IMG/VR virus record: IMGVR_UViG_3300034072_000581
Location: 1 to 39,870 of that record
Source: a virus
Strand: one strand, 5' to 3'
DNA length: 39,870 nucleotides
The notes below the pieces were generated by a model that was not told where the DNA came from, made no database searches, and was given only the letters and a program-made list of their open reading frames with translations. Position 1 is the first letter of the stretch. Each line of letters opens with the position of its first letter. Below are positions 1 through 39,870 of the stretch, in pieces. The position numbers and the translations under genes were made by a program.

Positions 1-42
1 GTAGTACGGGCTGTGCGTAGTTGAATAGTCGTTCCAGATCAT
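1..42 (-). CDS. head-tail connector, N-terminal fragment (duplicate of the gene at 39045-39668)
   Basis: These are the first 14 codons of the gp6-like connector, cut by the window edge. The complete gene is at 39045-39668. The ATG (42-40) overlaps the TGA of the preceding gene in an ATGA arrangement. Confidence 0.85.
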   Translation of the reverse strand, partial: MIWNDYSTTHSPYY

Positions 43-244
43 GCCGTGATGTATATGATGGTTCCCTTTAATGCAGCATCATGGGCTGCGCCTGCGCGAT
101 ATGCCGTGACACCAGCAGCAATAGCAGCGTCATTACTGTTGTATTCAGGTAGTGCGCCTAATATGGCTGCAATGGTTGTCCAGGATGTATCATAGTCGGT
201 TGATGTGTCCTTTACTATCAACTGACCGGCAGTGCCACCGGATG
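1..244. repeat. terminal direct repeat, left copy
   Basis: Bases 1-244 match 39627-39870 at every position I compared except one: C at 128 versus T at 39754. A repeat of this kind at both ends is what an assembler leaves when it closes a circular or circularly permuted genome. The mismatch changes Ala to Thr in the 94-residue protein encoded here and probably reflects variants in the sampled population. A true long terminal repeat is possible but less likely, because the repeat ends fall inside genes. Confidence 0.95.
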
Positions 245-323
245 GAACACCAGGCCCGACCTGTGAAACAGGGAACTGAACCGTGATGTTGCTGCTGTTT
301 AGTGTTACCTGAATATCCGACAT
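39..323 (-). CDS. small protein with a fibre-like motif in the head module
   Basis: A 94-residue protein of unknown function. Residues about 29-49 (GGTAGQLIVKDTSTDYDTSW) resemble the GxxGQxLxKxSxTDYDxxW segment common in phage tail fibre and tail collar proteins. I infer a small fibre or decoration protein. It lies between the 127-residue Ig-like protein and the head-tail connector, whose start it overlaps by ATGA, so it is made with the head genes. A second, truncated copy with one residue changed (Ala to Thr) is at 39665-39870 because of the contig overlap. Confidence 0.7.
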   Translation of the reverse strand: MSDIQVTLNSSNITVQFPVSQVGPGVPSGGTAGQLIVKDTSTDYDTSWTTIAAILGALPEYNSNDAAIAAGVTAYRAGAAHDAALKGTIIYITA

Positions 324-325
324 GA

Positions 326-709
326 CTATGCAGTTATTTTGTCAATCAGTGTGATAGTCGCCCTAAACAGGACATACACCACGCCTGATGATAGGGTTAA
401 TTTCAGGTCAGTATTTAGCACGTTTGAAATAGGCAGGCTGCCAGTGCCAACCGCTTCAGGACTAATGGTCATTTGCCCCAGTGTCGGATTCGTCAGCGCA
501 ATACCTGCATTCCCTACGGTAGTCAGCGTCAACAGCACCGAACCAGACGCACTCTTAACCTGCATGGTCGCCGTTGCGCCGGTCAGATTGATAGGCGTGC
601 CTGCACTGTCCTCCACCGTCACGGTGAATGCTGTTGTGCGGCTGCGATACCATTCTAACGCTACGTATGGCGGCCTGAGCGAAAGTAATTGTGCGTCTGT
701 CGTTGCCAT
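326..709 (-). CDS. BppU-like / Ig-like phage protein, possible head fibre or decoration protein
   Basis: A 127-residue protein. The early YVALEWYRSRTTAFTVTV segment, followed by DSAGTPINLTGATATMQV and a closing beta-strand pair, matches the general pattern of the beta-sandwich domain at the N-terminus of baseplate upper proteins and related phage proteins. No membrane segment is visible. It sits between a 67-residue gene next to the capsid gene and the fibre-like 94-residue gene, two bases upstream of the latter. The ATG is preceded by ACACA, the usual start context in this genome. The fold assignment rests on pattern recognition and the function is inferred. Confidence 0.65.
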   Translation of the reverse strand: MATTDAQLLSLRPPYVALEWYRSRTTAFTVTVEDSAGTPINLTGATATMQVKSASGSVLLTLTTVGNAGIALTNPTLGQMTISPEAVGTGSLPISNVLNTDLKLTLSSGVVYVLFRATITLIDKITA

Positions 710-714
710 TGTGT

Positions 715-918
715 TTATTTCTTACGCCTTTCAATACCCTGCATCGATGCGGCTGCTGTTTCCTTTTCCTTCTCGCGTACCTCTTCAGCCAAACCGCCTT
801 TAATCAGGCTAACGGCCAATTTAGCACCCAGAACAATCACCTGATTTTTAGCCAGGCTGATTTGTTCGCCGGTATCAGGATCACCAGCCGCACACGATTG
901 CAATATGCGTACCTTCAT
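715..918 (-). CDS. small conserved head-module protein
   Basis: A 67-residue protein of unknown function. The ATG at 918 shares one base with the TGA of the capsid gene (TGATG), which argues against a longer upstream start. The sequence runs from a short Cys-containing N-terminus through a beta-rich segment (EQISLAKNQVIVLGAKLAVSLIKGGLAEEV) to a very charged C-terminus. This resembles the short phage proteins found just after capsid genes, where a VxLPxxxAxxLIxxGxAE pattern is common. I infer a head completion or accessory protein. Confidence 0.65.
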   Translation of the reverse strand: MKVRILQSCAAGDPDTGEQISLAKNQVIVLGAKLAVSLIKGGLAEEVREKEKETAAASMQGIERRKK

Positions 919-2147
919 CAGGAAGCGGCAGTTATCAGGTGTTTGATTGCAGCAGTATTGATGCACTCACCATCAAAACGCATCCATGCCTGGAATCCGA
1001 CCAGACCGTTTTCACTGTACAGTTCATCACGGCGTGCAAAAATCATATCTTGCACGATGCGCACGATGTATTTGCTGAAATCACCGGCCAGAATCAGCTT
1101 AGAACTGGCGTTGATGGATGAATCCATGTCCTGATTGATCCAGTACTGCGTTCCGTCAATGCGGTCAGGCTGACCGGCGACATACGATGGCATCCACAGC
1201 GGTCTGTTTTCGCTATCAACCAGTTTTTTGATGGCCAGCAGCACAGCATCATTCATCATAAAACCGAATGATGGGCTGTTGCGGTATGCCGGATCAATGC
1301 TGTGTTTCAGGTCAAGGATTTCCAGGTAGGTGAACGCAGTGGCAGATGCGGCAGTTTTGCCCAGTGTTGATGCGGTCACTACACCGTTAGGATCGCCTGA
1401 ACCGTCACCGATGGTACACTGTTCGTTCAGTACACGACCGAAACGCGGTGCAAACACCGTGCGCAGTTCCTGTTCGATGTTGTAGGTGTTATCCTGCAGC
1501 AGTTCCCATGAAACCTTAGCAATGGTGCCGTATTTATAGGCATCCAGTTGCTTTTGTCCGAAGGTCAGATCCTGAACTGTGAATGCAGATGCCTCGCCCA
1601 CCTTCACGGCCTTTGTAGTGGTGTCATCCTCAGTCGGCCAGTACAGGGTACTACCGGTAGCACTGCGCAGAATGCGACAGGCCTGAAGGATACCGGAATA
1701 GTCCAGCATAGCGCGCTCGATTTCCGGCTGCCACAGGTCGGGTACCAGATAGCCACCGAGGGAATCAGTGCCGACAACCTGATTGGATGTTCCGCGCTTT
1801 TCTGCCAGCAGTGAACGCTCTTCCATCGTCAGGCCTGCATTGCCTTTGCGCAGGAAATTCAGGTAGGCGCTGCGGTAGTCGGCTGCCTTGTCGCGGTCTT
1901 GCTTCGGTGCTGCCTTGTCAACAGATTCGAAGTGCTTACCGGCCATGCGGGCCTCCATGCGCTCCGCTGCCTCGTGCGCTTCGATGGTCTTTGTCAGTTG
2001 CGCCTCATCTTTTTCGATTTTGGCGAACTTCTCTGACTCTTCGGTGGACATCGCCCTGCCTTCAGCGGCAGCGGCTTTAGGAAGCGCAACCATCTGTTCA
2101 ATCAGTCGCGCCCTTTGGTCGTACAGACCCTGGATACCAGTTGTCAT
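918..2147 (-). CDS. major capsid protein, HK97 fold
   Basis: A 409-residue protein that forms the icosahedral shell. The first 100 or so residues are rich in Ala, Glu and Lys and predict as coiled coil, like the HK97 delta domain that acts as scaffold and is removed by the protease. After this comes the usual capsid body, with GGYLVPDLWQPEI near residue 140 and a C-terminal FQAWMRFDGE segment. I take the start at 2147 (MTTGIQGLYD), seven bases after the protease stop; a longer reading begins at a poor non-ATG codon inside the protease gene. Order portal, protease, capsid is typical of HK97-like phages. Confidence 0.92.
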   Translation of the reverse strand: MTTGIQGLYDQRARLIEQMVALPKAAAAEGRAMSTEESEKFAKIEKDEAQLTKTIEAHEAAERMEARMAGKHFESVDKAAPKQDRDKAADYRSAYLNFLRKGNAGLTMEERSLLAEKRGTSNQVVGTDSLGGYLVPDLWQPEIERAMLDYSGILQACRILRSATGSTLYWPTEDDTTTKAVKVGEASAFTVQDLTFGQKQLDAYKYGTIAKVSWELLQDNTYNIEQELRTVFAPRFGRVLNEQCTIGDGSGDPNGVVTASTLGKTAASATAFTYLEILDLKHSIDPAYRNSPSFGFMMNDAVLLAIKKLVDSENRPLWMPSYVAGQPDRIDGTQYWINQDMDSSINASSKLILAGDFSKYIVRIVQDMIFARRDELYSENGLVGFQAWMRFDGECINTAAIKHLITAAS

Positions 2148-2154
2148 GTCGTTT

Positions 2155-3060
2155 TTATTGTTTTTGTTTGTGGATAGCCTCAAGCCTCGAAAGTGCGCGA
2201 CTCAGGCAGTTTAGTGTTTCAACGTGTTCGCTGCGCTGCTGTTCATCCTGTGCAGCATCCGGCAGTGTGCCGGTCAGTGCCACAGGAACGGCAGCCGCCA
2301 GTTCGGTGATGAATGCAGTCAGTTCAGCAGCCTTTGTTTTAGCCTTTGCCGATAGTTCGTCAGCAACAGATTTCAGGTCAGGATTAACCGATGCAATCAT
2401 GGTCATCATGTCTGCCTTTTCATTCAGACAGTCAACATATTCAGTGGTATCATTCAGTAGTTCAGTGATTGATTCAATCAACTGCGTTTGTGGCGTTCCC
2501 TCAGATTCGTATTCGCCACCATTGCGTTTGTATGAACGCGTGGCAACAGATGTGTCAGGATTCGCAGGATAGGTCACAGGCGATGCGTCATACACAGTGT
2601 CAACTGATGTAATAGTGCGAATGTCGCCCACGCCTTCACGGTATTCCCATTTGTCACCCTTTTCACGGATGGAAAATGCCCATGATGACTGTGTGATGTC
2701 GCCACGTTTCAGGGATTCTATCAGGTTCTGCCCAAATGGGCTATTAGGGATTGATGCACGATAGTACATGCCGGTATCATCCATGCCCACAGTGGCCGTG
2801 CCTGATGCTGTTCTGGCAATGACCATATTAGGATCGTGATTGAACAGGATGCGCACATCAGACATATCTGCATCGGATAATGCACCGCGTGCAATGCGCT
2901 CTGTGAACCAGCCAACACGATATTCAGTATCCCATTTCAAGGCATAGCCGAACAGTTCAGGCTGTCCGTCATGTGTCATACGAACCTCAACACCCTGAAC
3001 GCATGGCCGCGCCTCGCGTGTTTCCACGCCCGATTTATGATGCCTGACTTGCTTCTGCAT
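2155..3060 (-). CDS. HK97-family prohead protease (S78 type)
   Basis: A 301-residue protein expected to cleave the scaffold domain of the capsid protein during head maturation. The N-terminal part shows ELFGYALKWDTEY, then a catalytic His in LFNHDPN (about residue 75) and a Ser in ITQSSWAFSI (about residues 125-126), the hallmark residues of this family. The last 110 residues are a Glu/Ala-rich extension that may act as an additional scaffold. The start overlaps the portal gene end by 26 bases. Confidence 0.9.
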   Translation of the reverse strand: MQKQVRHHKSGVETREARPCVQGVEVRMTHDGQPELFGYALKWDTEYRVGWFTERIARGALSDADMSDVRILFNHDPNMVIARTASGTATVGMDDTGMYYRASIPNSPFGQNLIESLKRGDITQSSWAFSIREKGDKWEYREGVGDIRTITSVDTVYDASPVTYPANPDTSVATRSYKRNGGEYESEGTPQTQLIESITELLNDTTEYVDCLNEKADMMTMIASVNPDLKSVADELSAKAKTKAAELTAFITELAAAVPVALTGTLPDAAQDEQQRSEHVETLNCLSRALSRLEAIHKQKQ

Positions 3061-4333
3061 TGTCGTTCAAATTGTCGGCCTGAATGCTGTCAGGCGCTTC
3101 GTTATTTAGTGTGGGGTTGTAAATTGTATCCCCGTTCTGAATTGGATTCATTTTTTCCAGTGACCGCACTTCATTAGGTGTCATCCATCCTGGATTAGAC
3201 ACACTGCCTAATGCACGCGTGAAGTATTCAGCCCGTGATTTAGTGTCACCGCGCAGCAGTGCATCCACGTTAAACCTGAAAAACATGCGTGACTTTTCAG
3301 AATCAAACAGCAGTTTTCTGTTTAGTTCCTGTTCCCAATTTTTAAGCCATGGCCGCAGGGTGTCACGCACGAACTCCAGTGACTGGTGTTCGATGTTGTT
3401 GTTTGTGCTGCGCTCCAAATCGCCTACCATGTGCGGAGGGATGCGGTAAATCCGGCAGACATCGTGAAGGGATAGTTTTGCCGTTTCTAAAAACATAGCG
3501 TCTGCCGGTTTCAGTGACAGCGGTATAAATTCCATGCCGTTCTCCAGCACTGGTGTTTTACCGGCATTGTCACGGCCTGTATAGCGTGACTGCCATGTAT
3601 CCCGCAGGTTCTGCACCTGATCCGGCGCTAATTTGCCAGGGTGTTTCAAATAGCCTGAAATCAGTGTGCCATTCTTCCACAGTGAACCCTGCGTTTGCGT
3701 AGTGGCAATGCCCAGACCGATATTTTCACGGAATACGGTGATGGGTGATTTACCCTCCAGGCCATTTGCTGACAATCCCTTTACATGGATGATGTCACGC
3801 GGTCGCAGCGGTTCTGTGCGTTCCATGTAGCCACCGGCAGACGTTTGCACATCAAAGATGCGATACCACAGCATACCGGTTGAATCCAGTTCAGGCCGCA
3901 CCCAGTTAGGATTCTCAATGATGCGCAGTTCCTTTGGCCGCATATTTCCGTCACGTTTTATTTCAGCATAGAAATTACCGTGCAGGGCCAGATGCAGCAT
4001 AGCTGTTGACCGGAAATCAAATGACGTGTATAATTCAGATGGTTCGCTGCCAATCAGTCGCGTGCGCGTATCATTGCGCAGTTCGCGTGTTACGTCTGAT
4101 TCAGTGATGTACAGGGATACCGGCAGCGATGCAACAGATTCAGCCAGTATTTTTGCGCACGCGTAAACACCTGCATGCGTCAGGGCGGTATCTGCGTTTA
4201 CATTTACCCCTGATCGCGTAGGTTTACCGCCAAACCATGTGTACATCCATTCTGCCGGATGCGTCAGGGATGAACGTTGTTCACCTGTTTGTTTTTGCGA
4301 AAACACGCGCAATATGTTATCAACGATTCCCAT
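3035..4333 (-). CDS. portal protein, HK97 family
   Basis: A 432-residue protein that should form the dodecameric DNA channel at the head vertex. It shows typical HK97-portal segments: VNADTALTHAGVYACAKILAESVASLPV near residue 45, the DIIHVKG motif near residue 180, and RIPPHMVGDLERSTNNNIEHQSLEFV near residue 290. Size is normal. A hairpin terminator and a promoter-like box lie directly upstream (4380-4464), so its expression may be separated from that of the terminase genes. Confidence 0.93.
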   Translation of the reverse strand: MGIVDNILRVFSQKQTGEQRSSLTHPAEWMYTWFGGKPTRSGVNVNADTALTHAGVYACAKILAESVASLPVSLYITESDVTRELRNDTRTRLIGSEPSELYTSFDFRSTAMLHLALHGNFYAEIKRDGNMRPKELRIIENPNWVRPELDSTGMLWYRIFDVQTSAGGYMERTEPLRPRDIIHVKGLSANGLEGKSPITVFRENIGLGIATTQTQGSLWKNGTLISGYLKHPGKLAPDQVQNLRDTWQSRYTGRDNAGKTPVLENGMEFIPLSLKPADAMFLETAKLSLHDVCRIYRIPPHMVGDLERSTNNNIEHQSLEFVRDTLRPWLKNWEQELNRKLLFDSEKSRMFFRFNVDALLRGDTKSRAEYFTRALGSVSNPGWMTPNEVRSLEKMNPIQNGDTIYNPTLNNEAPDSIQADNLNDNAEASQAS

Positions 4334-4379
4334 TGCGTTACAAAATTACGCGCAATTAGTGCGCCCTTTGCGCAATTAG

Positions 4380-4415
4380 GTATAAAACAAACGGCCAACA
4401 TTACTGCTGGCCGTT
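4380..4415 (-). terminator. intrinsic terminator between the terminase and portal genes
   Basis: Read on the minus strand, an 8-bp perfect stem AACGGCCA/TGGCCGTT with a 10-base loop is followed by TTGTTTTATA. It lies 47 bases upstream of the portal start and 42 bases downstream of a TATCTTTG box. It would cut short any transcript starting at that box and reduce read-through into the head genes. Confidence 0.65.
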
Positions 4416-4456
4416 CAATGATATAATCATCATCAATACACACATTCAAACTGATG

Positions 4457-4464
4457 CAAAGATA
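4457..4464 (-). promoter_or_regulatory. Bacteroidota -7 promoter box (TATCTTTG) upstream of the portal gene
   Basis: TATCTTTG on the minus strand matches the Bacteroidota -7 consensus TAnnTTTG exactly and is in non-coding DNA. I do not find a TTTG at the proper distance upstream, so this would be an incomplete promoter. It points into the terminator at 4380-4415 and then the portal gene. Confidence 0.45.
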
Positions 4465-4488
4465 CACAGTGAACGGTGTTAAATAGCA

Positions 4489-4692
4489 TCATATTTTAAT
4501 CAGTTTCAGGTATCGCGATTTGTAGGAATGAAACGCACCGAACCCTGTAAACAGTCGTTTACCATACAGATTTTCATAGAACTGTTCGGTGCGTTCATAC
4601 GTCTGCGCATAGGTGTCTGTTGTTTCATGCAGGTCATAATACAGGCGCATGAACACCCTGAAATCATCTAATTTTTTGTGCAGTCGTGCCAT
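4489..4692 (-). CDS. small basic protein of unknown function
   Basis: A 67-residue protein rich in Arg, Lys, Tyr and Phe, probably mostly helical (HKKLDDFRVFMRLYYDLHE). I do not recognise the family. It follows the large terminase gene by 20 bases and is the last gene before a promoter box and terminator. The ATG is preceded by AATGGCACACA, the A/C-rich context of other starts here, which supports it being real. Confidence 0.55.
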   Translation of the reverse strand: MARLHKKLDDFRVFMRLYYDLHETTDTYAQTYERTEQFYENLYGKRLFTGFGAFHSYKSRYLKLIKI

Positions 4693-4712
4693 TGTGTGCC
4701 ATTGTTTAGGAT

Positions 4713-6398
4713 TTAGATGTAGAACACATCAGCCTGTGAATAAACGTCTGAAACCGGATTTTTAAGGTATTCGCCAAGCGCAATGATAGTTGATACAATA
4801 CCGTCAATCTTTGCGCCTCTGGTCTCTTTCATCTTTCTGATTTTCAGGTTTTCATTTGCGTCATAATATGGCACGCAATTTTGCAACATCCAGCGCAGTA
4901 CCGGATTGCCGCCGTGATTTAGCATCCGGTTTCTGACAATTCGTTCAAATTCCTTCGATGGTGGCGACATATTCATAATACCCTGACTGAATTTATCCAT
5001 CGGCAGGCCGTCTGCCTCCAGCTTAGCTATTGTCTGCCATGCGTTGTGTGGATCGTAACCTATTGCCCGAATATCGTACAGGGTGCGCAGACGTGCTACC
5101 TCAGCGGCCAAATAATCATAATCAGTCACGTTTCCAGGTGTTACATTCACCAGCCCCTGTTGTTGCCATCGCAGTATGTCCGGTAAATCGCGTGAACGCA
5201 TTTTTAATACCTCCTCTGGTATCCAAAAATATGGCAGTGCGATGTACGGTTCATTCGGTTCCTGCGGTGGGAACAGTAACGTCATGGCCGTAAAATCGGA
5301 CACAGATGCAAAGTCTATGCCTGCGTAACATTCACGGCCTGCCAGTGCATTTAGGTCAATATCTGACGGGCATGCCTGCCAAAGTTCATCGGGTATCCAC
5401 ACCTCAGATACACCCACAGGCATATTCAGGTTTTTTGTCTTAAATTCTACCTCAGACCTGCCGCCCTCATTTACAGCTTTGGTGTATTCTGATTCCATAA
5501 ATTCCCATGTCGGTGTGATACCTATCTGCGGGTTTGCCTTCACCCATGTAGTCCGGTCATTCCAGTCGTCACCGTCATCCAGTGTGTAGATAATCCCAAA
5601 GAAGGTTTCATCTGTTTTTAATCCACGCAGGATGTCAATGCAGTTCTGTCGAAGGTGGAACCAGGGTGATTCAAAATTAAATCCAGCAGTGGTGATGATG
5701 TAGGTCAGCGGCTGTGAACGCGCACCCATGCCGGTTTCAATCACCTTTAGCACTTCGTTTGATGGATGCGCGTGAAACTCATCTATGACAGCCACATGTG
5801 GCGACAGGCCATCCAGTGTGCCAGCCTCCGCAGATAGCGCCTCCATGTATGAATCAGTCGGGTTCCAGATGACACGATGCTGCATGACCTTCAGCCCCTC
5901 GGCCATTGTATCACTGTCTGTGCGCAATGAACGGCCCATCATCTTTGCAGCATTGTACACAATTTTAGCCTGGTGGCGTGTTGTGGCTGCGCTGTAAATC
6001 TGTGCCGTCTGTTCTCCGTCAATAATCATACCGCCCAACATGATGGCGGCTGCCTCTTCTGTTTTGCCCTGTTTTCTGGCCACCTCTACAAATGCCCGTC
6101 TGAATCTGCGCCCCTTGCCATCAGTGCGTTGCCATCCGAATAGACAGGCCCACCTGAACGCCTGAAAATCCTGCACGTTGAAATTCTGCCCTTTCCATTC
6201 GCCTGACGTGTGGCGAAGGATGGAAATAAAACTGATCCACCGGTCGGCCTCGTCATCATCAAAATAAAACGGAAAATCAGGCCTGCGCTGGCGTTTCAGG
6301 TCATTTAGTTGCCGGTTAACTGCCATGCGTACATAATCGCACACAGGCACGATACCGGATTGTACTTTTTTGATGTATCCATGATACAGTTCCAGCAT
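4713..6398 (-). CDS. terminase large subunit (ATPase and nuclease)
   Basis: A 561-residue packaging motor protein. The N-terminal ATPase has a Walker A variant ARKQGKT at residues 107-113 and a Walker B VAVIDEFHAH near residue 205; the C-terminal nuclease has YAGIDFASVSD, IGYDPHNAW and a late Asp-containing segment near residue 530. This is the HK97/P27-associated terminase type. The ATG shares one base with the stop of the small terminase (TGATG). With the HNH gene upstream, this suggests packaging by cutting at a cos site. Confidence 0.95.
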   Translation of the reverse strand: MLELYHGYIKKVQSGIVPVCDYVRMAVNRQLNDLKRQRRPDFPFYFDDDEADRWISFISILRHTSGEWKGQNFNVQDFQAFRWACLFGWQRTDGKGRRFRRAFVEVARKQGKTEEAAAIMLGGMIIDGEQTAQIYSAATTRHQAKIVYNAAKMMGRSLRTDSDTMAEGLKVMQHRVIWNPTDSYMEALSAEAGTLDGLSPHVAVIDEFHAHPSNEVLKVIETGMGARSQPLTYIITTAGFNFESPWFHLRQNCIDILRGLKTDETFFGIIYTLDDGDDWNDRTTWVKANPQIGITPTWEFMESEYTKAVNEGGRSEVEFKTKNLNMPVGVSEVWIPDELWQACPSDIDLNALAGRECYAGIDFASVSDFTAMTLLFPPQEPNEPYIALPYFWIPEEVLKMRSRDLPDILRWQQQGLVNVTPGNVTDYDYLAAEVARLRTLYDIRAIGYDPHNAWQTIAKLEADGLPMDKFSQGIMNMSPPSKEFERIVRNRMLNHGGNPVLRWMLQNCVPYYDANENLKIRKMKETRGAKIDGIVSTIIALGEYLKNPVSDVYSQADVFYI

Positions 6399-6859
6399 CA
6401 GACCGCTTTTTTATTCTTTGACAGGATTGCCAAAATAGGATCAACCTTTTTAGTGTCCTTTGGCTTTACGTGTATTGATTGCCTGGCCCTCGGTGTAAAC
6501 CCGAACTGTTCACGCAGTGGTTTTATCACGTTTTCCAAATCGCGATACACCCTGAACGCAGCGGATGTTTTTTCGCCATCATGGATGCCGGTTTTCTGCA
6601 TTTCGATAAACATGGCTTTTTGCAGGACAACAGACTGCACATAGGTGGCAATACTGTCTGCGTCCTGTTCGGCCAGGATGTCAAACGACTTCAGATGATT
6701 CACCACCTCGTTCCATTTGGCTACCTGTTCAGGTGTAAAATGTTCCGGTGGTTGCAGGTCGTCATCAGTGCTTGTTTTCAAACGCGTGCTGTGGCGATGG
6801 GCACGATATGTGCCGGATTCTTTATGCTTTGCCTCTGATTTTGGCGGTCTTCCTTTCAT
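6398..6859 (-). CDS. terminase small subunit, P27 family
   Basis: A 153-residue DNA-recognition subunit. It opens with the basic MKGRPPKSEAKHKESGTYR segment typical of P27-like small terminases, followed by a helical domain (FTPEQVAKWNEVVNHL, DADSIATYVQ) and the closing FGFTPRARQSI motif of the family. It lies directly upstream of, and overlaps, the large terminase. Confidence 0.9.
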   Translation of the reverse strand: MKGRPPKSEAKHKESGTYRAHRHSTRLKTSTDDDLQPPEHFTPEQVAKWNEVVNHLKSFDILAEQDADSIATYVQSVVLQKAMFIEMQKTGIHDGEKTSAAFRVYRDLENVIKPLREQFGFTPRARQSIHVKPKDTKKVDPILAILSKNKKAV

Positions 6860-6952
6860 GGTTTCAAATTTATCATTTTTGGCAATGACTGTGCGCAGTT
6901 GGCGGCGCTGAAGTCAATGTGATTGTTCATAACAATATACGTGCCCCTCCTT

Positions 6953-7291
6953 CTAATGTTTTGATTGTTTATTCTTGGTTGTTTCACCTCCTTTGCGCTG
7001 CGCCTTGTTCATATTGTGCCATTTGCACAGCGTTTGCCTACGGCCATTCCAAAACTCATCTTCATTAGTGAACCCGTCAACGTGATCCCGTTGCAGATTC
7101 TCTGTCGTGACAATGCCGTGTTCATAACACATGACACAGTACGGTTCCTGTACAATCTCGGCCTTTGCCATCTTGCGCCAGCGCCAGCTATTGTACAGCG
7201 CCTGCGACCAGGCACGGTCTTTCATCTGTTCAAACGGCTTCGGCGCTGATTGCCACGGATACCGTTTCTGTTTCTTATTTACTGTGGGCAT
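6953..7291 (-). CDS. HNH endonuclease
   Basis: A 112-residue nuclease. It has a zinc-binding CVMC pair, the central QRDHVDGF with the catalytic His, and a late LCKWHNMNK, the HNH layout. HNH proteins placed beside the terminase in HK97-like phages are needed for DNA cutting during packaging. I take MPTVNKKQ (7291) as the start; a longer reading to 7327 would run into the terminator stem at 7319-7345. Confidence 0.9.
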   Translation of the reverse strand: MPTVNKKQKRYPWQSAPKPFEQMKDRAWSQALYNSWRWRKMAKAEIVQEPYCVMCYEHGIVTTENLQRDHVDGFTNEDEFWNGRRQTLCKWHNMNKAQRKGGETTKNKQSKH

Positions 7292-7311
7292 GATGTGTGT
7301 TGTTTGTAAAC

Positions 7312-7345
7312 GAATAAACCAGCGCACCCATTACGGATGCGCTGG
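7312..7345 (-). terminator. intrinsic terminator ending the lysozyme-region operon
   Basis: The minus strand has an 8-bp stem CCAGCGCA/TGCGCTGG followed by TTTATTCGTTT. It lies 17 bases downstream of the 59-residue gene and 28 bases before the HNH start. The 27-bp hairpin is almost identical (two differences, both in the loop region) to the one at 24576-24602. Confidence 0.75.
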
Positions 7346-7361
7346 CATTTATAAACCGCTT

Positions 7362-7541
7362 TCAAATCTTCTGTTGTTCGCGTTCCTTTTGCTCTCGTTT
7401 TAGTTTCAATGTTTCCTGAATCTTGCGCTGCTGTTCCGCGTTTAGCTGCTGATTGATCAAATCAGATTGCCTGCACGGGAACATCCAACATTTGAACTGG
7501 TCAACATCAAACATATCTGGATTCTTTATTTTTTTCGCCAT
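7362..7541 (-). CDS. small charged protein of unknown function
   Basis: A 59-residue protein, MAKKIKNPDMFDVDQFKCWM at its start, with two Cys residues and a strongly charged helical C-terminal half (repeated KREQKEREQQ-like residues, probably coiled coil). The family is unknown. It overlaps the 26-residue membrane peptide by 16 bases and ends just before a terminator, so it is the last gene of its operon. Confidence 0.65.
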   Translation of the reverse strand: MAKKIKNPDMFDVDQFKCWMFPCRQSDLINQQLNAEQQRKIQETLKLKREQKEREQQKI

Positions 7542-7606
7542 GTACTGTCTGTTGCCTGATTTGCAATGATGATAGCCAAAACAAATACAATGACCATAAT
7601 AATCAT
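7526..7606 (-). CDS. 26-residue single-span membrane peptide
   Basis: This encodes a short hydrophobic segment (MIIMVIVFVLAIIIANQ) followed by a small polar tail ending in RKK. The ATG overlaps the TGA of the upstream secreted-protein gene (ATGA), and its end overlaps the next gene by 16 bases, so translational coupling on both sides supports it. It is three genes away from a lysozyme-like gene, so a role in lysis or in the inner membrane is a reasonable but untested guess. Confidence 0.55.
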   Translation of the reverse strand: MIIMVIVFVLAIIIANQATDSTWRKK

Positions 7607-8097
7607 ATCCGTGACAGTTTCAGGTCAACACCCCAATACGTTGCGTTGCGCGTGATGTAATCCAGTGTGTAGCTGCTGCTGCCCTCGTTCATCTTTGTAA
7701 TAGACCGTTTCAGGTTCCTGACAAAATCTGTGACCTGTGCGTACCGGTACGGATTGACCACGTTAATTTCATACTGCCAGCCATCATGTTGGCCGGATGC
7801 CTGTTCTATTTCAGTGTGGTTAAAATACCCTTCCAAAACACCATACGTTTGTTCGGCAGCCTCAGTATAAACCGAATCGTCAGCCATGCCAGCATCGAAT
7901 GAACGGATGGCCGCAACAGTTAGATGATACTGTTTTTCCAGGTCATCCCTAATTTCAGCCTGTTGCGATGCAGGTAGCCATGTAGGCACAGCATCCAGCA
8001 CTGCGTTGATGTTCATTGTTTCAGGCCTTTTAACCATTTGCGCGGTCAGGGTGTTTGCGATGATTGCAATTGCAATCGTGATGATGATGTGTTTCAT
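7603..8097 (-). CDS. secreted protein of unknown function
   Basis: A 164-residue protein with a clear signal peptide: positively charged start (MKH), hydrophobic core of about 15 residues and an LTAQ cleavage region near residue 20, in the style of Bacteroidota secreted proteins. The mature part is soluble, with several Tyr and Trp, and matches no family I know. It follows the lysozyme-like gene by 45 bases. It could act in the periplasm on lysis or on superinfection, but nothing in the sequence decides this. Confidence 0.7.
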   Translation of the reverse strand: MKHIIITIAIAIIANTLTAQMVKRPETMNINAVLDAVPTWLPASQQAEIRDDLEKQYHLTVAAIRSFDAGMADDSVYTEAAEQTYGVLEGYFNHTEIEQASGQHDGWQYEINVVNPYRYAQVTDFVRNLKRSITKMNEGSSSYTLDYITRNATYWGVDLKLSRI

Positions 8098-8142
8098 GTG
8101 TGTTGAATGATGTGTGTGTTTAAAAAGTGTTTACAAAAGTAT

Positions 8143-8940
8143 TTATTTTTTGCCGTAGTGCTTAAAATCACCACGTTTGCGCAGTGATTCATACGCACTG
8201 TCAGCGTACTTTTTTGCAGTATCAAAATCACCGGTGTACAATGCCCATTCAAATTTGCGGGATGTGCGGTGATTGTCTGTGCCTGCATGACAGCGCATCC
8301 ATGCCCTGCGCATTTCGCCTGTCTTGTCGCCTGCCTTTAGGTGTTTCCACAGTGGTGAACGTTTCACATTGCCCATGCCCCAGTTAAACGCCAGCGACTG
8401 AACAGCCCACAGTTCGTGACGTTGCAGGTGTGGCAGTTCCTGTTTAACCGTCTTTTCCAGCTGTTCGAATGTCTGGTACATCATTTGCCGTGCCTGATCC
8501 TCAGTCACTTTGTATCCCTGCTCCTCCACTGTGCGCTGCCATTCAGGTGACAGGTATTTTATCCGGTTCCCGTACCCGATGGCCGGACTGTCGCCATCCA
8601 TGTACGATGTCAACTCCTTGCCTTTGCGGCCCATCGCCTCCCTGCGCTTGGTTTCCAGGATGACATATTTAAACAGGTTGTGGCCCTGCTGGTCAGCCTT
8701 GTCAATCGTGCGCTGTTGTTTCTGGTCGTCACTGCTTCCGATTTCCAACACACTGAACTGTTCGTCAGTCTGTGGCGTATCCAGTGCGGATAGTGGATCG
8801 CGTTCACGCAGTCTGTCTGCGATGTAGTTGTAACCTACCATCGTGATAATGGCAGCGCCTACAAATTTAGGCGACAGGAACGGTGACGGTTTATCCTGTT
8901 CACCACGTTCGATTTTGTATTCAGTGTAATCGTCTTTCAT
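8143..8940 (-). CDS. lysozyme-like protein (GH24 type) with N-terminal membrane anchor
   Basis: A 265-residue protein. Residues 24-41 (PKFVGAAIITMVGYNYIA) form a membrane segment, followed by a linker, then a lysozyme-like domain from about residue 92: SYMDGDSPAIGYGN and LWAVQSLAFNWGMGN match the conserved blocks of phage GH24 lysozymes. The usual Thr before IGYG is Ala120 here, and the Glu of the usual E-x8-D pair is displaced (Glu101 or Glu109 with Asp115), so the active site is variant. I infer a signal-anchored cell-wall hydrolase, either a lysin or a virion-independent lysis factor. The start follows a CACACAC leader. Confidence 0.75.
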   Translation of the reverse strand: MKDDYTEYKIERGEQDKPSPFLSPKFVGAAIITMVGYNYIADRLRERDPLSALDTPQTDEQFSVLEIGSSDDQKQQRTIDKADQQGHNLFKYVILETKRREAMGRKGKELTSYMDGDSPAIGYGNRIKYLSPEWQRTVEEQGYKVTEDQARQMMYQTFEQLEKTVKQELPHLQRHELWAVQSLAFNWGMGNVKRSPLWKHLKAGDKTGEMRRAWMRCHAGTDNHRTSRKFEWALYTGDFDTAKKYADSAYESLRKRGDFKHYGKK

Positions 8941-8953
8941 GTGTGTGCGGTGT

Positions 8954-9193
8954 TTAGATGATGTTAGGTATGTCAGTTGAATAAAGTGATGATTTCAGGT
9001 ATTCAATCTGACTTTTCAAAATGATTTTCAGGGATGACGCAGTGTGATATTCAGACAGTAACAGTGACCGATACTCAGGTGTCAATTTGAAATATTCGTC
9101 TGAATTAATCAGGTCACGCAGTTTAACAATGTTTTCAACTAATGCGTCAAATTCATTCTGTTTTCTGTATAGTGTATCAAATGACGGTTTCAT
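8954..9193 (-). CDS. small helical protein of unknown function
   Basis: A 79-residue protein, almost entirely helical and probably coiled coil (NEFDALVENIVKLRDLI, then ASSLKIILKSQIEYL). No known family. Its ATG overlaps the stop of the upstream membrane-protein gene (ATGA), so the two are translationally coupled. Confidence 0.65.
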   Translation of the reverse strand: MKPSFDTLYRKQNEFDALVENIVKLRDLINSDEYFKLTPEYRSLLLSEYHTASSLKIILKSQIEYLKSSLYSTDIPNII

Positions 9194-9915
9194 GCCTTCT
9201 TTGCGATTGAATGTGCAGAAATAATTGACAGTGCTGCGATGGATGCAGCAAAGATGATAGCCAGAAATAGTGCGGTAGGCCGGTATTCAGTGCCAAACAT
9301 GTTTGCAACCAAATGCAGGAATTTGCCAGGTCTGATTTCATCGCTGCCTACACTGATGCGCAGCAGGCCACCAAAGTACCCGACAGCGTTTGAAAATATT
9401 TCAATGCCAATAGGGATGAATGCGGCCATGCGTGCCAGTTTACTGTGGCTGTTCAACAGCAACAGCGGCGCAATAGTAAACGTCATCGTGATGGCAGCTG
9501 CCAGTTCAGGTGTGTCCTTCATTTGCAGGGCAACACTGTAAATGTTCGGGATGCTGCATGCCAGCGAAAACACCAGCACGATCCACAGTTGCCAGTTGGT
9601 AGGTTGTTCCATATTGCTGACATCGGCAACATGGTTCGATGCGGATGCAGCAGCAGGAACAGACGCAGCAATCGGCTTCACTTTAGCCGCCAACTGCTGC
9701 CTGTCGTCATGAATCCCACTTGGTATAGTAGCTTTTTCCGGTGCCGGTTTAACTGCGGCCCGTTTAGGTTGATGTCCGGTCAGTGCTGCAATTTCGCGGT
9801 CAGTGGCGATGCGTGAACCGTCATAGCTACCTGTGATGTTTTTAACCCTGATTTGCCAGGCACGCAGTTTTATCTCAGGTGCAATCTGCTGATGTAATTC
9901 TTTGAATGTGGGCAT
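9190..9915 (-). CDS. membrane protein with about four transmembrane segments
   Basis: A 241-residue protein. The first 100 residues are soluble, starting with a predicted small helical domain, followed by an Ala/Pro-rich linker. Four hydrophobic stretches lie at about 108-130, 138-156, 165-185 and 213-233. Function unknown. I take MPTFKELHQQ (9915) as the start because it follows the strong promoter at 9949-9978 by about 30 bases; a longer reading would cover the promoter itself. It is the first gene of the second early operon. Confidence 0.8.
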   Translation of the reverse strand: MPTFKELHQQIAPEIKLRAWQIRVKNITGSYDGSRIATDREIAALTGHQPKRAAVKPAPEKATIPSGIHDDRQQLAAKVKPIAASVPAAASASNHVADVSNMEQPTNWQLWIVLVFSLACSIPNIYSVALQMKDTPELAAAITMTFTIAPLLLLNSHSKLARMAAFIPIGIEIFSNAVGYFGGLLRISVGSDEIRPGKFLHLVANMFGTEYRPTALFLAIIFAASIAALSIISAHSIAKKA

Positions 9916-9948
9916 GACGTTTGTGTTGTGTGGATGATTAATGTGCTG

Positions 9949-10010
9949 CAAAGGTAAACATGTTTTTAATATTGTCAATACTTTTACTAATTTATTTTTA
10001 AAGTATTTCT
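9949..10010 (-). promoter_or_regulatory. strong Bacteroidota-type promoter with AT-rich upstream element
   Basis: On the minus strand TTG (9978-9976), a 19-base spacer and TACCTTTG (9956-9949) fit the Bacteroidota TTTG/TTG-N19-TAnnTTTG promoter. The TTG belongs to TATTGACAATATT. About 30 bases of nearly pure A/T lie further upstream, like an UP element. The block is about 80% identical over 62 bp to the promoter at 23244-23305. It should drive the genes from 9915 downwards. Confidence 0.8.
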
Positions 10011-10453
10011 AAAACCTTCGTAAACCACTCAATAAACCCATCCGTACTATGCGCAACAAACGTCTGTCCGCCAGACTGCGTGACCAGTGTCATAAACTTC
10101 TGTTGGTCAAATGAAATCACATCTTTGCCTGCCTTTACCTCGATGGCAAACATCCGGCCCTTTACGCAGGCCAGTATGTCACTGATGCCTTTCATCGTGT
10201 TTCCTTTGCGGTATATACCCTTAGCAGAATCCCACACGCCCACATTATTCACCCTGAACGCAAAACAGCCAGGTTGCATGTTAATAACCCTGATGACGTT
10301 GTTAGTGATTCTGTTTGCCGTTTCCGGTTTCCGGTCAGGCATGCCATCGCGGGCCTTCCACTGTGCGCGTGACTTGCGCTGGTTTTTGCGTTTGCGCTGC
10401 ATCTGTTCCAGCTGTGCAGGTGTGGCTGTCGTGTACTTAATCTTTTTTTGCAT
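9998..10453 (-). CDS. VRR-NUC domain nuclease
   Basis: A 151-residue protein. A basic N-terminus (KRKNQRKSRAQWKAR) is followed by a PD-(D/E)XK nuclease fold of the VRR-NUC type: GISDILACVKGRMFAIEVKAGKD contains the catalytic Asp and the E-x-K pair, then a late QQKF and a TFVAHSTDGF segment. Such small stand-alone VRR-NUC proteins occur in many phages near replication genes and probably act on branched DNA. I take MQKKIKYTT (10453) as start; it overlaps the upstream gene by 17 bases. Confidence 0.85.
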   Translation of the reverse strand: MQKKIKYTTATPAQLEQMQRKRKNQRKSRAQWKARDGMPDRKPETANRITNNVIRVINMQPGCFAFRVNNVGVWDSAKGIYRKGNTMKGISDILACVKGRMFAIEVKAGKDVISFDQQKFMTLVTQSGGQTFVAHSTDGFIEWFTKVLEIL

Positions 10454-10682
10454 CCCCGATAGTTGCGTATTTAGTGAATATTTCGCGCGCCCGTTCGATG
10501 TCAGATTCAGACCATAGCATGAACTGACCAATTAGCCGCGTTTCTGCTGATTCCTGCCCTAATCTGAATTGTTCGATGGCGTTCAGTATCAGATCGGTTT
10601 GAAACATCGTAAACCGATGCTGATAGCATTCATTGCGTGCCTGATTTTCCTGTTTGTTGTGTAGTGGCTTTCTTATCATCAT
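10437..10682 (-). CDS. small protein of unknown function
   Basis: An 81-residue soluble protein. The second half (LIGQFMLWSESDIERAREIFTKYA) looks helical. No family recognised. The start is joined to the stop of the 177-residue gene by ATGA, and the end overlaps the VRR-NUC gene, so it belongs to a tightly packed operon. Confidence 0.6.
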   Translation of the reverse strand: MMIRKPLHNKQENQARNECYQHRFTMFQTDLILNAIEQFRLGQESAETRLIGQFMLWSESDIERAREIFTKYATIGDAKKD

Positions 10683-11212
10683 ACCTGCTGAATTGCGGCC
10701 TTCGCCAGTTCCTTTTCATAGGAAACAAATGTACGCAGATGGTCACACCTGTGCGTCATTGCTGCCGTTAATCTTTCGGCCCGTTCATACTGTGATTCCC
10801 ATGCTGCGCATTTTGCCGCCACCCATGCCCGCCGTTCAGTGATTGACAATGACCTGACGTGTTCGGGCATAGTGGCCATTGTCATTTCATGCGCCGTCAG
10901 CATGTAGTATTTTGCACAGGCCTGCACACGTCCGGCCTCAGATAGCCACCCTGACAGTTCGTTCAGCATATCCAGCACTGCGTTAATGTTGGTGTATTCA
11001 ACGTGTGTGCCTGCCAGTTTATCCAGGTGCGTGATGCGTTCAATCAGTTCATCAGGTGACAGCACATCAAACGTGCGTGCAACAGACGCAGCATCATTAA
11101 TCGTGATAACCACCTGTTTACCGGATAGCGCGTTCAGTTCTGCGACAATGGCCGTGAATGCTGCATCGCGCAACAACTGGCCGTTATCGGTTACGGTGGT
11201 CAGGGTTGTCAT
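10679..11212 (-). CDS. protein of unknown function
   Basis: A 177-residue soluble protein, mainly helical, with the charged pattern EHVRSLSITERRAWVAAKCAAWESQYERAERL. Proteins of this kind (short, with a Glu/Arg-rich helical C-terminal half) are common in phage early operons but I cannot assign a role. Its start overlaps the upstream membrane gene by 29 bases. Confidence 0.65.
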   Translation of the reverse strand: MTTLTTVTDNGQLLRDAAFTAIVAELNALSGKQVVITINDAASVARTFDVLSPDELIERITHLDKLAGTHVEYTNINAVLDMLNELSGWLSEAGRVQACAKYYMLTAHEMTMATMPEHVRSLSITERRAWVAAKCAAWESQYERAERLTAAMTHRCDHLRTFVSYEKELAKAAIQQV

Positions 11213-11456
11213 CTATGTGTATCGTTTTTTTGTTGTTGTTTTCGCGCTGTTTGGCCTGTTCGGTAAAATAGATGACTACAGTACCTAATGCGTATGATGC
11301 AGCGACTGCGCATGCGCCGGTGATGATTTGCGCCGCGTACTTTTTAAACAGGGCCACAGCAGCGGCCACGATGAACAGGGCCAGCAGGATGGCTGCGCCA
11401 ATGGCAAATTTTTTCAGGTCGTCGCGCAGCCAGTTCGGCAGTTTTAGTTTTTTCAT
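11184..11456 (-). CDS. small membrane protein
   Basis: A 90-residue protein with a basic N-terminus (MKKLKLPNWLRDDLKK), two membrane segments at about 17-38 and 43-63, and a polar tail rich in Asn, Lys and Asp. Orientation and role are unknown. Linked by ATGA to the end of the Mom-like gene upstream. Confidence 0.7.
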   Translation of the reverse strand: MKKLKLPNWLRDDLKKFAIGAAILLALFIVAAAVALFKKYAAQIITGACAVAASYALGTVVIYFTEQAKQRENNNKKTIHIDDNPDHRNR

Positions 11457-12160
11457 TGTTCTGTTTGTTGTGTGATTTTAGGAAAACTTTTGATTTTGTA
11501 CATTAATTTTTCAACTAACTCCTTTTTCCGTTTTTTAGAACAGTTAAAAAAAATGTACCTGTGTTTTCTGGCCCTGTCAACCAGCTTAAATTTATCGCCA
11601 AATTTTGCCCTGATTTCAGAAGCGGTGTATTTATCTGCCAATGTCTGCCCATGCCTTTCCACCCCTTCGATTGTCCAATCTGTGCGCTTAGCTGACAGTC
11701 CTGTATAAATCCAGTTAGTAGCCTGATAAACCGTTCCGATGTGGCCATGGCTTGTGTCCGCAAATGAAACAATAATTTCTTTATTTACCATTTTAACGGT
11801 ATTGCCTATCAGGAACGATTCAGTGTTTTTAGGTGTATCATCTCTGATCCATAACCTGTTTAATTCCATCACATTAAATTTTTCGTCTTTTCCACAAATT
11901 CCAGATCGCAAAGGCGCTGATGATGGCGTGCCGTATGTAATAACACCAACCCAAAAGCCGGTTTTATTACAAAATAGCCCAAATGCCTGTGATATTGATG
12001 TATTTCTGTGTAGATAGTGGTATTTAACAATTACAACAGAGGCTGCCTTTGTTGTAACAGGTCTAATATTGTAAATAGCCTTCGGGCTTTTTGTTAAATC
12101 GGTGCAGTTTTCACAATTGCAGATAACAATTGCGTCACCAAATAATGTGAATGTATGCAT
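11453..12160 (-). CDS. Mom-like DNA adenine modification protein
   Basis: A 235-residue protein of the GNAT-fold Mom family, whose phage Mu member converts adenine in DNA to N6-(methylcarbamoyl)adenine and blocks restriction enzymes. The visible family signatures are VIVKYHYLHR (about 43-52), FWVGVITYGTPSSAPLRSG (69-87), MELNRLWIRDD (98-108), VSFADTSHGHIGTVYQATNW (131-150), YTGLSAKRTDW (152-162) and RKHRYIFF (198-205). I take the ATG at 12160, just after the DnaB stop; an ATG at 12184 would add eight residues. Everything further upstream in this frame is a shadow of dnaB. It probably protects the phage DNA. Confidence 0.88.
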   Translation of the reverse strand: MHTFTLFGDAIVICNCENCTDLTKSPKAIYNIRPVTTKAASVVIVKYHYLHRNTSISQAFGLFCNKTGFWVGVITYGTPSSAPLRSGICGKDEKFNVMELNRLWIRDDTPKNTESFLIGNTVKMVNKEIIVSFADTSHGHIGTVYQATNWIYTGLSAKRTDWTIEGVERHGQTLADKYTASEIRAKFGDKFKLVDRARKHRYIFFNCSKKRKKELVEKLMYKIKSFPKITQQTEQ

Positions 12161-12161
12161 A

Positions 12162-13613
12162 TTAAAACGGTATTTCAGTGTCATACTGCCTGTCTGATTT
12201 CGGTATCGTCCAGTCCATAGGTGGCGGTGTGAACGATGTATCAGGTGCAGGTGCAGATATGTCAATGTCGGTGAATGTAGTTGTTTTGCCGTGAAATTGC
12301 ATAGGGATGGTGCTGGTCGGCCCGTGCCTGAATTTTGCAATGTCACATTCCACGTATCCAGGCTGTATAGGGCCGTCATCTGTCTGCGTAATGCCGTAGT
12401 ATTCTGGTCGCCACAGGAACAGTACCATGTCAGCCTCCTGTTCAATTGCGCCGGATTCGCGCAGGTCTGATAACATCGGTCGTTTACTGCCGCCGCGCGT
12501 TTCCACCGATCGCGATAATTGCGACAGGCACACAAACGGTATTTTCAACTCCTTTGCCACGTTTTTCAGCGCCTGCACGTTGTGATTTACCTCGGCCTCG
12601 CGATGGCCCCTGTATTCCGGCGGTGCGGCCATTTTTTGCAGGTAATCAAGCATGATGACACGACAGCCGCATTTTTGCACCAGTCTGCGTGCGCGTGACC
12701 GGATAGATGCTGCTGACTGTGCGCCCTCGTCATCTATGTACAGCGGAATGCCTGTCAGCACATTTGCCGCATCCATCAGCGGTGCAAAATCACCCACTTT
12801 GCCCATTTTCATATCAGCGCCGGATGTTCCTGAAACCGATGCCATCAGGCGCATGGATATTTCCTCAGCTGTCATTTCCAGCGAAAACACACCCACCGGA
12901 ATACCAGTCATTGCAATATTCAATGCCCATGTCATCATCAGGGCCGTTTTGCCCATGCCTGGCCTGCCTGCCATGATGTACAGTTCACCACCTTGCAGGC
13001 CTCCGGTGTGCCGGTCGAACTGCCTGATGCCGGTTTCAATGCCTGTGATACCCTTGTTTTCCGTTGCCGTTTCAATGCGCTTTAGTAGTTCAGGCATGTA
13101 TTCGCCTACCTTGCGCGCATCCTTACGCGTGACCTGATGGCCTATTGCATACACATCACGTTCGGTTTTATCCAGCAATTCAATTGCGTCTGATTCCTCA
13201 GACATCGCCTCCGTCACTGATTCCACACCCACACGTATGATTTCCCTGCTGATGTGTTTTTCAGTCAGCATCCGCGCATGTGCCTCGATGTTTGCCGTAC
13301 TGACCACAATGGATGCCAGGTCAGCTATCATCCACGTTTGTGCATGCACTGCACCGGTGCGTGTAATTTCCTGCGATACAGTCAGCATGTCAATAGGCTG
13401 GTTCCTGTTGTGTAATGAACGCACGGCGCTGAATATTTCCCTGTTAGCCTCGCTGTAAAACATGCCCTCGCTTAATTGGTCAACTACCTGCGATGCAACT
13501 GAACTGTCAGTCAGCAGCGCAGACAGTACCACACGCTCCAGTTCGATGGATGACGGTGGCACACCATTCACGATGATGGCAGGCGCTTTGATTTGTTTTT
13601 TTGTGTGATTCAT
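12162..13613 (-). CDS. dnaB: replicative DNA helicase, DnaB family
   Basis: A 483-residue hexameric helicase. The N-terminal domain has the DnaB pattern SSIELERVVLSALL and MFYSEANREIFSAVRSL; the RecA-like domain has Walker A GRPGMGKTAL near residue 215, GVFSLEMTAEEISMRLMAS, the Walker B region RVIMLDYLQKM, and the C-terminal LSDLRESGAIEQEADMVLFLWR motif. Size is normal. It lies downstream of the initiator gene with the probable origin, as expected for a replication module in which the initiator loads the helicase. Confidence 0.97.
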   Translation of the reverse strand: MNHTKKQIKAPAIIVNGVPPSSIELERVVLSALLTDSSVASQVVDQLSEGMFYSEANREIFSAVRSLHNRNQPIDMLTVSQEITRTGAVHAQTWMIADLASIVVSTANIEAHARMLTEKHISREIIRVGVESVTEAMSEESDAIELLDKTERDVYAIGHQVTRKDARKVGEYMPELLKRIETATENKGITGIETGIRQFDRHTGGLQGGELYIMAGRPGMGKTALMMTWALNIAMTGIPVGVFSLEMTAEEISMRLMASVSGTSGADMKMGKVGDFAPLMDAANVLTGIPLYIDDEGAQSAASIRSRARRLVQKCGCRVIMLDYLQKMAAPPEYRGHREAEVNHNVQALKNVAKELKIPFVCLSQLSRSVETRGGSKRPMLSDLRESGAIEQEADMVLFLWRPEYYGITQTDDGPIQPGYVECDIAKFRHGPTSTIPMQFHGKTTTFTDIDISAPAPDTSFTPPPMDWTIPKSDRQYDTEIPF

Positions 13614-13629
13614 AGCGTTTTAGGTTCGA

Positions 13630-14088
13630 TTAAAAGTTTGGATCAGTGACCATGATGGTATAATCAGTGAAGTTGGCAAAGTCGGCCCTGTCACGGCCAA
13701 TGCGGCCCACAACTGAATCACCTGGCATGTCGCGTTTCATCAGACGTTCATACCGTATGTGTTCGGGGATGTTTAGGTAGATAACAATCAGCGGCATAGT
13801 AGGCTCTTGAATCCTGATTTGGCGCAACATTTCAGGCCCGACAATGAACACATCTGATGTCAGGTATTCCAGGGTTGACAGGCCATACCACCAGTTATTA
13901 AATTTAACCCTGAACTGACATGATTCAATGTCGTTTGCATCAGTAAACCAGTACTCAGTGTCGTGTTCGTTTCTTTTCGGTCGTGTGGTAGCCAGTTGTC
14001 CAATCAGCAGACCGTTCCTGCGCATGCGTTCTGCTAATGTTGATTTACCAGATGCCGCAGGCCCGACTATTATTATTTTAATACTCAT
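13630..14088 (-). CDS. P-loop nucleotide kinase, guanylate kinase-like
   Basis: A 152-residue protein with a P-loop GPAASGKST at residues 9-17, followed by ATTRPKRNEHDTEYWF, which resembles the GMP-binding TTRxxRxxExxGxdYxF block of guanylate kinases, and a late ERLMKRDMPGD lid-like segment. It probably supplies nucleotides or phosphorylates a small substrate. I prefer the ATG at 14088, preceded by AAACAAAACACA, over an in-frame ATG at 14118. The pairing with Mom or ThyX is suggestive of nucleotide metabolism but is inference. Confidence 0.75.
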   Translation of the reverse strand: MSIKIIIVGPAASGKSTLAERMRRNGLLIGQLATTRPKRNEHDTEYWFTDANDIESCQFRVKFNNWWYGLSTLEYLTSDVFIVGPEMLRQIRIQEPTMPLIVIYLNIPEHIRYERLMKRDMPGDSVVGRIGRDRADFANFTDYTIMVTDPNF

Positions 14089-14139
14089 TGTGTTTTGTTT
14101 AGTTTCAACTGTTTCCATTTTGGAAATAGCTGGTGTGTG

Positions 14140-15126
14140 CTATTGAAAATTAAAACCCTTTGTTTTCAGTGTCACTGTTTCTGCATGCGCCGGCTGGCCC
14201 TGTTTAGCGCCTGCCTGCGCTGTGCGTTTGTATTCCGATTCACGCAACACCCACCGTTTGAACGATTGATGCAACTGGTGCGCACTGTGATTGAATTTCT
14301 GATTTTCGATCATGTACGATGCCCACATGGTCATACAGTCTTTCAGTTGTTCAGTTGTCATCCGGCTGCCCTTCGCATCGTTCAGGATGCCGACTGTGTA
14401 TTCATTCGGATTTCCTTTGTAGTATGCTGCCATGATTGTCCGTAGTTCGCTGTCTGTGCGGTATGCCTCGCGCTGACTGTGGTATGCCAATGAATCCGCA
14501 GCGCCTGAAACCGCCGCGCCTGCCCTCTGGCCTGCGGCGCTTTCTTCTTTTAGGTCTGATGAAATAACTGATGTGGGAACAGATGTTACAACAGATGGAA
14601 TAACAGATGGAATAACAGATGTAGTCTTTGTTTGCTGTTCAGATGGTGTTTCAGATTTGAGAACCGGACTAATCGGTTGCGCCTGCAAAGAGGGTGTGTC
14701 CTCTCTCTTATTGTTGTATTTATTACTTATATTTAATGGGGTCACTGTGGCTGACCCCTGGGGGTCAGTGTGGCTGACCCCTACCGTCAGTGTGGCTGAC
14801 CCCTTTGATTGGAATGTTGCCATATCAACAGGCTCCTGTTGTCCGTAAAACATCTGATTATTTACACGCCTGAGTGTAGGCTGCCCCGGACGTTCAACCT
14901 GTTCGATGTAGCCTAATTTAACCAGCCTGGTCAGGTAATTTGTGACATTCGTTTCTGTGCAGTCCATCCATTCTGCAAAGTGCCTGCGCGTAGCATAACA
15001 CCAGCCTGTGCGCTGGCTCAGTGCAGTTATTTCGGCCAGCAAAAGTTTTTCCATCGGCTTCACTTCGCGTGACAGCCAGATGTGTGCAGGTATGAATACC
15101 CCTGTAAAGTCGCGATTTATTGACAT
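14140..15126 (-). CDS. replication initiator with winged-helix DNA-binding domain
   Basis: A 328-residue protein. Residues 1-95 form a winged-helix domain (MEKLLLAEITALSQRTGWCY, then FAEWMDCTETNVTNYLTRLVKLGYIEQV), the typical N-terminal domain of phage O-type initiators. A low-complexity linker (about 105-190, Ser/Thr/Val/Pro-rich) is encoded by the repeats described at 14566-14803. The C-terminal 80 residues (LKDCMTMWASYMIENQKFNHSAHQLHQSFKRWVL) are helical, as in domains that recruit the helicase. Order initiator then DnaB supports the role. Like lambda O, the gene appears to carry its own origin. Confidence 0.85.
   Translation of the reverse strand: MSINRDFTGVFIPAHIWLSREVKPMEKLLLAEITALSQRTGWCYATRRHFAEWMDCTETNVTNYLTRLVKLGYIEQVERPGQPTLRRVNNQMFYGQQEPVDMATFQSKGSATLTVGVSHTDPQGSATVTPLNISNKYNNKREDTPSLQAQPISPVLKSETPSEQQTKTTSVIPSVIPSVVTSVPTSVISSDLKEESAAGQRAGAAVSGAADSLAYHSQREAYRTDSELRTIMAAYYKGNPNEYTVGILNDAKGSRMTTEQLKDCMTMWASYMIENQKFNHSAHQLHQSFKRWVLRESEYKRTAQAGAKQGQPAHAETVTLKTKGFNFQ
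14566..14625. repeat. five tandem 12-bp repeats inside the initiator gene
   Basis: Five consecutive 12-bp units related to AACAGATGGAAT start at 14566, 14578, 14590, 14602 and 14614. Two are identical. They encode four-residue units of the xxSV type in the linker of the initiator. They lie about 110 bp from the iterons and may be part of the origin, or merely a flexible protein linker. Confidence 0.75.
14701..14803. other. probable replication origin: three palindromic iterons and AT-rich stretch
   Basis: Three copies of a near-perfect palindrome, GGGGTCAG-N5-CTGACCCC in the middle copy, lie at 14738-14758, 14761-14781 and 14784-14803, with repeat spacings of 23 and 22 bp. Directly beside them, 14706-14737 is almost pure A/T. 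Because 23 and 22 are not multiples of three, the copies are read in different frames, so the repetition is kept at the DNA level. Iterons plus an AT-rich unwinding element inside the initiator gene match the lambda-type origin layout. Confidence 0.75.
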
Positions 15127-15129
15127 GGC

Positions 15130-15414
15130 CTAATAAAGGTTTTTTGGGTTTATCACTATTGAATGAATCGTACCACTATGGAAATCAGCCTCAAAATGAA
15201 TGACGTGCTGCTGCATCAGGGTGTTCAGGCCACGCGTGACGGTGTCGGTGTGCATGTTTAACCTGCGTGCTAGCACTGTTCTGGTTATCTGTAAATCAGG
15301 AACGCCCCGTAACATGTAGTCCAGTTCGCAGAACAGCACGATGGCTGATGCTGTTAATTTTGACAATTTGCGGATGTTTCGATACATGGTTAGTACCTCA
15401 GTTGTTGTATCCAT
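15130..15414 (-). CDS. winged-helix DNA-binding protein
   Basis: A 94-residue protein that consists of little more than a winged helix: LSKLTASAIVLFCELDYML, then ITRTVLARRLNMHTDTVTRGLNTLMQQHVIHF with a recognition helix, followed by the wing. It resembles the N-terminal part of phage O-like initiators. It ends four bases before the initiator gene, with which it may act at the origin or as a regulator. Confidence 0.75.
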   Translation of the reverse strand: MDTTTEVLTMYRNIRKLSKLTASAIVLFCELDYMLRGVPDLQITRTVLARRLNMHTDTVTRGLNTLMQQHVIHFEADFHSGTIHSIVINPKNLY

Positions 15415-15425
15415 TGTTTTGGGAG

Positions 15426-16166
15426 TTAAAAATTTACAATTAGTTGTGGCTGATTTAATGCGTTTGGACTTTGGAATGCAGACAATACCATCCAGTTGCG
15501 TTGATATTGTAGCATATTACCAATTAGCAATAATTGCGGCTTGCTTGTATTGATATGCCTAAATGCTTCTTTAGTTGCTCCATATTTGCGCTGAAACTCA
15601 AAAAATTGCCATTCGTTTAATTGTAAATTGTGCGTTCCGTCCTCATCCTTAAATATCATTCTTGCCTCCTTCTGCCTTGTTTCCTTAGTAAACTTTGTAA
15701 AATCAGCCAGTTCTACATCGTTAAACATTCCTATCTGACTGGTATTAATAAACCGGTCATTTGAATCCCAAAACGGATTTACTGTCTGTGCCATTATTAC
15801 ACCTATACTTTTGCGCTGTTCATTCAGTTGGCTTATTGATGGCGTTACGCATAATGACAGGTAATCAATGACTTTTGCTTTGTTAGCAACACCTATCAAT
15901 TTGCAGTCATCGGTAAATCCAAACCAGTTTTCATTTTTTGAATAGCTGGATAATTTCCAGGATTCGCGCCGTGAATCACGTTTGTTTTTCTCAACTTCAA
16001 TTTCGTAGGTATGCCATTTTTTCATTCCGGTAATCGGCAAAGGATATACCCTGATTAATCCGAACTGCGGACAATAGCCAAGCGAACAGGTATAAAGTTT
16101 GCCGTCACGTTTATCGAACTCAGGAACAGATTTGCAAAGTAGTGTATATTGAATTTTCTGTTTCAT
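15426..16166 (-). CDS. protein of unknown function coupled to the DUF4326 protein
   Basis: A 246-residue soluble protein. It has an N-terminal beta-rich domain (YTLLCKSVPEFDKRDGKLYTCSLGYCPQFGLIRVYPL) with three Cys residues that might bind metal, and a long region of mixed structure. I do not recognise the family. The ATG overlaps the stop of the DUF4326 gene (ATGA), so the products are made together and may act together. Codon use looks more AT-rich than in neighbouring replication genes. Confidence 0.7.
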   Translation of the reverse strand: MKQKIQYTLLCKSVPEFDKRDGKLYTCSLGYCPQFGLIRVYPLPITGMKKWHTYEIEVEKNKRDSRRESWKLSSYSKNENWFGFTDDCKLIGVANKAKVIDYLSLCVTPSISQLNEQRKSIGVIMAQTVNPFWDSNDRFINTSQIGMFNDVELADFTKFTKETRQKEARMIFKDEDGTHNLQLNEWQFFEFQRKYGATKEAFRHINTSKPQLLLIGNMLQYQRNWMVLSAFQSPNALNQPQLIVNF

Positions 16167-17032
16167 GCGTCAAGTTCGTTTGATTTTTCAGCAAGAAAAT
16201 GACCGTGACATCTTTGCGGATGGCAATGACAACCTAATACTTTTCCCTTCAGCATCTTCAATCGTGCGTGTAGCGATTTTTTATAAGGGAAGTATCCGTA
16301 TTCGTATGCGTCACAAACTTCATCCCTATTTCCGTCTTTAGGCATTTCAAACGGGTTGCCCCATTCGCTAAACCGATCAACGCGTTCATATTTACCGTTT
16401 TCCTGCGCCCATTTCAGCAGGTGAAAATGCGCATTCATGTTTATCACAACAGATTCGCCGTTTTCAACTTTCCGGCGCATTTCAGCCTGATCTTCAGGCC
16501 AATCGTTTTTGGCGGCCACTTCGATTTTTTGCTCGCGTGCTGCCTGTGCTGAACTGAATTTAACAGCCTGAAGTACCGCCGTTCGCGTTGGCAGGTCATC
16601 CGCTTCGCGTGCTTCCTGTTTTATCTGTTCGACAATAGCCTTATTATCTGCGAGTGTCTGGAAACGGGATACTTGAAATTTATCAAAACCGAGTGACTTG
16701 ATAGCCTCTTCTTTGGTTTGATTATTAGAACTAAAAGTAGCAGCGCTGCTACTTTTATTTTCTCTTTTTTCCTCCCAATGGCTTCCTGTGGCCTTTGGCA
16801 TAGCCTTCAGGATTTCACCGATTTTAACCTCTGCATCCAGTAGCGCCTCGGCCAACATTTGCGCCTCTTCGCGTTTCTGCCTTCGCACGCCTTCGGCAAC
16901 ATCCAGTTTATCAAGTGCCTTAATTCCGGCCCTAACCATTGCCAGTTGATCGCGTCCGACAAGTACAAACTTTGCCAGGTCATTTAGTGTGTCAGGAAGG
17001 TATTGACCTTCGTTTTTAGGTATTATGTCCAT
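16163..17032 (-). CDS. DUF4326-containing protein with helical N-terminal region
   Basis: A 289-residue protein in two parts. Residues 1 to about 180 are helical, with the segment SLGFDKFQVSRFQTLADNKAIVEQI and PTRTAVLQAV, a pattern I associate with phage and plasmid proteins that bind DNA or partner methylases. Residues about 205-289 are a DUF4326 domain: a WGNPF motif, a central DAYEYGYF segment and the signature GCHCHPQRCHGHFLAE, which carries conserved Cys and His residues. The function of DUF4326 is not known to me. I take the ATG at 17032; a longer reading would run back through the structured terminator. Confidence 0.8.
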   Translation of the reverse strand: MDIIPKNEGQYLPDTLNDLAKFVLVGRDQLAMVRAGIKALDKLDVAEGVRRQKREEAQMLAEALLDAEVKIGEILKAMPKATGSHWEEKRENKSSSAATFSSNNQTKEEAIKSLGFDKFQVSRFQTLADNKAIVEQIKQEAREADDLPTRTAVLQAVKFSSAQAAREQKIEVAAKNDWPEDQAEMRRKVENGESVVINMNAHFHLLKWAQENGKYERVDRFSEWGNPFEMPKDGNRDEVCDAYEYGYFPYKKSLHARLKMLKGKVLGCHCHPQRCHGHFLAEKSNELDA

Positions 17033-17045
17033 TGTTTTGAGCAAT

Positions 17046-17130
17046 AAAAAAAACGCCTGTAACGGTGGGCGGCTTTGGTATGCCATTTGCGCCGTTCACT
17101 AAAGCGCAATACCCGCCCGTTACAGGCGTT
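17046..17130 (-). terminator. long two-stem hairpin followed by an eight-U run
   Basis: On the minus strand a 14-bp perfect stem (17130-17117 with 17065-17052) encloses 51 bases that contain a second stem (TTGCGC/GCGCAA, 17109-17104 with 17092-17087). Directly after it come eight T residues. This is an excellent intrinsic terminator and larger than needed for termination alone. It lies 14 bases before the DUF4326 start. Confidence 0.8.
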
Positions 17131-17190
17131 CTTACTTAAGAAATAAAGTGAACATTCACCGGGTTACCAATCCGGCGGCCTTCTGTTAGG
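17046..17190 (-). ncRNA. candidate structured RNA between the methyltransferase and DUF4326 genes
   Basis: A transcript from the TATCTTTG box at 17196-17203 would begin near 17189 and end at the U run near 17046, about 144 nt. It would contain several short hairpins (GTGAATGTTCAC at about 17160, CTTAAGTAAG at about 17135, a CCGG...CCGG stem at about 17160-17176) and the large two-stem terminator. Open frames inside are nine codons or shorter. It may be a small RNA or a leader that controls the next gene. Confidence 0.45.
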
Positions 17191-17195
17191 CATTG

Positions 17196-17203
17196 CAAAG
17201 ATA
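17196..17203 (-). promoter_or_regulatory. Bacteroidota -7 promoter box (TATCTTTG) after the methyltransferase gene
   Basis: An exact TAnnTTTG match begins eight bases after the methyltransferase stop codon. No TTTG is visible 19-21 bases upstream, so the -33 element is weak or absent. Confidence 0.45.
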
Positions 17204-17210
17204 CGGGATT

Positions 17211-18197
17211 TTAGAACATGGATAGCTGTGATTTTTTGGCCAAAAACCGTTTTTCGGCCTCTTTTACGTTCATCACAGCCTGTTTGTAATATGATTCCTT
17301 CAGTTCTATACCTAATGCCTTGCGACCGTGTGAAACAGGGCTGTAAACTTCAGAACCAACACCCATAAACGGAGTTAACACTACTTCGCCGGGATTGCTG
17401 TACAATTCAACAATGCGATCAATGACATCCAGTTGAAGCGGATGCACGTGCTTTTCGTCATCCTCTTCGCGTGCCTCTCTGAATGGCAGCACGTTGTCAT
17501 TCCTGATGTCATCCCAAACAGACGAGGCGTAACGCTGCCAGTGGATGTGTGCCAGCTTGTTTGTTTTCGGATCCTCATGGTTTTCGTACTTTTTTTTCAG
17601 ATCCTCATAGTTGCCGTACATCTCAACCATTTCCGGCAGCATTGGTGTTGCGCCTGCATATTCAGTGATACCTACCGGATGTTGAACAGGAACAGCGTTC
17701 TCACCGTTTTTTACAAAAATAAGAACGTAGTCAGGCATGGCAGTAAAGCATTTTGTGCTATCCTCTACGATCAATTTGTGCATCAATGACGCAACCATTG
17801 TGCGCATGCGAACCTTTAAAGGCTCTTTCCAGATGGTAATTCGGTTGCGATAGGTAAACCCATGTTTCAGGTGTATTTTGATGATTTCATGCGGTAAATC
17901 CCACAGGATATTTTTGGTGACATTTTCGCAAATATCCTGACAGTGTACCGCACTGATGCGGCCAGGCTTTGTCACCCTGCTGATTTGTTCGACAAGGTAT
18001 TCATACTGTTGCAGGAACTGTTCACGTGTATCACAGTTTGAAAAATCGTTTTCGTGTGAGCTGTAATTATACAGCCCCGCAAACGGTGGCGAATAAACTG
18101 ACAGATCAATTGATTTGTCGGCAATGGATGGCAGGACATACATACAATCGCTGTTATAGATTGCGTAATTGTCCGTGATTAGTTGGTCATTAATCAT
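17211..18197 (-). CDS. DNA methyltransferase, permuted N6-adenine/N4-cytosine type
   Basis: A 328-residue enzyme. The catalytic motif IV SPPF is at residues 36-39 and the AdoMet-binding motif I (TPFMGVGSE) is near residue 278, followed by ALGIELKESYY. This order, IV before I, defines the permuted amino-methyltransferases. No nuclease gene lies beside it, so it is probably a solitary methylase that protects phage DNA or affects expression. Its start overlaps the helicase gene by eight bases. Confidence 0.92.
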   Translation of the reverse strand: MINDQLITDNYAIYNSDCMYVLPSIADKSIDLSVYSPPFAGLYNYSSHENDFSNCDTREQFLQQYEYLVEQISRVTKPGRISAVHCQDICENVTKNILWDLPHEIIKIHLKHGFTYRNRITIWKEPLKVRMRTMVASLMHKLIVEDSTKCFTAMPDYVLIFVKNGENAVPVQHPVGITEYAGATPMLPEMVEMYGNYEDLKKKYENHEDPKTNKLAHIHWQRYASSVWDDIRNDNVLPFREAREEDDEKHVHPLQLDVIDRIVELYSNPGEVVLTPFMGVGSEVYSPVSHGRKALGIELKESYYKQAVMNVKEAEKRFLAKKSQLSMF

Positions 18198-19572
18198 GTG
18201 TGTTTGAATTTATGAATGATGGTAATGTAATTTGTTTTTTGAAGTCGGTTTTTTCGTGAACGTATGACGTGTTTAGGTTCCTGTTTAGGATTCCAAATAA
18301 TTCATTCGCTTTGTCTGTCTTCTGTTCCAGCGCATCCATTACGCGCTTCTGACCATCCGAATACACAATATCAACGGTTACATTCCGCTTTTGCCCAAAA
18401 CGCCAAAAACGCCGGATAGCCTGATAATACTGTTCAAAACTGAATGTCGGAAAATATACCGTATGGTTGCAGTGTTGCCAGTTCAGACCAAACGCAGTTA
18501 TTTTGGGCTTAGTTATCAGCCTCTTTATATTGCCTTTGGCGAAGTCAAACAGGATGTCCTCTTTACGCTCAAGTGACATCGAACCATGTATTTGCAGTGC
18601 ATCAGGATCCAGTTCCTCAATCAGGTCACCCTCATCGTTGAAGTTAACCCAGTAAACCGATGTATCGTAATTCTGTGCCAGTTCCAGTGCCTTTGTAACC
18701 CTGTTTTTAATGGTCATTTTTTGCTCCTCTCTGACCTCAGACATTCGCTGTGCCACGATTGAAAACATCAACATCTGGCCGTTGATAATCCAGTTTTCAT
18801 CGTTCTTAACAGAATGGTAGTTGCGTATCAACTGTGGCAGCACATGCCGTTCATCACTGAAACCCAGGTCAGACGGTTTACGCATGGAAATAGACCATGA
18901 ACCTACCCACCTGAAAAACGCCTCCTTTGCGTGTGGCTTCAGGTAAAACTTTGTGCCTATATCCTGTGGCCTGATGTTGTTTTCATTGTTCGCAAAGAAT
19001 TTACCCAGCATGTCCATATAACCCATGTATCCTAATGCCTCAGACGATGTGCCTAATTCAATGAAGTCGTTAGGGGATGGCGTTGCTGTGAACAGGTACC
19101 GGTAGTTTATTTTCTTCAGGAATGTCGTGATGTTCTGCTTAATCGCACCTCCAAAATTCTTAAGGATAGACGATTCATCCAGTATTACGCAGTCAAAATC
19201 TGATGAATTGAAATAATCAAGTCGCTCATAGTTGCAGACAACTATTTTTTTAGTGTACCTGCCATCCTTTGAATATTCAATGTCAGTAATTCCGAACTTT
19301 TCAGCCTCGGTCAGGAACTGAAACGCAACTGCCAGCGGTGTTATAATCAGCACAGGTTTATTTGTGTGCATCATGTAGTTCACGGCTGTTGTCAGTTCAA
19401 TGATTGTTTTGCCCAATCCGGTATCCAGGAACACAGCACATCTGCCTTTGCGGATGGCGTATTCTGTGACATACTTCTGATAGTCAAACATTTCATTCGG
19501 AATCCAAAGCGGCTCAATACCGTAATCTATTGATTTGTGCCGTTTGGATTCTAAAAAGTCTTTGTAATCCAT
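18190..19572 (-). CDS. SNF2-type superfamily 2 helicase
   Basis: A 460-residue helicase or translocase. Walker A DTGLGKT is at residues 50-56, the DExx box is DESS at 132-135, motif III is TATPSPND near 164, and the C-terminal domain has IHGSMSLERKEDILFDFAKG, KITAFGLNWQHCNH and QAIRRFWRFGQKRNV, the SNF2-like motifs V-VI. I choose the ATG at 19572 (MDYKDFLESK), preceded by CTACAAAAA, since the longer reading begins at TTG. Such helicases occur in many phages near replication genes. Confidence 0.92.
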   Translation of the reverse strand: MDYKDFLESKRHKSIDYGIEPLWIPNEMFDYQKYVTEYAIRKGRCAVFLDTGLGKTIIELTTAVNYMMHTNKPVLIITPLAVAFQFLTEAEKFGITDIEYSKDGRYTKKIVVCNYERLDYFNSSDFDCVILDESSILKNFGGAIKQNITTFLKKINYRYLFTATPSPNDFIELGTSSEALGYMGYMDMLGKFFANNENNIRPQDIGTKFYLKPHAKEAFFRWVGSWSISMRKPSDLGFSDERHVLPQLIRNYHSVKNDENWIINGQMLMFSIVAQRMSEVREEQKMTIKNRVTKALELAQNYDTSVYWVNFNDEGDLIEELDPDALQIHGSMSLERKEDILFDFAKGNIKRLITKPKITAFGLNWQHCNHTVYFPTFSFEQYYQAIRRFWRFGQKRNVTVDIVYSDGQKRVMDALEQKTDKANELFGILNRNLNTSYVHEKTDFKKQITLPSFINSNTHD

Positions 19573-19609
19573 TTTTTGTAGCGGTGTTGTGTGTGTGCAA
19601 TGTGAGTTC

Positions 19610-19641
19610 AAAAACCCTGACCAAATATTACATCTGGTCAG
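19610..19641 (-). terminator. possible terminator or operator palindrome upstream of the helicase gene
   Basis: A 7-bp perfect inverted repeat CTGACCA/TGGTCAG with an 11-base loop is followed on the minus strand by GGTTTTTG. It lies between the 53-residue gene and the helicase gene, where it could end the upstream transcript or bind a regulator. Confidence 0.45.
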
Positions 19642-19681
19642 TTTTAACTAAAAGGTTCTTTCCAACTATTTTAAACCGATT

Positions 19682-19843
19682 TTAGAATGTTTCAGTGTCA
19701 CTGGATAGCGCCATCAGTTCAACTATGCGCACGGCTTCATGATATGCCTTTACAGGGCATTTTTTTGCCTTCGGTGTACTACGTTTAGGCCTGCTGCTAA
19801 AAACGTCATACGGGGCAGATTTTGGCTGTTTACGTTTATTCAT
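19682..19843 (-). CDS. small basic protein of 53 residues
   Basis: The protein begins MNKRKQPKSAPYDVFSSRPK and is very basic in its first 30 residues; the rest is a short helix (YHEAVRIVELMALSSD). The ATG lies inside the stop region of the 39-residue membrane peptide (8-base overlap), which supports translation. Function unknown; a nucleic-acid-binding role is conceivable from the charge. Confidence 0.55.
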   Translation of the reverse strand: MNKRKQPKSAPYDVFSSRPKRSTPKAKKCPVKAYHEAVRIVELMALSSDTETF

Positions 19844-19955
19844 CGCGTATCGCTTTAATGGCCAGATTAATCATTACAACCGTGCCTCCGATGATGCCGA
19901 TAATAGCAGCGATTAGTCCGATTGTGTATAGTACGGTTTCAAGTGTTTGTATCAT
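19836..19955 (-). CDS. 39-residue single-span membrane peptide
   Basis: MIQTLETVLYTIGLIAAIIG begins a peptide with one hydrophobic segment of about 24 residues and a short charged tail (KAIRDE). It overlaps the upstream gene by 17 bases and the downstream one by 8 bases, typical of translationally coupled phage genes. Function unknown. Confidence 0.55.
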   Translation of the reverse strand: MIQTLETVLYTIGLIAAIIGIIGGTVVMINLAIKAIRDE

Positions 19956-20286
19956 TTGTTTTGCCGTTTTTGTGTCGTTCAATTTCAATCAGTGTCCGGC
20001 AGATGGCAGATGCTGATGCGTAGCTGTTCATGGCATTTACCAGGCATTGCATGTCGGCAATAAACGCATCCGGCAGTTCCTCCTCAGTCAGTTTGTTTGA
20101 AAACAGGTCACTGACAATGCCGAACAGTTCAACCATGTGACCGTCAAACATTTTAGCCACGTTAATCACGTCACCATTTCTGACAACCACATCAACCAGT
20201 TCAACTGCGTATTTAAGCGCCATTTCGTTTGCGCTGTCGGAAATATCCTGATAATCTGATTTCATCAGTTCGTTAAAATCGTTCAT
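19939..20286 (-). CDS. small helical protein of unknown function
   Basis: A 115-residue acidic, mainly helical protein (YAVELVDVVVRNGDVINVAKMF, then LPDAFIADMQCLVNAMNSYASASAICRTLIEIERH). No family recognised. The ATG overlaps the TGA of the 126-residue gene (ATGA). Confidence 0.65.
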   Translation of the reverse strand: MNDFNELMKSDYQDISDSANEMALKYAVELVDVVVRNGDVINVAKMFDGHMVELFGIVSDLFSNKLTEEELPDAFIADMQCLVNAMNSYASASAICRTLIEIERHKNGKTNDTNT

Positions 20287-20663
20287 CCGTTGGTATCATT
20301 TGTCACCTCAAACGGCAGATTATTGAAATAGGTTTCCCGCTGTTCATTGGTCATGGCCCTGTACATTTCAACTGTTTTGCCGGTGTACAGGCATTTAGCA
20401 GACTGAATCTGTATCAGGTTGTATTCAATGCCATCCACCGTGAACGGATGTTTTTTCAGGCTGTTTAACCGTGCCGATGCAGTGCTGATTTGCATCAGGC
20501 TGTGCATGCCTGTGCGTTTACCGGCCACATTGGCGATGCGCCGAATCCACACCGGTCTGCCTGCCTTTGATTCAGCCACAACCCACTGGGCTAGTAGTTG
20601 TGTCTGTGTTTTGCGTTCTGCGCTGATGTCCAGGAACGCCAGCAGTGATGTTAGTTTAATCAT
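20283..20663 (-). CDS. small protein of unknown function
   Basis: A 126-residue protein. The stretch TQTQLLAQWVVAESKAGRPVWIRRIANVAGKRTGM could be a helix-turn-helix-like segment, followed by TASARLNSLKKHPFTVDGIEYNLIQI, which resembles a wing, so a DNA-binding protein is possible. The start follows a CACATTCAACTGAATCAACC leader. Assignment beyond this is not supported. Confidence 0.6.
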   Translation of the reverse strand: MIKLTSLLAFLDISAERKTQTQLLAQWVVAESKAGRPVWIRRIANVAGKRTGMHSLMQISTASARLNSLKKHPFTVDGIEYNLIQIQSAKCLYTGKTVEMYRAMTNEQRETYFNNLPFEVTNDTNG

Positions 20664-20694
20664 GGTTGATTCAGTTGAATGTGTGATGTGTTAC

Positions 20695-20934
20695 TTATTC
20701 GTATTGCTTGCCGCAAAATGGACAATAGGAGCAAATAACAGAATATTGCTTGTTTTTGTCAACCGTTTTACCGTTTTTGAGTTCAATTTTAAGGGCAACA
20801 TCGGCAATAATTACGGCTTTGCGGTCTTTCGACCATGTTGAATTAATTGAAACGTATTCAACATCGGAAATACCTTTTTTATTTAAAATTGCGGATTTGA
20901 TTAGTTGGCTGTTTACTTCAATGCAGTTGCACAT
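20695..20934 (-). CDS. small Cys-rich protein, possible zinc ribbon
   Basis: A 79-residue protein with Cys at residues 2 and 4 and a C-terminal CSYCPFCGKQYE. The C-terminal CxxCxxCG pattern can bind zinc together with the N-terminal pair. Between them is a beta-rich segment. Such small zinc-binding proteins are frequent in phage early operons. Confidence 0.6.
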   Translation of the reverse strand: MCNCIEVNSQLIKSAILNKKGISDVEYVSINSTWSKDRKAVIIADVALKIELKNGKTVDKNKQYSVICSYCPFCGKQYE

Positions 20935-20961
20935 GGTGTATTTTGTTTTAGCTGTTAAAGA

Positions 20962-21441
20962 CTAATTGTCGTTTGAATAGTCAATTGTTTCACCTGTTTC
21001 CTCGTCCACCTCTTTGACCAGAATACCGGTCACGCGCAGGTATCCCATCCCTTCGGTAATGCAATAGCGTTTAGCATCATCAAAGGATATAGCCTGAACG
21101 TGCGGCCCTTGCCATGTTTTCAGGATGCCATCAGCAGGATCAATAGCATCTACTTCGGTAGTAAAGTATCTCATGTCGGTTGTTTCGTTTAATGTGATTC
21201 GAATGTTTTTACCGGAAATGTCACTGATGGCATTTATCAGTTCAAACAGTTTTTGTGCCGATATATTTGCACGCTCAGACAGCAGGTAGTATGTGTTCGG
21301 TTCAGATGATTGAATCTGTCGTGCCACATCTGACACAGTTATCCGGTGTTTTTTCATCAGTTGTTTCAGGAACAGCCTGATGCCGTTGTGCATCCGTTTG
21401 CCCTGTTCGGTATAGCTGTTGGTTACTTTCGGTTTTCTCAT
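20962..21441 (-). CDS. HTH domain fused to a phage-type C-terminal domain
   Basis: A 159-residue protein. Residues 20-75 form a Cro/CI-like helix-turn-helix (LKQLMKKHRITVSDVARQIQ, followed by NTYYLLSERANISAQKLFELI). The second half (from MRYFTTEVDAIDPADGILKTWQGPHV) is a separate beta-rich domain containing AISFDDAKRYCITEGMGYLRVTGILV. It may be a transcription regulator of the early region. No integrase is present, so I do not call it a prophage repressor. Confidence 0.7.
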   Translation of the reverse strand: MRKPKVTNSYTEQGKRMHNGIRLFLKQLMKKHRITVSDVARQIQSSEPNTYYLLSERANISAQKLFELINAISDISGKNIRITLNETTDMRYFTTEVDAIDPADGILKTWQGPHVQAISFDDAKRYCITEGMGYLRVTGILVKEVDEETGETIDYSNDN

Positions 21442-21460
21442 TGTGCCGTTTTTAGGCTTA

Positions 21461-21488
21461 ATGGCGGCCAGACTTTACCGACCGCCAT
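21461..21488. other. hairpin between the SSB-like and HTH genes
   Basis: ATGGCGG/CCGCCAT, a 7-bp perfect stem with a 14-base loop, lies in the 87-bp gap. On neither strand is a strong T run found directly after it, so it is a weak terminator or a regulatory structure. Confidence 0.35.
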
Positions 21489-21528
21489 GTTTTGCCCTCA
21501 TGAAAAAGTTATTTTTTGCGCTGCCGTT

Positions 21529-22512
21529 TTAGAAGGGCAGATCAGATTCCTGTATTGGTTCTGTTATAGGGAATCTGTCATCAATGCTCGGTTCTGTCCA
21601 TCCGGCCTGCATCATAACCTGTTTGGCGTTCTGCTGAGCGCCTGACATGGCAGCAGATGCCTGTTGAACAGGCTGTGCGGGCTGTGCAGTTTGTACCGGT
21701 GTAGCATCAGCAGCAGGCTGCACCTGTGCGTTCCTGTCTGACTTCATAGCATCCACATTGCGTGCGATGTCAGCGAATAGCCAGTTGCCGAACCGGACAG
21801 CCTGCTGTTCCAGAAGCTTTATCTGTTCGTCACCTACCACCGATTTCACCTCTACTTCAGGCAGAAAGTACATCTCACCGTTGTTCTTCCACAGTTGATT
21901 CTCTTTGTTTTTTTTAACGAACTGGCCTGTGAATTTCAGCATGTAGAACAACTGCGATAGGTCGCACAGGCCAAACATGTTGACACGCGATGACGGCAGT
22001 TTGCGCCCTAATGCACGGGATGCTGATTCAGCAATGCACTCCCTGATGTGTTCTGACAGGGCCATTGTCAGACTGACCAGCATCAGTTGGTCAATTTCAG
22101 GGATATACACGCACAGATAGTGTTGGAATCCTACACCCTGTGGCAGTGCCGGTTTAATGTCCTTATACAGCCCTGAATACTGTGGGAAATTAATACCCCT
22201 GATAAATACGCGCATCGGATCGGTGCGTGTATCAGCCACCAGGTTACTATAATAGTTCGTGAACCGGTCGCCTAATTTGGTGACACCTGCCACACCAAAT
22301 GCCTGGCCCACTATGATGGCCCTGAATGCGGTCAGGCCGATGCGGCTGTTTGCGTCTTTGTCGTAATAACTGAATCCGGCGCTTACCTGATCCGGTGTTG
22401 CCTGCGCTGCGAATGATGCAGGTGTTTTACCTGACCGGTACTCCAGGTATGCCTGATACGGCCTGCTGTTTTGCTCAGGTACTGATACGTTGTCGTTTCC
22501 TTGAAAATCCAT
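21529..22512 (-). CDS. single-stranded DNA-binding-like protein with acidic DLPF tail
   Basis: A 327-residue protein of an unfamiliar phage family. The first 230 residues are a globular domain, with no clear match to bacterial SSB. A Gln/Ala/Pro-rich linker (about 240-305) is followed by a C-terminal tip ESDLPF, closely resembling the acidic DDDIPF tip by which SSB proteins recruit partners. The order globular domain, low-complexity linker, acidic tip, and the place in the early region next to nuclease genes support an SSB role. It could also be a recombination protein. Confidence 0.6.
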   Translation of the reverse strand: MDFQGNDNVSVPEQNSRPYQAYLEYRSGKTPASFAAQATPDQVSAGFSYYDKDANSRIGLTAFRAIIVGQAFGVAGVTKLGDRFTNYYSNLVADTRTDPMRVFIRGINFPQYSGLYKDIKPALPQGVGFQHYLCVYIPEIDQLMLVSLTMALSEHIRECIAESASRALGRKLPSSRVNMFGLCDLSQLFYMLKFTGQFVKKNKENQLWKNNGEMYFLPEVEVKSVVGDEQIKLLEQQAVRFGNWLFADIARNVDAMKSDRNAQVQPAADATPVQTAQPAQPVQQASAAMSGAQQNAKQVMMQAGWTEPSIDDRFPITEPIQESDLPF

Positions 22513-22518
22513 TGTGTG

Positions 22519-22905
22519 TTATTTTTTAAAAAGTGATGTGTTAATCCTGTCCTTAACAAACAGGCATTTTTGATAGCGTCCAGATGTGACGAATTTTGCC
22601 AGCCAATCGGCCAGCAGTTTGGCCTGTTCTTTGTCCTTACCCCTGTACAGTTCGCGCCAATACTGTTTGTGCCACAGTAGGCCCCATCCGCATGCAGGAT
22701 CAATGGTCATGCCTGCTGGTGCAGGTGGCAGTATAGCACGCATAACCTGTTCGGCTATTTTAGCGCGTTCGGTGTTGCGTTCCACAGACTGTGCATGATT
22801 GTCGGTTAGTTCCAGTTCAGCGATTAATGCCCTGACCTGTTCGTACTGTTTGCCAGCGCCTAATGTGGCGCTGGCTAAACGGTCAAATTGTTCGTATATG
22901 TTCAT
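22519..22905 (-). CDS. protein of unknown function
   Basis: A 128-residue soluble protein, helical at first (YEQVRALIAELELTDNHAQSV) and rich in Trp in the middle (ACGWGLLWHKQYWRELYRGKD). No family recognised. It is followed after six bases by the SSB-like gene. Confidence 0.65.
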   Translation of the reverse strand: MNIYEQFDRLASATLGAGKQYEQVRALIAELELTDNHAQSVERNTERAKIAEQVMRAILPPAPAGMTIDPACGWGLLWHKQYWRELYRGKDKEQAKLLADWLAKFVTSGRYQKCLFVKDRINTSLFKK

Positions 22906-22917
22906 GGTTCGGTTTTA

Positions 22918-23196
22918 TTACACGTTGATGTCAGTGCGCAGCAGGTGTTCATATTTGTCGCCAACACTAACCATAGGTATGTACGTTGCTGTTTCAAATT
23001 TCCTGCCACGGAATACATCAGAACAGTATTGCAATTTCCAAAGTACGCCATCTTTTTTGAATACAACAGGAGCATTAGACAGGTCAATTTTGTACCGGCG
23101 CTTAAATTCGCTGGCAGTTTTTTTGAACAGCGTTTTTTGTGTGTTGATTTGGTAAAAAAAAGGAACCAGTGATGCGATGATAGAAAACTTATTCAT
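22918..23196 (-). CDS. small protein of unknown function, first gene of the early operon
   Basis: A 92-residue basic protein that begins with a moderately hydrophobic stretch (MNKFSIIASLVPFFYQINTQ), followed by a soluble domain. No family recognised. It is the first gene after the strong promoter at 23244-23273, with a leader of about 40 bases; early genes in this position often encode proteins that take over host functions. Confidence 0.6.
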   Translation of the reverse strand: MNKFSIIASLVPFFYQINTQKTLFKKTASEFKRRYKIDLSNAPVVFKKDGVLWKLQYCSDVFRGRKFETATYIPMVSVGDKYEHLLRTDINV

Positions 23197-23243
23197 TGTT
23201 CAAAAATTTGTGTGTGTGAATCGTTGTTGTGTGAATGATAGCA

Positions 23244-23305
23244 CAAAGATACGCACGTTTTTAATATTGTCAATAGTTTAATAAATTTATTTTTAAAATA
23301 TTTTC
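23244..23305 (-). promoter_or_regulatory. strong Bacteroidota-type promoter with AT-rich upstream element
   Basis: The minus strand shows TTG (23273-23271), 19 bases and TATCTTTG (23251-23244), with an A/T-rich block further upstream. About 51 of 62 positions match the promoter at 9949-10010, including an unbroken 19-base block around TATTGACAATATT. It should drive the operon from 23196 downwards. Confidence 0.82.
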
Positions 23306-23325
23306 ATGTGGTGCGTTTAGGCAAT

Positions 23326-23355
23326 AAAAAACCCGACCGTATTACTACGATCAGG
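23326..23355 (-). terminator. intrinsic terminator after the RecE-like nuclease gene
   Basis: An 8-bp stem with two G-U pairs (CCTGATCG with CGGTCGGG) and an 8-base loop is followed on the minus strand by TTTTTT. It lies 50 bases after the nuclease stop and separates it from the next promoter. Confidence 0.75.
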
Positions 23356-23405
23356 CCGCCCAAACTTCTGTATGAAGTGACTGTCAATTATGGATAATGA
23401 TGGTG

Positions 23406-24179
23406 TCAAACATAAATGTAGCATTCGCCATCTGGTGCATGAAATTCAGGCCCTGCGTCAAAATCGTTACAGGCAGCGATGCGCATGCACAGGTATTCCC
23501 ACTGGTTGCGCGCCCTGTTGCGGGCCTCAGGTGTTATTTCATACGGTGTCACGTTGCCATCATTATCAACAGCAATCAGGTAGTATTTGCATTCCATGCC
23601 TTCGCTGTCAAACTGATGCGCATAGATGGCAGCCTGCATATCGTAACCACCGCGTTTTATTTCATAACCCACATCAACACCTGATTTAGCGCCGAACCGC
23701 TTTAAATCCCAGATGACCGGTGTGGCTGCGTTTTCGCAGACAGCATCACAGATGGCGATGTGATCAAACTGGAATGCGTCAAAATCATACCGCTTCTGAA
23801 ATTCAAACGCATCTGACAGCAGGCCATGTTTGCGGACAAATGGCGATTTTCTGACAGCCCCTGCCAGGTCATGCGCATCCTTCACCTGTGATGATTCCAC
23901 CAGTGTCAGGCCTGTGTTCAGCGCTGTGCTGGTGTACTGCTGATACGTTTCCTTTCCGGCCTTTGTGCGCCTGTCCACGTCTGGCATTTCCAGAAATTCA
24001 TTCCCAAACCGGTCTGGCGTAAACAGGATGCAATCAATCAGTCGGCCCTCAATCATGGCCGCAGTCTGTTCGCGTTCCTCAGTGATGTACCGGCGCAGTT
24101 TACGTGGTGAATGCTGGAATGCCTTTAGCCTGCTGAATGACAGGTGCGTGATGCTCTTTGCTGTGAATAGTTGTGACAT
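23406..24179 (-). CDS. RecE-like PD-(D/E)XK exonuclease
   Basis: A 257-residue protein of the type annotated as exodeoxyribonuclease VIII-like. HLSFSRLKAFQHSPRKLRRY opens the family domain; MIEGRLIDCILF (about 42-53) corresponds to the GxxxHxxL motif but has Asp49 where His is usual; FDHIAICDAV (138-147), DLK (158-160) and QAAIY (182-186) supply the remaining nuclease residues. The family digests double-stranded DNA for recombination together with a ssDNA-annealing protein. The SSB-like gene lies nearby. Confidence 0.82.
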   Translation of the reverse strand: MSQLFTAKSITHLSFSRLKAFQHSPRKLRRYITEEREQTAAMIEGRLIDCILFTPDRFGNEFLEMPDVDRRTKAGKETYQQYTSTALNTGLTLVESSQVKDAHDLAGAVRKSPFVRKHGLLSDAFEFQKRYDFDAFQFDHIAICDAVCENAATPVIWDLKRFGAKSGVDVGYEIKRGGYDMQAAIYAHQFDSEGMECKYYLIAVDNDGNVTPYEITPEARNRARNQWEYLCMRIAACNDFDAGPEFHAPDGECYIYV

Positions 24180-24190
24180 GTGTTCAGTTT

Positions 24191-24484
24191 TTACTGTTGT
24201 TCGTTCAGTATAGTGTCAATGCGTTCAATTAGTTCCTGCATGGTTCCATCAGGGCAGTATGCAGTTGATTGCAGGATTTTGGCGGATGCTGCGATGATTA
24301 GTGCATTAATCCGGTGGAACTTTCGGTCAGGTGTGTCGTTAGGTACAGGCATTACTGATGCAATTACATCGCCATTGCTGTTAACAACGTCAATTAATCC
24401 GTATTCGCTTGCCTGTGCCCTCCATTCGCAGTTCGTTATTCCTACAAATCGCACCCTGATAGGTGGCTGTTTTTTTTCGCTCAT
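24191..24484 (-). CDS. small protein of unknown function
   Basis: A 97-residue soluble protein. It has a beta-rich N-terminal part and a helical C-terminal part (NALIIAASAKILQ). No family recognised. It follows a full Bacteroidota promoter at 24525-24555 by about 40 bases and precedes the RecE-like gene by 11 bases. Confidence 0.65.
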   Translation of the reverse strand: MSEKKQPPIRVRFVGITNCEWRAQASEYGLIDVVNSNGDVIASVMPVPNDTPDRKFHRINALIIAASAKILQSTAYCPDGTMQELIERIDTILNEQQ

Positions 24485-24524
24485 GTTGAATGTGTGTTTA
24501 GGTCAAAAATGATAATTCAGGTCG

Positions 24525-24555
24525 CAAATGTATCAATATAGCACCAAATTGCAAA
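24525..24555 (-). promoter_or_regulatory. Bacteroidota promoter TTTG-N19-TACATTTG
   Basis: TTTG (24555-24552), a spacer of exactly 19 bases and TACATTTG (24532-24525) on the minus strand fit the consensus fully. It lies between the terminator at 24576-24602 and the gene starting at 24484. Confidence 0.75.
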
Positions 24556-24565
24556 TTATTTAACA

Positions 24566-24602
24566 ACATAAAAAACCAGCGCACCTATTACAGATGCGCT
24601 GG
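24566..24602 (-). terminator. intrinsic terminator after the GH19 gene
   Basis: The minus strand has an 8-bp stem CCAGCGCA/TGCGCTGG followed by TTTTTT. The hairpin matches that at 7319-7345 at 25 of 27 positions. Confidence 0.85.
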
Positions 24603-24673
24603 CCTAATCGAATAACAAATAAAACCTGAACTAACATTGCCCCCCTTTTCAGGGGGATGAAAAAAAACATAAC
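24566..24673 (-). ncRNA. candidate small RNA between the GH19 gene and the RecE operon
   Basis: A transcript from the TACATTTG box at 24680-24687 would run about 107 nt to the terminator at 24566-24602. It would contain a run of eight U, then a strong 6-bp C/G hairpin with a GAAA loop (24641-24656) and the terminator hairpin. No credible gene is present. The -33 element is not visible, so transcription from here is uncertain. Confidence 0.35.
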
Positions 24674-24679
24674 CGGATG

Positions 24680-24687
24680 CAAATGTA
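24680..24687 (-). promoter_or_regulatory. Bacteroidota -7 box (TACATTTG) after the GH19 gene
   Basis: An exact TAnnTTTG match in the gap beyond the GH19 stop codon. I see no TTTG at 19-21 bases upstream. Confidence 0.4.
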
Positions 24688-24705
24688 GTAGATTTGTGAT
24701 AACTA

Positions 24706-25278
24706 TTATGGCAACTGCAAATGTTTTAAAATCGGATCCAGTCTGTCAGCATGCCGTTTTATGATGTCCGCATGAAACGTGCCATTCACCACCTTGCGCG
24801 CATTCAGGTAGTCACACCCCTGCGCATTAATGTACCTGTCAATGGCCCTGCCGGTAAACAGGCCCGTCCGCATACCACGAACCAGAATAAAGGCAGCTAT
24901 TTCAGGCCGCAGCGCCAAATCAGGATTATTGACCAGATCGGCCCCTGTCAGACGCGCCCATACCTCGTAATTTTTACGCCATGTCAGTTGAACGTATCCG
25001 CGACCGTAGTACCCTGTTGACCAGTATTTCTGTTGCATCAGCCATATTGTTGTATCCTCTTTGGCCTTAATTTCCCGAATAGGCCTGAAACGGGATTCAT
25101 GCCAGCAGGTAGCCAACATGTAGGTCAGTTGCCGGTAGTCCGTCAGCCCCTCACGGTCAAAATTATGCGCAATCAGTTTAACTGCCTGTTGCTGTTCTGC
25201 TGTCAGTCCGGTCGGGCCTGCGCGTAGTGCTGTTGCCATCTGTTTAATGACTTCCGGTGTTATCTTTGGTTCATACAT
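24706..25278 (-). CDS. GH19-like peptidoglycan hydrolase (chitinase-like fold)
   Basis: A 190-residue enzyme. MLATCWHESRF contains the likely general acid Glu61, and STGYYGRGYVQLTWRKNYEVW matches the conserved GYxGRGxxQLTxxxNY block of phage GH19-type hydrolases. In phages this family cleaves peptidoglycan and acts as endolysin. No signal peptide or anchor is visible, so release would need the holin. Unusually, it lies in an operon with thymidylate synthase, overlapping it by eight bases, and far from the holin transcript's end. Confidence 0.9.
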   Translation of the reverse strand: MYEPKITPEVIKQMATALRAGPTGLTAEQQQAVKLIAHNFDREGLTDYRQLTYMLATCWHESRFRPIREIKAKEDTTIWLMQQKYWSTGYYGRGYVQLTWRKNYEVWARLTGADLVNNPDLALRPEIAAFILVRGMRTGLFTGRAIDRYINAQGCDYLNARKVVNGTFHADIIKRHADRLDPILKHLQLP

Positions 25279-25912
25279 AACCGTGTGCTTTTAGTGAATG
25301 TGTAAATTTACCTGTTTGTTTGACTGCATCCAGCATCATTTGTGCTGCCTGCTGTGTTTCCTGTTGTGCATCCGGCGCTAATCGCTGATTATACAGGTTG
25401 ATGAACGCCAACAGTGACCCTGTCCAAATAAACTGCGTCATCAGGTTCAATGGTAGTATCGTGCGCGCCTGTTCCTTTGCCACACCCAGTTCAATCAGTT
25501 TGCGATACGCGTGCATACATGCCTCAATCGCCACATCCTGCCACATCAGCGCGTCATTGTTCCTGCTATCTGACAGCGGGCCTGCGCTGCCCTGTTTAGA
25601 TGATTCTGACTGGCGTCTGAATGTTTGTATTTTGTGGTATTCATCGCTGAAATCAACATACCTGCCTGATATGCTGCTGGCCACCATCCCAATCTGATGT
25701 TTGAACAACTGCCGTTCTACATAGATAGGAACAGAAACCCTGAACTGCAATTGCGGATGCCGGAATGGTGTGGTGTGCCGGTGGCTGGCCAAGTATTCTA
25801 TCAGTTTGATGTCACGTTCAGATAGTTCGTCTGAATGTTTAGCAAACGATGAACGCGCAGCGTTTACAACCATCAGGTCATCACCGAACACGTCTAATAA
25901 TTTTACTGTCAT
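25271..25912 (-). CDS. thyX: FAD-dependent thymidylate synthase
   Basis: A 213-residue enzyme that makes dTMP from dUMP with FAD, methylene-THF and NADPH. RHTTPFRHPQLQF (45-57), the signature KHQIGMVASSISGRYV (71-86) and ARTILPLNLMTQF plus NLYNQRLAPDAQQET are typical. The usual RHRx7S motif appears as KHQx8S: Lys71 replaces Arg and one extra residue precedes Ser82. I believe this K-H variant occurs in other phage members. The gene stands directly after a terminator and a promoter-like box, at the head of its operon. Confidence 0.92.
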   Translation of the reverse strand: MTVKLLDVFGDDLMVVNAARSSFAKHSDELSERDIKLIEYLASHRHTTPFRHPQLQFRVSVPIYVERQLFKHQIGMVASSISGRYVDFSDEYHKIQTFRRQSESSKQGSAGPLSDSRNNDALMWQDVAIEACMHAYRKLIELGVAKEQARTILPLNLMTQFIWTGSLLAFINLYNQRLAPDAQQETQQAAQMMLDAVKQTGKFTHSLKAHGYV

Positions 25913-25935
25913 GTGTTGTATTTGTTATTAGTAGG

Positions 25936-25943
25936 CAAAGGTA
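25936..25943 (-). promoter_or_regulatory. Bacteroidota -7 box (TACCTTTG) upstream of thyX
   Basis: An exact TAnnTTTG match 24 bases before the thyX start. No TTTG or TTG at the expected distance upstream, which is occupied by the terminator stem. Confidence 0.45.
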
Positions 25944-25954
25944 CGCTAAACAAC

Positions 25955-25984
25955 AAAAATGCCTGCGCGATTTAACACGCAGGC
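25955..25984 (-). terminator. intrinsic terminator after the holin gene
   Basis: A 7-bp perfect stem GCCTGCG/CGCAGGC with a 10-base loop is followed on the minus strand by ATTTTTG. It ends the long late transcript (tail and lysis genes). Confidence 0.8.
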
Positions 25985-26043
25985 ACAAAATGCAGCCCCG
26001 ATAGACTAACCAACAAGCGAAGGTGTAAACAGTGTGTGTATAA

Positions 26044-26520
26044 TTAACCTTCGTTTGCGTCTGCCTGTATTGCCGCCTGTTGATCCTTCAGGAACCTGAC
26101 CAGTGGATTAATCACGTTCAGGCCCAAAACTGAAATCAACACACCCCAGTCTTTGGCGTACACAGCAGCAACTATCTGGTCAGCAGTTCCATCAGGAACC
26201 GTGAACCCGAACAGCACAGCGGATGCGAGTAGTGCGGTCACGGCAGATACCCAGAACGTAGTGTTTGATATGATTGATTTACCGCTGATTTTGCCACCGC
26301 GTTTTTTGAAATTCCACACAGGGAATATGATGGATGACACCAGCAGACCGGTGACGGCCAGAATGCCGCCGGTGTTCAGTGTGGTTTCAAAGTCGCCAGC
26401 TAGCGCCTGCGCATCCTGCGGAAATTCCACACCGGTGGCGGCTAGTGCAGCCAGAATGACGTATGTAACGGACGCAATAAACCCCGGTGATTTAGGATCG
26501 AATTTAGTTGATTTAGCCAT
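26044..26520 (-). CDS. probable holin, multi-span membrane protein
   Basis: A 158-residue protein with hydrophobic segments at about 13-33, 50-71, 88-108 and possibly 125-144 and a charged C-terminus. Size and topology suit a phage holin, which would open the inner membrane for the endolysin. It is the last gene of the late transcript, after a probable spanin pair, which supports a role in lysis. Confidence 0.65.
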   Translation of the reverse strand: MAKSTKFDPKSPGFIASVTYVILAALAATGVEFPQDAQALAGDFETTLNTGGILAVTGLLVSSIIFPVWNFKKRGGKISGKSIISNTTFWVSAVTALLASAVLFGFTVPDGTADQIVAAVYAKDWGVLISVLGLNVINPLVRFLKDQQAAIQADANEG

Positions 26521-26536
26521 GTTGTAGATGGTGTTG

Positions 26537-26911
26537 TTATTGGTGAAGAAATGTATCGGGCAAAACTGCCTGCGTGCGCAATTCGCACACTGTGTCGTAT
26601 TGTACGCACTGCGTAGTAATTGCGTAGTTATCTGCTGTGCGCAAATTGCGTGTATTGCGTAATTGCGTAATTATTGCGCTGTGTTTTTCGTCCGCAATAC
26701 TGTCTGCGTATTGCATCAGTTGCGCAACATACGCACGTTCTGCGTAGTCTGAATAATGCGCGCATTCTGCGTCTGAATTGCGCACTGGTGTTGCGTCATC
26801 AGGTGGCGGTGCGTGCGGATCGGCAGGATGCCTGTATTTTGCGCGTGCGCAATTAATTAGAATGAATGACAGCGTGAATGATAGCACAGTGCAGACAAAA
26901 ATGTATTTCAT
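26537..26911 (-). CDS. probable lipoprotein, candidate outer-membrane spanin
   Basis: A 124-residue protein. A hydrophobic signal sequence (MKYIFVCTVLSFTLSFILIN) is followed by Cys21 in ILINCARA, a possible lipobox, although Asn before Cys is unusual. A Pro-rich stretch (HPADPHAPPPDD) follows, as often seen in o-spanins. The gene lies directly between a coiled-coil single-span protein and the holin, the expected order for an i-spanin/o-spanin pair. The coding DNA is unusually rich in TGCGTA/TGCGCA words. Confidence 0.5.
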   Translation of the reverse strand: MKYIFVCTVLSFTLSFILINCARAKYRHPADPHAPPPDDATPVRNSDAECAHYSDYAERAYVAQLMQYADSIADEKHSAIITQLRNTRNLRTADNYAITTQCVQYDTVCELRTQAVLPDTFLHQ

Positions 26912-26953
26912 GTCGCTGTTTTTATTTCGTTTGTGTTTGCGTTTGAATTTGCG

Positions 26954-27217
26954 TCATTGCGTCTTTACGCGCAATAACAGTTCATCATATTTTGCGCGTT
27001 GTTCTGTCACGAAGTCAATCATTTCTTTGCGCATGCGCTCATTGTTTTCGCGCTCCTGCGTGAACCTACGTTCCCAATATTCGCGCTCAGATTGTAGTGC
27101 GCTGTCACATTCGCGTTCCAGGGTGATGATGCGCCCGTATAGCACACCAATGGCTGCGCATAGCGAAAATATAACCCAGTATGGCAGTGTCTGCCTGTTC
27201 GGTAGTTCCATGCCCAT
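26954..27217 (-). CDS. single-span coiled-coil protein, candidate inner-membrane spanin
   Basis: An 87-residue protein (85 if the second ATG at 27211 is used). A membrane segment at about 13-29 (YWVIFSLCAAIGVLYG) is followed by a continuous charged coiled coil (LERECDSALQSEREYWERRF and onward). This N-in, C-out topology with a periplasmic coiled coil is typical of i-spanins. Its partner would be the lipoprotein encoded next. Confidence 0.6.
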   Translation of the reverse strand: MGMELPNRQTLPYWVIFSLCAAIGVLYGRIITLERECDSALQSEREYWERRFTQERENNERMRKEMIDFVTEQRAKYDELLLRVKTQ

Positions 27218-27252
27218 AATGGCGGTTTTTTGGGGATGTTGTTGTGCTGTGG

Positions 27253-27864
27253 CTATCGGTTCGCAGGTTGCTGTTTAATAAGCCACCTTTTACCGTCTGC
27301 CTGAATATACCGGTCGCCTGAAATCCTGAAAAAGTCGGTGAATTTCCCGCTTGTCGGATAATTATTCAGCCTGATGACGGTATTGGCAATTGGTTGCGCC
27401 ACACGCAGCGTTCCTGTACCTATACGCCACCGATACGCGCCTGTGGCAATCTTGCTGATGACGATGGTCTGTTGCGTGTCGCCGCGCATATTCCATGTAC
27501 CCAACCAAAGCGATTCGTTATCTGCTCTTAGGCTGTCAACAGGATTACGGCCTGTTAATGATTGTATGCGGTCTGATTCGCGAAAAATGGCGGTGATGCG
27601 CTGTGAATAGTTCCACGTTGAATTGATGTCAGCGGCGAAGGTTGCAGCAAGGTTGCTGATATATCCCTTGCCCTGCTGATACAGTTGCAGACTGTCGCCT
27701 GCCAGTTGTGCATCCTCTGCATACGCGCCTGTGGAATACATTACCCGATGCACTTTGTAGTATTTGCCCGATGTGTTGGTGATATAGGTAGTATCCAATG
27801 TGACTACCTGACCGATTGCGATGTGTGCAGATAAAATTGCACAGAGAAAAATTATGTGTTTCAT
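27253..27864 (-). CDS. secreted protein of unknown function
   Basis: A 203-residue protein. I take the ATG at 27864 (MKHIIFLCAILSAHIAIGQ), which gives a typical signal peptide with cleavage after IAIG. The mature part shows LGTWNMRGDTQQTIVIS, TGAYRWRIG and FTDFFRISGDRYIQADGKRW, a beta-strand-rich pattern suggestive of a small beta barrel or lipocalin-like fold. It lies directly after the fibre gene, which also carries a signal peptide, so the two may be exported together. Confidence 0.7.
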   Translation of the reverse strand: MKHIIFLCAILSAHIAIGQVVTLDTTYITNTSGKYYKVHRVMYSTGAYAEDAQLAGDSLQLYQQGKGYISNLAATFAADINSTWNYSQRITAIFRESDRIQSLTGRNPVDSLRADNESLWLGTWNMRGDTQQTIVISKIATGAYRWRIGTGTLRVAQPIANTVIRLNNYPTSGKFTDFFRISGDRYIQADGKRWLIKQQPANR

Positions 27865-27886
27865 GCGTTTGTTTTTGTGTCGTTTT

Positions 27887-30484
27887 TTAGTGAAGGTCAA
27901 CCCATGCGCCGCCTGCGTAGCCTTGAAATTTAGATGTAGTTGTGTTGTAAATCATTAGGCCGTTTGTTGGCGTTAGTGCATCGCGTTGTGTTGTAGTCAG
28001 TCGCGGGAATAGGATGCCGCCTGTTGTGCCATCCACTTCCAATGTTGCGCCTGCGTCAATGCTGTTAGTCCTGATTCCGACCTTTAAGTCATCGCCAACA
28101 CAAAGGCCTGGCTCTGTTGCGCTGTTCGTGCTATTTGTTGCCCAAAGGCTATATGCGCCAGCGACATCACCCGAACCTATTGTGTGTGTTCGTGCGTTTG
28201 CGCTTGTTGTCGCAATACCTCCAATAATAACCGAACCGCTTAAAAATGTGCGTGTTGTTTGACTATGCCCAATAACCGTAGTGCCATTGCCAAATCCAGT
28301 TCTATTGCCAATGACAATTTCATAAGTGCTTGATACAGAGTTGTTTCTCGATCCATGACCTATTAATATAGAGTTACTTCCTGTGGTAGTTGTAGATCCC
28401 GCCCCTCTTCCAATAAATATATTGCTTCCTCCAGATGTAAGCAATTGACCTGCAAATGCGCCGAATATACAATTTTGAGCGCCATTAAGAACATTGCCTG
28501 CATTTTGCCCAAATATGCAATTTTCGCCTGATGATGTTAATGTAGAACCTGCATTAGAACCAAATATTGAATTGGCGTTAGCTGATGTTATATTCTTACC
28601 CGCATTTATCCCATAGACCACATTATTGATTCCTGTCGTAATATTTCCCATGGAATTGACCCCAATGGATGTATTACTTGCGTTTTTTTGTCCCCGAATC
28701 TCTAATGTAGTTGTACCTAATGAATTTTCAAGCGCAATAATAGGGTTATTTAATTGCCTTTCTTTTAATGATGCCGTAACTGTGCCATTAAAAGTGCTTG
28801 ATGTGGCTACGCTAAAGTTTGCAGTTGTCGTTGCAAATCCTTCGACTGTTACTGTTGTATTGGTGTTTATTGCACCTGTTGTCAGGCCGCCCACTGTTGC
28901 CGTGCAGGTTCCAACCGTTCTGCCTGTTACTGTCACAGTCACCATGTAGTATGTTCCTGCTGTGATTGTCAGGCCGTCTGCCGTCAATGCTGTTGTACCT
29001 GTGCTGTGCGTGTAACCTGTCGCAAATGACGTGCCTGACCACCCTGTACCTGTGCCTGTTGTCAATAACTCAGGGCCAACCCTAACCGTACTATCTGTGG
29101 CGGCTGTGCCTTTTATGTCAAGTCGTGCTGTTGGTGATGTAGTGCCGATGCCCAAATTGCCATCTGTACTCCAATACAGCCCTGATGTGTCAATTGTAGT
29201 GCTGCTGTTGAATTTTGGAATGTATTGCGTTATGCCTGATATACCACCACCACCGCCACCTGTCGCGCTAACAGTCGCCACGCCATTACTTTTAGTCACC
29301 GTTACGTTTGTTCCGGCAACTACGTCAACAATTGGCAAAGTGACAGACGATGCCGCCACGCCATCATTCAATAATGATGCGCTTAATGTTTGGCCTGACA
29401 GGCTAAATGTGTCTATTGTTTGCAGTTCGTTTGTGGCGCTTTGGTCTGCGACTGTTGCGGCTTCCCAACGTGCGTTTGTGGTGTTGTAGGTTAGTACTTG
29501 GCCGTTTGTGGGTGCAGGTACATAGACATTGTGTAGTTCATCCAGTTCATAACCATTCTGAACGGTCACGAATATCACGCCATTTGTAGCGTGCTTTGTT
29601 ACACAAAATCCAATCTCTACGCCATTATTCGGCGCTGTGGGCCTGACTGCTGTCATCGCACCTGCTGTGTCCTTCGACAGCCACACCATACCGCCTTCGG
29701 TCAGATTCGATGTGTTGATGTTGTGAACCAGTCCGAATGTGGTACAGAACGCTTTGTTGCCACCGGTAGCATCCTCAGTCATCACCCCGAATGTATTTGC
29801 GGATGTAGATTCGCTGTTTGCCTGCGCGTATCTAACTGTTAGGTTGCCGCCGGATGAACCGGTCAGATAAACCACCTTACCGTTTGACAGGCCCGTATTA
29901 TCTGCGTGTTTAACCAGTTGCACAGATTCCTGTCCTAATTGTAACGACACATTACCACCCTTCAGGCCTAATTGTAGTGTGCCATTGGTATTATCCCATG
30001 ACAGCGTTCCTAAACCGTCTGAATACGTCTGGTCAGTTCTGAATGACAGGCGCTGCACGGTGTCCACACTGATAGTGTCGTTTGTGATGTCAATGCCTTC
30101 GCCTGCGTAGTAGGTAGTACCTCCACCGCCACCGCCTGCGTTAATCTGCACCCATGCCGTTCCGGTGTAGTAGTACAGGTCAGGCGATGCGCACCCGTTT
30201 ACGGCAAACAGTGACTGCCCGTATCCAGGTGTGTACAACGGTGCGCTGCATCCTGCGACAATGTCAATGCCCTGCGCTAAAACGCGCCAATTGGAACCGG
30301 CCTGATTCCAGATATACGCCCTGCCTGTTGCCAGGTTTACCCTGATGCGTGAACCTGTTGATGACGGTGCGCCGGATGGCACACCCGATTCATAGTTCAG
30401 GCCTGCTGTGAATTGTATCTGCGCTGATGCTGATATTGACAGTAGCAGCAGGGCAAAAATGATGATGTTTGTTTTATGTTTCAT
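27887..30484 (-). CDS. large fibre-like protein with N-terminal signal peptide
   Basis: An 865-residue protein. Residues 1-22 are a convincing signal peptide (MKHKTNIIIFALLLLSISAS, then AQ). An N-terminal globular region is followed by Gly-rich segments, then about 600-756 a run of YadA-like repeats (for example SIFGSNAGSTLTSSGENCIF), as found in trimeric adhesins. The C-terminus FPRLTTTQRDALTP and YNTTTSKFQGYAGGAWVDLH is common in Bacteroidota surface proteins and phage fibres. It should be the receptor-binding or a surface-exposed protein. A signal peptide on a virion fibre is odd: either it is exported or cut off, or the protein is secreted rather than built into virions. Confidence 0.8.
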   Translation of the reverse strand: MKHKTNIIIFALLLLSISASAQIQFTAGLNYESGVPSGAPSSTGSRIRVNLATGRAYIWNQAGSNWRVLAQGIDIVAGCSAPLYTPGYGQSLFAVNGCASPDLYYYTGTAWVQINAGGGGGGTTYYAGEGIDITNDTISVDTVQRLSFRTDQTYSDGLGTLSWDNTNGTLQLGLKGGNVSLQLGQESVQLVKHADNTGLSNGKVVYLTGSSGGNLTVRYAQANSESTSANTFGVMTEDATGGNKAFCTTFGLVHNINTSNLTEGGMVWLSKDTAGAMTAVRPTAPNNGVEIGFCVTKHATNGVIFVTVQNGYELDELHNVYVPAPTNGQVLTYNTTNARWEAATVADQSATNELQTIDTFSLSGQTLSASLLNDGVAASSVTLPIVDVVAGTNVTVTKSNGVATVSATGGGGGGISGITQYIPKFNSSTTIDTSGLYWSTDGNLGIGTTSPTARLDIKGTAATDSTVRVGPELLTTGTGTGWSGTSFATGYTHSTGTTALTADGLTITAGTYYMVTVTVTGRTVGTCTATVGGLTTGAINTNTTVTVEGFATTTANFSVATSSTFNGTVTASLKERQLNNPIIALENSLGTTTLEIRGQKNASNTSIGVNSMGNITTGINNVVYGINAGKNITSANANSIFGSNAGSTLTSSGENCIFGQNAGNVLNGAQNCIFGAFAGQLLTSGGSNIFIGRGAGSTTTTGSNSILIGHGSRNNSVSSTYEIVIGNRTGFGNGTTVIGHSQTTRTFLSGSVIIGGIATTSANARTHTIGSGDVAGAYSLWATNSTNSATEPGLCVGDDLKVGIRTNSIDAGATLEVDGTTGGILFPRLTTTQRDALTPTNGLMIYNTTTSKFQGYAGGAWVDLH

Positions 30485-30504
30485 GTTGTCACGAATTTTA
30501 AGTG

Positions 30505-33500
30505 TTAGTTGCCGATAAACAGGAACCGCAGTGCAAACTGTGTTGATGCTGGCAAATTTGTAGCTGAATGCAGTGTAAATTGAGACTGATTGCTACTTGT
30601 GATGTAAAAATTATTCATCTGTGCGGCTGCGTTTGCGTTTGCAGCGCCAAGAACAGGCGCAACAATCGAATCAAAACGGCTGATAAAAAAAGAAATTTGA
30701 GCAACTAAACTGCCGCTGTTTGGCGATGTTCCAGTAGTAAATGTAAATAGCGCCCAATTGCCGCTACCACTAAAACTATCAACTGTCGCGCCTGTTCCGG
30801 CTCCATTTCCAAAAGTAATGTATGATGAAGTCCAAGACGTATCAGTTGGTGATGAAAATGATTCAGCCTTTAATGTTCCGCCGCTGTATGTCAAATCAGT
30901 AACGCCAACTATTGATGTCGCGCTATTAAAACGCAATAGCCTATTTGATGCCGCGTTTGAAATATTCATTATTGAATACAGTTGCGATGTGTTCAATTCA
31001 GCCACCGCGCCCGCGCCTGATGCAGACCTGCCCAAAATTGTTGGCCCTGTTATATTGGCCATCTTTGCGAGGGTGATAGTTCCGTCTGTGATGCCTGCAG
31101 CCACAATCTGCCCAAACCCCAAAACAGTACCTGACCTGCGAAGTACATGACCGTCAGTATTGGCCGGTATATCAATTACGGTTCCAATGCTATTTGCGCC
31201 CCTTCCCATTACCGATAGTGCCGCCCTGTTTGATATTTTAATTGAAGTAACAGCCCCGTTATCAATCGTCCACACCGTACCAGCAGATGACACAGTTATA
31301 TCACCCTTGTCACCATCTGCCACACCACCGCCACCGGCCTGCGGTGTCAGTTGCACAAACATGCCAGCGTTTACAGGTATATCAAAATTGGCTGTTGCGC
31401 TGTTAACTGATATAGATGTTGCGCCTGCGGATGGCGCTGATGCCACCGTGAACGTCTGTACCTGGCCGGTAATTGGATTGACTAACTTTACTTTATCACC
31501 TGTTGAAAATTCATTGCCTGCCAGTGCCGTACCCACAGCGATGGATGTAACCGTTGCGCCCTTTGTTATCTGCGTAGCCAGTGCGTTAAACGACAGCGGA
31601 TTCAGTATAGCCCCTGGCGGATTCGCCACCATCGGACTGTTTCCGCCGGTTGTCGGACTGGTTGATGTCGGATTAATGACGGTAGGGTTGTTCGTGCCAC
31701 CGGTCAGAATTTTGACCTTTACAGGCGTTTTAGTGCTGCTATTGCCGAATGTCAGGTTTACCCAACTACCCTCCAATATGTTTTCTGTGACGTGCCACAG
31801 TAGGCGCATATCCAGCCAGTTTAGGCTATCAGATGTGCTAATTAGTTTGCGTACCTGATTGCACGCATCGCCATACAATTGGCCGTTCAGGCGTTTTTTA
31901 ACGCGCAGACGTGCATCCAATACGCGTTTAGCCATCAGCGCACCTATGGCCAAATTTCGGCTGCCTGCGCCCTGTCCCCACTGCGTTAGTGCTGTTGTGC
32001 CATCTGAATTTATCAGGGAACCTGAATAGTTTATTGATCCTGAACCTAAACGGCCATTGCGTTCCCATGTGTCGGTTCCACCGTCAAGGTTTTCGGATTC
32101 ATATAGTACCTCATCCTCCTGCACGTCAGGCGTGCCCAGGTCGTACAATTCCAGCCACAGGCCAGCGGCTGACCATGATATGGTAAAATCCGATTCATCA
32201 ATGATAGTGCCATCCGCTGCACGCAGTTCAATTGAACTAACTGCAATGCTGTTTAGTTCACCGTCTGCCACCAGTGGCGGTGTGATAAAATCAAAACCCT
32301 GAATGTAATTTGCTGTCAGGCCCGAACCTGGCACAGTCTGACCGGATGCCATCAGTACGAACACATCAGTGTTTGTGTTTGTCCATGATGCCAGGTCATA
32401 GTAGAATGAAAAGTTACTGACAGATACACTGCGCTTCAGGTATTTGTCACCTATTTTCAGTTTTAGGTTTACCTGTGGAATAATGACATCAGTACTGTTG
32501 CCGGTATAGCTGTCGTTTTTCACGCTAATGAAAAACGTGCCACGCATACGCATAGTAGCGGCCCCTGAATTACTGCTGATGGTCTGATTGAAATTAAATG
32601 TAGATGTACCGGCCACCAGTATATTTTGCCAGTAATTCCGCCGCATCTTAGCCTCATACGTCAACTGTGTTGTACTGTACTGCGACAGGAAATCATACGT
32701 GACGTATGTCAGTTTGGCTGCGTTCGTTTTAGTCTGGTCAACGGTCAGCACACCTGAATACGCGCCGTATGTTTTCTGGTCGCCATTCTTTTTATAGGTT
32801 CGCCAGTTGTAGGTACTGTTTACGCGATAGTCAATCTGTTCAATGACATATTTAGCATCACGCATCCTGATGCGACAGCCGAACGCCAAACAGATGTATT
32901 TTAGTACATCATAACATGACAATACATCTTTGTCCGGCCCTCCCTTTGTTTTGAAGTCATAGAACGCGCTGTGATCAACATATGACAGATAAATCGGATC
33001 GTTTGCATCGCTGGCCGTCATGGATGCCTCCCACCAGTCAACAGACGTTTCCAGGAACGCATCATCGGCAGCCCAAAATGTAGAAACGTGCGACAGTTTA
33101 CCTAATGCCGTCACCGCGTGTGTGGTCAGTCGCTGACGGCCAAAGTACAGCGTGCCATTATCATAGTAGGGTATTTTTTTTAGCAGTGCCAGACCGCACA
33201 CAGCAGTCAGTGTGTAGCTGAATATCGGCCCCTGATCGGTTTCATCGCCTAACGCATCAGCGGTGATGATACCCCGCCAAATCTTTACACCTGCCTGCGT
33301 TTCTATTTCCAAAAAAAACCTGCCTTCCTTCGACGTGCGGAGGTCTGACAGGAATGTTAGCACCGTTGTTTCAGACGTACCGACCAGCATTTCAATTGTG
33401 GCAATGGAACCCATCATCGGGCTGTGTATGTCCTCATCTGATTCGCCCCGCCATTCTATTTTAATGCCATCCTTCGCAATTTGGAATGCACTGTCAGATG

Positions 33501-33582
33501 ATGACCAGTCAGTGTCATACACAGCAGCATTGTACTGTGTTCCTGATGGTGATTTACCTATTCCATAACATCTTAACGCCAT
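30505..33582 (-). CDS. tail hub/tip protein with C-terminal fibre region
   Basis: A 1025-residue protein. I take the ATG at 33582 (MALRCYGIGK) because the longer frame overlaps the tape measure gene. The first 300 residues (IKIEWRGESDEDIHSPMMGS, ITADALGDETDQGP, LTAVCGLALLKKIPYYDNG) match a Bacteroidota phage tail-tip protein pattern. From about 750 onwards come fibre-like segments (DKGDITVSSAGTVWTIDNGA, PTILGRSASGAGAVAELN), and the end is beta-rich. It probably joins the tail tube to the host-contacting parts. It follows the tape measure, the normal place for tail-tip genes. Confidence 0.75.
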   Translation of the reverse strand: MALRCYGIGKSPSGTQYNAAVYDTDWSSSDSAFQIAKDGIKIEWRGESDEDIHSPMMGSIATIEMLVGTSETTVLTFLSDLRTSKEGRFFLEIETQAGVKIWRGIITADALGDETDQGPIFSYTLTAVCGLALLKKIPYYDNGTLYFGRQRLTTHAVTALGKLSHVSTFWAADDAFLETSVDWWEASMTASDANDPIYLSYVDHSAFYDFKTKGGPDKDVLSCYDVLKYICLAFGCRIRMRDAKYVIEQIDYRVNSTYNWRTYKKNGDQKTYGAYSGVLTVDQTKTNAAKLTYVTYDFLSQYSTTQLTYEAKMRRNYWQNILVAGTSTFNFNQTISSNSGAATMRMRGTFFISVKNDSYTGNSTDVIIPQVNLKLKIGDKYLKRSVSVSNFSFYYDLASWTNTNTDVFVLMASGQTVPGSGLTANYIQGFDFITPPLVADGELNSIAVSSIELRAADGTIIDESDFTISWSAAGLWLELYDLGTPDVQEDEVLYESENLDGGTDTWERNGRLGSGSINYSGSLINSDGTTALTQWGQGAGSRNLAIGALMAKRVLDARLRVKKRLNGQLYGDACNQVRKLISTSDSLNWLDMRLLWHVTENILEGSWVNLTFGNSSTKTPVKVKILTGGTNNPTVINPTSTSPTTGGNSPMVANPPGAILNPLSFNALATQITKGATVTSIAVGTALAGNEFSTGDKVKLVNPITGQVQTFTVASAPSAGATSISVNSATANFDIPVNAGMFVQLTPQAGGGGVADGDKGDITVSSAGTVWTIDNGAVTSIKISNRAALSVMGRGANSIGTVIDIPANTDGHVLRRSGTVLGFGQIVAAGITDGTITLAKMANITGPTILGRSASGAGAVAELNTSQLYSIMNISNAASNRLLRFNSATSIVGVTDLTYSGGTLKAESFSSPTDTSWTSSYITFGNGAGTGATVDSFSGSGNWALFTFTTGTSPNSGSLVAQISFFISRFDSIVAPVLGAANANAAAQMNNFYITSSNQSQFTLHSATNLPASTQFALRFLFIGN

Positions 33583-33601
33583 TTGCTTGTCAGTTTTTAA
33601 A

Positions 33602-36262
33602 TTAGTACGCCCTGTTTGACTTCTTCGTTGCCCTGTCCAGCACCAGTACCAAATCAGTCCCGCGCACCGTAAATTCACCCTGTAATGTGCCGCCGCCGCC
33701 CATGCTATCCAGCAACTGATTAGTCCGGTTGTTTGATGTGACTGTGGATCCGCGCGGCAGGTTTATCAGTTCAGGCCCCTGTTCGCCCACCAGTGCCATA
33801 CCGCCAGGTGCGTACTGCGTACCTTTTGCAAATGGCGTTGCAGCAATGGCGGCTATTTGAACAGCACCCACAGCGGCCTGTGCGGCTGCCAGTCCTAAAC
33901 CGAACGGAAAACCAAACTGCGCATACGTTTTAGTGATGGCAACAGCGGTATTAATTGCCGCCTCAGCCATCGCCAGTGCTTTTTTGCGCTTAGCACCACG
34001 TTTCTGTATTTCCTCGCGTTTGGCCTCAAATTCTGCCTCCAATTGCGCCCGTTTATTGCTGTCCTCACCGGCCGCCTGAATGCGCTGCGCGTATGTTTCC
34101 TCCAGTGACTGCAATTGTCGCTGATCAAATGCCGTGAACAGGCTATCCAGGGAATACGCAGCCTCCCAGGCTAAATCCTGAAAACCTTTTTTTCTGGCCT
34201 CTAATAGTGCCTCCTGCTGTTTCAGCAGTTCAGCATTAAATGAATCTGATGCCTGTAGGATGCCGGAAAAATCAGGTGGTTCCACCGTTGCGCCGCCTAC
34301 GGTCTGTGGCGTTTGCAATGTTGCCAGCGGCTGAAAATTACCGCTAAACAGGGCATTTGCCTGTGCCAGTTCGTTATCAATCAGCCCCTTTAATTGACCG
34401 CGCAACCCCTGCACCTCATTTGATGTCGGTTTAAAACCTGCATCAATCAGACGTTTCATGCCTGATTCAATGGCCTGCGCTTCTTCAATTACATCCTTTG
34501 AACCTAACGACAGTTGAACATCACGCACTTTTCTAATGTCAGACACCACCTCATTGTACACCTGACGCAGTTTGCGCTGTTGTTCAATTGCCGCCTCTGC
34601 TGCTGCCCGTGCCGCCTCGGCAGCCTTTTTGCGCTGTTCTTCGGCCTGTTTAGCCAGTTCCATCGCCTGCCGTTCCTCTGCCGTCAGTTCCTTTTTCTGC
34701 ACCTTACTGACCTCATTTGCATTCACCAAATTTTTCACGGCATCTAACTGCTGTTGAAGTGCGTCTGCCTGTGCAATTGCGTCCGCTACTTCGCTGGCCT
34801 GACCGCTCTGCGCACGGCCAACACTGACCATGTAATTGTATGCCTTCTGCGCTTTTTCTTTCTTTTCAATAGCAACACGCAGTTCCTCGTCTAACCTGAC
34901 CAGTTCGCCCTCCGCACGTTTGGCCCGTGCTGCAATTATTATACTTTCTGCGTATCCTTCGTATGCGCCCTGTAATTTGTCAACTGACAGTTTTTCTACG
35001 TCAAGTTGCCCAAAATATTCAGGATTTATCTGTTTTAGTTTGTCTAACGCAGCTATTTTGCTTTCCCTACTCTCTGTTTCTGATTTCAGCACCCCTATTA
35101 GCGCCTGCACCTGCGTTCGTTCAACTACAGTGTCATTTGTGGCCTGTGCTGTCAGGTCGTTCACTATCTTCATGCCCTTCTCAGCAGCAGACAGTTCACG
35201 ATTAAACAGGCCCATGTTGTAGGCCAGTGTTGCGATGGCAACCACAATACCGATGCCAATGAATGCCTGTGTGGCTGTATTCAGGGCCAAAAATGCAGTG
35301 CGCTGTAATTGCACCCATTTAATCACATCCTTTGATGCGCCCACCAGGCCTTTCCAGTTATCAATCAGGAATGATGAAACTATGCGCACGTTGCCGATGG
35401 TGGTAGCTATCGGCCCCAGGGCAATCAGGAACGCACCGAATGATACAATGGCTGTTTTGGTGGTTGCGGATAACTGGTCGAACCCCTTTGCAACATCACC
35501 GATGAATTTTGCAAATGCCTCTAATTTACCTGATATATCAAAGGATGTAACGATAGCAGCACCCACTTTACCTAATGCTATACGCGTTGCATCCAGTGCG
35601 TTTTCAATGTTGTTTTTGATGCCGGATTTAACCGCTGGTAGTTCATTTGCGACCTTTGTAATGCCATCCACAAATTCGTTTGCATCAATGCCTAACCGGT
35701 TCAGGTCATCAGCAGTGGCAGCCCCGAATGCTTGTTTCATCAACTGGCTGATGTTCGGCAGGTTTTCCTGGATGACCATCAAATCCTCCTGATACACCTT
35801 GCCCTTTGCAATCATCTGCGTGAACTGTCGGGTGACAGCCCCGAACTGCTCAGCACTGCCCGCCACACTGGCGTTCGCCTTTCCTAATGCTGTGATGATG
35901 GTACGCGCCCTGTCGGCCTCAATGCCAACAGCCTGCAATGAAACAGATGCTTTGACAACCTGCTCCAGCCCCAGGCCAGGCGATTCAGCTACTTTGGTCA
36001 GTTTTTCCAGTTCGGCTGCGGCCTTATCTGCCGTACCTACCTGTGACCGCAATGCCAGTGTCAGGGATTCCAAATCACCGGCAGCCTTTATAGCAGCACC
36101 GCCAAACAGGGCCAGCGGTGCAGATAGTGACAGTGTTAAATCCTGTCCTACACGTTGCAGTTTTTCACCCGAACGGCGCAACTGACGTTCAACCTGTGCC
36201 AGTGTCTTTTCATCAAAGATAAGACCTAACCTGACATTTAGTGATGTAGCATTACTGGCCAT
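33602..36262 (-). CDS. tail tape measure protein
   Basis: An 886-residue protein that sets tail length and passes into the host membrane. After LNVRLGLIFDEKTLAQVERQ comes the tape measure domain (AGDLESLTLALRSQVGTADKAAAELEKL, then QFTQMIAKGKVYQEDLMVIQ). Hydrophobic stretches lie near residues 265-350 and a long coiled coil rich in Ala, Glu and Lys lies at about 450-570. Its start overlaps the end of the frameshifted chaperone gene by 11 bases. At 0.15 nm per residue it would give a tail of about 130 nm. Confidence 0.93.
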   Translation of the reverse strand: MASNATSLNVRLGLIFDEKTLAQVERQLRRSGEKLQRVGQDLTLSLSAPLALFGGAAIKAAGDLESLTLALRSQVGTADKAAAELEKLTKVAESPGLGLEQVVKASVSLQAVGIEADRARTIITALGKANASVAGSAEQFGAVTRQFTQMIAKGKVYQEDLMVIQENLPNISQLMKQAFGAATADDLNRLGIDANEFVDGITKVANELPAVKSGIKNNIENALDATRIALGKVGAAIVTSFDISGKLEAFAKFIGDVAKGFDQLSATTKTAIVSFGAFLIALGPIATTIGNVRIVSSFLIDNWKGLVGASKDVIKWVQLQRTAFLALNTATQAFIGIGIVVAIATLAYNMGLFNRELSAAEKGMKIVNDLTAQATNDTVVERTQVQALIGVLKSETESRESKIAALDKLKQINPEYFGQLDVEKLSVDKLQGAYEGYAESIIIAARAKRAEGELVRLDEELRVAIEKKEKAQKAYNYMVSVGRAQSGQASEVADAIAQADALQQQLDAVKNLVNANEVSKVQKKELTAEERQAMELAKQAEEQRKKAAEAARAAAEAAIEQQRKLRQVYNEVVSDIRKVRDVQLSLGSKDVIEEAQAIESGMKRLIDAGFKPTSNEVQGLRGQLKGLIDNELAQANALFSGNFQPLATLQTPQTVGGATVEPPDFSGILQASDSFNAELLKQQEALLEARKKGFQDLAWEAAYSLDSLFTAFDQRQLQSLEETYAQRIQAAGEDSNKRAQLEAEFEAKREEIQKRGAKRKKALAMAEAAINTAVAITKTYAQFGFPFGLGLAAAQAAVGAVQIAAIAATPFAKGTQYAPGGMALVGEQGPELINLPRGSTVTSNNRTNQLLDSMGGGGTLQGEFTVRGTDLVLVLDRATKKSNRAY

Positions 36263-36704
36263 TGCGCTGTATTTGTTCGCGTTCTGCTTTTGCCGCCATA
36301 TACCTTTCGTATAGTTCGGGATTTGTTTGTTTTAGGATTAAATCTGCCTCCTCATCAAACCTGTCAAATTCAGCACGTTCATCATCTGACATCTGTGACC
36401 GCGTTTTTAATCGCGACTTCACCGGTGCATCCCAATCAAATGGCAGCAGGTCTGATGGTCTGCGTATCTGTTTGCGGTGGTCAACTGTTTTAGCAACTAT
36501 GAACGCGATGTACCGCGTTTGTTCCCATTCGTTTCTGAACTGTTCCAGGTGCGCATCCTGCCGGTATTTGAAATATGCCGGTGTGGCACACCAGAACTCA
36601 TCCTCAGACATTCCAATAATGGCGGCCTGCCGCAGCAGCCCATGCCAGTAGTTGCCTGTTTCTGTTAGGCTTCCGGTGTCTGATTGTCCGTCAGCCTGAC
36701 CACG
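36252..36704 (-). CDS. tail assembly chaperone, frameshift extension (gpT-like)
   Basis: This frame has no start of its own worth using. It stays open from the GGGAAAC site to 36252 and carries NYWHGLLRQAAIIGMSEDEF, the start of a conserved chaperone domain that would be cut in half if translation began at the internal ATG (36611). With a -1 shift at 36704 the fusion is 103 + 150 = 253 residues. In lambda the equivalent gpGT fusion binds the tape measure and the tube protein during tail assembly. The order tube protein, G, GT, tape measure is conserved. Confidence 0.85.
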   Translation of the reverse strand, partial: RGQADGQSDTGSLTETGNYWHGLLRQAAIIGMSEDEFWCATPAYFKYRQDAHLEQFRNEWEQTRYIAFIVAKTVDHRKQIRRPSDLLPFDWDAPVKSRLKTRSQMSDDERAEFDRFDEEADLILKQTNPELYERYMAAKAEREQIQRNGQ

Positions 36705-37012
36705 TTTCCCGCATCATCCGATGCAGGCGCAAACGAATCTGCAAACATGGTCATCATTTGCGTGATGGTGTCATTATCCAGCCAGTCGGCCAGTTCATCA
36801 GGGCCAAAGTCCGGCAGACGTTTCATCATGTCACGATACCCACAGACGATGCCTGAATAAATCAGGTCAACCACCATCGTAATAGAAGGCGATCCGCCAG
36901 CAACCTGTTGAAAGTCGCTGATAGCGGATCGCCCTGTTTTACGTTCGTATTGATACAGCGCACCCATACCAAATTTAATTGGATGCTGTTTGCCGTTTAA
37001 TTGAATTGTCAT
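36665..37012 (-). CDS. tail assembly chaperone (gpG-like)
   Basis: A 115-residue protein (MTIQLNGKQHPIKFGMGALY at its start). The pattern of a short beta-rich start, then a helical domain with YQYERKTGRSAISDFQQ and CGYRDMMKRLPDFGPDELADWL, is that of the gpG-type chaperones that coat the tape measure protein. The main product ends at the TAA at 36665; a minor part is made as a longer fusion by frameshifting near residue 103. Confidence 0.88.
   Translation of the reverse strand: MTIQLNGKQHPIKFGMGALYQYERKTGRSAISDFQQVAGGSPSITMVVDLIYSGIVCGYRDMMKRLPDFGPDELADWLDNDTITQMMTMFADSFAPASDDAGNVVRLTDNQTPEA
36704..36710 (-). promoter_or_regulatory. programmed -1 ribosomal frameshift site GGGAAAC
   Basis: On the minus strand G GGA AAC stands in the correct X-XXY-YYZ phase relative to the gpG-like frame, 12 codons before its stop. 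A shift of -1 here enters the open frame that runs to 36252. The lambda site is the closely related GGGAAAG. Confidence 0.88.
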
Positions 37013-37053
37013 TTTGCTTGCTTGTTGTTATCGGTTGTGTGTTCAGTCAGTCA

Positions 37054-37464
37054 CTATGAAATAGTAGCCTGTGTCAGTGCGCCAGTTCCCTGAAATTCGG
37101 CGCTGAATGTCACCGCCTCATCATTGCCGGACGAATTGATTTGCAGACTGGTGATATAGGCGCTGCCGGAATATTTGATTTCACCGGTGACACCCGTCTG
37201 AAATACGATTGCCACAGATGTTTGCCCTGACCATGCTGTGAATAGTTCCTCAGCGCCATTGGTGGCTGACCAGTCCACATTTCCGGTGACAGACGCAGTC
37301 CATGATTTTGCACCAGGCAGGAACTCAGCCACAGCGGATGAATCTTTGCAGGTCGTTTCAAATGTGTTGGTGGACATAGATAGGGATGCGTCCACCTGAC
37401 AGGTAATCGCGGTCGGCGTTGCACCTGTGTACAGTTTCATGTTTTTAGCTAAAACGGTAGCCAT
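37054..37464 (-). CDS. major tail tube protein
   Basis: A 136-residue beta-rich protein typical of TP901-1-like tail tube proteins: MATVLAKNMKLYTGATPTAI start, STNTFETTCKDS near residue 32, and the closing SSGNDEAVTFSAEFQGTGAL. It polymerises into the tail tube. It lies just upstream of the chaperone pair, as in other siphoviruses. Confidence 0.9.
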   Translation of the reverse strand: MATVLAKNMKLYTGATPTAITCQVDASLSMSTNTFETTCKDSSAVAEFLPGAKSWTASVTGNVDWSATNGAEELFTAWSGQTSVAIVFQTGVTGEIKYSGSAYITSLQINSSGNDEAVTFSAEFQGTGALTQATIS

Positions 37465-37470
37465 GTGTTT

Positions 37471-37767
37471 TTACTTTTTGGTTGTGAAAAATTGCCGCCG
37501 CGTTGTTGGCGTTTTATCTTTATCCTCCATTTCAGCGCCAATGGACGCAATAAATGTCGGTGGTGTGGTGATTGTCGTGTTTTGTTCGTTCAATGGAACA
37601 CACAGGGATTCTAACTGCTGACCAGGCCTGTATTTGCGTGAACGCGTATCATCAGGAACCTGTGTGCCGATGCCGTCACTGACTAATTTGTTGCCGGTAG
37701 GCTGGTCAACATCAATCACTGAATTTACACCGAACTGTTCAAAATCTTTGATTAATTGAATTTTCAT
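37471..37767 (-). CDS. small tail-module protein of unknown function
   Basis: A 98-residue protein. The first 50 residues (MKIQLIKDFEQFGVNSVIDV) look like a small beta-rich domain; the C-terminus is charged (RRQFFTTKK). No family recognised. Its position between the gp10-like gene and the tube protein gene, coupled by ATGA to the former, suggests a role in tail completion. Confidence 0.6.
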   Translation of the reverse strand: MKIQLIKDFEQFGVNSVIDVDQPTGNKLVSDGIGTQVPDDTRSRKYRPGQQLESLCVPLNEQNTTITTPPTFIASIGAEMEDKDKTPTTRRQFFTTKK

Positions 37768-38270
37768 AATCCCTGTTTTTTGGCCTCCATTTCCACGCGC
37801 AGACGCAGGCTGTTGACCATATTATTTAGTGTTGTTGGCCCCATTGCACTGACGGCAGCATCAACGAATTTTTTACCCACCCTGATTTTGCCGTTTGTCA
37901 TTTTGACATCATTGTTTACAAAGTGCGCGTAATAACCGTCAATTGTTTTACCACCTAATAGCGGCCCTACCATGACAGCAGTTTTCATCCGGCGCAGTGA
38001 CAGCCGCCTGAATGATTTACGCAGGTTGCCAGGCCTGTATGTTGCTGCCTTCACCCCGTACCCCTTTGGCATTCGCCTGCCTGACTTTGCAACACGTTTG
38101 TACCTGCTGTGCGATTTAGGGCTAACCGGCACGCGCACCCTGATGGCATTTGACATCAGTTCTGCGCTATCTTTCAGATCATCAATTGCCTTTTTTTGCA
38201 CCTCTTTGCTCATGCGCCTGATTTGTAGTATCAGTGCGTTTATTTCCTTCTGTGTTGCCTCAATTGCCAT
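37764..38270 (-). CDS. HK97 gp10-like tail completion protein
   Basis: A 168-residue basic protein. An N-terminal helix (ALILQIRRMSKEVQKKAIDDL) is followed by AIRVRVPVSPKSHS, NLRKSFRRLS and YYAHFVNNDV, the blocks shared with HK97 gp10 proteins, and a C-terminal helix. The family forms part of the head-tail joint. Confidence 0.85.
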   Translation of the reverse strand: MAIEATQKEINALILQIRRMSKEVQKKAIDDLKDSAELMSNAIRVRVPVSPKSHSRYKRVAKSGRRMPKGYGVKAATYRPGNLRKSFRRLSLRRMKTAVMVGPLLGGKTIDGYYAHFVNNDVKMTNGKIRVGKKFVDAAVSAMGPTTLNNMVNSLRLRVEMEAKKQGL

Positions 38271-38277
38271 CGCCTTA

Positions 38278-38685
38278 TCAGTTAGCTGTTATGAACTGAT
38301 AAACCGCTGTACGCGACAAAAACATGATGTTTTCATCCATACCATCCGCACTGCTGATATATTTGCACCCCTCAACAGTCACGCCACCGGCAGTGCCTGT
38401 GACAAAATCCAGTGCGTTTCTAACGGCCAGGTCAACATTATCCAGTGCTGCATACGCATCAGCACCCTGTTTCACCTCGGCCCAATATGTAAACGTCACC
38501 TGCGCTGTATCATGGTCAGATTTCCTGTCCTTCTGATCATCAGTCGGCTGATTAGTCACCGTGAACACAATGGCAGGATATGTGGAATCTTCAGGCACGA
38601 ACACAGGATATATGCGTGTACCAACCAGTGCTGTGACGGCGCTGGTAGCAGATAGTTTAGCATATATGTACTGGCCTAATTTCAT
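38278..38685 (-). CDS. tail completion protein, DUF3168-like
   Basis: A 135-residue protein with the typical sequence ALVGTRIYPVFVPEDSTYPAIVFTV near residue 20 and ending with a beta-strand (SRTAVYQFITA). The DUF3168 family acts at the tail terminator position of siphoviruses. Neighbours are the head-tail adaptor upstream and the gp10-like gene downstream. Confidence 0.85.
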   Translation of the reverse strand: MKLGQYIYAKLSATSAVTALVGTRIYPVFVPEDSTYPAIVFTVTNQPTDDQKDRKSDHDTAQVTFTYWAEVKQGADAYAALDNVDLAVRNALDFVTGTAGGVTVEGCKYISSADGMDENIMFLSRTAVYQFITAN

Positions 38686-38691
38686 GTTTTT

Positions 38692-39024
38692 TTAGTCTTG
38701 TTTTTGGGCTACAATTATCAGGGATTGCCTGAAATCCGGTTTTTGAAAGTACAGGATGTCATACAAATCACCCTCAAAATTGATGCGCATTTTTTCATTC
38801 AGCCCATCACGATACATAATGTCAAACGTGACAGCGGTCTGCACCGTTAGTTTGTCTGCCATCATATCATCCTTGTTTCCTGAATTGCGCCATGTTGCCT
38901 TAGCCCACACATTGCAATGCGTTTCCCACGTCATCAGTTCCTGACCGGATGTGCCGCGTGATGTGACCGGTTTTTCTATCGTGATCCGGTGTCGCCTGTC
39001 GCCTATCTGTGTTGCCTTTGCCAT
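38692..39024 (-). CDS. head-tail adaptor (SPP1 gp16 type)
   Basis: A 110-residue protein with the usual IGDRRHRITIEKPVTSRGTS start and WAKATWRNSG and DLYDILYFQKPDFR segments, marking the phage head-tail joining protein family. It forms a ring under the connector. Confidence 0.9.
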   Translation of the reverse strand: MAKATQIGDRRHRITIEKPVTSRGTSGQELMTWETHCNVWAKATWRNSGNKDDMMADKLTVQTAVTFDIMYRDGLNEKMRINFEGDLYDILYFQKPDFRQSLIIVAQKQD

Positions 39025-39044
39025 GCCTGCGTCAGTTTAAACAG

Positions 39045-39668
39045 TTACATCCAGCGCCGCAGCGGCTGTAATAGCACATCAGACATACTAAACACCTGTT
39101 CAGGGCTGTCCTCCCTATTCGTATAGGCACGACCTATGCGTGACAGCAGGCCCAAACGCACACTATCAGGTATGGATGCAGATGATGTGCCGTACCCTGC
39201 CACATAGGTAATCTGAACAGCATCAGGCCTGACCGCCAAATCTGACGGATAGGTGTAGTTTGATTTTGGCATGATTGTCACACACCCCGAACTGATGTTA
39301 GTAGTGTATTCAGATGATGCCCATGTTTGCAGTGTGCCTGCGCTGTCGTAATACTGAACCGATGTGATACTACCAATCGGCCACAGGCCCGCAATAACCA
39401 TCGGTGTAATGGATGACAGTGGGAATTGTCTGTGACTCTCAGTAACGGTTTTATTCAGCAGCGAACACTGGTATGACCGTTCAATGATGTCGCACTGCGC
39501 ACGAATCAACAGCATCAGGTATTCATCATCGTGACGCAGGTCATCCATGCGTAGCTGCGCACGCGCATCCTCGATGGCAACCGGCAGTTCCTCACTGATG
39601 GTTTCACTGCTGACCGTGTACCCTGTGTAGTACGGGCTGTGCGTAGTTGAATAGTCGTTCCAGATCAT
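39045..39668 (-). CDS. head-tail connector, gp6-like
   Basis: A 207-residue protein. LPVAIEDARAQLRMDDLRHDDEYLMLLI (about 29-56) and IIERSYQC are the hallmarks of the gp6-like connector family, followed by the beta-hairpin region VQYYDSAGTLQTW and AVQITYVAGYG. It forms the ring that joins the portal to the tail. The contig join lies within this region: the first 14 codons occur again at 1-42. Confidence 0.92.
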   Translation of the reverse strand: MIWNDYSTTHSPYYTGYTVSSETISEELPVAIEDARAQLRMDDLRHDDEYLMLLIRAQCDIIERSYQCSLLNKTVTESHRQFPLSSITPMVIAGLWPIGSITSVQYYDSAGTLQTWASSEYTTNISSGCVTIMPKSNYTYPSDLAVRPDAVQITYVAGYGTSSASIPDSVRLGLLSRIGRAYTNREDSPEQVFSMSDVLLQPLRRWM

Positions 39669-39870
39669 GCCGTGATGTATATGATGGTTCCCTTTAATGC
39701 AGCATCATGGGCTGCGCCTGCGCGATATGCCGTGACACCAGCAGCAATAGCAGTGTCATTACTGTTGTATTCAGGTAGTGCGCCTAATATGGCTGCAATG
39801 GTTGTCCAGGATGTATCATAGTCGGTTGATGTGTCCTTTACTATCAACTGACCGGCAGTGCCACCGGATG
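39627..39870. repeat. terminal direct repeat, right copy
   Basis: Right-hand copy of the sequence at 1-244, differing only at 39754 (T here, C at 128). Confidence 0.95.
39665..39870 (-). CDS. fibre-like small protein, truncated copy (3' part)
   Basis: C-terminal part of the 94-residue gene at 39-323, cut at its 5' side by the window end. It differs from the other copy by one residue (Thr for Ala). Confidence 0.8.
   Translation of the reverse strand, partial: SGGTAGQLIVKDTSTDYDTSWTTIAAILGALPEYNSNDTAIAAGVTAYRAGAAHDAALKGTIIYITA

Follow-up and report, generated by a model that had tools for sequence, protein, structure and literature searches.

The window analyzed here, the entire 39,870-nucleotide IMG/VR virus record IMGVR_UViG_3300034072_000581, very probably contains the theta-replication origin of the phage, an iteron-type origin embedded in the phage's own initiator gene. 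The preliminary description had read the iterons inside this gene as the phage origin, a reading that is strongly supported, though unproven, by the identity of the gene, its DnaB neighbor, the stability of the adjoining duplex, a survey of HTH_36 initiators, and a cassette swap in related phages. The features discussed below are listed in Table 1.

Table 1 Features of the replication region, in window coordinates
Feature	Coordinates	Strand	Remarks
DnaB-type replicative helicase	12162..13613	-	Pfam/PHROG matches
Nucleotide-kinase-like P-loop protein	13630..14118	-	PHROG guanylate kinase
Replication initiator gene, 328 aa	14140..15126	-	Pfam HTH_36; PHROG 270 and O-like PHROGs
Helical C-terminal domain, residues 219-312	14191..14472	-	Structure model
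Disordered linker, residues 92-218	14473..14853	-	Structure model, pLDDT<50
Short dyad AGAGG-N6-CCTCT, beyond the A/T stretch	14689..14704	.	
A/T-rich stretch, proposed DNA-unwinding element	14706..14737	.	28/32 A/T
Iteron 3, adjoins the A/T stretch	14738..14758	-	GGGGTCAGCCACAGTGACCCC; 7-bp arms
Iteron 2	14761..14781	-	GGGGTCAGCCACACTGACCCC; 8-bp arms perfect, 5-nt center
Iteron 1, first in gene direction	14783..14803	-	GGGGTCAGCCACACTGACGGT; outer right arm degenerate
Winged-helix DNA-binding domain, residues 8-91	14854..15105	-	Structure model, pLDDT about 75-94
Small winged-helix-like protein, 94 aa, directly upstream of the initiator	15130..15414	-	Predicted

The ends of the window overlap by 244 bp with one mismatch, which supports the 39,626-bp circle proposed in the preliminary description. 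Besides the replication genes, the phage encodes an exonuclease VIII-like protein, thymidylate synthase, terminase, portal, capsid, and tail proteins. The initiator matched Pfam PF13730 (HTH_36) with an E value of 1.5e-7 (31.5 bits against a cutoff of 25) and PHROG 270 with an E value of 2.9e-13. Several other replication-initiation and O-like PHROGs were also matched, whereas the Pfam family Phage_rep_O was absent from the initiator matches at E<=0.1, as was RepA_N (PF06970). Among the top matches of a fold search were the RepA-type N-terminal domains 4pql, 4pt7, and 5kbj, which we take to be RepA entries; these matches were weak (E about 0.03), and a PDB sequence search with the binding domain gave no credible match. 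The phage DnaB gene lies two genes downstream of the initiator, separated from it by a single kinase-like gene, and no helicase loader was recognized, the genes downstream of the initiator being those for the kinase-like protein and DnaB.

The iterons, located about 320 bp inside the initiator gene, together with the A/T stretch encode approximately residues 108 to 142, within the disordered linker. On the coding strand the order is GGGGTCAGCCACACTGACGGT, GGGGTCAGCCACACTGACCCC, and GGGGTCAGCCACAGTGACCCC, followed by ATTAAATATAAGTAATAAATACAACAATAAGAGAG. Compared with GGGGTCAG-N5-CTGACCCC, iterons 1, 2, and 3 carry 3, 0, and 1 mismatches, respectively, and they are spaced by 23 and 22 bp (22 and then 23 in gene direction). 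The analysis thus recovered the three dyadic repeats, head to tail and 22 to 23 bp apart, of the preliminary description, together with its imperfect last copy, as all 3 mismatches of iteron 1 are confined to the outer arm. Since the loop is also kept among the copies (CCACA on the coding strand), "N5" understates their likeness. The copies had further been said to be read in different frames; on the coding strand they start in codon phases 2, 0, and 2, and therefore the middle copy alone differs, while the other two share a frame. In dinucleotide-shuffled windows the motif was matched 0.07 times on average and never 3 times. The observed tandem match of 18/18 was never reached by synonymous-codon shuffles of the gene (p<=5e-4). 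No other local direct-repeat family in the 39,626-bp circle reaches 3 copies (>=16 nt), and no other tandem pair of like dyads occurs there. A search of the window against Rfam gave no match.

The A/T stretch adjoins the repeats, as described, and lies on their 3' side; it is A/T-rich, but it is not almost pure A/T (Table 1). It ranks second in instability among the 30-bp duplexes of the circle (z=3.75), after 23270-23308. The latter lies in an A/T-rich region (23257-23311; up to 31/32) that includes the least stable duplex of the circle, and no iterons were found nearby. Beyond the A/T stretch, the short dyad has a counterpart in three related loci, L065 to L067, where an AGAGAG..CTCTCT dyad occupies the equivalent place at the right edge of an exchanged cassette (see below). 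Downstream of the stretch, the initiator linker also contains 12-bp tandem repeats (14558-14634). They were considered as a second iteron set and rejected, being in frame and encoding SVIP/SVIP/SVVT/SVPT/SVIS. The GC-skew inflection that the preliminary description proposed to look for near 14.75 kb was not found: the detrended range was no larger than that of block permutations (p=0.14). GC skew gives the origin reading no support and is uninformative in this genome.

When the collected loci were surveyed with an HMM for the binding domain, 23 other nonredundant HTH_36 initiator genes were obtained; these were scored for tandem repeats beyond synonymous-shuffle expectation in the 210 nt that follow the domain. 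Significant repeats followed the binding domain in 16 of the 23, compared with 3 of 200 control genes (Fisher p about 2e-16, with p-values that assume gene independence, which is only roughly true). The repeat period was 20 to 23 in 14 of the 16 positive initiators, and dyads were enriched in the repeats (combined p of 2e-6). Many of the repeat cores are dyads with an A-rich center, such as CGACAAAATTGTC in Cellulophaga phage phi39:1, CTTCGGAAAACACGAAG in HU1 and Skulduggery, and TAGTGACAAAAAAATCACTA in L174. The Pseudomonas phages HU1 and Skulduggery have related binding domains and a common iteron core, CTTCGGAAAA..ACGAAG, while their C-terminal ends differ and the next gene encodes a helicase in one and a DnaC-like loader in the other; the repeat therefore follows the binding domain. 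With a winged helix, two-turn repeats beside an A/T stretch, and a helicase close downstream, the window initiator fits this HTH_36 pattern of in-gene origins.

No near relative of the initiator or of its DNA-binding domain was found in viral contigs or genome contigs, in relative lists that came from pattern-based scans and are not exhaustive. Among the 28 contigs with related terminases, only one encodes a related initiator (G015/L048/L065; 35% identity). Between the window and L065, the initiators are 28% identical over residues 1 to 95 and 58% identical over residues 218 to 300. Judged by these alignments, the presumptive DNA-reading part diverges and the C-terminal end is conserved. Many near-identical contigs among the terminase loci (L020 to L033 and others) start ~500 bp before the terminase large-subunit gene, a common start that may represent a genome end or packaging site.

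The loci L065/L066, L067, and L068 are about 92 to 94% identical in DNA over their flanks and the C-terminal halves of their initiators, whereas the three types have unrelated DNA from approximately the start codon through the A/T tract. In L067 the initiator is preceded by an extra small reading frame, and in L068 the shared sequence resumes slightly later, inside the linker. An unrelated cassette between such similar flanks indicates that the binding domain, the repeat region, and the A/T tract move together. In the linkers of L065, L067, and L068, the closest relatives of the whole protein, the repeats were not significant by the synonymous-shuffle test. We consider it reasonably probable that the binding domain, iterons, and unwinding tract constitute a portable replicator-specificity cassette that is swapped onto a constant C-terminal domain, so that coinfecting relatives use non-cross-reacting origins; the window would then represent one of these types, its iterons being unusual in that they are GC-rich and lack A-tracts.

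In L065 to L068, the left edge of the exchanged cassette is marked by a conserved leader of ~170 nt that precedes the replication operon (window 17040-17215, minus strand; L065 and L066, 2765-2955; L067, 2528-2722; L068, 2205-2395). It stands directly before the initiator in these loci and before the gene at 16163-17086 in the window. The leader comprises a promoter-like box (TATCTTTG), a CCGG..CCGG stem, and a long hairpin, AACGCCTGTNACGGGCGGGT..CCGTNACAGGCGTT, with a T-run. Compensatory changes occur at five pairs, it has no Rfam match, and it may be an attenuator or a small RNA.

The window motif was also sought elsewhere. An exact-motif scan of viral contigs with GGGTCAGCCACASTGAC gave 16 single matches, approximately the chance level by estimate. 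A blind scan for GGGGTCA-N6-8-TGACCCC-N0-6-GGGGTCA returned 5 viral contigs from IMG/VR and 6 genome contigs. One of the viral contigs, L094, contains an HTH_36-like gene with GGGGTCA-N6-TGACCCC dyads just after the helix-turn-helix region; its HTH_36 score is weak, and the synonymous test showed no significance for its direct repeats. Among the other contigs that were inspected, three carry TGACCC/GGGTCA arrays (L091 to L093) and the remainder appear unrelated. The arrays are dense (L091, 11016-11046; L092, 6176-6247; L093, 2873-2944). That of L092 lies inside a DUF2637 gene, and very similar proteins are encoded by L091 and L093; the arrays are possibly binding sites for a DNA-binding part of this protein.

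For the origin in the window, we propose that the N-terminal winged-helix domain would bind the GGGGTCA-N7-TGACCCC dyads with one dimer per iteron. A spacing of 22 to 23 bp corresponds to two turns and would place the iterons on about one face of the helix. The resulting nucleoprotein complex could strain and open the adjacent A/T stretch, and the C-terminal helical domain may help to deliver the phage DnaB to the opened DNA. We infer the binding, dimer stoichiometry, melting, and helicase recruitment, with lambda (PMC7466680), SPP1 (PMC6316719), and pSK41 (PMC5703833) as the models for binding, opening, and DnaB delivery.

Dyads of this kind would also suit a dimeric winged-helix repressor, and a gene for a small winged-helix protein lies upstream of the initiator. 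The array might accordingly be an operator through which the initiator or this neighbor represses or roadblocks transcription of the replication operon. We regard this as very unlikely, given that the array lies about 320 bp within the gene, away from any recognized promoter, that only one duplex in the genome is less stable than the one it adjoins, and that in the sister phages the repeat region is exchanged together with the initiator binding domain while the upstream region stays. Autoregulation could nevertheless operate alongside origin function.

Less probable still is a role of the palindromes as mRNA hairpins, whether in attenuation, in mRNA stability, or in the control of translation. 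Shuffled sequences fold far less well than the coding-strand RNA (z of -4.67), but any DNA dyad yields a hairpin, the minimum-energy fold pairs arms from different copies, and no T-run follows the array on the coding strand. Moreover, the A/T-rich dyads of the relatives would make weak stems, yet two-turn spacing and the A/T tract are kept. A functionless recent tandem duplication of a short palindrome would predict the loop common to all three copies, and conservation is seen in no near relative. We give this explanation the least credence, because equivalent arrays with different sequences occupy the same place in the 16 positive relatives at a frequency far above that in control genes, the spacing changes by one base but still amounts to two helical turns, and the genome has no second array of this kind.

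The in-gene origin proposed here gives an uncultivated phage an origin that is precisely placed and testable. For HTH_36 initiators more broadly, it suggests an origin-finding rule: 20- to 24-bp repeats just after the binding domain, by an Asn-rich (A/T-rich) linker. Naturally occurring swaps of the cassette point to the piece that likely sets origin specificity and offer ready-made domain-swap experiments.

Lambdoid O genes vary together with their iterons. In lambda and the Stx phages, the iterons lie in gene O, with a melting A/T-rich tract alongside, and each has inverted-repeat symmetry and binds a dimer of O (PMC7466680), so that palindromic units do not set the window apart from lambda as the preliminary description had supposed. 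Like lambda, the window has inverted-repeat iterons and an A/T tract within the initiator gene; unlike lambda, it has three iterons (lambda and Stx phages have four or six) of unrelated sequence, its protein matches HTH_36 and not Phage_rep_O at E<=0.1, and the phage has its own DnaB, with no P-type loader recognized. SPP1 oriL, in gene 38 of the gp38/gp39/gp40 module, combines direct repeats with an A/T-rich unwinding element, and the phage encodes a DnaB-type helicase (PMC6316719). The window shares with SPP1 the in-gene repeats, A/T-rich element, initiator, and phage-encoded DnaB, whereas the dedicated loader gp39 and the second origin, oriR, belong to SPP1, and neither was recognized in the window. 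In Staphylococcus phage 80alpha, a mutant of the initiator, ORF20, could not be complemented in trans, which suggests an origin embedded in the gene (PMC5499656). Our reading likewise places the origin in the initiator gene, but 80alpha has no helicase gene of its own and relies on a DnaC-like loader, ORF21, while the window has DnaB.

A parallel in protein layout is seen in plasmids. The RepA_N Rep of pSK41 has a winged-helix N-terminal domain, an origin-encoded linker, and a C-terminal domain, and in the pPR9 hybrid the C-terminal domain of pSK41 is joined to an HTH_36 (pfam13730) N-terminal domain and to different origin DNA (PMC5703833). The window initiator has the same arrangement as pSK41, and the pPR9 swap is of the same kind as the exchange in L065 to L068. 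Unlike these plasmid proteins, the window initiator comes from a phage and has no RepA_N Pfam match, and its iteron center is CCACA, compared with a poly-A tract in pSK41 and pPR9. In-gene origins are already known from lambda, SPP1, and pSK41 and have been suggested for 80alpha, and joint exchange of an HTH_36 binding domain and origin is already known from plasmid pPR9 (PMC5703833); particular here are an iteron sequence that is GC-rich and free of A-tracts and the exchange of cassettes within this group of phages.
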